DNA of 43,926 bases from Prevotella sp. Its GTDB lineage: Bacteria; Bacteroidota; Bacteroidia; Bacteroidales; Bacteroidaceae. Position numbers and translations under genes: made by a program. The notes beneath the pieces were generated by a model, which was given only the letters and a program-made list of their open reading frames with translations, was not told where the DNA came from and made no database searches. How positions within the stretch are numbered: the stretch's first letter is position 1; each line of letters begins with the position of its first letter. Shown here in pieces: positions 1-43,926 of the stretch. The DNA lies in contig JAFUZD010000069.1 in NCBI GenBank assembly GCA_017476785.1, positions 66,028-109,953 on the forward strand. The letters run 5' to 3'.

Positions 1-437
1 AGGAAGATGGAACCCAGATTCTGTTCGTTCTGAAACTCGCTGAATACGGTGGTCGTGGTGCGGCGCAATGTGTAGCGGAAGTAGACGGCATCGCAGAGGT
101 TGGCCGCCAGTGCCGCCCCGTTGATGGTGAGGAACAGCCCGCAGCAGAAGCGGTGATAGCCTCTCCGCTCCTTCAGGTGGAGCGGTAGCAGCATCAGGAC
201 GATGTAGGGGATGTTGGTGACGAGGATGGCCGACGTGTCGAACACCAGTCCGCCGCCCATCATCTCCAGCAGATGGCCCGCCGTGAGTCCCTGTTCAAAG
301 TAGCTCCAGTTGACCAGCAGGAAGACAATGCGTGCCAGCAGATAGGCCGCATAAGCCAGCAGTAGGTTGCACAGCGTGCAGGCCAGCGGTTGCAACAGTT
401 CCGTCCGTTTCCGATTCCGATTCCGATTCTCTCTCAC
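1..437 (-). CDS. LtaS/sulfatase-family membrane protein, N-terminal part (cut by window edge)
   Basis: Reading leftward from about 437, the frame is open to the window edge and encodes several hydrophobic segments followed by a YFRYTLRRTTTTVFSEF-type stretch. This is typical of the membrane anchor of lipoteichoic-acid-synthase-like sulfatases of Bacteroidetes. The catalytic domain lies outside the window. No ATG is available near the 5' end: the first usable codon after the upstream stop (453-455) is GTG at 435-437, giving an unusual start MRERNRNRNRKR encoded by a hexamer repeat. An internal start is possible. It lies about 50 bp downstream of a second gene of the same family in the same orientation, so it is probably the last gene of the miaB-ABC-sulfatase operon and a tandem paralogue. 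Family call fair, start uncertain. Confidence 0.65.
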   Translation of the reverse strand, partial: MRENRNRNRKRTELLQPLACTLCNLLLAYAAYLLARIVFLLVNWSYFEQGLTAGHLLEMMGGGLVFDTSAILVTNIPYIVLMLLPLHLKERRGYHRFCCGLFLTINGAALAANLCDAVYFRYTLRRTTTTVFSEFQNEQNLGSIF

Positions 438-498
438 CCTTTCTTTACCTTTTTACTTTTTTACCTTTTCCCCTTTTTACCTTTTTACCTTTTCCCCA
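411..498. repeat. Hexamer and T-rich tandem repeats between two sulfatase genes
   Basis: Three perfect copies of CCGATT (411-428) run into a tract made of repeated CCTTTTTA/CTTTTTTA units up to about 498. On the minus strand this gives purine-rich AAAAAGG units that contain the stop codon of the upstream sulfatase (485-487) and any ribosome binding site of the downstream one, then an (Asn-Arg)n N-terminus. Slippage here could change the spacing or the reading frame of the downstream gene. Confidence 0.8.
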
Positions 499-2308
499 AC
501 GTTTTCAGGTCTTTCGTCGTGGCTTGCAGCAGCGCCTTTCCCATCCGTTCCAGCCGCTGGGCGTCGGTGCTCTGGCTCTTGGCGATGCGCTGCGACGGCA
601 GGTCGTAGATGATGTAGCCCGTAGAGTCCATCACCGAGAATCCCTCCGTGTAGTTGTGAACGGCAAAGGGGTAGGTGTACGAGTCGCTGAGCACGTCGCG
701 GCTCCAGCAGAAGTCGTCGTGGGCGATGCCCAGCTGTCCCAGCAGCGTGGCCGCGAGGTCAGTCTGGTTGCACAGCTTTTCGATGCGTCGCGGCTCTTTG
801 ACGGCACCGCCCGTCCAAATCATCGGTATGTGGTTGCGCAGTGGGTTCATCTCGTCCACTCCGGCAAAGTTGATGCCGTGGTCGGGCAGCAGGATGATGA
901 GCGTGTTCTTCCATTGCGGCGACTTCTTCAGCTGGTCAATGAACTGCCCGATGCACTGGTCCAGATACCAGAAAGCGTTGAGCACGCGGTTTTTGAAGTG
1001 GCGCACGGGCACGTCCCACGGCTCGTGGCTCGACAGGGTGGAGTAGCCGATGAGGAGCGGTTGATGGCGCTCCAGCTGGGTCAGCATATAGTTCAGCGTC
1101 TCGAAGGTCAGGTCGTCGCGCACGCCCCATTTGGCCGTGGACTGCTGCTCGGCCGGATAGTCGTTCTTCCACGTCAGCTGGCTGAAGCCCGTGTTCACCA
1201 GATAGCTGCGCATATGGGTGAAGTTGATGTCGCCGCCGTAGAGACAGGCCGTGGCGTAGCCCTCGTTGCGCAGCGAGCGTGCGATGCCGGGCAGCTGCTG
1301 CGTCTTCTTCGGCATCTTCATTACCGACGAGGTGGGGAACGACGGATAGCCGCTCAGTGTGCTCACGGTGCCGCGGTCGGTGCGCCACGAGTTAGCGTAG
1401 CAATTACTGAAGTAGATGCCCTCGTCGGCCAGCTGGTTCAGCCGCGGCATAATGTCTTTGCGGCCGCCTATCTCCGTGAACTGCCCGCCGGCACTCTCCA
1501 TTAGTATGATGACGATGTCGGGGCGGCTGGTGGTCAGCAGGGTGTCGGTGCCGTTCGAGCTGGTAGGGTAGAGCCCGCCGGTCAGCCGCCGGCACTGCTG
1601 CTCGTCATAATAGTCGTAGTCGACGATGTGATTGGCCGACTTCTCGAACGAGGAGAGGAAGCTGAATACGGGGTTGACGGCAGCGTGGTTGAGAAACTGG
1701 TGCTGCGAGAAGTAGACCTGCCCCACGTTGGTGGTCGACTCGTCCACGCCCCCTCGGATGCCGATGACGATGAAGGGAATCATTCCGGCATAGAGGATTG
1801 ACTCCGTGGTGCGCCGTGAGCGCTGCACCGTCTTCGGGATGATGAGATAGTAGAGGCCGCCGATGAATGCCGTAAGGAGTATGAAGGCCACGATGCGCCC
1901 GAGGAGATACCACCCCGACACGCTGGCAAAGGCCTCGCCCGGCGTGCTTAGGTATTGCAGGCACGAGGCGTCGAGCTTGAATCCCCAGAAGGGATAGAGG
2001 CTCACGTCGGCAATGTAGGCCAGTGCCAATGCCAGTGCCACCAGTGCGCTGTATCCGATGAGTAGGTAGCGCAGGCGGCTCCACCCGTTCCACCAGATGC
2101 TGACGGCCGTGGCCAGAAACGGGACTATGAGGAAGTAGAGGGCCGTGGAGGCATCGAGCGACAGCCCGTTGCGGAAGACGCGCAGCAGGTCGTGGTTGGT
2201 GTATGGATAGACTTCGGCGTTGAAGTGCATAAATCCCCACTTGCCGACGGCAAAGAGAATCATCGTCAGCACATAGAACTCAAAGAGATAAATCAGTCGT
2301 TGGCGCAT
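485..2308 (-). CDS. LtaS-type membrane sulfatase / phosphoglycerol or phosphoethanolamine transferase-like
   Basis: A 607-aa protein with about five N-terminal membrane segments (roughly residues 10-190) and a large extracytoplasmic alkaline-phosphatase-fold sulfatase domain from about 263. Visible metal/catalytic motifs are IVIILMESAGG (Glu271), the RTDRGT segment whose Thr310 or Thr314 fits the LtaS-type nucleophile, and LPDHG (Asp476-His477). Members of this family transfer lipid-derived headgroups or hydrolyse sulfate/phosphate esters at the cell surface; the substrate in Bacteroidales is not evident from sequence. The start is ATG at 2306-2308, 17 bp after the ABC transporter stop, so the genes are probably co-transcribed. 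The stop lies within a purine-rich tandem tract. A paralogue follows directly downstream. Family confident, substrate unknown. Confidence 0.88.
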   Translation of the reverse strand: MRQRLIYLFEFYVLTMILFAVGKWGFMHFNAEVYPYTNHDLLRVFRNGLSLDASTALYFLIVPFLATAVSIWWNGWSRLRYLLIGYSALVALALALAYIADVSLYPFWGFKLDASCLQYLSTPGEAFASVSGWYLLGRIVAFILLTAFIGGLYYLIIPKTVQRSRRTTESILYAGMIPFIVIGIRGGVDESTTNVGQVYFSQHQFLNHAAVNPVFSFLSSFEKSANHIVDYDYYDEQQCRRLTGGLYPTSSNGTDTLLTTSRPDIVIILMESAGGQFTEIGGRKDIMPRLNQLADEGIYFSNCYANSWRTDRGTVSTLSGYPSFPTSSVMKMPKKTQQLPGIARSLRNEGYATACLYGGDINFTHMRSYLVNTGFSQLTWKNDYPAEQQSTAKWGVRDDLTFETLNYMLTQLERHQPLLIGYSTLSSHEPWDVPVRHFKNRVLNAFWYLDQCIGQFIDQLKKSPQWKNTLIILLPDHGINFAGVDEMNPLRNHIPMIWTGGAVKEPRRIEKLCNQTDLAATLLGQLGIAHDDFCWSRDVLSDSYTYPFAVHNYTEGFSVMDSTGYIIYDLPSQRIAKSQSTDAQRLERMGKALLQATTKDLKTLGKR

Positions 2309-2325
2309 AGTCAGGTGTTAATGTG

Positions 2326-4155
2326 TCAGAGGCTTTGCATATCATTCAGTTTCTTGTAGTAGCCGTCGATGGCGAGCAGCTCGTCGTGCGTGCCGCGCTC
2401 CACGATGCGTCCCTCGTGCAGCACGCATATCTCGTCGGCGTTCTTGATGGTGGAGAGCCGGTGGGCAATGGCCACGGTGGTGCGCGTCTTCATCAGCCGT
2501 TCCAGTGCGTCCTGCACCAGTCGCTCGCTCTCGGTGTCGAGTGCCGAGGTGGCTTCGTCGAGGATGAGGATGGGCGGGTTCTTCAAGATGGCGCGGGCGA
2601 TGCTGACGCGCTGGCGCTGTCCGCCCGAGAGCCGTCCGCCGCGGTCGCCGATATTGGTGTCGAAGCGGTGCTCGCTCTGCATAATGAAGTCGTAGGCATT
2701 GGCAATGCGGGCCGCCTCTTCAATCTGTGCGTCGGTAGCGCTGTCTACACCGAAAGCGATGTTGTTGCGGAACGAGTCGTTGAAGAGAATGGCCTCCTGA
2801 TTGACGTTGCCGATGAGCTGGCGCAGGTCTTGGATGCCCAGCTCCTTCACGTTGATGCCGTCGATGAGCACCTCGCCCTGCTGCACGTCGTAGTAGCGCG
2901 GAATGAGGTCAACCAGTGTCGACTTGCCCGAGCCCGACTGCCCCACGATGGCGATGGTCTTTCCCTTCGGGATGGTCAGGTTGATGTCGCGCAGCACCCA
3001 TTGCTCGCCGTAGCGGAACGAGACGCCGCGGAACTCAATCTGATGCTCAAAGGCGGCGATGTGTTTCGGGTTGCGCGGCTCCTGTATGGTGTTCTCGGCT
3101 TGCAGAATCTTGTCCACGCGCTCCATCGAAGCCAGTCCTTTCGGAATGTTGTAGCCCGCTTTGGAGAACTCCTTCAGCGGATTGATGATGGAGTAGAGTA
3201 TCACCATATAATAAATGAACGTGGGACCCGAGAGCGTCTGGTTGTTGAGCACCAGCACGCCGCCGAACCACAGCACGATGACTATCATCACCGTGCCCAG
3301 AAACTCGCTCATCGGGTGGGCCAGCTGCTGGCGGATGTTGACGCGCATTATGTCGTTGCGGTAGGCCGAGTTGACGTCGTCGAACTTCCGGCGCATCTTC
3401 TCCTCGGCCGAGAAAGCCTTGATGATGCGCAGTCCGCCCAGCGTCTCCTCGACGACGCTCATCGTGTCGCTCCACAGCGCCTGTGCCTTAATGCTCTTCT
3501 GCTTCAGCTTGCGCCCCACGAACCCCATCAGCCATCCCATTACGGGCACGATGATGAGGGTGAAGAGTGTCAGCTGCCACGAGATGACGAGCAGGGTGGT
3601 GAAGTAGGCGATGATGAGGATGGGGTTCTTGAACAGCATATCGAGCGACGACATTATCGAGTTCTCGATTTCCTGCACGTCGCCGCTCATCCGCGCAATG
3701 ATGTCGCCTTTGCGCTCCTCGCTGAAGAAACCCAGCGGCAGTGCCGTAATCTTCTGGTACAGCTGGTTGCGGATGTCGCGCACCACACCCGTGCGGATGG
3801 GGATGATGGTGGCCGATGAGAGGAAGTAGGCACCCGTCTTGAGGAATGTCGTGGCGGCGAGGAACAGTCCGATGAGCAGCAGCGTCGTCGTCGGTCCTAC
3901 GTCGGCTATCAGCTGGTTGACGTAGTAGTTCATATTGTTGGTCAGCACCTCCTTCGCATTGCCCCAGTCCCACGCCATCACCGCAGTGGCACTGACGGCA
4001 TCGCCCGTCTTGAAGAGAATCTGCAGGATGGGAATGAGCGCGGCGAATGAGAAGATGTTGAGCACGGCCGACAGGATGTTGAACACCACCGACAGGGCTA
4101 AGTATTTCTTATAGGGAGGCACAAATCGCCTCAGCACTTGCAGGAATTCTTTCAT
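2326..4155 (-). CDS. ABC exporter, fused permease and ATPase (MsbA-like)
   Basis: A 609-aa half-transporter with six membrane helices (about residues 18-330), then a nucleotide-binding domain. Walker A GQSGSGKST is at about 405-413, the signature LSGGQRQR at about 509-516 and Walker B ILILDEATSALD at about 529-540, all intact. It resembles MsbA/lipid-A-type or multidrug exporters that work as homodimers in the inner membrane. It is placed between miaB (42 bp upstream) and two LtaS-type sulfatases, so a role in exporting a lipid or envelope precursor is an attractive but unproven inference. ATG start at 4153-4155. No own promoter is seen; the likely promoter is upstream of miaB. Confidence 0.92.
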   Translation of the reverse strand: MKEFLQVLRRFVPPYKKYLALSVVFNILSAVLNIFSFAALIPILQILFKTGDAVSATAVMAWDWGNAKEVLTNNMNYYVNQLIADVGPTTTLLLIGLFLAATTFLKTGAYFLSSATIIPIRTGVVRDIRNQLYQKITALPLGFFSEERKGDIIARMSGDVQEIENSIMSSLDMLFKNPILIIAYFTTLLVISWQLTLFTLIIVPVMGWLMGFVGRKLKQKSIKAQALWSDTMSVVEETLGGLRIIKAFSAEEKMRRKFDDVNSAYRNDIMRVNIRQQLAHPMSEFLGTVMIVIVLWFGGVLVLNNQTLSGPTFIYYMVILYSIINPLKEFSKAGYNIPKGLASMERVDKILQAENTIQEPRNPKHIAAFEHQIEFRGVSFRYGEQWVLRDINLTIPKGKTIAIVGQSGSGKSTLVDLIPRYYDVQQGEVLIDGINVKELGIQDLRQLIGNVNQEAILFNDSFRNNIAFGVDSATDAQIEEAARIANAYDFIMQSEHRFDTNIGDRGGRLSGGQRQRVSIARAILKNPPILILDEATSALDTESERLVQDALERLMKTRTTVAIAHRLSTIKNADEICVLHEGRIVERGTHDELLAIDGYYKKLNDMQSL

Positions 4156-4171
4156 TGGTTTCTTCTTCTTT

Positions 4172-4197
4172 TCTCAGTGTTCTTGGGCGCCGGCCTC

Positions 4198-4219
<22 letters not shown>
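4172..4219. repeat. 24-bp tandem duplication over the miaB stop codon
   Basis: Two adjacent 24-bp units, 4172-4195 and 4196-4219, are identical at 21 of 24 positions. The second unit contains the miaB stop (4198-4200) and encodes the last residues ASTQEH; the first lies in the gap before the ABC gene. A duplication that overruns a stop codon points to recent local slippage. Confidence 0.85.
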
Positions 4220-5580
<1,361 letters not shown>

Positions 5581-5593
5581 TGTGGATGATTTT

Positions 5594-5662
5594 GGGTGCA
5601 AAGGTACGAATAAATTGAGAATTAAGAATTAAGAATTAAGAATTATTCGTATCTTTGCACCC
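5594..5662. promoter_or_regulatory. Mirror-image divergent promoters of miaB and the YitT-family gene
   Basis: Two 19-bp arms (5594-5612 and 5644-5662) are inverted repeats with one mismatch. Each contains a Bacteroidetes -7 box: TACCTTTG on the minus strand (5599-5606) for miaB and TATCTTTG on the plus strand (5650-5657) for the YitT-family gene. Between them are tandem AGAATTA heptamers (about 5616-5643). No clear TTTG -33 element is visible for either. Confidence 0.82.
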
Positions 5663-5690
5663 AATTATTATAAAGTCGAAGTCGTAATAA

Positions 5691-6614
5691 ATGCTGAACG
5701 CATCACCTATGAACTATCAACTGAACAGAGCCACATTCCTGCGCGAACTGCGCGACTACGTGTTCATCACTATCGGGATGATTTCTTATTGCATTGGCTG
5801 GACCATCTTCCTGCTGCCCAACAATATCACCACGGGCGGCGTGGCCGGTGTGTCGTCCATCCTCTTCTGGGCATCGGGCATCCCCGTTCAAGTGTCCTAC
5901 TTCGTCATCAACGCCGCCCTGCTGCTCGTGGCCCTACGCCTGCTGGGACTCAAGTTCTGCATCAAGACCATCTTTGCCGTCGTGGTGCTCACCAGTGGTG
6001 CCACCATCGCGTCGGCTACGTACGACGGCCATCTGCTCAGCGACCAGCCTTTTATGGCCGCTATCATTGGCAGTGTGTTCTGTGGATGTGGCGTAGGCCT
6101 CGGCCTGTCGAGCAACGGCTCCACGGGCGGCACCGACATCATTGCGGCCGTCATCAGCAAGTATCGCGACATCTCGCTTGGGCGTGTCATCCTGATCTGC
6201 GATGTCATCATCATCACCTCCAGCTATTTTGTGCTGCGCGACTGGGAGCGCGTCATTTACGGCTACGTAGTGCTCTACGTCACCGCCTTTTGTATTGACC
6301 AAGTGGTCAATTCGATGCGCCGCTCGGTGCAGTTCTTCATCATTTCCGACAAGTACGAGGAGATAGGCAACCGCATCAACCACGACCCACACCGCGGCTG
6401 CACCGTCATCAATGCCCACGGAATGTACTCTGGGCGCGAGGTGAAGATGCTCTTCGTGCTGGCCAAGCAGGCCGAGAGTGCCAAGATCTTCGCCCTTATT
6501 GACGAGATTGACCCTCGTGCCTTCGTCTCTCAGAGTGCCGTCATCGGTGTCTATGGCGAAGGCTTCGACCGCTTTAAGGTGAAGCGTCGCCACACGGCGC
6601 AGCAGGAGTCATAA
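5691..6614 (+). CDS. YitT family membrane protein (DUF161 + DUF2179)
   Basis: A 307-aa protein with an N-terminal block of about five to six membrane segments (residues 20-205) carrying the family hallmarks NNITTGGVAG and SNGSTGGTDIIA. It is followed by a soluble DUF2179 domain (about 215-295) containing GCTVINAHGMYSGREVKM-like residues. The family is common in Firmicutes and Bacteroidetes; its transport or signalling function is not established. ATG at 5691 gives MLNASPMNY; the in-frame ATG at 5709 is an equally credible start. Its promoter mirrors that of miaB. It converges on the nucleoside kinase gene. Confidence 0.9.
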   Translation: MLNASPMNYQLNRATFLRELRDYVFITIGMISYCIGWTIFLLPNNITTGGVAGVSSILFWASGIPVQVSYFVINAALLLVALRLLGLKFCIKTIFAVVVLTSGATIASATYDGHLLSDQPFMAAIIGSVFCGCGVGLGLSSNGSTGGTDIIAAVISKYRDISLGRVILICDVIIITSSYFVLRDWERVIYGYVVLYVTAFCIDQVVNSMRRSVQFFIISDKYEEIGNRINHDPHRGCTVINAHGMYSGREVKMLFVLAKQAESAKIFALIDEIDPRAFVSQSAVIGVYGEGFDRFKVKRRHTAQQES

Positions 6615-6648
6615 CGCCCCGTTACCTATTCTTATAGCCAGTAGCGGC

Positions 6649-8316
6649 TCAGTATTCGAACGAGGAGCCGCCGAGGAACTCGCGGAGCAGCGAGGTGGGC
6701 GGAATCTGCGTCTCGGGAATGGGGCGGATGTAGCGCAGGAACTTGCGCAGCCGATAAGCCTCCGCATACTCCACGCAGTTCTCGGGCACCTGCTCCAGCA
6801 GCGGCTCGGCCTGACTCTTGATGACGGCCAGCTCGAAGAGCATCGCCGAGTTGAACATCGCGTCGGCATTCTCTTGGAACGGGAATATCCAGCGATTCTC
6901 ACCCTTACGCACCGAAGGCCACCGCCGGATGGTCTCCTGTGCCGACACGCCGCGATACTTATGGTCGCGGATGATGCGGCGCAGCAGGCGGTTATCGGTT
7001 GTGGGGATATAGTTGTGGGAGTCGAGCAGGATGGTGGTCAGTGCCGAGGCATAGACGCGGAATATCTGCCCGTCGGGAATCTGAGCCGTCAGCTCGGGAT
7101 TGAGGGCGTGGATGCCCTCGACCACCAGCACTTCGTTGCCTTGCAGGCGCAGTCGCTTGCCGCTGCGCTCGCTGCGTCCCTCTTGGAAGTTGTAGCGTGG
7201 CAGCTCCACCTCCTCGCCGCGGAACAGGGCGTTCATCTGCTCGTTGAGCAGCGGTATGTTGAGGGCGTGCAGATGCTCAAAGTCATAGTCGCCGTCGGCA
7301 TCGCGCGGCGTCTGGTCGCGGCTGACGAAATAGTCGTCGAGCGAGATGCCCACGGGCTTCAGTCCGTTGACGGCCAGCTGCACGGAGAGCCGCTTGCAGG
7401 TGGTGGTCTTTCCGCTGCTGCTGGGGCCGGCGATGAGCACCATCCGAATGCCGGGGCGGGCAGCTATCTCGTCGGCAATGCGTGCAATCTTCTTTTCCTG
7501 CAGGGCCTCGCTCAGCTGAATCAGCTGGCTGCTGTAGCCCGCGGCGATGGCCTCGTTGAGGTCGCCCACGGTGTTGAGGCCGAGGATGCGCTGCCACTGG
7601 TGGTGCTCCTTAAAGATGTCGAACATCTTGTCCTGCCTCACCATCGGGCCCAGTATGGAGGGGTCGGTGCGCGAGGGGATGCGTAGCAGCACGCCGTCGA
7701 AGTGGGGCTCCAGCCCGTAAAGATAGAGCTCCGACGTGTTGGTCAGCATCGAACCGTAGAAGTAGTCTATGTAGCCGTCAATCTCGTAGTAGGTGGTATA
7801 GAGCGTGCCGCTGCCCTCCAGCAGCTTGGCTTTGGTGGAAGCGCCGCTGGCGCGGAACATCCTGATGGCCTCGTCGGTAGGCACCTCGTGGCGATGGATG
7901 GGTATGGCCCGGTCGATGTACTGCTGCATCTGGCGGCGGATGGCATCAATGTCGGCCGTCGTGACGGGATGACCGATGTCGAGGTCGCAGTGATAGCCGT
8001 TGGAGACCGGGATGTCAATGATGACGTGGCCGTGGGGATACAGCTCGCGCACGGCCTTGCACAGCACGAAGAAGAGCGAGCGCGTGTAGGCGCGATGGGC
8101 CGAGGCGTCGTGCAGCGACAGGAATTCCACCACCTTCGGTTTGTACACGCGGAAGTGCATTCCCTCCACCTTATTATTTACACGCGCGCTAATGGGGCCG
8201 TAGTCCATTTGGAGCCCCGAGAGCGAAAATATTTCAGAAAGTGTGCTCCCGATGCTTACGTTTAGAGTTTTTTTATTATTTTTGCATCGGATTTGTATAA
8301 ATTGTTCCATAGGCAT
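6649..8316 (-). CDS. Nucleoside (uridine-type) kinase with N-terminal TGS/ThrRS-like domains
   Basis: A 555-aa three-part protein: a TGS-like N-terminus (about residues 7-65), a region resembling the threonyl-tRNA-synthetase second additional domain with the HRHEVPTDEA segment (about 70-200), and a P-loop uridine-kinase/phosphoribulokinase domain from about 290 with Walker A GPSSSGKTT (297-305) and an SLDDYF motif. This fused architecture is widespread in Bacteroidetes and Firmicutes and is annotated as nucleoside kinase; the physiological substrate is not certain. Translation may begin at 8316 (MPMEQF) or two codons later at 8310. A -7 box TACCTTTG lies at 8348-8355 on the minus strand. Confidence 0.88.
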   Translation of the reverse strand: MPMEQFIQIRCKNNKKTLNVSIGSTLSEIFSLSGLQMDYGPISARVNNKVEGMHFRVYKPKVVEFLSLHDASAHRAYTRSLFFVLCKAVRELYPHGHVIIDIPVSNGYHCDLDIGHPVTTADIDAIRRQMQQYIDRAIPIHRHEVPTDEAIRMFRASGASTKAKLLEGSGTLYTTYYEIDGYIDYFYGSMLTNTSELYLYGLEPHFDGVLLRIPSRTDPSILGPMVRQDKMFDIFKEHHQWQRILGLNTVGDLNEAIAAGYSSQLIQLSEALQEKKIARIADEIAARPGIRMVLIAGPSSSGKTTTCKRLSVQLAVNGLKPVGISLDDYFVSRDQTPRDADGDYDFEHLHALNIPLLNEQMNALFRGEEVELPRYNFQEGRSERSGKRLRLQGNEVLVVEGIHALNPELTAQIPDGQIFRVYASALTTILLDSHNYIPTTDNRLLRRIIRDHKYRGVSAQETIRRWPSVRKGENRWIFPFQENADAMFNSAMLFELAVIKSQAEPLLEQVPENCVEYAEAYRLRKFLRYIRPIPETQIPPTSLLREFLGGSSFEY

Positions 8317-8347
8317 TGATATGATGTGTCGAATGACGATATAGGGA

Positions 8348-8370
8348 CAAAGGTAGTGAATATATTTTTG
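8348..8370. promoter_or_regulatory. Closely spaced divergent -7 boxes
   Basis: TACCTTTG on the minus strand (8348-8355) serves the nucleoside kinase, and TATTTTTG on the plus strand (8363-8370) is a candidate for the Na/Pi cotransporter gene. Only 7 bp separate the boxes, so RNA polymerase could occupy only one at a time. Confidence 0.65.
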
Positions 8371-8417
8371 AATCTGTACTTTTTATAATTTTTTAAATTA
8401 AAATCTTCCATACGGTT

Positions 8418-10127
8418 ATGTCGATTTGGATATTTTTCAAACTTCTGGGTTCGCTGGCGCTCCTGATGTTCGGTATGAAGTCAATGAGCGAAGCCCTGCA
8501 GAAAATGGCCGGTCCGCAGTTGCGCCACGTCTTGGGCGCAATGACCACCAACCGCTTCACGGGAATGCTCACGGGTATGTTTGTCACTGCAGCCGTGCAG
8601 AGCTCTACGGCTACCACGCTGATGACCGTCTCGTTTGTCAACGCCGGACTGCTCACGCTCGTACAGGCCATCTCGGTGATTATGGGTGCGCACATCGGTA
8701 CCACCGTCACGGCGTGGATTATGAGCCTCGGTTTCTCGTTCAACATCACCGACTTTGTCTATCCCGCCTTCTTCCTCGGCATCATTCTTATCTATATGAA
8801 GAAGCGCCGCATCATCGGCGACTTCCTCTTCGGCGTGGCTTTCCTGTTCCTCGGACTGGGCACACTGAAGGAGACGGGCTTCCTGCTGGTGCAGGACCCC
8901 GAGGCCAACGAGATGATCAGTGCCTTCTTTGCCAACTTCAATGAGGCCACGTTCTGGAACTCGCTCTTCTTCCTGCTGATGGGAACCATCCTTACGCTGT
9001 GCGTGCAGTCGAGCGCAGCCATTATGGCCATCACGATGATGCTTTGCTCCACGGGCGTGCTCCACATTGACCAAGGCATTATGTTGGTGCTGGGCGAGAA
9101 CATCGGCACCACCATCACGTCGAACATTGTGGCTATGAGTGCCAACGTGCAGGCCCGCCGCGCCGCCTTTGCCCATATGAGCATCAACGTGTTGGGCGTG
9201 GCTTGGGTGCTCATCCTGCTCAAGCCTTTCTTCGGCGCCGTGTGCCACATTGTGGGCTTCGACCCCGCAATGTCGTCGTCGGCACCCAACTTCGCCATTA
9301 AGGCATCGATGGTGCTGGCCACGTTCCACTCAGCCTTCAACGTCAGCAACACCTTCCTGCTCATCTGGTTCGTACCCTACATCGAGCGCTTCGTGTGCTG
9401 GGTCATCAAACCGAAGAAGGTGGACGAGGAGGAGGACTTCCGCTTGCACTTCATTACGTCGGGCATTATGAAGACGCCGGAGCTCTCGGTGCTCGAGGCA
9501 CAGAAGGAGATTCGCTCCTTCGGCGAGCGCATACAGCGGATGTTCGGAATGGTGCGCGAGCTGCTGACGGAGAAAGACGAGCAGAAGTTCAACAAGCTCT
9601 ATACGCGCATCGAGAAGTACGAGGGCATCAGCGACAATATGGAACTGGAGATTGCCAACTACTTGGAGCTGGTGAGCGACGCCCACCTCTCGGACGACAC
9701 GAAAGGCAAGATACGCGCAATGCTGCGCGAAATTAGCGAGATAGAGAGTATCGGCGACTCGTGCTACAACATTGCACGTACCATCAACCGCAAAGTGCAG
9801 AACAAGCAAGACCACTTCACCGAGAAGCAGTATGAGCACATTCACCAGATGATGGAGCTCACGGACAACGCCCTGTCGCAGATGAACACGCTGATGACGG
9901 GCCGCACAGATGCCTACGACGTGAACCGCTCGTTCAACATCGAGAACGAAATCAACAACTACCGCAACCAGCTGAAGTCGCAGAACATCAGCGACGTGAA
10001 CAACCACGAGTACACCTATGCCGTGGGCACTATCTATATGGACATCATCAATGAGTGCGAGAAGCTGGGTGACTACGTGGTCAACGTCGTCGAGGCGCGT
10101 ATGGGAACACGCCAGAAGGAGGCTTGA
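8418..10127 (+). CDS. Na/Pi cotransporter family protein with C-terminal PhoU-like domain
   Basis: A 569-aa inner-membrane protein. It has the two inverted Na/Pi-cotransport repeats with the diagnostic QSSTATT (about residue 61) and QSSAA (about 197) signatures, roughly eight to nine membrane segments to about residue 330, then a soluble helical PhoU-like tail (about 355-560). By family it couples Na+ to phosphate uptake or efflux; the PhoU tail suggests regulation by phosphate status. ATG start at 8418. Followed by a strong palindrome that probably terminates transcription. Divergent from the nucleoside kinase. Confidence 0.92.
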   Translation: MSIWIFFKLLGSLALLMFGMKSMSEALQKMAGPQLRHVLGAMTTNRFTGMLTGMFVTAAVQSSTATTLMTVSFVNAGLLTLVQAISVIMGAHIGTTVTAWIMSLGFSFNITDFVYPAFFLGIILIYMKKRRIIGDFLFGVAFLFLGLGTLKETGFLLVQDPEANEMISAFFANFNEATFWNSLFFLLMGTILTLCVQSSAAIMAITMMLCSTGVLHIDQGIMLVLGENIGTTITSNIVAMSANVQARRAAFAHMSINVLGVAWVLILLKPFFGAVCHIVGFDPAMSSSAPNFAIKASMVLATFHSAFNVSNTFLLIWFVPYIERFVCWVIKPKKVDEEEDFRLHFITSGIMKTPELSVLEAQKEIRSFGERIQRMFGMVRELLTEKDEQKFNKLYTRIEKYEGISDNMELEIANYLELVSDAHLSDDTKGKIRAMLREISEIESIGDSCYNIARTINRKVQNKQDHFTEKQYEHIHQMMELTDNALSQMNTLMTGRTDAYDVNRSFNIENEINNYRNQLKSQNISDVNNHEYTYAVGTIYMDIINECEKLGDYVVNVVEARMGTRQKEA

Positions 10128-10158
10128 CCCATCGGCTAATGGCTGAGCAACGAAACAG

Positions 10159-10217
10159 AATTTTCGCGAGAATTTCCGGAATTCTCGCGAAAATTTTTTA
10201 AATTCTCGCGAGAATTT
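10159..10217. terminator. TCTCGCGA palindrome pair with T-run, probable terminator
   Basis: Perfect 16-bp arms at 10159-10174 and 10180-10195 (5-bp loop) run into TTTTTT, fitting a terminator for the Na/Pi gene. A second, self-complementary 18-bp palindrome made of the same core (AAATTCTCG then its complement) follows at 10200-10217. The duplication of the core is more than a terminator needs. Confidence 0.75.
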
Positions 10218-10351
10218 TCTCTGCGCAGCCCACCGCCATCCCGTCGGGAAGACCGCCGCCCAGCGTCCGGACAGCCTCCGAAAAAGCAAGAATGGGGCTG
10301 TCCGATGCAAAAAAGAGGGCGATGTATGCCCTCTATTCGGATTTTTTTAAT

Positions 10352-10359
10352 TAAATTTG
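10352..10359 (+). promoter_or_regulatory. -7 box TAAATTTG upstream of the TonB receptor
   Basis: TAAATTTG fits the Bacteroidetes -7 consensus and lies 41 bp before the ATG of the receptor gene. No good -33 TTTG is seen. Confidence 0.55.
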
Positions 10360-10400
10360 CAAGCGAAAACAATAATTATTGATCAATAAAGACAAAGTTT

Positions 10401-13400
10401 ATGCAGAAAAGATTGCTCTTACTGTTTGCCTTAATGTTAACGTGTTCGCTAACGATTCTGGCACAGGTAACCACTTCCGGCATCTACGGTAAGGTGACGG
10501 CCGACAACGAAGAAGCCATCGGAGCTACCGTCACGGCCAAGCACATTCCCTCGGGAACGGCTTACTATGCAGTGACCAACACCAACGGACGCTACACCAT
10601 TCAGGGTATGCGCGTGGGCGGCCCCTACGAAATCACCATCTCGTACGTGGGATTCCAGTCTGAAGTCATCAAGAACGTGCAGCTGGCACTCGGCGAGTCG
10701 GCTCCCTTCAACGCCACGCTGAAGGAAGACGCACGCGTGCTCGGCGAAGTGGTGGTGACGGGAAAGGCCGGCATCGGCGGCTCGGGCGCAGCCACTAACT
10801 TCTCTATCGAGCAGATTGAGAACGCCCCGACGGTGAACCGCAGCGTCTACGACATTGCCAAGCTGTCGCCACTGGTCAACGTCAGCAAATATGGCGGCAT
10901 CTCGATTGCTGGTGCCAACAACCGCTACAACTCGTTCCAGATTGACGGTGTGGTGAGCAACGACGTGTTCGGACTCACCAGCACGGGTATGAACGGAGCT
11001 CAGGCCGGCGGCAACCCCATCTCGATGGATGCCATTGAGCAGATTCAGGTGGTGGCCTCGCCCTTCGACGTTCGCCAGAGCGGATTCACCGGCGGTGCCA
11101 TCAACGCCATCACCAAGAGCGGAACCAACAAGCTCACGGGAACGGCCTTTGGCTACTATACCAACGAAGACCTCTACGGACGCTATAACCAGATGACACG
11201 CAAGCGCGACAAGCTGACCAACGAGGCCACCAAGACCTACGGCTTCACGCTCGGCGGACCCATCGTGAAGGACAAGCTGTTCTTCTTCGTCAGTGCCGAG
11301 GGTAAGGAGCGCCAGTACCCCGCCAGCTACTATGCCGGCCTCGACGGCTACTTTATGACCCCGTCGCTCGCACAGGCAATGATTGACAAGTACGAGCAGA
11401 TTACCGGCATCCGGGAGAGCTATGCCCGCAACGACGTGGAGACCAAGAGCCTCTCACTGCTGGGACGCATCGACTGGAACATCAACCAGAACAACAAGCT
11501 CTCTGTGCGCTATCAGTTCAATACGGCCAAGAACTTCAGCTACTCGGGAGGCCAGTACACTTACTACTTCCACAACAGTGGCCAGACTTACAAGAACAAT
11601 ACCAACTCGGTGGTGCTGGAGCTCAACTCGCACATCAGCGATGCCCTGTACAACGAGCTGCGTGTCAGCGGTAACTTCGTACGCGACCACCGCGAGGTAG
11701 GCTACGAGGCACCCAGCGTCTATATCACCGCCGGTGGCGAGTATGACGTCACCTCGGGGCAGGAGACCAAAACGGGCAGCAGCCTCCGAGCCAGCCTCGG
11801 CCCGTACTATGCTGCCGGTATCAACTTCTACGACCAGAACATCTACACCATTGAGGACAACCTCTCTTGGTATAAGGGCAACCATACCGTCACACTCGGT
11901 ACGCACAATGAGTTCTACAAGATTACCAATGCATTCTATTCCTATGCATTCGGACAGTACAACTACAACACGTTTACCGACTTCTTCAACGACAATCCCG
12001 CCTCGTTCCAGTGGAACTATGCCGACACCAGCGTCACGGGCGACAGCAAATGGGCTGCTCCCATCAAAGCCGGACAGCTGGGCTTCTACCTGCAAGACAA
12101 GTGGGATGTCAACACGCAACTGCAGCTGACACTCGGCGTGCGCGTAGACGCTCCCGTCTACTTCAACAGCCCGTCGTGGAACTCTGAGTTCAACCTCACC
12201 GACTACGCCCGCAACAACGACATCTACGTAGGCCGCGCACCGAAGACCTCGCTGATGTTCTCGCCGCGCTTCGGCTTCCGTTACTTTATGAACGAGGCTC
12301 ACACCACGCTGCTGCGCGGTGGTATCGGCGTGTTCAACGGCCGTGCACCGTTCGTGTGGATTGAGAATGCGTGGGCCAACACGGGCATCGAGAAGAAGGG
12401 AACGCGCATCACCTCCAACGTGCCTAAGTTCTCTGACTACGGCCTCGACACGCCCGCCGCAGCCGCCTCGGCTGCCGGAACGGCCTCGAAGCCCGACATC
12501 AACACCGTGTCGCGCAACTTCAAGTTCCCGCAGGTGCTCCGCGCCAACCTCGCACTGGAGACCCAGCTGCCCGGCGGCATCAAGATGGCACTCGAGGGAA
12601 TGTTCTCCAAGAACCTCAACAGCGTGTGGTTCCAGAACCTCGCCATCAGCGACGAGGGTAGCAGCGTGTTCGCCGTGAAAGGCTTTGCTAACTCGGCTGT
12701 GCCCTACTACTCTTATAACGTAGGCAGCTACAACTCCATCATCAATCTGGCCAACACCAGCAAGGGTTATAGCTACTCGCTCAGTGCCAAGCTGGAGAAG
12801 AGCTTCGACTTCGGACTCGACCTGATGGCCAACTATACCTTCGGCCATTCCTACTCCGTCAACGAGGGAACGTCCTCGCAGGCCAGCTCCAACTGGGGCG
12901 GCTACATCCGCACCGACCCCAACAAGAAGGAGCTCGCTTACTCCATCTTCGACGTGCCTCACCGCCTGATGGTACAGGCCGCCTACAACTCTAAGCGCTA
13001 TGGCAGCGGACGCTGGCAGAGCCACGTATCGCTCACCTACAACGGTGTGAGCGGTATGCGCTACAGCCTCGTGATGAGCGAGGGCGTCACCTCGACCTTC
13101 AACGGCGACTACAGCCCCACGTCAACCTCCAACCAGCTGCTCTACATCCCCACCGATGCCGAGCTCGACGTGATGGAGTTCAGCACGAAGGCCGACCGCA
13201 TCAACTTCAAGCGCTGGATTGAGAACAACAGCTATGCACGCGACCACCGCGGCCAGTATGCTCCGCGCAACTCCAACGCCGCACCGTGGGAGAACCAGTT
13301 CGACCTCCACTTCGCTCAGGACTTCTTCTATCTGAAGGAGCGCGGCAGCAAAGTGACGCTCGTCTTCGATATCCTCAACGTGGCCAACCTGCTCAACCAT

Positions 13401-13577
13401 CACTGGGGCACCAGCTACAGCAGCGCCCTCTCGCAGCAGATACTGCGCGTAGACCAAGTGAAGGACGACGGCGCGGGCAACAAGTACGGCGTCTTCAGCT
13501 TCGCCGGCCAGAGCCCGCAGATCAACACTATGAACAGCCGCTGGCATATGCAGCTCGGTCTGCGCGTCACATTCTAA
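10401..13577 (+). CDS. TonB-dependent receptor, Oar-like
   Basis: A 1058-aa outer-membrane protein. It has a signal peptide (MQKRLLLLFALMLTCSLTILAQ), a carboxypeptidase-regulatory-like beta-sandwich (about residues 25-115), a plug with FQIDGVVSNDVFGL and SGFTGGAINAITKSGTN (about 135-245), and a large barrel ending in an aromatic C-terminus (LRVTF). The sequence fits the Oar-type group rather than SusC: no SusD partner or TonB-box operon partner is adjacent. The substrate is unknown; relatives have been linked to adhesion, secretion or peptide uptake. Strong GC3 bias and a highly regular codon choice suggest high expression. Monocistronic: own promoter upstream, terminator at 13608-13647. Confidence 0.92.
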   Translation: MQKRLLLLFALMLTCSLTILAQVTTSGIYGKVTADNEEAIGATVTAKHIPSGTAYYAVTNTNGRYTIQGMRVGGPYEITISYVGFQSEVIKNVQLALGESAPFNATLKEDARVLGEVVVTGKAGIGGSGAATNFSIEQIENAPTVNRSVYDIAKLSPLVNVSKYGGISIAGANNRYNSFQIDGVVSNDVFGLTSTGMNGAQAGGNPISMDAIEQIQVVASPFDVRQSGFTGGAINAITKSGTNKLTGTAFGYYTNEDLYGRYNQMTRKRDKLTNEATKTYGFTLGGPIVKDKLFFFVSAEGKERQYPASYYAGLDGYFMTPSLAQAMIDKYEQITGIRESYARNDVETKSLSLLGRIDWNINQNNKLSVRYQFNTAKNFSYSGGQYTYYFHNSGQTYKNNTNSVVLELNSHISDALYNELRVSGNFVRDHREVGYEAPSVYITAGGEYDVTSGQETKTGSSLRASLGPYYAAGINFYDQNIYTIEDNLSWYKGNHTVTLGTHNEFYKITNAFYSYAFGQYNYNTFTDFFNDNPASFQWNYADTSVTGDSKWAAPIKAGQLGFYLQDKWDVNTQLQLTLGVRVDAPVYFNSPSWNSEFNLTDYARNNDIYVGRAPKTSLMFSPRFGFRYFMNEAHTTLLRGGIGVFNGRAPFVWIENAWANTGIEKKGTRITSNVPKFSDYGLDTPAAAASAAGTASKPDINTVSRNFKFPQVLRANLALETQLPGGIKMALEGMFSKNLNSVWFQNLAISDEGSSVFAVKGFANSAVPYYSYNVGSYNSIINLANTSKGYSYSLSAKLEKSFDFGLDLMANYTFGHSYSVNEGTSSQASSNWGGYIRTDPNKKELAYSIFDVPHRLMVQAAYNSKRYGSGRWQSHVSLTYNGVSGMRYSLVMSEGVTSTFNGDYSPTSTSNQLLYIPTDAELDVMEFSTKADRINFKRWIENNSYARDHRGQYAPRNSNAAPWENQFDLHFAQDFFYLKERGSKVTLVFDILNVANLLNHHWGTSYSSALSQQILRVDQVKDDGAGNKYGVFSFAGQSPQINTMNSRWHMQLGLRVTF

Positions 13578-13607
13578 GACCGCAACCGGCCGCATCCCAT
13601 CCCAATA

Positions 13608-13647
13608 AATCGGGGACACTCCCATTCGGAGTGCCCCCGATTCTTTT
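13608..13647 (+). terminator. Rho-independent terminator of the TonB receptor
   Basis: AATCGGGG...CACTCC pairs with GGAGTG...CCCCGATT with a single opposed mismatch and a 5-nt loop, followed by TTTT. Confidence 0.85.
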
Positions 13648-13754
13648 GTAAAAAGGACTTCCGTAACCCCAGAACTCCCACATCGGACTTCGGCAAGCAA
13701 GCCGGCCTCACCAGCTTCACAATCACCCGCTGCAAAAGAAAAAAGAGTTTTTCT

Positions 13755-13785
13755 TTTGTACTTTCCACACTTCTTCGTATCTTTG
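13755..13785 (+). promoter_or_regulatory. Promoter of the TerB/VWA operon
   Basis: TTTG at 13755-13758 and TATCTTTG at 13778-13785 are separated by 19 bp, an excellent match to the Bacteroidetes -33/-7 consensus. Transcription would start near 13792, leaving a leader of about 290 nt before the first gene. Confidence 0.8.
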
Positions 13786-13913
13786 CCATTGGTTCATTGC
13801 AACCGCTATGAACAGGAAACGCTGGAGTATAAATAATATTAATAAATGAATATGACATAAACGTTTAACATTGACATAAGAAGAAAAGGAAGTGTTTGCT
13901 TCTACTGATATAG

Positions 13914-14025
13914 TCTGAAAATCGCCAAATTGACAGATATATACACATTGGTAGCAAGTGAATGCTTACACTGCATTAGGTGTAGGCTTCATTGTGTGTA
14001 TATAGGTGTTTGGCGATACCTCAGA
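13914..14025 (+). ncRNA. Long imperfect stem in the leader of the TerB/VWA operon
   Basis: Nested complementary segments line up in order: TCTGA (13914-13918) with TCAGA (14021-14025); a perfect 9-bp ATCGCCAAA (13921-13929) with TTTGGCGAT (14009-14017); a perfect 10-bp TATATACACA (13938-13947) with TGTGTATATA (13995-14004); and an inner weaker pairing. The register supports one long hairpin in the transcribed leader. It matches no riboswitch I recognise. A degraded inverted-repeat element is the alternative. Confidence 0.6.
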
Positions 14026-14048
14026 TTAACAAGCGAAGTCACACCTTT

Positions 14049-14072
14049 CTTTTTGCCGAGTGTCGCAAAAAG
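14049..14072 (+). promoter_or_regulatory. Hairpin just before the TerB-like start codon
   Basis: CTTTTTGC (14049-14056) pairs perfectly with GCAAAAAG (14065-14072), ending 8 nt before the ATG at 14081. It covers the place where the ribosome would bind, so translational control is plausible. Confidence 0.5.
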
Positions 14073-14080
14073 AGACCAAA

Positions 14081-14479
14081 ATGGAAATCAATGCAAAAAG
14101 AAAAGCGCAGTTTCTCGACCTCTACGCAATGGTGACGGCCGATGGGATTGTACACCCGAAAGAGCTGGAGACGCTCTATCGGATTGGAACCGAGACGTAT
14201 GGACTGACACAAGACGAAATGACAGACTGCGTCAAGTCGTCGGGAATCTCGTCTGTCATTCCCGAACTGCCAGAGGAGCGGGTCGGTATGCTCTATCAGA
14301 TGGCCCTCATTGCGTGGGCTGACGGCGAATTGGAAACGTCGGAGCGCAATCTGCTGCGCCGCTATGCGGTGCTGTATGGCGTGAACGACGAGGACATCGA
14401 CGAGCTCGTGGACTTCCTGCTCCAGCGGGCAAAGGACAACGTGAAAGAAGCAGACGTGATTAAGGAACTAAACAGTTGA
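14081..14479 (+). CDS. TerB-like protein
   Basis: A 132-residue, mostly helical acidic protein from ATG 14081 (a GTG at 14060 would add seven residues and sits in a hairpin loop). It fits the TerB/tellurite-resistance-like helical fold: an N-terminal MVTADGIVHPKELE helix pair with Asp/Glu positions repeated as ALIAWADGELETSER about 65 residues later, the internal duplication typical of TerB metal-binding helices. TerB-like proteins are cytoplasmic and act with membrane or VWA partners in stress responses. It is the first gene of a four-gene rightward set, starting after a structured leader. The stop is 5 bp before the next ATG. Confidence 0.75.
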   Translation: MEINAKRKAQFLDLYAMVTADGIVHPKELETLYRIGTETYGLTQDEMTDCVKSSGISSVIPELPEERVGMLYQMALIAWADGELETSERNLLRRYAVLYGVNDEDIDELVDFLLQRAKDNVKEADVIKELNS

Positions 14480-14484
14480 CGGCT

Positions 14485-15699
14485 ATGAATCCTATTTCAA
14501 AACTTTTCAGGAAATCGACAGAATTGTCGACGGTTCCTGCTGCTCCCATTCCACAAGAAGCAAAGAAGGCAGGAGAAACCTATCAGAACTGGGGGAAGCG
14601 AATCTGTGCAACCGTTTCGGGAAACAGCATTGCGCTGGCAGCCTTTCTTCATAATGTGTACAATTACATCTATAAGGAGCAGGCGGGCACTGTTACATTT
14701 CAAGAAGAAATGCAGCGAAACATACAAATAGAAATTAAGCAGAGCCAAAATAACATCGACTTCTCCAACCAACAGATTAACGACCATTTCCAGCAGATAG
14801 CGGCCAATGACGATAGAATACAGGAGTTGACGGCCGAAAAGAACAAAGTTGCCGTTGAAGGTCGCAAGGCAAATCCAGCAGCTAAAGCCAAATTGATTCT
14901 GGGCTCCGTCATCTTGGTGCCGCTCACCTGTTATCTCTTCCTCTTTTACAGCAGCACGTTCTTCTCCGCATTCCTTGCAGGAAAAAATGCCATTAAAGAT
15001 GCGGCTGGTGCAATGTTCAATCCTCATTGCTTCGAAATCGCTTGGGGCAGCAACATTGCAACATTCTTCTTTATGATGTGCTTCCCGGTCATCTTCTTGG
15101 GATTGGGTTTTAGCCTTCATTTCTTCTCCATTGAAAAGGGGAAGGCAAAATACTTGAAAATGGCGGCCATTGTGCTGGTTACCTTTGCATTCGACTGTAT
15201 CTTGGCCTATAAAATTGGCGATAGAATACATCAGTATATGGTCAACCAAGACCTTATACCCGACAGTGAGTACACCATTACGATGGCTATCCACGACCCC
15301 AATACGTGGGCCGTCATCTTCTGCGGTTTCATAGCCTACATCATCTGGGGCATTGTGTTCGACCAGTCGATGGATGCGTATGGGGCTTTGGACCAAAGGG
15401 CTATCGAACTGCAAGCTATCAACGACAGAATCAACAAACTTGAGGAAAGCAATAAGGACGAACAAAAAGAAATACAAAGTCTGCACACAAGAATCAACGA
15501 CTTGCAAAATAAGATAGCTGCATTGACTTCCCAGCTAAACAACAAAATCTTTATCGACACAAATGCCATCAAGACCGAGATGGGCAACTTCTTCTCGGGA
15601 TGGATTGCCCAGATGGGATTCCTCGGTTGCTCGTCGACAGAACAAGCAGAAGCGAGAGATACATACGGAAAAACGATAGAAACGCTATTTAAAGAATAA
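14485..15699 (+). CDS. Membrane protein with two coiled coils, TerB/VWA operon
   Basis: 404 residues from ATG 14485. The layout is a soluble N-terminus, a first coiled coil (about 65-125, rich in Gln/Asn/Ile), four to five hydrophobic segments (about 135-285), then a second coiled coil (about 295-360) and a short C-terminal part containing GFLGCSS. I recognise no named family. The arrangement (helical rods on both sides of a membrane block) suggests a scaffold linking cytoplasmic TerB-like protein to the envelope, but that is inference. Base composition is visibly more AT-rich than the flanking receptor and OPT genes. It is 4 bp from the next gene, so translation is probably coupled. Confidence 0.8.
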   Translation: MNPISKLFRKSTELSTVPAAPIPQEAKKAGETYQNWGKRICATVSGNSIALAAFLHNVYNYIYKEQAGTVTFQEEMQRNIQIEIKQSQNNIDFSNQQINDHFQQIAANDDRIQELTAEKNKVAVEGRKANPAAKAKLILGSVILVPLTCYLFLFYSSTFFSAFLAGKNAIKDAAGAMFNPHCFEIAWGSNIATFFFMMCFPVIFLGLGFSLHFFSIEKGKAKYLKMAAIVLVTFAFDCILAYKIGDRIHQYMVNQDLIPDSEYTITMAIHDPNTWAVIFCGFIAYIIWGIVFDQSMDAYGALDQRAIELQAINDRINKLEESNKDEQKEIQSLHTRINDLQNKIAALTSQLNNKIFIDTNAIKTEMGNFFSGWIAQMGFLGCSSTEQAEARDTYGKTIETLFKE

Positions 15700-15703
15700 A
15701 ACA

Positions 15704-16558
15704 ATGAAAAAGACCATTTTAATTTTCGGTATGATTGCCGTCGTATGCACGGCAGCCAATCTTTCTTGCAGTGGAAGCGGTGGCTCAAAGAATGCAGAAG
15801 CAACAACAGAAGACACGGACAAGCCATTGAACATCACCATATTCATTGACTTGTCAGACCGATTGGTACAGGCAAGCCAGCCGTCACAGATTGAGAGAGA
15901 CACCGCATTGGTGGGCTACATTGCAGATTGCTTCTTTGCGATGACAAAGGAGAGTGATGGCGGCATACAGGACAGCAAGAACCGCATCAAAGTTCTATTC
16001 AGCCCAGAGCCTAACGCCACTGCTATGGCCAAATGTGCCGAAGACTTGATTCTCGATATACAGAAATGCCGCGAAGGTGCCGAGAGGAAAGCAAGAGTGA
16101 AAGGCGTCAAGCAGGCATTCCAAACCAGTTTGGCACAGATATATAGCCAAGCAATAGAAGACAACGACTTCCACGGATGCGATATTTGGGGATTCTTCAG
16201 CAATAAGAAAGTGGACACACACTGCATCAGTGATGGATACAGAAACATTTTAATCGTCTTGACAGATGGCTATTTGTTCGATGACAAGACTAAGGCAATT
16301 AATGGTGACACTTCTGTTTTTATTGTCCCCAAAATCCTGCAAAATCCCAATGCAGCCCTCAAAGTGGCAAGAAATGACTTGAAGAATCTGGAAGTGCTGA
16401 TACTGGAGATTAATCCAGAGCCGAAGTATCTGCCCAAGATGAAGTCTATGCTTGAGAATTGGCTTGTCGGAATGGGATTGAATGCGGACGATATAAAAAT
16501 CGAGGATACGGGATTGCCTGCACATAAGCGAGACATCATTGAGCGTTTTTTAAATTAA
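15704..16558 (+). CDS. Probable VWA-like lipoprotein
   Basis: A 284-aa exported protein. A hydrophobic signal segment (residues 4-20) is followed by Cys22 and a Gly/Ser-rich linker, so lipidation is likely although the lipobox (NLSC) is not ideal. The domain from about 43 begins ITIFIDLSDR, a MIDAS-like DxSxx after a hydrophobic strand, and later has ILIVLTDGYLF (about 184-194), the usual second MIDAS aspartate of von Willebrand factor A folds. I see no close named family. In this operon with a TerB-like protein it recalls the TerB/VWA partnerships described for Ter stress systems, here placed in the envelope. Function unknown. Confidence 0.72.
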   Translation: MKKTILIFGMIAVVCTAANLSCSGSGGSKNAEATTEDTDKPLNITIFIDLSDRLVQASQPSQIERDTALVGYIADCFFAMTKESDGGIQDSKNRIKVLFSPEPNATAMAKCAEDLILDIQKCREGAERKARVKGVKQAFQTSLAQIYSQAIEDNDFHGCDIWGFFSNKKVDTHCISDGYRNILIVLTDGYLFDDKTKAINGDTSVFIVPKILQNPNAALKVARNDLKNLEVLILEINPEPKYLPKMKSMLENWLVGMGLNADDIKIEDTGLPAHKRDIIERFLN

Positions 16559-16573
16559 ATTAGCCCAGTTCTT

Positions 16574-16807
16574 ATGAAATACTTGTTATCTATTGTATTT
16601 GCGTTCGCTGCTGTAAACTGGCAGTCGTATGCCGCTACGGAAAACCATCAAGAGGTATACGTATATATCTGTACCGGCCCGACCGCAAGCCGTTACCACC
16701 GCAGCCAATATTGCAGCGGACTGAATAATTGCTCGGGTTCCATTGTACAAGTGACATTGGCAAAAGCAAAGGCGATGCACCGCACTCCGTGCAAGAAGTG
16801 CTATTAA
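16574..16807 (+). CDS. Small secreted Cys/His-rich protein
   Basis: 77 residues: a signal peptide (MKYLLSIVFAFAAVNWQSYA) and a compact domain with the pattern YH-x4-YC-x2-L...LAKAKAM-x3-PCKKC. The YHxxxxC...PCxxC arrangement is seen in small exported domains and attached to nucleases or SH3-type proteins, and probably binds a metal. It is the last gene of the TerB/VWA operon, 15 bp after the VWA-like gene, and ends before a strong terminator. Function not known. Confidence 0.75.
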   Translation: MKYLLSIVFAFAAVNWQSYAATENHQEVYVYICTGPTASRYHRSQYCSGLNNCSGSIVQVTLAKAKAMHRTPCKKCY

Positions 16808-16834
16808 TCATCGTTCTGACGCCTCTGAAGTGCA

Positions 16835-16873
16835 AAGCGCGCAGGCCTCCCGCCGTGGGAAGCCTGCGCGCTT
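16835..16873. terminator. Bidirectional terminator
   Basis: AAGCGCGCAGGC pairs with GCCTGCGCGCTT around a TCCC/GGGA inner stem. It sits between the convergent TerB/VWA operon and the OPT transporter gene and can serve both. Confidence 0.8.
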
Positions 16874-16898
16874 CGTTATGAGGAGATTGCTTCTCGGC

Positions 16899-18926
16899 CT
16901 ACTTCCCCGTGCGCGTGGCACGGATGAAGTAGGTGATAAGCAGGATGTAGGCGACGAGGGAGAGGAGCTCGCTGAGGGGGTTGCCCCACCACTCGCCATA
17001 CTGGAACTGGATGCCGCCGAAGCGCATCAGGGCACTGACGACGCCCATCAGGGCACCGCCGGCGATGAAGCCCGAGGCAATGAGGTTGCCCTTCTCGCCG
17101 CGTTCCTTATTAACGGCAGCGTCCTTAGAGCGGGTGGTGACAAACCAGTTGACGGCTCCGCCTACGAGCAGCGGCACGTTGAGCTCCAGCGGGATGAACA
17201 TTCCGAGGGCGAAGGGCAGGGCCGGCACCTTACAGTAGGTGAGGACGATGGCCAGCAGTGCGCCGATGGCATAGAGCGCCCACGGTGCTCCCACGCCGTT
17301 CATCAGCGGGTCGATGACGGCCGCCATCGCGTTGGCTTGCGGGGCGGCCAACTGTCCGGAGGCGAACCCGTAAGTCTCGTTGAGCAGCATCATCACGCCG
17401 CCCACGGTAGCCGCACTGACCAGTGTGCCGAGGAACTTCCACGTCTCCTGCTTGCGGGGCGTGGTGCCCAGCCAGTAGCCTATCTTCAGGTCGGTGATGA
17501 ACGAGCCGGCCATTGAGAGTGCCGTGCACACCACGCCACCCATTATGAGTGCAGCCACCATTCCGCCCGTTCCCTTCAGTCCTACGCCCACCATCACTAC
17601 CGAGGCGAGGATGAGCGTCATCAGCGTCATTCCGCTCACGGGGTTGGAGCCCACGATGGCGATGGCATTGGCTGCCACGGTGGTGAAGAGGAAGGCGATG
17701 ACGGCCGTCAGCACGATGGCCACCAGTGCGAACAGCAGGTTGCCGTCCATCACGCCCAGCCAGAAGAAGACGAACGTGATGAGGATGGTGAGGGCCGACG
17801 CGATGGCAATGAAGCGGAACGGCAGGTCGCGCTCGGTACGCAGAGCGCCCTGAGGACTCTGAGAACTCTGAGTGCTCTGAGAACTCGGAGAACTCTGAGA
17901 ACTCGGAGTGCTCGGAGAATCCGGCTTCAGCCGCTTCACGGCTCCGATGATGATGTCCTTACTCTTGATGATGCCGATGATGCCGGCCATTGCGATGGCA
18001 CCGATGCCGATAGACTTGCCGTAGGCCGTGAATATCTCGCCCGGCATCATATCGCCCACGGCCGTCGTGATGGCCGGGTTCCACTGGTTGAGCACCGTGT
18101 CGCTGAAGATGATGGCCATCCCCGGCACGACGAGCCACCAGATGAACAGCGAGCCGAGCGTGATGATCAGCGCATAGCGCAGGCCGATGATATAGCCCAG
18201 ACCCAGCACGGCGGCTCCCGTGTTGCACTTGAACACCAGCTTGGCTTTCTCGGCGACGGTCTGTCCGAAGGGCAACAGGTACGACGTGACGTTCTCGTTC
18301 CACCAGCCGAAGGTGGCCACGATGAAGTCGTACAGTCCGCCCACCAGTCCGGCTATCAGCAGCGGCTTGGCCTGTGCACCACCTTTTGCGCCGCTTACCA
18401 ACACCTGCGTGGTGGCCGTGGCCTCGGGGAAGGGGTACTTGCCGTGCATATCCGAGACGAAATACTTGCGGAAGGGGATGAGGAACAGGATGCCGATGAT
18501 GCCGCCCAAGAGCGACGATATGAAGATGTTGACAAACGAGGCCGACATCTCGGGGTACTTGGCTTGCAGGATGTAGATGGCCGGCAGCGTGAAGATGGCA
18601 CCGGCCACCACGGCACCCGAGCAGGCACCGATAGACTGGATGATGACGTTCTCGCCCAGTGCGCGGTTGCGCTTGGTGGCCGTCGACACGCCTACGGCGA
18701 TGATGGCGATGGGGATGGCAGCCTCGAACACCTGACCCACCTTCAGTCCGAGATAGGCGGCAGCTGCTGAGAACACCATTGCCATAATAACGCCCCACGT
18801 CACCGACCACGCGTTCACTTCGGGAACGCTCTCGCCGGCCGGCATCAGCGGTTCATACTTCTCTCCTTCATTCAGCTCCCGGAACGCGTTCTCGGGCAGC
18901 TGCATTGTTTCCTTTTCTGCTTTCAT
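16899..18926 (-). CDS. OPT family transporter
   Basis: A 675-aa polytopic inner-membrane protein of the oligopeptide-transporter family (about 14-16 segments). Visible hallmarks are NAWSVTWGVIMAMVFSAAAAYLGLKVGQ near the N-terminus, KYPFPEATATTQVL and a long Gly-rich second half. Bacterial members import peptides or metal chelates by proton coupling. A Ser/Thr/Gln/Pro low-complexity insert (about residues 334-359, 17851-17925) sits in a cytoplasmic loop and looks like a minisatellite expansion. The start at 18926 is only 2 bp after the GH43-like stop, so both are likely on one message from the promoter at 20074-20081; MQLPENAF (18905) is an alternative start. Confidence 0.9.
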   Translation of the reverse strand: MKAEKETMQLPENAFRELNEGEKYEPLMPAGESVPEVNAWSVTWGVIMAMVFSAAAAYLGLKVGQVFEAAIPIAIIAVGVSTATKRNRALGENVIIQSIGACSGAVVAGAIFTLPAIYILQAKYPEMSASFVNIFISSLLGGIIGILFLIPFRKYFVSDMHGKYPFPEATATTQVLVSGAKGGAQAKPLLIAGLVGGLYDFIVATFGWWNENVTSYLLPFGQTVAEKAKLVFKCNTGAAVLGLGYIIGLRYALIITLGSLFIWWLVVPGMAIIFSDTVLNQWNPAITTAVGDMMPGEIFTAYGKSIGIGAIAMAGIIGIIKSKDIIIGAVKRLKPDSPSTPSSQSSPSSQSTQSSQSPQGALRTERDLPFRFIAIASALTILITFVFFWLGVMDGNLLFALVAIVLTAVIAFLFTTVAANAIAIVGSNPVSGMTLMTLILASVVMVGVGLKGTGGMVAALIMGGVVCTALSMAGSFITDLKIGYWLGTTPRKQETWKFLGTLVSAATVGGVMMLLNETYGFASGQLAAPQANAMAAVIDPLMNGVGAPWALYAIGALLAIVLTYCKVPALPFALGMFIPLELNVPLLVGGAVNWFVTTRSKDAAVNKERGEKGNLIASGFIAGGALMGVVSALMRFGGIQFQYGEWWGNPLSELLSLVAYILLITYFIRATRTGK
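17851..17925. repeat. 9-bp-unit coding minisatellite in the OPT gene
   Basis: About seven imperfect copies of a GAACTCTGA/GTGCTCTGA nonamer, read in the minus frame as Ser-Ser-Gln-type triplets. Units differ mainly by T/G exchanges. All length steps are multiples of three, so expansion keeps the frame. Confidence 0.85.
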
Positions 18927-18928
18927 TG

Positions 18929-20035
18929 TTATTGATGGGACTTATGGGACTTATAAGACTTATAAGACTTATGGGACTTATGAGACTTGTTCGACTTATG
19001 CGCTTTCCAGAATCTCTCCAGCCGGCGGGCTTCGCGCTTGGTGAGCCAGCACACGGCGCCGTGCTTCTGCTCAGCGAAGCCCGTGCGGCTCATCCGGCCA
19101 CCGTCGAAGTGGCCCAGATCGGTGAAGTGCTTCCAGTCGGTGGTCTCGGCGAAGCCGAAGTTATGGGGCGTCACGCTGTAGATGTCGTACATCAGCACCC
19201 ACTTGCGCTCGCCGATGCGCTTGAATACGTGGGGTGCCTCGCAGGCACCGTCCTCCGTGTCGTAGTATTGGTCGTCGTAGGTCCACGGTCCGTAGACGCT
19301 TGCCGACGTGGCCTGCTTGATGCCCGGCGTGCGCTCGTGCGAGCAGTACATCAGGTGGTAGACGCCGTCGGCGTAGGTGATGTCTCCGTCGATGGCCGAG
19401 ATGCCTTCCTTAGGATACTCGAACAGCACCTGCGGCAGGGTCTCCAGCCGCGTGTAGTCGTCGCTGACGTAGCTGTAGTAGAGCTTGTTCATTGCCGTGC
19501 CGTAGCGCATCGTGTAGTAGATGACCAGCTTGTGCTTCTGGTAGTCGTAGGTCGTCTCGGGTGCCCACACGCAGCCCACCTCGCGCAGCGAGTCGCTCAG
19601 CTCGGTGAACTGTATGTTGGAGCGCTGCCAGTGAATCAGGTCGGCACTGCGCATCAGCACCAGTCCCTGATTGTTGCCCCAGCCATACCGCTCCCCGTCG
19701 CGCTCCCATTCCGTGGTGCGGTAGCCCTCGCGCTGGGCGTAGATATGCAGGTCGGTCATTGCAAGATAGAACAGCCCGTCGGGTCCGCGGAAGATGTGCG
19801 GGTCGCGGATGCCGCGCTGGCGGGCAATGGTGTCGCCGGCAATGACGGGCCGGTCGGCGTTGAGTGCCCGCCACGCATAGCCGTCGTAGCTGATGGCCAT
19901 ATGCAGCCCGTGGTCCTGATCCTTATGGTACACCATCAGGTAGGCCCCCATATCTTTCTCCTGTGGCGGCCGTTTCTGGGCGTGCGTCGGCCCCGCCAGT
20001 GCTACGATGAGCAGCAGTAGTAATGCACGTTTCAT
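18929..20035 (-). CDS. GH43-like glycoside hydrolase
   Basis: A 368-aa secreted protein with a signal peptide (MKRALLLLLIVALAGPTHAQ) and a five-bladed beta-propeller resembling family 43 arabinosidases/xylosidases. Repeating blade motifs are RDPHIFRGPDGLFYLAMTD, WAPETTYDYQKHKLVIYY, DGDITYADGVYHLMY and GACEAPHVFKRIGERKWVLMYD; the Glu in EAPHVFK is a good candidate for the general acid. Such enzymes trim arabinose, xylose or galactose side chains in the periplasm or on the surface. The C-terminus is odd: a lysine/serine/histidine tail from a 9-bp repeat (18935-18997) outside the propeller. The downstream OPT transporter starts 2 bp after the stop. Own promoter at 20074-20081. Substrate not determinable. 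Confidence 0.82.
   Translation of the reverse strand: MKRALLLLLIVALAGPTHAQKRPPQEKDMGAYLMVYHKDQDHGLHMAISYDGYAWRALNADRPVIAGDTIARQRGIRDPHIFRGPDGLFYLAMTDLHIYAQREGYRTTEWERDGERYGWGNNQGLVLMRSADLIHWQRSNIQFTELSDSLREVGCVWAPETTYDYQKHKLVIYYTMRYGTAMNKLYYSYVSDDYTRLETLPQVLFEYPKEGISAIDGDITYADGVYHLMYCSHERTPGIKQATSASVYGPWTYDDQYYDTEDGACEAPHVFKRIGERKWVLMYDIYSVTPHNFGFAETTDWKHFTDLGHFDGGRMSRTGFAEQKHGAVCWLTKREARRLERFWKAHKSNKSHKSHKSYKSYKSHKSHQ
18935..18997 (-). repeat. Seven-copy 9-bp repeat at the GH43-like C-terminus
   Basis: Seven nonamer units (ATGGGACTT, ATAAGACTT, ATGAGACTT, GTTCGACTT variants on the plus strand) encode (Ser-His/Tyr/Asn-Lys)n immediately before the stop codon. Copy-number change would lengthen the basic tail without shifting the frame. 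Confidence 0.92.
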
Positions 20036-20073
20036 AGATGCTTGTCGTTGTTGAGTTCGGTCAAAGAATGATG

Positions 20074-20121
20074 CAAAGGTAGCAAAAAGTTAGGAGTTTT
20101 CGCTACTTTTTACTAATTTTG
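20074..20121. promoter_or_regulatory. Divergent -7 boxes for the GH43-like and PKD genes
   Basis: TACCTTTG on the minus strand (20074-20081) lies 39 bp upstream of the GH43-like ATG. TAATTTTG on the plus strand (20114-20121) lies 38 bp upstream of the PKD-protein ATG. -33 elements are weak. Confidence 0.65.
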
Positions 20122-20159
20122 TAGCCGAAAGCAACAGATACTTAACAAACTGACCGATA

Positions 20160-22028
20160 ATGAAGATGAATGTCAATGTCTTTAACCGCCGATGGCTGCT
20201 GCTCGTTGCTGTGCTGGCAGGCATTGCCGGCACCGCTGCCGCGCAGACGCTGACGGCCGATTTCGCCGCCGACGAGGCAGCCAGTACCTACTACGAGCAG
20301 GGATGGGACTCGCAGGATGAGGCCGCCACGTGGACCTACGATGCCGCCACGGGCCGTCCCACGTGGACACTGGCCGCCAAGCCTGCCTTTGCGGGCTCCT
20401 CGTATAAGGAGCCTTTCAGCACCATTGAGCCCCAGAGCCGCACCTCGCTCAGCATTGCTTACAGTATGACCGATAAGGACGAGACGGCCACGTCGCCCGT
20501 CGTTACCGTCTTGCCGGGCAGCAGTGTGGAGTATTACGTGTGCGTCTATGCCATCTGGTACATCTATGCCGACCTGAAGTTCTTCGTCACCGACGTGGCC
20601 TCGGGCCAGCAGACGCAGCTGTCCAGCGTCTTCGCGTGGGCGCAGAACGAGGGTTTCGACGGTCCCAACTGGGTGAAGTTCTCCTTCCCGCTGAGCGAGT
20701 ACGAGGGGCGGCAGGTGCGCTTCGCGTTCCAATATAAGGGCAACGGCGGCGAGAATGTCTACATCGACGGCTTCCGCGTGAAGCAGCGCGACCTCTCGGC
20801 CGACGCCACCGTCCACGTGGCCGTGGGCAAAGAAGTCCACTTCCGCGACCTCTCCAGCGGCTCGCCCACCCGCTGGCTGTGGGAGTTCGAGGGCGGCACG
20901 CCGGCCACCTCTACCGAGCAGCATCCCACCGTCACCTACGCCCAGACGGGCACCTACGGCGTGAAGCTGACCGTCAGCAACGATGCCGGCGAGCATACGG
21001 CCACGCGGGCGGGCTATGTCGTCGTGCAGGCCGAGGCTCCCATCGCCCTCATCGGGGCACCGACCGAGGGCTATCTCTCGCCCTTCGCCCTGCGCTTTGT
21101 CCCGACGGACGTGCCCGTGCAGTTCCACGACCTGTCGTCGGGCAATCCCACGGCGTGGAGCTGGACGTTCGAGGGCGGCACGCCGGCCACCTCTGCCGAG
21201 CAGCATCCCACCGTCACCTATGCCGAGGCGGGCACCTATGGGCTGACGCTCGACGTCAGCAATGATGCCGGAACGGCGCACGACTTCCTGCAGAATGCCA
21301 TTCAGGCCGGCGGCCAGCAGTATGTGTGGAACATCGAGCCCGAGGAGATTGACGGTCTCAGCGGCCTCTCGCTGGGCAGCTACGGCTATTATGCCGGCAC
21401 CAACGGCCTGCTGATCGACCGCTTTGCCGAGCGGTTCGACGCACCGCTGGCCGAGGTGAAAATCGACGCCGTGCAGGTTTACTTCAACACCACGACCACC
21501 GACCAGCCCTTCGAGCAGATTACCGTCAGCCTCTGCGCTGCCGATGCCAACGGGCTGCCGGGCCAGCAACTGGCCACGGCCAGCGTGCGGGCCGGCGACC
21601 TGCAGTACGACGCGCAGAACGTGGTGCCCACCGACTTCACCTTTGCCACGCCCGTCCGCACTGCGGAGGCTTTCTTCGTAGTGATTGACGGAATGTGCCA
21701 GAACACCGAGGGCGACCTCATCTCCATCCTCTGCGTGCGCCGCGACGACGGCCAGCCTACCACCACCTACCACTATCTGAGCGACGAGGGCAAGTGGTAT
21801 CTCAACAGCGACGACCCCGTGTCGATGGCCGTCACGCCGCGGCTGAAGTATGTCACGGCCGACGATGACGAGCCCCAAGAGCCCACCGGCATCAGCACCG
21901 CCACGGCTGCACAGGCTGCCGCCGAGGCCGTCTACGACATTCAGGGCCGGCGACTGAGCGGCTTGCAGCGCGGAATGAACATCGTCCGGATGGCCGACGG
22001 CCGCGTCCGTAAGGTGATGCGGCGATAG
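20160..22028 (+). CDS. Secreted PKD-domain surface protein with C-terminal sorting-like tail
   Basis: 622 residues: signal peptide (to about residue 29), an N-terminal jelly-roll-like region (30-210), two PKD domains (about 215-290 and 315-375) sharing the segment FEGGTPATS-EQHPTVTYA, a C-terminal beta region, and an end VYDIQGRRLSGLQRGMNIV followed by a basic tail. This ending is characteristic of exported Prevotella proteins and resembles type IX secretion C-terminal signals. The two PKD domains are near duplicates, including at DNA level (about 20884-20940 and 21170-21230). Likely a surface adhesin or glycan-associated protein; no catalytic motif is seen. Followed by a 20-bp perfect terminator stem. 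Confidence 0.85.
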   Translation: MKMNVNVFNRRWLLLVAVLAGIAGTAAAQTLTADFAADEAASTYYEQGWDSQDEAATWTYDAATGRPTWTLAAKPAFAGSSYKEPFSTIEPQSRTSLSIAYSMTDKDETATSPVVTVLPGSSVEYYVCVYAIWYIYADLKFFVTDVASGQQTQLSSVFAWAQNEGFDGPNWVKFSFPLSEYEGRQVRFAFQYKGNGGENVYIDGFRVKQRDLSADATVHVAVGKEVHFRDLSSGSPTRWLWEFEGGTPATSTEQHPTVTYAQTGTYGVKLTVSNDAGEHTATRAGYVVVQAEAPIALIGAPTEGYLSPFALRFVPTDVPVQFHDLSSGNPTAWSWTFEGGTPATSAEQHPTVTYAEAGTYGLTLDVSNDAGTAHDFLQNAIQAGGQQYVWNIEPEEIDGLSGLSLGSYGYYAGTNGLLIDRFAERFDAPLAEVKIDAVQVYFNTTTTDQPFEQITVSLCAADANGLPGQQLATASVRAGDLQYDAQNVVPTDFTFATPVRTAEAFFVVIDGMCQNTEGDLISILCVRRDDGQPTTTYHYLSDEGKWYLNSDDPVSMAVTPRLKYVTADDDEPQEPTGISTATAAQAAAEAVYDIQGRRLSGLQRGMNIVRMADGRVRKVMRR

Positions 22029-22051
22029 GAAGACGGTAGTCATCGCCTACG

Positions 22052-22109
22052 AAAAGAAGCTATCCTTGCACTGGCTTTCAGCCATTACGGTGCAAGGATA
22101 GCTTCTTTT
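22052..22109 (+). terminator. Terminator with 20-bp perfect stem and nested loop hairpin
   Basis: 22052-22071 and 22090-22109 are perfectly complementary over 20 bp and end in a T-run. The loop holds its own TGGCT-TTC-AGCCA hairpin, so the structure is branched. Confidence 0.9.
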
Positions 22110-22130
22110 TGTTGTGTTTCACGCCTTTGG

Positions 22131-22226
22131 AAGTGTTTCTCCGCAGGCCGGGGAGCGATGCTCCGCGGCCTGCGGAGTCTTGCTTCTCAGCCTGCGGAGC
22201 ATCGCTCCCGAGGCTCGGGAACACTG
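22131..22226. repeat. GC-rich nested palindromic block
   Basis: CTCCGCAGGCC (22139-22149) pairs with GGCCTGCGGAG (22167-22177), and GGGAGCGATGCTCCG (22151-22165) is the exact reverse complement of 22195-22209. The outer flanks AGTGTTT / GGAACACT extend this to an imperfect inverted repeat of about 33 bp per arm. It lies in the convergent gap between the PKD and malY-like genes. No coding function. Confidence 0.8.
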
Positions 22227-22268
22227 CAATAGCGGTCGCTGAGGGGCGGAAAGTGCCCGTAACGCCCG

Positions 22269-23507
22269 TCAGGACAGGCAAGCGCCGATGCGACGCAGTG
22301 CCTCGTCGAGCTGACTGCGCGGGCAGGCCAGATTGAGGCGGATGAATCCCTCGCCCGTCTGGCGGCCATAGAGCGTGCCGCTGCTCACCTGCACGTGGGC
22401 CTCGTGAAGCAGCCGCTCGGTCAGCTCGTCAGACGAACAGCCCAGCGCACGGATGTCGACCCACGCCAGATAGGTGCCCTCGAGCGGTGCCACGCGCAGC
22501 TCGGGATGCTCCTCGCTCACCCAGCTGCACAGCCGCTGATAGTTGCCGAAGAGGTACTGGTTGAGCGCGTCGAGCCAGTCCTCGCTCTCGTTGTAGGCTG
22601 CCTTCAGTGCTTCAGGGCCGAAGGGATTGACGTCGCACACCTCGTTGATGTTGATGGCGCGGTTGATGCGGCGGCGCATTGCGGGGTCGTCGCAGATGAT
22701 GTTGGCAATCTGCAGACCAGCCGTGTTGAACGACTTGGAGGGCGAGTTGAGGATGACGCTGTTGCGGCGGCAGGCCTCGCTGACGGTAGCAAAGGGCTGG
22801 AACGTGTGGCCGGGCATCACCAGCTCGCAGTGAATCTCGTCGCTGACGACGCGCACCCCGTTCTGGATGCACAGCTCGTTGACGCGCTCCAGCTCGTCGC
22901 GCGTCCAGAGACGTCCTGTCGGGTTGTGCGGGTTGCACAGCAGCAGTATGGTAGACTTCTCCTCAGCCAGCTTGGCCTCGAGGTCAGTCCAGTCTATCTC
23001 CCACCGGCCGTCCACCTCGCGCAGCGGGCTCTCCAGTGCGATGCAGCCGTTGTTCTTGATGCTCGAATAGAAGCAGTTGTACACGGGCGACATAATGACC
23101 ACCTGCTCGCCCGGCATAGCCAGTGCCTTAATGGCGCACGACACGGCCGGCACCACGCCCGTGGTGTAGAGAATGCTCTGGCGGTCGATGGTCCAGTGGT
23201 GGCGGCGACTGAACCACGAGATGATGGCCTCGTAGTAGGATTCGTCTACCAGTGTGTAGCCATACACGCCGTGGCGGGCGCGCCGCTCTACGGCCTGCTG
23301 GATGGCCGGTGCCACGCAGAAGTCCATATCGGCCACCCACATCGGGATGATGTCCTCCTCCTCAGCCTCGTCCCACTTGTAGCAGTGCGTGCCGCGACGT
23401 ACAATGGGGTTGAACTGGGCCCCAGCCTCATCCGAAGGGAAGAACCCACCCCCATCCCCTCCCGAAGGGAGGGGCGTTTGGTTTGTATCGTTTGTCTTCA
23501 TTGTCAT
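22269..23507 (-). CDS. MalY/PatB-family PLP enzyme (cystathionine beta-lyase-like)
   Basis: A 412-aa fold-type I PLP enzyme. Family marks are PMWVADMDFCVAPAI, YGYTLVDESYYEAI, LLLCNPHNPTGRLW, VVSDEIHCELV and the PLP lysine in NSPSKSFNTAGLQ. MalY/PatB enzymes cleave cystathionine or cysteine conjugates (C-S lyase). The first ~33 residues are not family sequence: residues about 9-22 (NQTPLPSGGDGGGF) are encoded by a GC-rich repeat arm and residues 22-31 by a degenerate half-arm. The family-like part starts around FNPIVRRGTHCYKWDE. The ATG at 23507 therefore lies inside a repeat pair; no nearer ATG is available before the conserved region, so the repeat may have supplied the start. Cytoplasmic; no operon partner seen. 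Confidence 0.9.
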   Translation of the reverse strand: MTMKTNDTNQTPLPSGGDGGGFFPSDEAGAQFNPIVRRGTHCYKWDEAEEEDIIPMWVADMDFCVAPAIQQAVERRARHGVYGYTLVDESYYEAIISWFSRRHHWTIDRQSILYTTGVVPAVSCAIKALAMPGEQVVIMSPVYNCFYSSIKNNGCIALESPLREVDGRWEIDWTDLEAKLAEEKSTILLLCNPHNPTGRLWTRDELERVNELCIQNGVRVVSDEIHCELVMPGHTFQPFATVSEACRRNSVILNSPSKSFNTAGLQIANIICDDPAMRRRINRAININEVCDVNPFGPEALKAAYNESEDWLDALNQYLFGNYQRLCSWVSEEHPELRVAPLEGTYLAWVDIRALGCSSDELTERLLHEAHVQVSSGTLYGRQTGEGFIRLNLACPRSQLDEALRRIGACLS

Positions 23508-23722
23508 TATGTTATTTTTATCATTATACTATTGTTGTCATTACACAATTATTATCATTATACTATTATTGTTTATTTTTAAAGCTAACCAAACTCCCCT
23601 CCCTTCGGGAGGGGTTGGGGGTGGGTTATACTATCGTTGTTTATTAGAGCTAACCAAGCTCCCCTCCCTTCGGGAGGGGTTGGGGGTGGGTTTTTCCCTT
23701 CGGGAGGGGTTGGGGGTGGGTT
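23443..23722. repeat. Cluster of hairpin/G-run repeat arms around the malY-like start
   Basis: Arm A (23443-23483, minus) and arm B (23587-23627, plus) are a 41-bp inverted pair, 39/41 identical. Arm C (23652-23692) is a direct repeat of B at 40/41, and D (23696-23722) is the same unit without its first 14 bp. Each unit is AACCAAAC, a hairpin CCCTCCCTTCGGGAGGG, then GGGGGTGGGTT. Between A and B is an AT-rich stretch with repeated ATTATCATTATACTATT that carries the malY-like ATG. A 30-bp sequence (TTGTTTATT..AGCTAACC) precedes both B and C. Confidence 0.93.
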
Positions 23723-23735
23723 TCCGGGGTGGGCT

Positions 23736-24581
23736 TCAGGCGCGTGTCTCAATTACGCAGTCATTGGGCTGGCGCACATTCTCGTCGAGCGTGATGGAGC
23801 CGATGCTGTCGGCCGTGATGTGACCGCTGGTGGGATTCTTGATGTTCTCGATATGCCCGCGGATGTCAGCCTCAACGGTAGAATACTCGAACACGCGGTC
23901 GCAGAGCGGGTCGAAGGTGCAGTTCTCCAAAATGAGGTTCTGCGTGTAGCAAAGCAACTGCTCGCCCGCCAAGTGGCAGTTGACCAGCCGCACGTTCTTA
24001 GAGTGCCACGCCAGATACTCGCCGTCGAGCGTCGAGTCGTAGATGGTCACGTTCTCGCACTCCCAAAACGAGTCTTTAGTCAGTATGTCGGCGTTGTGCA
24101 CCTCCACGTTCTTGCAGTATTGGAACACGTATTTCGAGTCACTCTTCAAGCCGTCCACGTAGATGTTCTCGGAGAACATAAAGGGGTAGGTGCCGCCGTG
24201 CAGCGTGACGTTCTTGATGCGCACGTTCTTGCAGCGCCAGAACGTCTCGTCGGCATCGGTGATGACCACGTTCTCCAGCTCCACGCCGTCCATCTCGCGG
24301 AAGAACTTGGGGCCGTCGATGCGCGAGTTGCGCATCACGAGGTCGTTGGTATACCAGATGGCCGAGCGCGAGCCCAGCGCGAAGTAGCAGTCTTCGATGC
24401 GTGCGCCGTCGACGTGCCACCACGGGTACTTACCATAGAAGCGGCACTTCTGCGCCTCGATGTTGCGACACTGCATGATGCCGCTCTCGCCGTCGGTGAT
24501 GGTCACGTTCTCCAGTCGTGTGTCTTCGATGGTGAACAGCGGGCGCTCACCACCGAACTCTTTGTCTTTAATCAGTTTCAT
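23736..24581 (-). CDS. DUF3737 family right-handed beta-helix protein
   Basis: A 281-aa cytoplasmic-looking protein (no signal peptide) opening MKLIKDKEFGGERPLF, the usual DUF3737 start. Its body is a ladder of short repeats of type N-V-x-(I/L)-x-N/D (ENVTITDGES, ENVVITDADE, KNVRIKNVTL, ENVTIYDSTL, KNVRLVNCHL), which predicts a parallel beta-helix. Family function is unknown. The stop lies 13 bp from the repeat cluster. Promoter -7 box TAACTTTG at 24627-24634. Confidence 0.88.
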   Translation of the reverse strand: MKLIKDKEFGGERPLFTIEDTRLENVTITDGESGIMQCRNIEAQKCRFYGKYPWWHVDGARIEDCYFALGSRSAIWYTNDLVMRNSRIDGPKFFREMDGVELENVVITDADETFWRCKNVRIKNVTLHGGTYPFMFSENIYVDGLKSDSKYVFQYCKNVEVHNADILTKDSFWECENVTIYDSTLDGEYLAWHSKNVRLVNCHLAGEQLLCYTQNLILENCTFDPLCDRVFEYSTVEADIRGHIENIKNPTSGHITADSIGSITLDENVRQPNDCVIETRA

Positions 24582-24626
24582 TTGTTGTGTATTGCAATGA
24601 TGGTTCTTGTTTCTTCAGTAGGAATG

Positions 24627-24634
24627 CAAAGTTA
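24627..24634 (-). promoter_or_regulatory. -7 box of the DUF3737 gene
   Basis: TAACTTTG on the minus strand, 46 bp before the ATG; no clear -33 element. Confidence 0.55.
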
Positions 24635-24704
24635 ATGCCAAAATCCCAAACCGCCAATAGCATTAGCATTTTTTAGGGAAATCAACCTAATCAGAGCCAG
24701 AAAA

Positions 24705-24736
24705 TTTGGACGTTTACGGAATAATCCCTATCTTTG
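24705..24736 (+). promoter_or_regulatory. Promoter of the BACON lipoprotein gene
   Basis: TTTG (24705-24708), 20 bp, then TATCTTTG (24729-24736): a near-ideal Bacteroidetes promoter. The start would be near 24743, about 350 nt upstream of the gene. Confidence 0.8.
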
Positions 24737-24742
24737 CAGCGA

Positions 24743-25092
24743 TGTCGGGAAGCTCAGTGGAGCCGAACGGCTGACTTTTGAGAAAATAAAAAGGACGTTT
24801 ACGGACGTTGTCTTTCACTCGCAAATCTCGCAAGTTTGCTACTGACAGGAAAGATACGGCTGCGATGAACGTCCACTTTAGGCATTATGTTATGTGCGTA
24901 GTGTGCCTGCAGCGTGGCACACACGCGCCATAATATGGCGTTTGACGTGGGCTACTGAAGCAGTTTTCTTCCTGTAAAGGCGATGCGAGAGCCTGCGAGT
25001 GGAGAGAACACAAGTACAGGCACCCACGTCTTCCATTTCTACAAACCGCCGAATCCGGGGCGCTTATAGGCGACAAAAGCGAACTAACCAAA
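24743..25092 (+). ncRNA. Structured 350-nt leader of the BACON lipoprotein
   Basis: Perfect complementary segments occur in nested order. First domain: GGACGTT (24803-24809) with AACGTCC (24868-24874), enclosing TCTTTC (24811-24816) with GAAAGA (24849-24854), enclosing GCAAA (24821-24825) with TTTGC (24835-24839). Then GTGTGCC (24901-24907) with GGCACAC (24916-24922), and the palindrome CGCCATA-A-TATGGCG (24926-24940). Then GACGTGGG (24944-24951) with CCCACGTC (25023-25030), enclosing CCTGTA with TACAGG (ending 25020). No convincing gene lies in it. I recognise no named riboswitch. The motif GGACGTTTACGGA occurs both at the promoter (about 24708) and in the leader (24793). Confidence 0.65.
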
Positions 25093-26802
25093 ATGAAAAG
25101 ACTTGTTTTCAACTGGCTCACCCTGCTGCTGATGGTATTCATCGCAGCATCATTCACAGCCTGTGGGGGCGATGACGGCGACGACCCGCGGCCCGTCAGT
25201 CCTCCCTCGACCGGCGGCGATGGCAGCGGCAGCAGCACCATCAAGCCTACCGACGACGTGGCCGACCCCGAGGGCACCGTATCCATCTCGATGCGCAATG
25301 CCAACAACGGCAAAACCTATCTCGGCGATTACATCTACATTGACAACGGCGACAACTTTACGGGCAGCTCGGCGCGCTTCGTGTCGCTTGGTGCGATGAA
25401 GGGGCTGGGCAATGTGGCCAAGATTCCGGTGGCGGGCTGGGCCGAGAAGGTGTCGTGCACGCCCGGCAACGGCTATGTGTTCTACGAGATGAACAGCAAC
25501 ACCTACTATCGCGCCTACGTGACGGCCTACACCACCAACGTGGCCAACGAGGTCATCGGCGCCGAGGTGAAGTATCAGAGGCCCTTCAAAGGCATTGACG
25601 AAGCCCTGCAGCCGGAGAAGACCACGCTGGATATGTCGGGCAACGGCGACCATCAAACCATCAAGATGCTCAACCAGACCATCATCCCCTACACCGTCGC
25701 AGCATCAAAGGACTGGCTGTACGCCCAGCCCTACCTGAACCAACTGACGGTCTACGCCGACCCCTCTACCACGGTAGGCACCGAGGAGGCCACGCTGACG
25801 CTGACCACGCTCTACGGGAAGAAAACGGAACTGAAAGTGACGCGGACACTCCCCCCCGAAGTTTCCTTCGAGCAGAGTAGCCTCTCCATTGACAGAGGTG
25901 GTGGGGATGCCGCATTTCTTGTTCACTCGAATGCTGATCCCGCCAGCCTCGACTTCTCGGCCAGTGATGACTGGGTGTCGCTGGAGGCGAGGTATTTCAG
26001 TGCATCGGGCAAATACTTCCAGTTGTACGCCACTGCCCAGAAAAACCGGATGGCGCAGGAGCGCACCGCCCGCATCGACGTGAAGATGAAGAACGGCACC
26101 CTGCTGGCCAGCGCCGAGGTGAAGCAGGCGGCAGGCGAAGCGCAGACGATAGATGGGACGCGCGTGAAGTCGGCGGGCAAGATAGGCTTCGACCGAGCCG
26201 GCGGCGGCTATGTATTTACGATGAACGACGTTACCACCGACAAGGCCGCGTCGTCGGCCTCGTGGTGCACGGTGCAGCAGAACGGCAGTCAGCTGATTGT
26301 CAGCGCTACCCCCACCACCGTCGACCGCCAGTGCACCATCAAGTTCAGCAAGAGCGGGCTGACGCTCGAGGTGCTGCAATCCAAGTACGTACCGGGCGAG
26401 GACTACAACGAGGGCGGACTGACGGGCACCGTGGCCTGCATTGATGCCTATGGCACGCGATTCATCTGCCGCTACGTGGGCGAGGCCAAATGGTCGATGC
26501 AACAGGAAATAACGGGCACTACCGATGAATATGACGGCCGTATCAACACCGACATCATCCGCCAGAAAGCCGGATACGAGTTCACTTATCCCGCCTTTGG
26601 CCTCTGCACCGCACTGGGCGACGGCTGGTACCTGCCTTCCTACGAGGAGGGCGGCCATCTGTACTACAACCGTATTGCCAGTAGCGGATGGACATCGACC
26701 GAAGGTTCCAGCTATGGTGGCCGTGACGAAGCCAACGTATTCGGCTCCGGCTGGCGAAACAAAACGGAGACACACAGCGTCTATGCCGCCCACCGCTTCT
26801 AA
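25093..26802 (+). CDS. BACON-domain surface lipoprotein
   Basis: A 569-aa lipoprotein: signal with lipobox FTAC (Cys24) followed by GGDDGDD, the acidic stretch that directs Bacteroidetes lipoproteins to the cell surface. A first domain (about 60-165) has an 'YRAYVTAYTT' fibronectin/BACON-like edge. Two or three BACON-type sandwiches follow (about 170-255, 255-345, 350-440) with the typical pattern VSFEQSSLSIDRGGGDAAF ... DDWVSL and ASWCTVQQNGSQLIVSA. The C-terminal region (about 445-569) has LCTALGDGWYLPSYEE and SGWTSTE, recalling the Lcl/FISUMP-type domains. BACON domains are linked to glycan or mucin association. Own promoter with a long structured leader; terminator at 26900-26946. Confidence 0.85.
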   Translation: MKRLVFNWLTLLLMVFIAASFTACGGDDGDDPRPVSPPSTGGDGSGSSTIKPTDDVADPEGTVSISMRNANNGKTYLGDYIYIDNGDNFTGSSARFVSLGAMKGLGNVAKIPVAGWAEKVSCTPGNGYVFYEMNSNTYYRAYVTAYTTNVANEVIGAEVKYQRPFKGIDEALQPEKTTLDMSGNGDHQTIKMLNQTIIPYTVAASKDWLYAQPYLNQLTVYADPSTTVGTEEATLTLTTLYGKKTELKVTRTLPPEVSFEQSSLSIDRGGGDAAFLVHSNADPASLDFSASDDWVSLEARYFSASGKYFQLYATAQKNRMAQERTARIDVKMKNGTLLASAEVKQAAGEAQTIDGTRVKSAGKIGFDRAGGGYVFTMNDVTTDKAASSASWCTVQQNGSQLIVSATPTTVDRQCTIKFSKSGLTLEVLQSKYVPGEDYNEGGLTGTVACIDAYGTRFICRYVGEAKWSMQQEITGTTDEYDGRINTDIIRQKAGYEFTYPAFGLCTALGDGWYLPSYEEGGHLYYNRIASSGWTSTEGSSYGGRDEANVFGSGWRNKTETHSVYAAHRF

Positions 26803-26899
26803 TCGCTTGCGATAATTAGGAATCGTACCGGCATTAGCGGGCTGAAAGCAGTCCCTGCCACACGATGACGGTCTCACGACCGAAAAGCCGCCACATTTC

Positions 26900-26946
26900 G
26901 CTCCGTCCCCATTCCGCTGACATCAGCGGATGGGGGCGGAGCTTTT
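26900..26946 (+). terminator. Terminator after the BACON lipoprotein
   Basis: GCTCCG..CCCCATTCCGCTGA pairs with TCAGCGGATGGGG..CGGAGC over about 20 bp and is followed by TTTT. Confidence 0.88.
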
Positions 26947-27044
26947 AAATGGCTCCACAACTGCCTGCTGTCAAGACAAATGCCAATGCAGTGATGAAGT
27001 CAACCAGAGGGATGGGAATGCATTAATTATCACAAAAACAGTGT

Positions 27045-27143
27045 AAAAATGCAGTCTATTTGCACCAATGGGCAGAAAAGGGAGCGTGCGCTGCATTTTT
27101 ATTCCGAAACATTTTGTATTCTCGCTAAAGTTTGCGAACTTTG
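27045..27143 (+). promoter_or_regulatory. korA upstream region: inverted repeat and promoter
   Basis: AAAAATGCAG (27045-27054) and CTGCATTTTT (27091-27100) are a perfect 10-bp inverted repeat, possibly an operator. Downstream, TTTG (27113-27116), 19 bp, then GAACTTTG (27136-27143) resembles a promoter with a non-consensus first half of the -7 box. Start codon of korA at 27176. Confidence 0.5.
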
Positions 27144-27175
27144 CAAGCAGATTTGATTTTAGATAACACAACTTT

Positions 27176-29041
27176 ATGGCAGAACAATTAGAAGTGAAAG
27201 AGCTGGACCACGTGGTGGTTCGCTTCTCGGGTGATTCCGGCGACGGTATGCAGCTGGCCGGCAACATCTTCTCTACGGTCAGTGCCACCGTGGGCAACGG
27301 CATCTCTACATTCCCCGACTACCCCGCAGACATCCGGGCTCCGCAAGGCTCACTGACGGGCGTCAGCGGATTTCAGGTGCACATTGGTGCCGGCCGCGTG
27401 TACACACCGGGCGACCAGTGCGACGTGCTGGTGGCAATGAATGCTGCCGCGCTGAAGACACAGCTGAAGTATGCCAAGCCGCAGGCTACCATCATCATCG
27501 ACACCAATTCGTTCGGACCGAACGACCTGAAGAAGGCGCAGTTCCAGACTGACGACTATCTGGGCGAGCTGGGTGTTGACCCCGACCGCGTCATCCAGTG
27601 CCCACTGACACAGATGGTGAAAGACTGTCTGGCAGACTCGGGCCTCGACAACAAGTCTGTCCTGAAGTGCCGCAATATGTTTGCTCTCGGACTGGTGTGC
27701 TGGCTGTTCAACCGCGATCTGGAGCTGGTGAACAACTTCCTGCGCGAGAAGTTCGCTAAGAAACCTGCCATTGCAGAGAATAACATCAAAGTGGTGCAGG
27801 CTGGCTATGACTACGGCCACAACACCCACTCGAGCGTGCCCGCCACCTATCGCATTGAGTCGAAGGAGAAAGTGGCAGGACGCTATATGGACATCACCGG
27901 CAATAAGGCCACGGCCTATGGGCTGATTGCTGCCGCTGAGCGCGCAGGGCTGCGCCTCTTCCTCGGCAGCTATCCCATCACGCCGGCCACCGACATCCTG
28001 CACGAGCTGTCGAAGCATAAGTCGTGCGGAGTCATCACCGTGCAGTGCGAGGACGAAATCAGCGGTGCAGCCTCGGCCGTGGGTGCTGCGTTTGCTGGTG
28101 CGCTGGCCGCCACCAGTACCTCGGGACCCGGCATCTGCCTGAAGAGCGAGGCCCTCAATCTGGCCGTCATCGACGAGCTGCCGCTCGTGGTCATCGACGT
28201 GCAACGCGGCGGTCCCTCCACGGGTCTGCCCACCAAGAGCGAGCAGACCGACCTGCTGCAGGTGCTCTACGGTCGCAATGGCGAGAGCCCGATGCCCGTC
28301 ATCGCCGCCCTCAGTCCTACCGACTGTTTCGATGCTGCCTACGAGGCCGCCAAGATAGCGCTGGAGCACCTGACGCCCGTCGTCCTGCTTACCGATGCTT
28401 TCATCGCCAACGGCTCCAGTGCGTGGAAACTGCCGGTGCTAAGCGAGCTGCCTGCCATACAGCCGCACTACGTAACGCCGGAGCAGAAGGACAACTACAC
28501 GCCTTACGAGCGCGACGAGGAGACGAAGGTGCGCTACTGGGCCATCCCCGGGCAAGAGGGTTATACCCATATCCTCGGCGGACTGGAGAAGGACGGCCGC
28601 ACCGGTGCCATCTCTACCGACCCCGAGAATCACGACCAGATGTGCCGCCTGCGTGCCGAGAAGGTGGCTCGCATCCCTGTGCCCGACTTGCAGGTGCAGG
28701 GCGATGCCGATGATGCTGACCTGCTCATCGTGGGCTTCGGCAGTACCTACGGCCATCTCTATTCGGCTATGGATGAGCTGCGCAGCCGCGGTCACAAAGT
28801 GGCACTGGCGCAGTTCCGTCACATTAATCCGCTGCCCAAGAACACGGCCGACGTCCTGCTGAAGTACAAGCAAGTGGTCGTAGCCGAGCAGAATCTCGGT
28901 CAGCTGGCCGCCTATCTGCGTTCGAAGGTCGACGGCTTTACGCCTGTGCAGTACAACGAAGTGAAGGGACAGCCTTTCGTGGTTTCCGAACTTGTGAAAG
29001 CTGTAGCCCCCCTCCTTGCCTCCCCCGAGGGGGAGGAATAG
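27176..29041 (+). CDS. korA: 2-oxoglutarate:ferredoxin oxidoreductase, alpha (fused gamma-alpha) subunit
   Basis: A 621-aa subunit with the gamma-type domain first (VVRFSGDSGDGMQLAGNIFS, residues 10-180) and then the alpha domain (about 205-600; GSYPITPATDILHELSKH, QCEDEISGAASAVGAA, SGPGICLKSEALNLA). With KorB it oxidatively decarboxylates 2-oxoglutarate (or runs the reductive direction) using CoA, TPP and ferredoxin in the cytoplasm. The last dozen residues (APLLASPEGEE) are encoded by a GC-rich inverted-repeat arm (29007-29036), and the stop follows directly. A DUF559 gene intervenes before korB, splitting an operon normally adjacent in relatives. Confidence 0.94.
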   Translation: MAEQLEVKELDHVVVRFSGDSGDGMQLAGNIFSTVSATVGNGISTFPDYPADIRAPQGSLTGVSGFQVHIGAGRVYTPGDQCDVLVAMNAAALKTQLKYAKPQATIIIDTNSFGPNDLKKAQFQTDDYLGELGVDPDRVIQCPLTQMVKDCLADSGLDNKSVLKCRNMFALGLVCWLFNRDLELVNNFLREKFAKKPAIAENNIKVVQAGYDYGHNTHSSVPATYRIESKEKVAGRYMDITGNKATAYGLIAAAERAGLRLFLGSYPITPATDILHELSKHKSCGVITVQCEDEISGAASAVGAAFAGALAATSTSGPGICLKSEALNLAVIDELPLVVIDVQRGGPSTGLPTKSEQTDLLQVLYGRNGESPMPVIAALSPTDCFDAAYEAAKIALEHLTPVVLLTDAFIANGSSAWKLPVLSELPAIQPHYVTPEQKDNYTPYERDEETKVRYWAIPGQEGYTHILGGLEKDGRTGAISTDPENHDQMCRLRAEKVARIPVPDLQVQGDADDADLLIVGFGSTYGHLYSAMDELRSRGHKVALAQFRHINPLPKNTADVLLKYKQVVVAEQNLGQLAAYLRSKVDGFTPVQYNEVKGQPFVVSELVKAVAPLLASPEGEE

Positions 29042-29508
29042 TTACCTTTTGCGGTGGCATACGATTACCAGACGGCCGACCCCATCCTGTATGGAATCCT
29101 GAAGGGCTATGCAAAGGAGAACCGACAGCACCCGACCGAGGCAGAGTCTGTGTTGTGGCAATGCCTGAAAGGCCGTGGGTTAGGCGTGAGTTTCAAGCGA
29201 CAGCACGTCATCGGTGAGTATATTGCAGACTTTGTCTGTATAGCTTCAAGGCTGATTATAGAATTAGACGGAGGCTATCACCAGTTGTCAGAGCAGCAGA
29301 CCAGTGACGAAGCACGTCAGCAATGGTTGGAGTCGCAGGGCTTCGCGGTAATCCGGTTCACCAACGAAGAGGTAATGGGAGATATTGAGCACGTAATAGA
29401 GACAATAGAGCAACATTTATAAAAGAACAAACAGTAACAAGATTATGATAGCAAATACCGACAGCAAAACGATGATTCCCTCCCCCTCGGGGGAGGAAAG
29501 GTGGGGGG
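29007..29508. mobile_element. Candidate mobile unit: DUF559 gene between 30-bp inverted repeats
   Basis: Left arm 29007-29036 and right arm 29479-29508 are inverted repeats identical at 28 of 30 positions. Each holds the perfect palindrome CCTCCCCCGAGGGGGAGG (inner) and a run of six C or G (outer). Between them are one DUF559-type nuclease gene and the korB start codon. The arms lie inside the korA 3' end and korB 5' end, and are read in frame in both. No target-site duplication is evident. No named element family is recognised; mobility is inferred from structure and from related arms elsewhere in the window. Confidence 0.6.
29054..29422 (+). CDS. DUF559 domain protein (VSR-like PD-(D/E)XK endonuclease fold)
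   Basis: 122 residues covering a full DUF559 domain: TEAESVLW (28-35), GVSFKRQHVIGEYIADFVC with Asp59, LIIELDGGYH with Glu70, Asp72 and His76, and a C-terminal FAVIRFTNEEV strand-helix. DUF559 belongs to the very-short-patch-repair endonuclease group; the acidic residues for a catalytic site are present. The start is GTG at 29054, 12 bp after the korA stop; no ATG suits the full domain. It lies between korA and korB inside an inverted-repeat pair and is co-oriented with them, so it would be transcribed with the kor operon. It has no metabolic link to KorAB. Biological role of free-standing DUF559 proteins is not established. Confidence 0.88.
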   Translation: MAYDYQTADPILYGILKGYAKENRQHPTEAESVLWQCLKGRGLGVSFKRQHVIGEYIADFVCIASRLIIELDGGYHQLSEQQTSDEARQQWLESQGFAVIRFTNEEVMGDIEHVIETIEQHL

Positions 29509-30500
29509 CCTCCGACTACAAGAAAGGACAGCCGCGGTGGTGTCCCGGCTGCGGTGACCACTTCTTCCTCGCCTCACTGCATAAGGCAATGGCCGAGGTG
29601 GGCGTGGCTCCGCACAAAATGGCCGTCATCTCGGGTATCGGATGCTCCAGCCGACTGCCATACTACGTCAACACGTATGCGATGCAGACCATCCACGGTC
29701 GCGCCGCTGCCATCGCCACGGGTGCTAAGGTGGCTAACCCCGACCTCTGTGTGTGGCAGGTGAGCGGCGACGGCGACGGACTGGCCATCGGCGGCAACCA
29801 CTTCATTCACGCGATGCGCCGTAACATCGACCTCAATATGATTCTGCTCAACAACCGCATCTACGGCCTGACCAAAGGACAGTACAGCCCCACCAGTCCC
29901 CGCGGCTTCGTCTCGAAGTCGAGCCCTTATGGCACGGTGGAGGATCCTTTCCGCCCGGCAGAGCTCTGCTTCGGTGCGCGCGGTCATTTCTTCGCTCGCA
30001 GCGTAGCCACCGATGCGGCCGAGACACAGGCCATCCTCAAAGCGGCCTATCTGCATAAGGGTGCCTCGGTATGCGAGATTCTGCAGAACTGCGTCATCTT
30101 CAACAATGGCTGCTATGACCCCGTCTACACGAAAGAGGGACGCTCGAAGAACGCCATCTACGTGCGCCACGGCGAGAAGCTGGTGTTCGGTCCCAACTCG
30201 GAGTATGGCCTCGTGCAGGAGGGATTTGGCCTGAAGGTGGTGGAAATCGGTAAGGACGGCTATACGCTCGACGACGTGCTCGTCCACGATGCCCACTGCG
30301 AGGACAACACGCTGCAACTGAAGCTGGCGATGATGTCCAACGAAGACGGCTTCCCCATAGCCCTCGGTGTCATCCGCGACGTGGAGGCTCCCACCTACGA
30401 TGCTGCCGTGCATCAGCAGCTGGCCGAGGTCTCGGCGCAGAAGAAGTACCACAGCTTCGCTGAACTGCTGGAAACCAATGATACGTGGGAGGTGAAGTAA
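29445..30500 (+). CDS. korB: 2-oxoglutarate:ferredoxin oxidoreductase, beta subunit
   Basis: A 351-aa TPP-binding subunit. Visible are the WCPGCGDHFF motif (about residues 32-41), GCSSRLPYYVNTY, and the TPP/Mg motif GDGDGLAIGGNH..LNMILLNNRIYGLTKGQ. It forms the oxidoreductase with KorA. The N-terminus is unusual: residues about 12-22 (PSPSGEERWGA) are encoded by the right inverted-repeat arm (29479-29508), and the family sequence begins near SDYKKGQPRWCPGC. The ATG at 29445 lies inside the candidate element, 22 bp after the DUF559 stop. No internal ATG is available before the conserved part, so the repeat-encoded leader is probably translated. Confidence 0.95.
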   Translation: MIANTDSKTMIPSPSGEERWGASDYKKGQPRWCPGCGDHFFLASLHKAMAEVGVAPHKMAVISGIGCSSRLPYYVNTYAMQTIHGRAAAIATGAKVANPDLCVWQVSGDGDGLAIGGNHFIHAMRRNIDLNMILLNNRIYGLTKGQYSPTSPRGFVSKSSPYGTVEDPFRPAELCFGARGHFFARSVATDAAETQAILKAAYLHKGASVCEILQNCVIFNNGCYDPVYTKEGRSKNAIYVRHGEKLVFGPNSEYGLVQEGFGLKVVEIGKDGYTLDDVLVHDAHCEDNTLQLKLAMMSNEDGFPIALGVIRDVEAPTYDAAVHQQLAEVSAQKKYHSFAELLETNDTWEVK

Positions 30501-30539
30501 AAGCAGCTTTCCTCGACTTTCCGTAACTTGGCAGGCAGA

Positions 30540-31514
30540 ATGAATCTTGACGGCAAGCGAAACGGTGCCCGCGTAGGTGAGATAGACTTCATCAAATGCG
30601 TGATGATTCTGCTGATGATCGCGTTCCATATCGTGTACATCGGCGATACTTATCCGGCGGCCAAGCGGTTGGTGTATACCTTCCATATGCCGGCATTCCT
30701 CCTTATCTCGGGCTATCTGATGAATGTCGGCAAGCAACCGCGGCAGTTCCTGCGGTCGATGCTGTGGCTCTTCGTTCCCTATGTGGTGATGGAGCTGGCC
30801 TATACGTTGATGGCCGCCGTGCTGCCCATCCGTGAGCACATCGACCAGCTGACGGTCGGCGTTGTCGTGCGCAATCTGCTGCTCACGCCCATCGGTCCCT
30901 ACTGGTATCTGCATACATTGCTGCTCTGCGGCCTTTGTTACTACGTCGTAGCCAGTCTGCCACGGCTCTATCCACCGATAAAGGCAGCCCTATTGGCGGT
31001 GATTTACGCCCTCTTGGGTGAGGCTTTTGGCCTCTTGTCTACCTCTTGTGCGTTCTATTTCCTCGCTGGTGCCGTTGTCCGGCAGTCAGGGCATACGCTG
31101 CTTGGCGTCATCCGCCCGTCGCTCTGGGCCGCCCTGCCGCTGGTGGTGCTGGCCTTCTTTCCTTCGCAACACGACAAAGCGATGCCGGGTGGCATCGCTA
31201 TTGTTTGGTGTGCAATGAGCCTTTCGGCCGCATTCTATGCTTTGTTGAAAGACGGTATGGTGCGCGACGGGGCACTGCTCATTGGTCGCCATACGCTGCT
31301 GCTGTTGCTCTTCTCGCCCATCTTCACCGCGCTGGCTCGTCTGTACCAGCCATTGCTGGTCGGCCGGCTCGACCCTTCAGGCATCGTTTTCCTGTCTGTC
31401 ACGCTGTTGTTAGCTGTCGGTGGCAGCCTGCTCATCGGTCTCTTGCTCGATGTCCTCGGCCTCTCACGCTGGCTTTTCGGTCGCCGCTGTCTCTTGTCGG
31501 CGGGCGTAAGCTAA
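30540..31514 (+). CDS. Acyltransferase 3 family membrane protein
   Basis: 324 residues from ATG 30540 with about ten membrane helices. The N-terminal EIDFIKCVMILLMIAFHIVYIGD holds the active-site His typical of acyltransferase-3/OafA-type proteins, followed by FHMPAFLLISGYLM. These enzymes O-acetylate surface glycans or other exported molecules using cytosolic acyl-CoA. It begins 39 bp after korB, same direction, with no separate promoter seen. Substrate unknown. Confidence 0.88.
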   Translation: MNLDGKRNGARVGEIDFIKCVMILLMIAFHIVYIGDTYPAAKRLVYTFHMPAFLLISGYLMNVGKQPRQFLRSMLWLFVPYVVMELAYTLMAAVLPIREHIDQLTVGVVVRNLLLTPIGPYWYLHTLLLCGLCYYVVASLPRLYPPIKAALLAVIYALLGEAFGLLSTSCAFYFLAGAVVRQSGHTLLGVIRPSLWAALPLVVLAFFPSQHDKAMPGGIAIVWCAMSLSAAFYALLKDGMVRDGALLIGRHTLLLLLFSPIFTALARLYQPLLVGRLDPSGIVFLSVTLLLAVGGSLLIGLLLDVLGLSRWLFGRRCLLSAGVS

Positions 31515-31521
31515 AAGATGC

Positions 31522-32265
31522 CTATTCCACCGTCATCCATTCATCTTCTTCGGTGGGATCAATGTGCCCCTCGGGGTCAGGGTCGGCGTTGGGGCCGATG
31601 ATGGTGTTGGGGTCGGGGCGGTAGGCCTCGGGGTTGTGCAGCAGCATCTGCTGCGTTTGGGTGAGGACGGTCTCGAAGGCCGTGATGAGCTCGCCGTTGC
31701 CTACGGTGAGGGTGCGCTGTATGTCGCTGCCCTCCCACTTGACGTTGCCCGTGAAGTTGACGGTGAGGCTCTCGGCACCACCGCCCACGGGCGGGTCGTA
31801 GTTGGCCGGTGCGGCGTGGAAGCTGACCTTGCGGACGGCCAGTGCCTGCTGGAACCGCTGGTACTGGGCGGTGGTGAGGGTCTCGTCGGCCGTGACGAAG
31901 TCGACCACGCCGTCGCCGCTGTCGTAGCCGTAGTGCACGTAGACGCGCGAGCTGTGGGGCGTGATGATGACCGAGTACTGCCACGCGTATTCTGGTGGCA
32001 AGGAGCCGTTGTCGCAGCAGTAGGTAAACTGCGTGGCACTCTTCATCTGCTGTAGGGTCAGCTGCTTGCGGCCGATGGCGGTGTTGGAATGGCTGTGGGA
32101 GCCGCTGTTGCTGTGTTGTTGCAGGGCTTGCCCTATCTTTTGGCGGCGCAGTTTCTGCTGTATCTGGTTCAGCTGGTGGCTGTTGTTGCCCGTCTGCTGG
32201 GCACTGGCGGCTGTCGGGATGACGAGCAGGGCGGCCAGCAGGATGTGTACGAGATGTCTGTTCAT
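31522..32265 (-). CDS. Secreted protein of unknown function
   Basis: 247 residues from ATG 32265 (an upstream extension has no support). Signal peptide MNRHLVHILLAALLVIPTAASAQ, then a Gln/Asn/His-rich linker (about 25-65), a beta-rich domain containing YCCDNGSLPPEYAWQYSVI and YVHYGYDSGDG, and an acidic Pro/Asp-rich C-terminus. I recognise no family. Convergent with the acyltransferase gene (7 bp apart); promoter -7 box at 32305-32312. Confidence 0.78.
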   Translation of the reverse strand: MNRHLVHILLAALLVIPTAASAQQTGNNSHQLNQIQQKLRRQKIGQALQQHSNSGSHSHSNTAIGRKQLTLQQMKSATQFTYCCDNGSLPPEYAWQYSVIITPHSSRVYVHYGYDSGDGVVDFVTADETLTTAQYQRFQQALAVRKVSFHAAPANYDPPVGGGAESLTVNFTGNVKWEGSDIQRTLTVGNGELITAFETVLTQTQQMLLHNPEAYRPDPNTIIGPNADPDPEGHIDPTEEDEWMTVE

Positions 32266-32304
32266 TGTTTTCTGTTTGGTCTTAATGAGAATGAATGTTG
32301 GTTG

Positions 32305-32312
32305 CAAAGATA
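32305..32312 (-). promoter_or_regulatory. -7 box TATCTTTG of the secreted hypothetical
   Basis: A perfect TATCTTTG on the minus strand, 39 bp before the ATG, directly adjoining the secDF terminator. Confidence 0.7.
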
Positions 32313-32314
32313 CG

Positions 32315-32353
32315 AAAAAAGTCGCACAGCCATCGGGGCGTGCGACTTTTTTT
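32315..32353 (-). terminator. Terminator of secDF
   Basis: GTCGCAC (32321-32327) pairs with GTGCGAC (32340-32346), flanked by A6 and T7, so it can work on both strands. It lies 25 bp after the secDF stop and next to the following promoter. Confidence 0.85.
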
Positions 32354-32377
32354 ATGTTATCGCGGTTATGCCTGCTT

Positions 32378-35300
32378 CTATGCTTCGGCAGCCTCGCTCT
32401 CGCGGATGGTCTTCTTCATTACGAGGAAGGCCGTGGGTGCTGCAATGAAGATAGACGACAGCGTGCCGAACACGACGCCGAGAATCATTGCGAAGGAGAA
32501 CGAGCGGATGCTGTCACCACCGAGGATGAAGATACAGAGCAGCACGATGAGCGTCGTCACCGACGTATTGATGGTACGAGCCAGCGTCTGGTTCAGCGAG
32601 TCGTTGAACAGCGTCTGGTGGTCGCGCTTGCTGTACAGCTGGAAGTTCTCACGGATACGGTCGAACACCACCACCTTATCGTTGATAGAGTAGCCAATCA
32701 CGGTCAGGATGGCACCGATAAACGTCTGGTCAATCTCGAGCGACATCGGCAGGATGCCCCAGAAGATGGAGTAGCAGCCGATGACAACCAGTGCATCGAG
32801 TGCGAGTGCAACGGTAGAACCTACGGAGTAGGCCACGTCGCGGAAGCGCAGCAGGATGTAGAGGAAGATGGCGACAAGAGCGATGATGACGCTGATGATA
32901 GCACCGTAGGTGATGTCCTTTGCCACCGACGGGCCCACCTTTGCCGAACTGATAATGGAGCCGCCCTGACGCACATCGGGGTTCTTGAAGGCCTCGACGC
33001 TCGACTGGCTGACGAGCTTGGCATTCTTCAGTGCCGTGTAGAGGATGGTCTCAGCCTGATCGTCGACAGCAGGATTGTTGGACTCGATGTCCCAGTTGGT
33101 CGACACACGCACAGTCTTGCCGTCGGTACCGAGGGCAATCACGCTGGTGTTGGCTTCCTGACCCTTATTCTCGCCCATCGTGTTGACGAAGGCACCAGCC
33201 AATACTTGGCGTACCTCCTCGACAGGTGTCTCCTTATCCAGTGTCACTACATAGTTGCGGCCACCGGTGAAGTCGATGCTCTGGCTCAGTCCGCGAACAG
33301 CGAATGAGATGCAGAAGATGATGGCAGCAATGCCCCAGATGGTGTACGACTTCTTGTACATACCCATAAAGTTGAACTTCGTGTTCTGCATCAGGTTCTT
33401 CGAGTAGGCCGTGGCGAAGGTGAGGTTGAGCCACTTGTCTTTCTTCAGACGGTTCTCATAGACCAAACGGGTGAGGAACACAGCGGTGAAGAACGAGCAG
33501 AAGATACCGATGATCCACGTGGTGGCGAAGCCCTTGACAGGACCCGTACCGAAGAAGAGGAGGATGAAACCGGTAATCAGCGACGTGAAGTTAGAGTCGA
33601 AGATGGCCGAGAAAGCGTTGGAGTATCCCTTTTGGAGGGCTTCCTTCACGCTCAGTCCGCGGCGCAGCTCTTCCTTTGTACGCTCATAAATCAGCACGTT
33701 GGCGTCGACGGCCGTTCCCAGCGTCAGCACGATACCGGCAATACCGGGCATCGTCAGTGCGGCTTGGAACGAGGTCAAGATACCCAGCGTGAAGAAGAGG
33801 TTGGCCAGCAACGCTGTGTCGGCCAGCAGACCGGGAATCCAGCCATAGAGCAGAATCATATAAGCCATCAGCAAGACGAAAGCAACGGCGAACGAGAGGA
33901 TACCCTGACGGATAGACTGTGCACCGAGCGACGGACCTACCACCTCTTCCTGTACGATGCGGGTAGGAGCCGGCATCTTACCAGAGTTGAGCGTGTTGGC
34001 AAGGTCTTTCGTGTCTTCGATGGAGAAGTTACCGGTAATCTGCGAGTTGCCGCCGTCGATTTCTACGAGTACGCGCGGAGCGCTGTATACGGCGTCGTCG
34101 AGCACGATGGCCACGGCCTTACCGATGTTCATCTTCGTTATCTGTGCCCAGCGGCGTGCACCGTCGCTGTTCATCTGCATCGAAACGTCCGGACGTCCGT
34201 TCTGGTCGAATCCGTCCTTAGCACTGACGATGACATCGCCCTCCATCGGAGCGCGTCCGTTGGGCTCGGTCACCTTAATGGCGTGCAGTTCGTAGAAGTC
34301 GCCCTTCGTGCCCTCGCCGAAGTCAGCCGGCTTGGCACTCCAGAGCAGTTTGAGGTCAGACGGCAGCACCTGCTGTGCAATGTCGGAATAGATGACCTTA
34401 TTGACCTCAGCCGTGTCGTGCGCCATAGCATAGCCCACAACGCTGAGGCTCTGGCCACCCGTGAGTTGCAGCACTGACAGCAGCGGGTTCTGCTTCTTGG
34501 CCGTAGCCACCGCTTGGGCATCGGCGGCCTTCTCGCTCTTCTTGTTCAGCTTGGCAGCCAGACTGTTGTCGGCAGCTGCGTTGGTAGCAGCAGAATCGGT
34601 CTTCACCGTGTCGGCAGCAGCCACCTCCTCAGCGTCGCCGCCCGTAGCGGCATACTTCGCATTGAGCTGGCGCAGCAGCGGCGCAACTTCCTGACTGTTG
34701 TACGTCTCCCAGAACTCCAGATTGGCGCTTCCCTGCAACAGCTTGCGCACACGCTCGGGCTCTTTGATACCCGGCATCTCGACCATAATACGGCCGCTCT
34801 GGCCTTCGAGCTTCTGAATGTTAGGCTGAACAACGCCGAACTTGTCGATACGGTTGCGAACCACGTTGAACGAGTTATCCACGGCCGACTGTACCTCGGT
34901 GCGCAGTGCGCGCTCTACCTCGGCATCGGTCGACTGTGTACCCACCTTATCTTTCATCTGCTGCGTGGCGAACACTTCAGCCAGACGATGACCCGGTGCA
35001 TTCTGCTTGTAATACTTAATGAACAGAGAGATAAAGTCACTCTGGCTCGTCTCTTCCTCTTGCTTGGCCTGTTCCATCGACTTCTTGTAGGCGGGATCCT
35101 GCTTGTGGTCGGCCAGCACGTCAACAACGTCGGGCACCGAAACCTCAAGAATCACATTCATACCGCCCTTCAGGTCGAGGCCGAGGCCGATTTCCATCTC
35201 GCGGCACTGCTTGAACGAATAGATTCCGCAGTACACCTTCTCGTTCATAATCGAGTCGAGGTATGCCTGCCCGGCCTCTTCGCCCATTGCGGCGGCCTTA

Positions 35301-35398
35301 CTTTCGTAGTGGCGCGTCACAAACGAAAAGGACAGGTAGAATATACACACGAGCGTCAGAACAAGTGCGATAAACTTTACAATTCCTTTGTTTTGCAT
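32378..35398 (-). CDS. secDF: Fused protein-export subunit SecDF
   Basis: A 1006-aa fusion of SecD and SecF, the usual form in Bacteroidetes. SecD part: first membrane segment (residues 7-27), the GLGLDLKGGMNVILEV motif, a large periplasmic region, and a membrane block with LGTAVDANVLIYER. SecF part from about 665 with DFTGGRNYVV and GYSINDKVVVFDRIREN. It uses the proton gradient to pull secreted proteins through SecYEG. An Ala/Lys/Asp-rich low-complexity insert (about 250-300) lies in the first periplasmic domain. Promoter TATATTTG at 35445-35452; terminator directly downstream. Confidence 0.97.
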   Translation of the reverse strand: MQNKGIVKFIALVLTLVCIFYLSFSFVTRHYESKAAAMGEEAGQAYLDSIMNEKVYCGIYSFKQCREMEIGLGLDLKGGMNVILEVSVPDVVDVLADHKQDPAYKKSMEQAKQEEETSQSDFISLFIKYYKQNAPGHRLAEVFATQQMKDKVGTQSTDAEVERALRTEVQSAVDNSFNVVRNRIDKFGVVQPNIQKLEGQSGRIMVEMPGIKEPERVRKLLQGSANLEFWETYNSQEVAPLLRQLNAKYAATGGDAEEVAAADTVKTDSAATNAAADNSLAAKLNKKSEKAADAQAVATAKKQNPLLSVLQLTGGQSLSVVGYAMAHDTAEVNKVIYSDIAQQVLPSDLKLLWSAKPADFGEGTKGDFYELHAIKVTEPNGRAPMEGDVIVSAKDGFDQNGRPDVSMQMNSDGARRWAQITKMNIGKAVAIVLDDAVYSAPRVLVEIDGGNSQITGNFSIEDTKDLANTLNSGKMPAPTRIVQEEVVGPSLGAQSIRQGILSFAVAFVLLMAYMILLYGWIPGLLADTALLANLFFTLGILTSFQAALTMPGIAGIVLTLGTAVDANVLIYERTKEELRRGLSVKEALQKGYSNAFSAIFDSNFTSLITGFILLFFGTGPVKGFATTWIIGIFCSFFTAVFLTRLVYENRLKKDKWLNLTFATAYSKNLMQNTKFNFMGMYKKSYTIWGIAAIIFCISFAVRGLSQSIDFTGGRNYVVTLDKETPVEEVRQVLAGAFVNTMGENKGQEANTSVIALGTDGKTVRVSTNWDIESNNPAVDDQAETILYTALKNAKLVSQSSVEAFKNPDVRQGGSIISSAKVGPSVAKDITYGAIISVIIALVAIFLYILLRFRDVAYSVGSTVALALDALVVIGCYSIFWGILPMSLEIDQTFIGAILTVIGYSINDKVVVFDRIRENFQLYSKRDHQTLFNDSLNQTLARTINTSVTTLIVLLCIFILGGDSIRSFSFAMILGVVFGTLSSIFIAAPTAFLVMKKTIRESEAAEA

Positions 35399-35444
35399 CT
35401 TTGTTGATATTGTTATTAATTTATTACTTTTCGATTTTAGCTTG

Positions 35445-35452
35445 CAAATATA
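35445..35452 (-). promoter_or_regulatory. -7 box TATATTTG of secDF
   Basis: TATATTTG on the minus strand, 46 bp before the ATG. Confidence 0.65.
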
Positions 35453-35501
35453 GCTATTTTTTTACACTTTGGAAAATTTATTGCCGATTTTCATTCATTT
35501 T

Positions 35502-36599
35502 TTAAGGTTTATGCGCGATTTTTAGCCAGCAGATGGCGGGATAATGGTCACTGAAGTCTATTTCATTATCTATCTTGCAGTTATAGGGCTTGATGTCTGG
35601 CGAGCAGAAAATATGGTCGATTCTGAAATTGAATCCTTTGCGGTTATAGGACAGTCCGGCTCCGCGTCCGGCGGCGGCAAAGCAGTCGGTCAGCCCCTGT
35701 GCGATGCGGTAGCGGGCATAGGAGAGGGGCGTGTCGTTGAAGTCGCCGCACACCAGCATCGGATAGTGGCTGTGGGCTTCGATGTAGCGGTGCACGGCAT
35801 CGGCCTGCCGTGCACGTATCTGGGCGTTCTCGGCCAGCTTGGTGAGCAGTCGCTTCGACTCGATGCGTGCCGTGTCGCGCCCCATCTCGCCCTTCAGCAT
35901 CTCCTTATACAGCTTGCGGTCGCTCACGGAGAGATGGTTGCTCTCCAGATGGTTGTTGATGACGATGAGCGTGTCGCCGTTGCCGATGTCGAGGAAGTAG
36001 GCCACACTGCCGTTGGCCAGCGACTCGTATTCGATGCGCTCGCGGCGCAGGATAGGGAAGCGCGTGTGGATACCCACGCCGTTGAAGGTCTTGGACTTGG
36101 AGCGGTTGATGCGGATGGTGTCGTTATAGGGGAACACTTTCTCGTAGAACTGCATCGTGCGCCGCCACGTGTCGCAGTCTTCCTGCAGGCATACGATGTC
36201 GGGCTGTTCGTCTTTCAGGTAACCGAGAATCTGCTCGAAGGCGTCCTTATAGCGCGGGTCGCCGGTGTACTGCTCCACGTTGTAGCTGATGAGTTTGACG
36301 GCATCGGGCGGTGCTTCTCTCGGTAGGTTGAGCGGTATATATATAGAAATAGGTACGTAGGCCAGCAGATAGCCGCCGATGGGAATCCACATCTTATTCC
36401 ACTTGAATACAATCCAGAAGAACAGGAAGGCGAGATTGATGAGCAGGAAGACGGGGAAAATCATTCCGGCACAGGCCAGATAGGGGTGGTCCAGCGGGTG
36501 GAGCCGGTAGGAAAACCCCGCAGCCAGCATAATGAGTACCGTGGCGATGTTGGCCCCGGCAATCATCTGGATAGTCAGTTTCTTGAGTTGCTTAATCAT
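35502..36599 (-). CDS. Endonuclease/exonuclease/phosphatase (EEP) family membrane protein
   Basis: 365 residues: three N-terminal hydrophobic segments (about 10-100) and an EEP domain (about 105-360) with LISYNVEQYTG, DIVCLQEDCDTW (catalytic Glu), VCGDFNDTPLSYAR, FRIDHIFCS and SDHYPAICWLK. All metal-site residues of the family appear present. The orientation suggests an extracytoplasmic phosphatase or nuclease domain; substrate unknown. Its ATG overlaps the rhomboid stop by 4 bp (ATGA), so the two are translationally coupled. Confidence 0.9.
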   Translation of the reverse strand: MIKQLKKLTIQMIAGANIATVLIMLAAGFSYRLHPLDHPYLACAGMIFPVFLLINLAFLFFWIVFKWNKMWIPIGGYLLAYVPISIYIPLNLPREAPPDAVKLISYNVEQYTGDPRYKDAFEQILGYLKDEQPDIVCLQEDCDTWRRTMQFYEKVFPYNDTIRINRSKSKTFNGVGIHTRFPILRRERIEYESLANGSVAYFLDIGNGDTLIVINNHLESNHLSVSDRKLYKEMLKGEMGRDTARIESKRLLTKLAENAQIRARQADAVHRYIEAHSHYPMLVCGDFNDTPLSYARYRIAQGLTDCFAAAGRGAGLSYNRKGFNFRIDHIFCSPDIKPYNCKIDNEIDFSDHYPAICWLKIAHKP

Positions 36600-37516
36600 T
36601 GCTTGCTCTGGTCGAAGAGCCGTTTCTTCTCCTCTTTCGTCAGGCTGTCGTAGCCGCTCTTGCGTATCTTGTCGAGTATGGCGTCTATCTCTTCTTGGTT
36701 CTTGCGCTTGCGGGCGTTATACTCGGCGTCGGTCTCGCGGCGCGGGTCGGTGTGCGGGGGCTGCTGGCGGGTGTTCTTGCGCTGGTCGAAGCTGCGTTTC
36801 AGATTGTCGAAGAACTCCTGCCCGCGGCTACGGCCGAAGTTGGCATTGCTGCCCGGATGGCTGTTCCAGTAGCGTATCATCAGGAAGCCGAAGAGCATTC
36901 CGCCCAGATGCGCCGTGTGAGCCACGCCGTCGCCCGGTCCCTGCAGTGCCGAGAACAGCTCGATGGCGATGTAGCCCACCACCAGCCACTTGGCCTTAAT
37001 GGGGAAGGGGAAGGGAATGATGAACAGCCGCTCGTTGGGGAATATCATACCGAAGGCCAGCAGGATGGCATAGATGGAACCCGAGGCACCAATGGTAGTC
37101 CACGTGTTGAGTGCTTCGCCATACTGCCTGCCCAGCTGTATTATCTGTCCGAGGCCAATCTCTACCGCTTGGTTCACCGAGGTATAGAACGACACAAACT
37201 GGGCAATCTCCTGTATCAGACCGGCTCCGATGCCACACGAAATGTAATAAAAAAGGAATTTGCGCGGTCCCCATACCCGTTCGATGACCTGACCGAACAT
37301 CCACAGGCCGAACATATTGAAAAACAGATGCGTGAATCCGCCGTGCAGGAACAGATACGTGACAAACTGGTAGAGGTGGAAGTCGTTGGCAAGAAAGAAG
37401 TGGAGGCCGCCGATGGCGTTGAGGTCGAAGCCCCGAAGCTCCAGCACCCATCCGGCCAGAAATGCCAATACATTGATGATAAGCAGATTCTTGGTGATGT
37501 TCGGCAGATTATACAT
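36596..37516 (-). CDS. Rhomboid family intramembrane serine protease
   Basis: 306 residues with six to seven membrane segments. The catalytic dyad is visible: GASGS with Ser145 and AHLGG with His203, plus HxxxN (FTHLFFNMFG) near 63-67. The C-terminal soluble tail (about 220-306) is highly charged. Rhomboids cut membrane-protein substrates within the bilayer. Coupled to the EEP gene. Promoter TAATTTTG at 37570-37577. Confidence 0.93.
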   Translation of the reverse strand: MYNLPNITKNLLIINVLAFLAGWVLELRGFDLNAIGGLHFFLANDFHLYQFVTYLFLHGGFTHLFFNMFGLWMFGQVIERVWGPRKFLFYYISCGIGAGLIQEIAQFVSFYTSVNQAVEIGLGQIIQLGRQYGEALNTWTTIGASGSIYAILLAFGMIFPNERLFIIPFPFPIKAKWLVVGYIAIELFSALQGPGDGVAHTAHLGGMLFGFLMIRYWNSHPGSNANFGRSRGQEFFDNLKRSFDQRKNTRQQPPHTDPRRETDAEYNARKRKNQEEIDAILDKIRKSGYDSLTKEEKKRLFDQSKQ

Positions 37517-37569
37517 TGTCGGTTATTCTCTTGTTTGTTGATTTATAAGTGATCACGCTTTTAGTGCCG

Positions 37570-37577
37570 CAAAATTA
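37570..37577 (-). promoter_or_regulatory. -7 box TAATTTTG of the rhomboid/EEP pair
   Basis: TAATTTTG on the minus strand, 53 bp before the rhomboid ATG. Confidence 0.6.
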
Positions 37578-37659
37578 CGAAAAATATCTGTTTTCGGGCA
37601 TAAAAACGGCATTCTATCAACTATTTTTCAGTTAAAATCTCACTTTTTTCATTTTTTTG

Positions 37660-37690
37660 TTTGTTTTCTGAATTGTTTGCCCTATATTTG
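37660..37690 (+). promoter_or_regulatory. Promoter of the HU gene
   Basis: TTTG at 37660-37663, 19 bp, then TATATTTG at 37683-37690: a full consensus promoter in a very AT-rich stretch, 52 bp before the ATG. Confidence 0.8.
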
Positions 37691-37742
37691 CGAAAGAAAT
37701 TGACTTAAACTATTAATAATTCATTTAAATAACTTCAAGATT

Positions 37743-38018
37743 ATGAACAAGACAGAATTGATTGAGAAGATTGCAGCCGGTGCAGGTCTGACCAAAGTGG
37801 ATGCCAAGAAGGCTCTTGACGCTACCGTAGCAGCTATTAAGGACGCTCTCGTAGCAGGTGACAAGGTTCAGCTCGTAGGTTTCGGCACGTTCGCCGTTAA
37901 CGAGAAGCCCGCCCGCGAGGGTATCAACCCCCGTTCTAAGGAGAAGATTACGATCGCTGCTAAGAAGGTGGCTAAGTTCAAGGCTGGTGCAGAGCTGGCA
38001 GAGGCTGTGAACAAATAA
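37743..38018 (+). CDS. HU family DNA-binding protein
   Basis: 91 residues with the complete HU/IHF fold: helical N-terminus MNKTELIEKIA, DAKKALDATVAAI, the beta-arm base VQLVGFGTFAV and the DNA-contact arm REGINPRSKEKITI with the canonical Pro. It binds and bends DNA in the nucleoid. Codon use is that of a highly expressed gene. Strong promoter and 15-bp terminator stem; monocistronic. Confidence 0.97.
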   Translation: MNKTELIEKIAAGAGLTKVDAKKALDATVAAIKDALVAGDKVQLVGFGTFAVNEKPAREGINPRSKEKITIAAKKVAKFKAGAELAEAVNK

Positions 38019-38042
38019 TTTTGTAAAGATTTTGTTAAGCAG

Positions 38043-38082
38043 ATAAGGGCTTCCTCCAAGCGGAGGAAGCCCTTATTCTTTG
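38043..38082 (+). terminator. Terminator of the HU gene
   Basis: ATAAGGGCTTCCTCC and its perfect 15-bp complement (38062-38076) enclose AAGC and are followed by TCTTT. Confidence 0.9.
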
Positions 38083-38102
38083 TGGCCTTTCAGTGACGGG
38101 CA

Positions 38103-38903
38103 TCAGGGCTGTTTGCCGATGTAGGCAAGAATACCGCCGTCTACGTAGAGCACGTGGCCGTTCACTGCGTCTGAAGCGTGCGAAGCGAGGAACACGGCAG
38201 GACCGCCCAGCTCCTCGGGCTCCAGCCAGCGGCCGGCGGGTGTCTTGGCACAGATGAACGAGTCGAACGGGTGGCGGCTGCCGTCGGGCTGGCGCTCGCG
38301 CAGCGGAGCCGTCTGGGGCGTAGCGATGTAGCCCGGGCCGATGCCGTTACACTGGATGTTATACTCGCCATACTCCGAGCAGATGTTGCGTGTCAGCATC
38401 TTCAGTCCGCCCTTAGCGGCTGCATAGGCACTCACGGTCTCGCGTCCCAGCTCGCTCATCATCGAGCAGATGTTGATGATCTTGCCTTCGCGGCGCTCCA
38501 TCATCTCAGGCAGCAGGGCCGACGAGACGATAAACGGTCCCACGAGGTCGATGTCGATGACCTGCTGGAACTCGGCGCGCTTCATCTCGTGCATCGGGAT
38601 GCGCTTGATGATTCCGGCGTTGTTCACGAGGATGTCTATCTGGCCCACTTCGCGGTGAATCTGCTCCACCAGTGCCTTCACGTCGTCCTCCTTCGTCACG
38701 TCGCACACGTAGCCTTTCACGTTCTCGATGCCGGCCTCGCGATAGTTGGCCAGTCCGCGTTCCAGTGCGGCCTCGTTGATGTCGTTGAAGATAATGTTCT
38801 TGATACCGGCTGCCACGAAAGCCTTCGCAATGTTGAAGCCGATGCCGTAAGATGCGCCCGTAATCCAAGCGTTCTTACCTTCGAGTGAAAATAGATTTGC
38901 CAT
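38103..38903 (-). CDS. kduD: SDR dehydrogenase, 2-dehydro-3-deoxy-D-gluconate 5-dehydrogenase-like
   Basis: 267 residues from ATG 38903; a longer frame to 39011 runs through a repeat and is rejected. Classical short-chain dehydrogenase: TGASYGIG nucleotide site, NNAG, catalytic Ser in NICSMM and Tyr-Lys in SAYAAAKGG. Bacteroidales orthologues are often labelled gluconate 5-dehydrogenase, but the adjacent kduI makes the KduD step (5-keto to 2-keto-3-deoxygluconate in uronate/pectin breakdown) the better reading. Separated from kduI by 149 bp that contain a 123-bp inverted-repeat element; probably still one message. Confidence 0.9.
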   Translation of the reverse strand: MANLFSLEGKNAWITGASYGIGFNIAKAFVAAGIKNIIFNDINEAALERGLANYREAGIENVKGYVCDVTKEDDVKALVEQIHREVGQIDILVNNAGIIKRIPMHEMKRAEFQQVIDIDLVGPFIVSSALLPEMMERREGKIINICSMMSELGRETVSAYAAAKGGLKMLTRNICSEYGEYNIQCNGIGPGYIATPQTAPLRERQPDGSRHPFDSFICAKTPAGRWLEPEELGGPAVFLASHASDAVNGHVLYVDGGILAYIGKQP

Positions 38904-38921
38904 TGTTTTGCTTTTGTTTCT

Positions 38922-39044
38922 GCCCCCTAAGTTAGGGGGGTGGGGGTCTGAACGCCCCCAGTTCTTAAAATTATTATGATGTATGTGATTGCTATTTGTT
39001 CTGAGAGCCATTGTTCAGACCCCCATCCCCCTAACTTAGGGGGC
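38922..39044. repeat. MITE-like 123-bp element between kduI and kduD
   Basis: Arms 38922-38953 and 39013-39044 are 32-bp inverted repeats with one mismatch. Each arm is the hairpin CCCCCTAAGTTAGGGGG (outer) plus TGGGGGTCTGAAC (inner), the same hairpin-plus-G-run plan as the copies near malY and kor though different in sequence. The 59-bp centre is AT-rich and non-coding. It ends 18 bp before the kduD ATG. No target duplication is evident. Confidence 0.8.
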
Positions 39045-39052
39045 TTGTAAAC

Positions 39053-39895
39053 TCAACGAAGCTCCGTAATCTTCGAGAAGTCCTGATCGCCGTAGTCAAG
39101 ATTCTCGCCGCCCATACCCCAGATGAAGGTATAGTTGTGCGTGGCGGCAGCCGAGTGGATGCTCCATTCGGGCGACAGCACGGCTTGGTCGCCGCGCATC
39201 CAGATGTGGCGCGTCTCGTCCACCTCACCCATAAAGTGGCACACGGCCTGATCCTCCGGCACCTCAAAGTAGAAGTAAGCCTCCATACGGCGCGAGTGCA
39301 CGTGCGCCGGCATCGTGTTCCATACCGAGCCCGTGGCCAGCTCCGTCATACCCATCTGCAGCTGGCACGTGGGCAGCACCTGATTCACCAGCATCTTGTT
39401 GATGTCGCGCTCGTTGCTCATCTCCAGCGAACCCATATGCGCCACCACGGCATCCTGCTTCGTCACCTTCTTCGAAGGATAGGCCGTGTGGGCCGTCGTA
39501 GAGTTGAAGTAGAACTTGGCCGGCTTCTGCGGATCGGCCGAGACGAAGACGACGTCGCGGTCGCCGCGTCCGATGTAGAGGGCCTCCTTATAGTCGAGTG
39601 CAAACACCTCGTCGCCCACTTTGATGCAGCCAGCACCGCCCACGTTGAATACGCCAATCTCACGGCGTGTGGTGAAGTAGTCGGCTTTCAGCGGGTCGAT
39701 GGCCTCGAGCCGCAGCTCCTCGTTCACGGGCATTGCTCCGCCCACCACCATACGGTCGTACATCGAGTAGACCATATTCACTTCGTCCTCGGCAAACACA
39801 CGCTCTATCAAGAAGTCGCGGCGGATGCGCTTGGTGTCATACTGCTTAGCGTCCTCGGGATGGGCCGCATAGCGAATCTCGTAATTAGTCTTCAT
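39053..39895 (-). CDS. kduI: 5-dehydro-4-deoxy-D-glucuronate isomerase
   Basis: 280 residues matching KduI over full length: YEIRYAAHPEDAKQYDTKRIRRDFLIE at the start (about 4-30), YIGRGDRDVVF, the metal site PAHVHSRRMEAYFYF (His/His/Glu) and SIHSAAATHNYTFIWGMGGEN (His). It converts 5-keto-4-deoxyuronate to 2,5-diketo-3-deoxygluconate in cytoplasmic breakdown of pectin-type or glycosaminoglycan uronates; KduD acts next. Promoter TATTTTTG at 39940-39947. Confidence 0.96.
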   Translation of the reverse strand: MKTNYEIRYAAHPEDAKQYDTKRIRRDFLIERVFAEDEVNMVYSMYDRMVVGGAMPVNEELRLEAIDPLKADYFTTRREIGVFNVGGAGCIKVGDEVFALDYKEALYIGRGDRDVVFVSADPQKPAKFYFNSTTAHTAYPSKKVTKQDAVVAHMGSLEMSNERDINKMLVNQVLPTCQLQMGMTELATGSVWNTMPAHVHSRRMEAYFYFEVPEDQAVCHFMGEVDETRHIWMRGDQAVLSPEWSIHSAAATHNYTFIWGMGGENLDYGDQDFSKITELR

Positions 39896-39939
39896 CGTTA
39901 CTTTTTTGTATTAATATTGTTTTAGTCTGATTGTTTCTG

Positions 39940-39947
39940 CAAAAATA
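39940..39947 (-). promoter_or_regulatory. -7 box TATTTTTG of kduI-kduD
   Basis: TATTTTTG on the minus strand, 44 bp before the kduI ATG. Confidence 0.6.
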
Positions 39948-40078
39948 CAAAAAAAATCCGTATCCCTGCATATTACTCCTACGATTTAAACTTGATTAAT
40001 ACTTTCCCTGTCAGCAATTCAAATGGAATTACTTTGTTGAGAGGAGGGGAGAAAGGGCGTGAAAGTGAGCGTGGCATA

Positions 40079-40113
40079 AAAAATCCCCGCCGCGACATTG
40101 CGTCGCGGCGGGG
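40079..40113 (-). terminator. Terminator after the small peptide gene
   Basis: CCCCGCCGCGAC (40085-40096) pairs perfectly with 40102-40113; on the minus strand it is followed by T6. It lies 44 bp after the 47-aa gene. Nothing else is seen between 39950 and 40150. Confidence 0.88.
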
Positions 40114-40156
40114 AGGTTGTAAGTGTCATATTCCAGTTTGGCTGGACAGGGAATGT

Positions 40157-40300
40157 TTAGAGGTCCTCCCAGTCTTCACCGTCATCAGCATTATATTTCG
40201 TGCTGAGGTTAATCTGCAGTTTGTCGCCCGATGCGGCGAGTATCTGCCGCGTTTCTATTTTCACCACGTTGGTCGTGGGGGCCATATATGTCTTTTTCAT
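40157..40300 (-). CDS. 47-aa peptide of the Prevotella MKKTY..AP..LAASG type
   Basis: A short gene starting at ATG 40300 and encoding 47 residues: MKKTYMAPTTNVVKIETRQ, then ILAASG, then a polar acidic tail DDGEDWEDL. There is no signal peptide. Short proteins with a basic MKKTY-x-AP start, a hydrophobic middle ending in (L/C)AASG and an Asp/Gly-rich tail recur in Prevotella and Bacteroides, but I know no established function. It lies 40 bp downstream of the surface-protein gene, same strand, and before a strong terminator, so the two probably share a message. Precursor-like layout (leader, small residues, acidic tail) is suggestive only. Confidence 0.72.
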   Translation of the reverse strand: MKKTYMAPTTNVVKIETRQILAASGDKLQINLSTKYNADDGEDWEDL

Positions 40301-40340
40301 TGTTTGTTCGGTTTTAGTAGTTAAACATTTTCATTTCTTC

Positions 40341-42182
40341 TTACTTGATCACATACTTCTTGCCACCTTTGATGTAGATGCCCTTTGTGGGAGCAGTCAC
40401 ACGCTGGCCGGCCAGATTGTAGATGGGAGCATTCTCTGCTTCCACGGCTATAGCCTCGATGCCCGTGGTGCCGTCCTCACCGCCACCGATAATCAGGCGT
40501 GCGGGAGCAGCAGCTACGCCGGTCAGCTGCAGGTAAGCCTTATTGGCAGCCAGATTGTGGGCGGCATCCAGCTCGTAGAAGCCAATCTCGCTTCCGTGCT
40601 TGGCGAAGATGTAGTTGTGGGTCGTTCCGGCAGAAGCAGCAACAGAAGAGGATGTTACATTGGCAACGAGCTTATTGCCCGTTGTGGCGTCAGCCTCGTC
40701 AGTCACCAGAGCGATGGGTACATTATAAGCAGTGTTGCCTTTCACGATGATACCCGTATTGGCAGGAACAATCGTAATCGGTTCCAGTGTTGCCGTTTCG
40801 CCATCCGTTGTTGTAATGATATAGGCTGAAGCGCCACTTCCTGTGAAGTCGAGTGGCACGTTAGTAGAATATGTAGCATAGCCTGCTGCCGATACGGTGA
40901 TGGCCTGTGTAGGACGCTCTGTGTAGAATGCGATTTTGACGGGATAAACAGATTCGTCAGTTCCTACAATGTTAATTGTTGTTTCGCTTGATGAGCAGGA
41001 AAATAGCCCGGAAGACTCGACAGTGTTGCCCCCGTGAGTTATTATTGTAGCAGTCCCTTCTCCTTCTTGTATCTTATAGGTTCTTCCCGAAGTTGTATTT
41101 TGTACAAATACTTCGAAGAACTTAGCGCCTTTTACTGTAACAGACACCGTTCTTCCGTCACCTCCTAAATTGGGGAAATCGCCACTGATGCCACCGTATG
41201 TTTTATTCGTAGCCCAAGTGACAGAGCTATTTGTAGCCAGATAAGCATTAGCTTCAATATTAGCTTTGGTCAGCAGAACCGTCGTAGCCTCCGTTACATC
41301 AAGAACTGTCACAGGAGCTATTATTGTGAACGAAACGTTAATCTCAGTATTATTAATGCCTGCCTCATTTTGGAATGCGCCGGCAGCAACCGTAAGTGTA
41401 TAGTTGCCAACAGCCGTGAGGTCGAGACCAGAGAAAGTCAGCGTGTTACCGCTGGCAACACCGTTAGTCAGATTAGTTTCTGAAGCATCAGGATTTGTTA
41501 GTGTCGCAGCAATGGTAGATGATGCTGTTAGTGCATCGTCAAAAGTCAATGTGATAGACGTTGTTGTATTAAGCACATTCGCTGCTTCATTGGCAGGAAC
41601 TGAAGACAGCAAAACTGGTGCAGTTGTATCGGTGACTTTAGTACGAACTTCAATGGATTGTAAGTCTGCCATCTTACTGTTGAATTGAATTGTTACAGCA
41701 CCGTCAGCTGTTACTACGAATTTCTGCTCTCCAGCGACAGAAGTCACACTTCCTCCGTTTGTCAAAGTTAGCGAACCGTTATAACTTTTTGACTTAATAA
41801 CGACTTCTTGCCCTCCTTTAATAGAAGGCAATTTAACTGCACAGTTGCTATTATTGAAATAAATAAATAGATCATTTTCTTTATAGGAATAGCGAAAAGA
41901 CCCTGCTGATATTGAATTGCCGACTCGGCCAAAAGTCAGTCCTTCTGCAACAGCAATATCTGTACCATCAGAAGCCTCTAATGCGAAATAGGTATTACTT
42001 GCGACCTCATTCGTATTTGAAATTCGGTTATTTTTAGTCTCGTCTTTAAAAAAGGGGTTTTCTTTTAAAGCAGTTAAATCATCATCGGTGAGGGCTGTGA
42101 AATCCCATTTCTTCTCAGTAATCTGCGCACTCACACTCAACGACAATAGCGCGAGCGTTAATAAAGTAAAGATTTTCTTCAT
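40341..42182 (-). CDS. Secreted Ig-like (Big_5-type) surface protein with C-terminal sorting-like tail
   Basis: 613 residues: signal peptide MKKIFTLLTLALLSLSVSAQ; a beta-rich N-terminal region (25-185) ending near IQFNSKMADLQSIEVR; a bacterial Ig-like domain (about 190-290; DTTAPVLLSSVPANEAANV and TSITLTFDDAL); another pectate-lyase-superfamily-like 'plug' stretch (300-410) without catalytic motifs; and a C-terminus IYNLAGQRVTAPTKGIYI ending GGKKYVIK, the common Prevotella export tail. Composition is clearly more AT-rich than the kdu genes. Transcribed from a promoter at 42438-42469 with a leader of about 250 nt. Confidence 0.83.
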   Translation of the reverse strand: MKKIFTLLTLALLSLSVSAQITEKKWDFTALTDDDLTALKENPFFKDETKNNRISNTNEVASNTYFALEASDGTDIAVAEGLTFGRVGNSISAGSFRYSYKENDLFIYFNNSNCAVKLPSIKGGQEVVIKSKSYNGSLTLTNGGSVTSVAGEQKFVVTADGAVTIQFNSKMADLQSIEVRTKVTDTTAPVLLSSVPANEAANVLNTTTSITLTFDDALTASSTIAATLTNPDASETNLTNGVASGNTLTFSGLDLTAVGNYTLTVAAGAFQNEAGINNTEINVSFTIIAPVTVLDVTEATTVLLTKANIEANAYLATNSSVTWATNKTYGGISGDFPNLGGDGRTVSVTVKGAKFFEVFVQNTTSGRTYKIQEGEGTATIITHGGNTVESSGLFSCSSSETTINIVGTDESVYPVKIAFYTERPTQAITVSAAGYATYSTNVPLDFTGSGASAYIITTTDGETATLEPITIVPANTGIIVKGNTAYNVPIALVTDEADATTGNKLVANVTSSSVAASAGTTHNYIFAKHGSEIGFYELDAAHNLAANKAYLQLTGVAAAPARLIIGGGEDGTTGIEAIAVEAENAPIYNLAGQRVTAPTKGIYIKGGKKYVIK

Positions 42183-42469
42183 TTTGGTTTTGTAGTTAAA
42201 TATTAGTAATTAGTAAATAAGCTGTTCGTTCTTGGGGGCTCAGCCGCAGGGGTATGGCGAGGCGACCCGCACGGAGGGGTGCGGGTAGACGCTGTGGGGG
42301 GATGAAAAAGGGCTGAGGGAATGACTGTACGCTATGGGCGCACCGCAACGGGAGCTATCGGGTAAAACCCAATATGATGCCCGTGGGGGGGGTAAAAGTG
42401 CGATAGTCATTTGTTTTGTAGTTATTAGTAGTGGCTGCAAATGTAAGGAAAATCATTGAAACGGCCAAA
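42183..42469 (-). promoter_or_regulatory. Promoter and long leader of the Ig-like surface protein
   Basis: On the minus strand, TTTG (42466-42469), 20 bp, then TACATTTG (42438-42445). The resulting leader of about 245 nt contains a hairpin CCCGCAC-loop-GTGCGGG (about 42269-42290) and several C-runs, but no convincing gene. Confidence 0.65.
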
Positions 42470-42526
42470 TGTTTCCTGAGGAAATTATTTCACAGGCGTT
42501 TGTGCGGCGGCCGGTGGGGCCTACAA

Positions 42527-42559
42527 AAATCCCTCTCTGCTGTGGGCAGAGAGGGATTT
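42527..42559 (-). terminator. Terminator after tRNA-Gln
   Basis: AAATCCCTCTCTGC pairs perfectly with its 14-bp complement around a 5-nt loop; on the minus strand it is followed by TTTTTG. It lies 6 bp past the tRNA 3' end. Confidence 0.9.
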
Positions 42560-42565
42560 GCTGTG

Positions 42566-42636
42566 TTGTCCAAGGCGGATTCGAACCACCACAAACAGAA
42601 CCAAAACCTGTTGTGCTACCATTACACCATTGGACA
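42566..42636 (-). tRNA. tRNA-Gln (anticodon TTG)
   Basis: Minus strand. Acceptor TGTCCAA pairs with TTGGACA, the D-arm holds GGTGTAATGG, the anticodon arm is ACAGG-TTTTGGT-TCTGT with anticodon TTG, and the T-loop is GGTTCGAATCC. CCA is not encoded. 71 nt including the discriminator A. Confidence 0.93.
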
Positions 42637-42655
42637 ATCCCGTTGTTTGCGGATG

Positions 42656-42690
42656 CAAAGGTAAGGAAAATTTGGCGTCCAGCCAAATTT
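42656..42690 (-). promoter_or_regulatory. Promoter of tRNA-Gln overlapping a hairpin
   Basis: On the minus strand TTTG (42684-42687), 20 bp, then TACCTTTG (42656-42663). The -33 element sits in a perfect inverted repeat AAATTTGGC (42668-42676) / GCCAAATTT (42682-42690), a possible operator. Confidence 0.7.
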
Positions 42691-42724
42691 TTTAGAGAGG
42701 ATTTTCTTTTTAGGGGGAGGGGGA

Positions 42725-43015
42725 GGAGTGGAGTTTTTTTTAGGAGTGGAGGAGTGGCAGGAGTGTAGGAGTGTAGACAATAGTTGTTGGCGGTTCTTTT
42801 TTATCTCGTTCTTGGAGGGCTCGGGGCTCGGAGTTCTTGGGAGCTCTCGGAGTTCTCGGGGAGGGGCTCCGAGCTATTGTCTACACTCCTGTCACTCCTC
42901 CACTCCTAAAAGACTCCTGTCACTCCTACACTCCTAAAAGACTCCTGTCACTCCTACACTCCTATCACTCCTACACTCCTTAAAAAACTCCTGTCACTCC
43001 TCCACTCCTAAAAAA
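42725..43015. repeat. Minisatellite block and large inverted repeat next to tyrS
   Basis: The right half (about 42880-43013) is built of 12-25-bp units on the theme CTCCTGTCACTCCTACACTC and CTCCTAAAAGACTC. The left half (about 42738-42783) carries the reverse complement, so GGAGTGTAGACAATAG (42768-42783) mirrors CTATTGTCTACACTCC (42872-42887). Between them lies a GC-rich stretch with repeated CTCGGAGTTCT units. The array ends directly at the tyrS stop codon. No gene is seen in it. Confidence 0.88.
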
Positions 43016-43926
43016 CTATCTTACCGTGATGAGGTAATAGTTCTTCTTGCCGCGCTGTGCCAGCAGATACTTGCCGTCGATGAGGTCGTCGGCAGTGATG
43101 GGGCGCTGCGCGTCGGTCAGCTTCTCCTTATTCAGGCTGACGCCGCCGCCCTGCACCATCTTACGCATCTCACCCTTTGAGGGGAAAACGGGGGCGGCAG
43201 CGGTGAGCAGCTCGATGGCGGGCTGACCCAACTGGTCGGCTGCGATGTCGAAGTGGGGCACGCCGTCGAACACGTCGAGCAGTGTCTGCTCATCCAGTCG
43301 CTCCAGTGCTTCCTTCGTGGCCTTACCGAAGAGGATGTTCGAGGCCTCGATGGCACTGTCGAGTGCTTCCTGCGAGTGCACCATTACGGTCACCTCCTCA
43401 GCCAGTCGGCGTTGCAGCGTGCGGCGTCCGGGGTCCTGCTTGTGCTCCTCCACGAGGGCGTCGATGACGTCGCGCTCCAGCGAGGTGAATATCTTGATGT
43501 AGCGCTCAGCATCCTCGTCGCTCACGTTGAGCCAGAACTGGTAGAACTTATAGGGCGTGGTGCGCTTGGGGTCGAGCCAGATGTTGCCGCTCTCGGTCTT
43601 GCCGAACTTCTTGCCGTCGCTCTTGGTGATGAGGGGGCAGGTCAGCGCGAAGGTCTCCACGTCGTTGCCCAGCGTGCGGCGGATGAGCTCCGTGCCAGTG
43701 GTCATATTGCCCCACTGGTCGTTGCCGCCGAGCTGCAGCTTGACTCCTTTGTTCTGGTAGAGGTAGAGGAAGTCGTAGCCCTGCAGCAACTGGTAGGAGA
43801 ATTCTGTGAACGACATGCCGTGGTCGGCGTTGGCTGCAAGGCGCTTCTTCACAGAGTCCTTGGCCATCATGTAGTTGACGGTTATGTGCTTTCCTATGTC
43901 GCGAATGAAATTGAGGAACGAGAAGT
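43016..43926 (-). CDS. tyrS: Tyrosyl-tRNA synthetase, C-terminal part (cut by window edge)
   Basis: 303 codons reach the window edge; the frame continues upstream with [20 protein letters not shown], so the ATG at 43870 is internal. Class I features: [24 protein letters not shown] (Tyr-binding), [10 protein letters not shown] (the KMSKS-equivalent loop) and a C-terminal S4 domain (about the last 70 residues; [15 protein letters not shown]). It charges tRNA-Tyr. The N-terminal HIGH region is outside the window. The stop codon TAG abuts a minisatellite array. Confidence 0.96.

What the first reader, a model, noticed from the sequence alone, without database searches (positions are those of the whole stretch)
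29007..29508. DUF559 nuclease gene framed by 30-bp inverted repeats, inserted between korA and korB
Seen: arms 29007-29036 and 29479-29508 are inverted copies matching at 28/30, each a perfect 18-bp palindrome plus a C6/G6 run, enclosing one gene for a VSR-like PD-(D/E)XK domain with intact acidic residues. Known: korA and korB encode two subunits of one enzyme and are normally adjacent; DUF559 proteins are of unsettled function. Inference: this is a minimal mobile unit (nuclease plus palindromic ends), functionally comparable to REP/RAYT systems but with a different enzyme. I know of no described element with this plan.
Basis: partly seen in the sequence, partly recalled or inferred. Interest (0 to 1): 0.85.

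Follow-up and report, generated by a model that had tools for sequence, protein, structure and literature searches.

The report
Mobile nuclease gene with palindromic ends
A small DNA-cutting-enzyme gene bracketed by its own matching palindromes turns out to be one member of a widespread family of apparently mobile units that sit between or inside working bacterial genes without breaking the reading frame.

Summary
The unit (29006-29509) has inverted arms (31 nt, 94%), each an 8-bp hairpin with a 2-nt centre plus a C-run tail, around a DUF559 gene. It overlaps the ends of korA and korB.

It is not a one-off. In the genus, 88 of 106 DUF559 loci are bracketed by matched inverted arms, against 4 of 205 displaced brackets. 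Arms match their own partner better than another unit's in the same genome in 184 of 200 comparisons, and arm and protein similarity go together. At korA-korB, two other genomes share a unit with 1/474 mismatches while the flanks differ at 128/1400 sites. Arms recur in other phyla (9 of 18 loci fetched).

In 49 of 215 units the frame runs open at least 150 aa on both sides; hosts confirmed by Pfam include MetH, LeuS, MetG and RecG. Uninterrupted MetH is the rule. DUF559 lineages tend to keep their sites, and the profile matches a mobile-intron endonuclease (3r3p, E 1.2e-7).

Best reading: a homing-type selfish nuclease unit with REP-like ends. Mobility over evolutionary time is well supported; the mechanism is inferred.

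The parts
29006..29509 (+). whole unit, arm to arm (504 nt)
   Evidence: inverted pair; empty orthologous sites; a related unit at the same junction in two other genomes (L070, L351) differs at 1/474 positions against 128/1400 in its flanks, so arms and gene travel as one block
29006..29036 (+). left arm: C-run tail 29006-29018, then hairpin 29019-29036 (8 bp, 2-nt centre GA), hairpin facing inwards
   Evidence: it also codes the altered C-terminus of KorA, stop at 29039-29041
29054..29422 (+). DUF559 (PF04480) nuclease gene, 122 aa, GTG start
   Evidence: 119.6 bits; invariant E31, W35, D59, F60, E70 in 119 sequences; profile matches PDB 3hrl (E 7e-31) and 3r3p 'Mobile intron protein' (E 1.2e-7)
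29445..29478 (+). start codon and first codons of korB, lying inside the unit (MIANTDSKTMI...)
   Evidence: several other units upstream of genes show a similar ATG plus polar codons before the right arm (by eye, e.g. L011, L014, L018)
29479..29509 (-). right arm: hairpin 29479-29496 (centre TC), tail 29497-29509; read through in the korB frame
27176..29041 (+). korA (2-oxoacid:ferredoxin oxidoreductase alpha), last codons coded by the unit
   Evidence: POR_N, POR, PFOR_II; different C-terminus in empty relatives
29445..30500 (+). korB (beta subunit), first codons coded by the unit
   Evidence: TPP_enzyme_C; different N-terminus in empty relatives

Best explanation
The unit is a selfish, homing-type mobile gene. 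Shown by comparison: a DUF559 nuclease gene and two cognate inverted arms (tail plus hairpin) form one block that is present or absent at orthologous sites, can be far more alike between genomes than its flanks, occurs at dozens of sites, and has gene-less two-arm relatives. It sits where it does little harm: at stop/start junctions of tight operons, where its sequence supplies a stop and a start, or in frame inside linkers of conserved proteins. Inferred: the nuclease cuts an allele or DNA that lacks the unit, at or near the site. Repair from a unit-bearing copy then copies the whole block, which gives site-faithful lineages. The palindromic arms serve as ends where repair switches template, or as secondary cut sites (other palindromes), which would give the occasional jump to a new gene.
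For: Bracketing (score at least 15): 88/106 genus loci against 4/205 displaced brackets (at 20, 79/106 against 3/205), 48/79 named loci against 1/152 and 18/27 phylum loci against 1/51, 9/18 plasmid-record loci of other phyla against 3/36. Unit integrity: own arm pair better in 184/200 same-genome comparisons, 3 ties; arm and protein similarity rho 0.44, 0 of 999 permutations as high. Movement: unit 1/474 mismatches against flanks 128/1400; empty, filled and two-arm korA-korB junctions in one genus; a pair at another junction (L027, L034; gltX by eye) falls inside a nine-row set with korAB units, local support 99. Homing signs: 31 recurring sites hold 136 of 215 units; for the 16 sites with at least three distinct proteins the label needs 27 changes on the tree (15 is the least possible) against 78.2 shuffled, 0 of 200 as low. 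The nuclease profile matches the mobile-intron endonuclease 3r3p. Hosts of in-frame units confirmed by Pfam: MetH, IleS-type, PaaZ-type, Ham1, RecG, MetG, LeuS.
Against: No cleavage or copying was observed. No target-site duplication was seen by eye and no clean junction, though the empty relatives are other species. For homing one expects co-converted flanks, but in L070/L351 mismatches begin 8 nt right and 20 nt left of the ends I chose. Pairs were picked for high DUF559 identity, and one of the six (L094/L166: 62/649 against 88/1399) goes the other way. Site-faithfulness could also come from vertical descent with losses: several same-site pairs have DUF559 less alike than the flanks (L011-L018 0.76 against 0.84; L114-L121 0.76 against 0.89/0.84). 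Eighteen of 106 genus loci, and nine of 18 plasmid-record loci including E. coli, show no arms at the threshold. The tree has few columns and many open forks. The single-domain protein (122 aa) lacks the DNA-binding extension described for EDxHD homing enzymes.
Confidence: 0.55

Rival explanations
1. REP/RAYT-like transposition: the nuclease recognises its hairpin arms, perhaps as single strands at the replication fork, cuts at their base and moves arm-gene-arm, and gene-less arm pairs in trans, to new places. Site-faithfulness then reflects descent after rare insertions.
For: Arms are cognate to their unit. Gene-less two-arm copies exist in the own genome, and of the two folded the L005 pair folds strongly (z -5.0; a cut-off stretch of L004 z -2.8). 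A real RAYT-type gene (Y1_Tnp, 40.8 bits) between its own inverted pair sits at the very same korA-korB junction in L342. Within one genome units have different arms at different sites.
Against: PD-(D/E)XK nucleases by themselves are not known to join strands (recalled). Gene-less copies are few in the own genome: 5 exact tail-hairpin matches; at 2 mismatches 26 against 16 in the reversed control. Lineages tend to hold their site.
Confidence: 0.25
2. Passenger: GC-rich palindromes are spread by other means (RAYT, slippage, recombination), and a DUF559 repair-type nuclease (as proposed for Caulobacter VsrA) was trapped between two of them and is copied by ordinary recombination.
For: A DUF559 protein has a host role in Caulobacter (PMC12907096, passages read). 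Some DUF559 genes lack arms. GxxExxY genes are also bracketed by inverted repeats, and by eye so are IVP-like and Y1_Tnp genes at the same junction, so bracketing is not peculiar to one enzyme.
Against: Arms are unit-specific within one genome (184/200) and track the protein. A passenger of general repeats should show neither.
Confidence: 0.13
3. Ordinary conserved host gene with terminator hairpins on both sides.
For: A G+C-rich inverted repeat beside a gene can be a terminator.
Against: Present in 6 of 53 korA-korB junctions. In 49 of 215 units the reading frame runs open through both sides, where terminators would cut off the host gene. Same-locus displaced brackets seldom show such pairs (4/205).
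Confidence: 0.03
4. Defence or restriction nuclease.
For: Weak PADLOC hits to DpdF (18.9 bits) and mREase_II (14.8 bits); four cyanobacterial plasmid copies lie near DUF1156 genes or a BREX pglX.
Against: No methylase or partner gene inside the window unit, and it sits in a metabolic operon.
Confidence: 0.04

Closest known systems
REP/RAYT systems (REPtrons, REPINs)
   Same: Single gene beside cognate, inverted, tail-plus-hairpin repeats; gene-less two-repeat copies; several unlike families per genome (RAYT features: passages of PMC3733652 and PMC3116915).
   Different: Enzyme is DUF559, not a HUH Y1 transposase; no GTAG at the start of the 176 arms; the gene lies inside the block at many sites and often in frame within host genes; few gene-less copies in the own genome.
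Homing endonucleases, EDxHD family (I-Bth0305I)
   Same: Profile of 119 sequences matches 3r3p 'Mobile intron protein' (E 1.2e-7; its identity with I-Bth0305I is recalled); recurrent sites in conserved genes; patchy presence.
   Different: No intein domain in the host proteins scanned, frame continuous, no separate DNA-binding extension, palindromic ends present.
Rickettsia palindromic elements (RPE)
   Same: Palindrome-bearing sequence inserted in frame in unrelated metabolic genes (review PMC10969869, passage read).
   Different: RPEs are described there as about 150 bp with a conserved peptide ORF; no nuclease is named. These units carry their own enzyme.
DUF559 / Vsr-like proteins (Caulobacter VsrA)
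   Same: Same Pfam domain.
   Different: VsrA is studied as a genomic repair-type nuclease; no palindromic ends or mobility of the gene in the passages read.
GxxExxY (PDDEXK_3) and 23S_rRNA_IVP genes at the same junction
   Same: Single small genes between inverted repeats at the korA-korB junction.
   Different: Other protein families; GxxExxY arms look like arrays of about 10-bp motifs and not hairpins (by eye).

Membership tests
DUF559 (PF04480) | profile match above the curated cut-off | tested here: met
   119.6 bits against 20.6
REP/RAYT (REPtron) | HUH Y1 tyrosine transposase gene | tested here: not met
   Pfam gives DUF559, MTES_1575 and DUF2726 only; the Y1_Tnp gene at the same junction in L342 is a different protein
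REP/RAYT (REPtron) | inverted hairpin repeats beside the gene, cognate to it | tested here: met
   88/106 against 4/205; 184/200 own pair better; rho 0.44
REP/RAYT (REPtron) | GTAG tag at the foot of the hairpin | tested here: not met
   0 of 176 arms have GTAG in their first 8 letters; commonest first four letters AAGC, AGCC, GCCC, GCCT, GACC; arm starts are set by alignment
REP/RAYT (REPtron) | many dispersed repeats or doublets in the genome | tested here: inconclusive
   own genome only: 7 exact palindromes; 5 exact tail-hairpin copies, 26 against 16 in the control at 2 mismatches
Homing endonuclease element | nuclease homologous to a known homing endonuclease | tested here: met
   3r3p E 1.2e-7 over profile positions 41-116; that 3r3p is a homing endonuclease rests on its record name and recall
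Homing endonuclease element | same site occupied across species, others empty | tested here: met
   31 recurring sites; empty korAB and MetH sites
Homing endonuclease element | embedded in a self-splicing intron or intein when inside a gene | tested here: not met
   host frame runs straight through and no intein domain is found in the ten host proteins scanned (7, 3); intron RNA models were not run on those loci
Homing endonuclease element | cleaves the empty allele and is copied by repair | not testable with these tools
   needs biochemistry and crosses
MITE / insertion sequence | target-site duplication and clean empty site | tested here: inconclusive
   no duplication seen by eye and several codons differ at korAB and MetH, but the empty relatives are other species
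Rickettsia palindromic element | short peptide-coding palindrome without an enzyme | tested here: not met
   unit carries a nuclease gene

The most novel reading that the evidence does not exclude
DUF559 is the mobilising enzyme of a new class of autonomous palindromic elements: a PD-(D/E)XK-type nuclease that recognises its own hairpin ends and spreads arm-gene-arm, and bare arm pairs, into bacterial genes in frame. This would be a transposase-free counterpart of REP/RAYT and the missing driver type for coding palindromic repeats such as RPE-like inserts. GxxExxY nucleases, with their own arms, would be a second such class.
Probability: 0.35. Interest if true: 0.92.

Novelty: new variant of a known kind. 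Interest (0 to 1): 0.78.

Why it matters
DUF559 is a widespread family of unsettled role: it was found in 62 of 100 genomes drawn from this genus and 109 of 198 drawn from the phylum. Linking it to cognate palindromic ends turns a protein of unknown function into the likely engine of a mobile unit and gives direct tests. It also bears on an open point in print: one class of REPs (CGTC) is said to lack a dedicated transposase (PMC3733652, abstract passage). Units that sit in frame inside housekeeping enzymes without splicing offer a natural catalogue of tolerated domain-insertion sites and a way by which selfish DNA reshapes proteins. Fourteen held papers mention DUF559 (listing with the start of each abstract); passages of one were read. 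No title or abstract start in that listing describes palindromes around a DUF559 gene (one abstract spells out CRISPR).

Tried and rejected
Arms kept stop-free in all six frames to allow in-frame insertion: rejected. 37 of 176 arms are stop-free, against 36.1 for shuffles of the same letters.

Single-arm hairpin stability as evidence: rejected, z -0.8 for both arms.

Rfam family at 28900-29600: none at the gathering score. Defence family: only weak PADLOC hits.

Structure prediction: switched off, so fold comparison was not possible. Sequence search of solved structures was used in its place.

A cross-phylum sample through L175 ('Ca. Nitrotoga'): the genomes reached were largely the same places as (8 of its 30 loci were new by sequence; these were not analysed), so it was not counted. 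Plasmid records were used for other phyla.

kor label alone on the tree: too few labelled rows (shuffles as low in 27 of 500), replaced by site classes from both flanks.

Mismatched-arm control: 410 of 2096 reach the threshold because arms share a family consensus. The displaced-bracket and same-genome controls are the fairer ones. The 146 of 146 is biased because arms were chosen by their own alignment; one search is the unbiased version.
Full report
What is there. The window lies in an unnamed 2.72-Mb, 139-contig genome; the nearest named DUF559 hits are Prevotella and Prevotellaceae assemblies. Between korA (27176-29041) and korB (29445-30500) lies a 122-aa DUF559 gene (29054-29422; 119.6 bits) framed by inverted arms 29006-29036 and 29479-29509 (31 nt, 94%). 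Each arm is a C-run tail and an inward-facing hairpin of 8 + 8 bases around a 2-nt centre. The arms are part of the neighbours: KorA ends in residues coded by the left arm, and KorB starts on an ATG inside the unit and reads through the right arm. Compared with the empty relative L041, about the last seven codons of korA, the spacer and about the first seven codons of korB differ.

The own genome. It holds three DUF559 matches. L002 is intact, continuous in frame with an ispF-like downstream sequence (name recognised by eye), and sits between a different inverted pair, CCCACCCCCATCCCCTCCCG.../...CGGGAGGGGATGGGGGTGGG. L003 is a remnant beside a third palindrome type. The window's palindrome has 7 exact sites in the genome, its reversed control none. 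Among the five sites outside the window, short two-arm units without a gene occur, some inside reading frames: L004 in an aminotransferase-like ORF, L005 in a MATE-like ORF; L010 has a single arm in a MurF-like ORF (names recognised by eye). The L005 pair folds well beyond shuffles (z -5.0).

Genus-wide test. DUF559 occurs in 62 of 100 genomes. I took all 106 listed matches of at least 90 bits and left out weaker or fragmentary rows. Inverted-repeat score between 350-nt flanks: at least 15 in 88 of 106; brackets displaced by 800 nt in the same loci, 4 of 205; mismatched pairs from different loci, 410 of 2096. The last figure is high because arms share a family consensus. At threshold 20 the figures are 79, 3 and 129. 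Within one genome the own pair beats the cross pair in 184 of 200 comparisons, with 3 ties. Across genomes, protein and arm similarity correlate among the 88 armed units (Spearman 0.44; 0 of 999 permutations as high; 3755 pairs). Arms and nuclease therefore form a cognate unit.

Wider test. 80 named loci (the best 80 of a capped scan): 48 of 79 scored reach 15, displaced brackets 1 of 152 (L214 dropped for a short flank). 29 phylum loci (the best matches): 18 of 27, displaced 1 of 51 (L235 and L250 dropped). Some named loci are the same genomes as genus loci, for example L029/L197, so the sets are not fully independent. From plasmid records (43 with a match) I fetched 18. Nine reach 15: two Sphingomonas loci, Novosphingobium, Qipengyuania, Sinorhizobium meliloti, two Deinococcus, Pseudanabaena and one Picosynechococcus; brackets displaced by 700 nt, 3 of 36. 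The nine without are E. coli, Photobacterium, Azospirillum, Shinella, Methylobacterium, Sinorhizobium sp. K101, two Synechocystis and Picosynechococcus 7002 (14.5).

In-frame insertion. Of 215 collected units, 4 have an internal stop. In 49 the frame stays open for at least 150 aa on both sides, in 33 only downstream, in 7 only upstream, in 122 neither. Not every host was identified, and some of the 49 could be old multidomain proteins. Pfam finds DUF559 inside MetH (L184, L173, and another position in L171), IleS-type synthetases (L203, L207), a PaaZ-type protein (L158) and Ham1 (L212), and in RecG (L194), MetG (L195) and LeuS (L086). Several are named isolates (Flavobacterium cucumis L184, Winogradskyella litoriviva L173, Tamlana nanhaiensis L194), so assembly error is an unlikely cause. 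With MetH flanks joined, 188 of 198 Bacteroidota genomes match; the list shows 150 rows (its cap), from 150 genomes, each covering at least 188 of the 192 joined residues without a break. Of 30 such loci fetched, my search pattern displayed 21; empty linkers span 126-144 nt, against 522-591 nt in the ten filled loci displayed of 15 tried. The unit sits in the linker before the B12-binding domain; up to about twelve linker residues differ in L184, fewer in L173. Some in-frame units (the RecG class; L165, L169 and L189 in MetH) score below threshold, though Pro/Gly-rich arm-like remnants are visible in several translations (L165, L189, L194); they may be older or domesticated.

Movement. At korA-korB, the 60 closest loci from two searches gave 53 distinct junctions (L346 lacked korA; 6 were repeats): 6 DUF559 units, 2 two-arm remnants by eye (L337, L347), 11 GxxExxY units, 5 with an ORF resembling 23S_rRNA_IVP (only L047 tested by Pfam), 1 with a Y1_Tnp gene (L342), and 28 with none of these recognised. 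In G059 and G744 (L070, L351) the unit differs at 1 of 474 positions and the flanks at 128 of 1400; flank mismatches begin 8 nt right and 20 nt left of ends that I chose by eye (Fisher 6e-16). I profiled six pairs, picked for high DUF559 identity. Four more have fewer mismatches per site inside the unit (L019/L025 11/689 against 129/1349; L096/L215 4/492 against 95/1400; L079/L144 44/445 against 208/1379; L111/L166 64/658 against 328/1366); L094/L166 goes the other way (62/649 against 88/1399). Several other same-site pairs have DUF559 less alike than the flanks. A pair at another junction (L027, L034; gltX by eye) falls within a nine-row set of otherwise korA-korB units with local support 99.

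Homing or transposition. Similarity of both flanks, by single linkage, defines 31 recurring sites with 136 units (one class, L029/L197, is one locus held twice). Among them are argG-argC, metH, korAB merged with a korB-paralogue junction, yicC-gmk, ispF, leuS and recG (names partly by eye). For the 16 sites with at least three distinct proteins the label needs 27 changes on the DUF559 tree (15 is the least possible); shuffled mean 78.2, none of 200 as low. The tree has few columns and many open forks, and kin genomes contribute. Lineages thus tend to keep their site, as homing genes do, with occasional moves. A profile of 119 sequences matches PDB 3r3p 'Mobile intron protein' (E 1.2e-7) besides 3hrl 'Endonuclease-Like Protein'. 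That 3r3p is the I-Bth0305I catalytic domain is recalled; a review describes that enzyme as the EDxHD homing type (PMC3943268, passages read).

Verdict. The unit is real, cognate and mobile over evolutionary time. The most likely engine is nuclease-driven homing with palindromic ends as borders or secondary sites; a hairpin-guided transposition model is the main rival. It fails a tested defining feature of REPtrons (no HUH enzyme, no GTAG), of intron/intein homing elements (no splicing unit found) and of RPEs (it carries an enzyme), so it is filed under none of them. Literature: 14 held papers mention DUF559 (listing; passages of one read) and 2 mention GxxExxY (listing). Searches on palindromic elements, EDxHD/Vsr and REPs showed no listed title or abstract start with this plan. 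Most subscription papers and bioRxiv are not held, so prior description elsewhere cannot be excluded.

Noticed in passing
L053, L059, L048, L256-L285 and other loci: GxxExxY (TIGR04256 / PDDEXK_3) genes, present in 65 of 100 genus genomes, are also bracketed by inverted arms (25 of 31 loci against 1 of 54 displaced), which look like arrays of about 10-bp motifs such as CACGGATT/ACAGATT. Eleven of 53 korA-korB junctions hold one.
   Followed up: partly
L047, L341, L064, L358, L058: An ORF (L047: 23S_rRNA_IVP, 92.9 bits; the others judged by eye) between TTAAGAGTTAAGAATTAAGAA-like repeats and their inverse at the same korA-korB junction: a third gene type in the same slot.
   Followed up: partly
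L342: A Y1_Tnp (RAYT-type) gene between an inverted TGTAGGGACAAATTCTTGTATCTGTCC-like pair at the korA-korB junction; a natural positive control for REP-type units in this slot.
   Followed up: partly
L002, L032, L073, L092, L114, L121, L160: One site class has DUF559 open in frame into the downstream gene; in L002 and L032 this reads as ispF (name by eye), apparently a fusion protein.
   Followed up: no
L007 1380-1540: In the own genome a two-arm unit spans the start of an ORF so that one arm is read inside what looks like a signal peptide.
   Followed up: no
L005/L006 (G000:C16 about 68.1-68.9 kb): Tandem truncated palindrome copies followed by a full two-arm unit, both in or at the end of one MATE-like gene; looks like local amplification.
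   Followed up: no
L319, L322, L323, L326: Cyanobacterial plasmid DUF559 genes lie beside DUF1156 genes or a BREX pglX, unlike the metabolic settings seen in Bacteroidota.
   Followed up: no
L165, L169, L189, L181, L191, L194, L210, L221: DUF559 in frame inside MetH (first three) or the RecG site class with arm scores below 15 (site classes; L194 RecG by Pfam): candidates for domesticated or decayed units.
   Followed up: no
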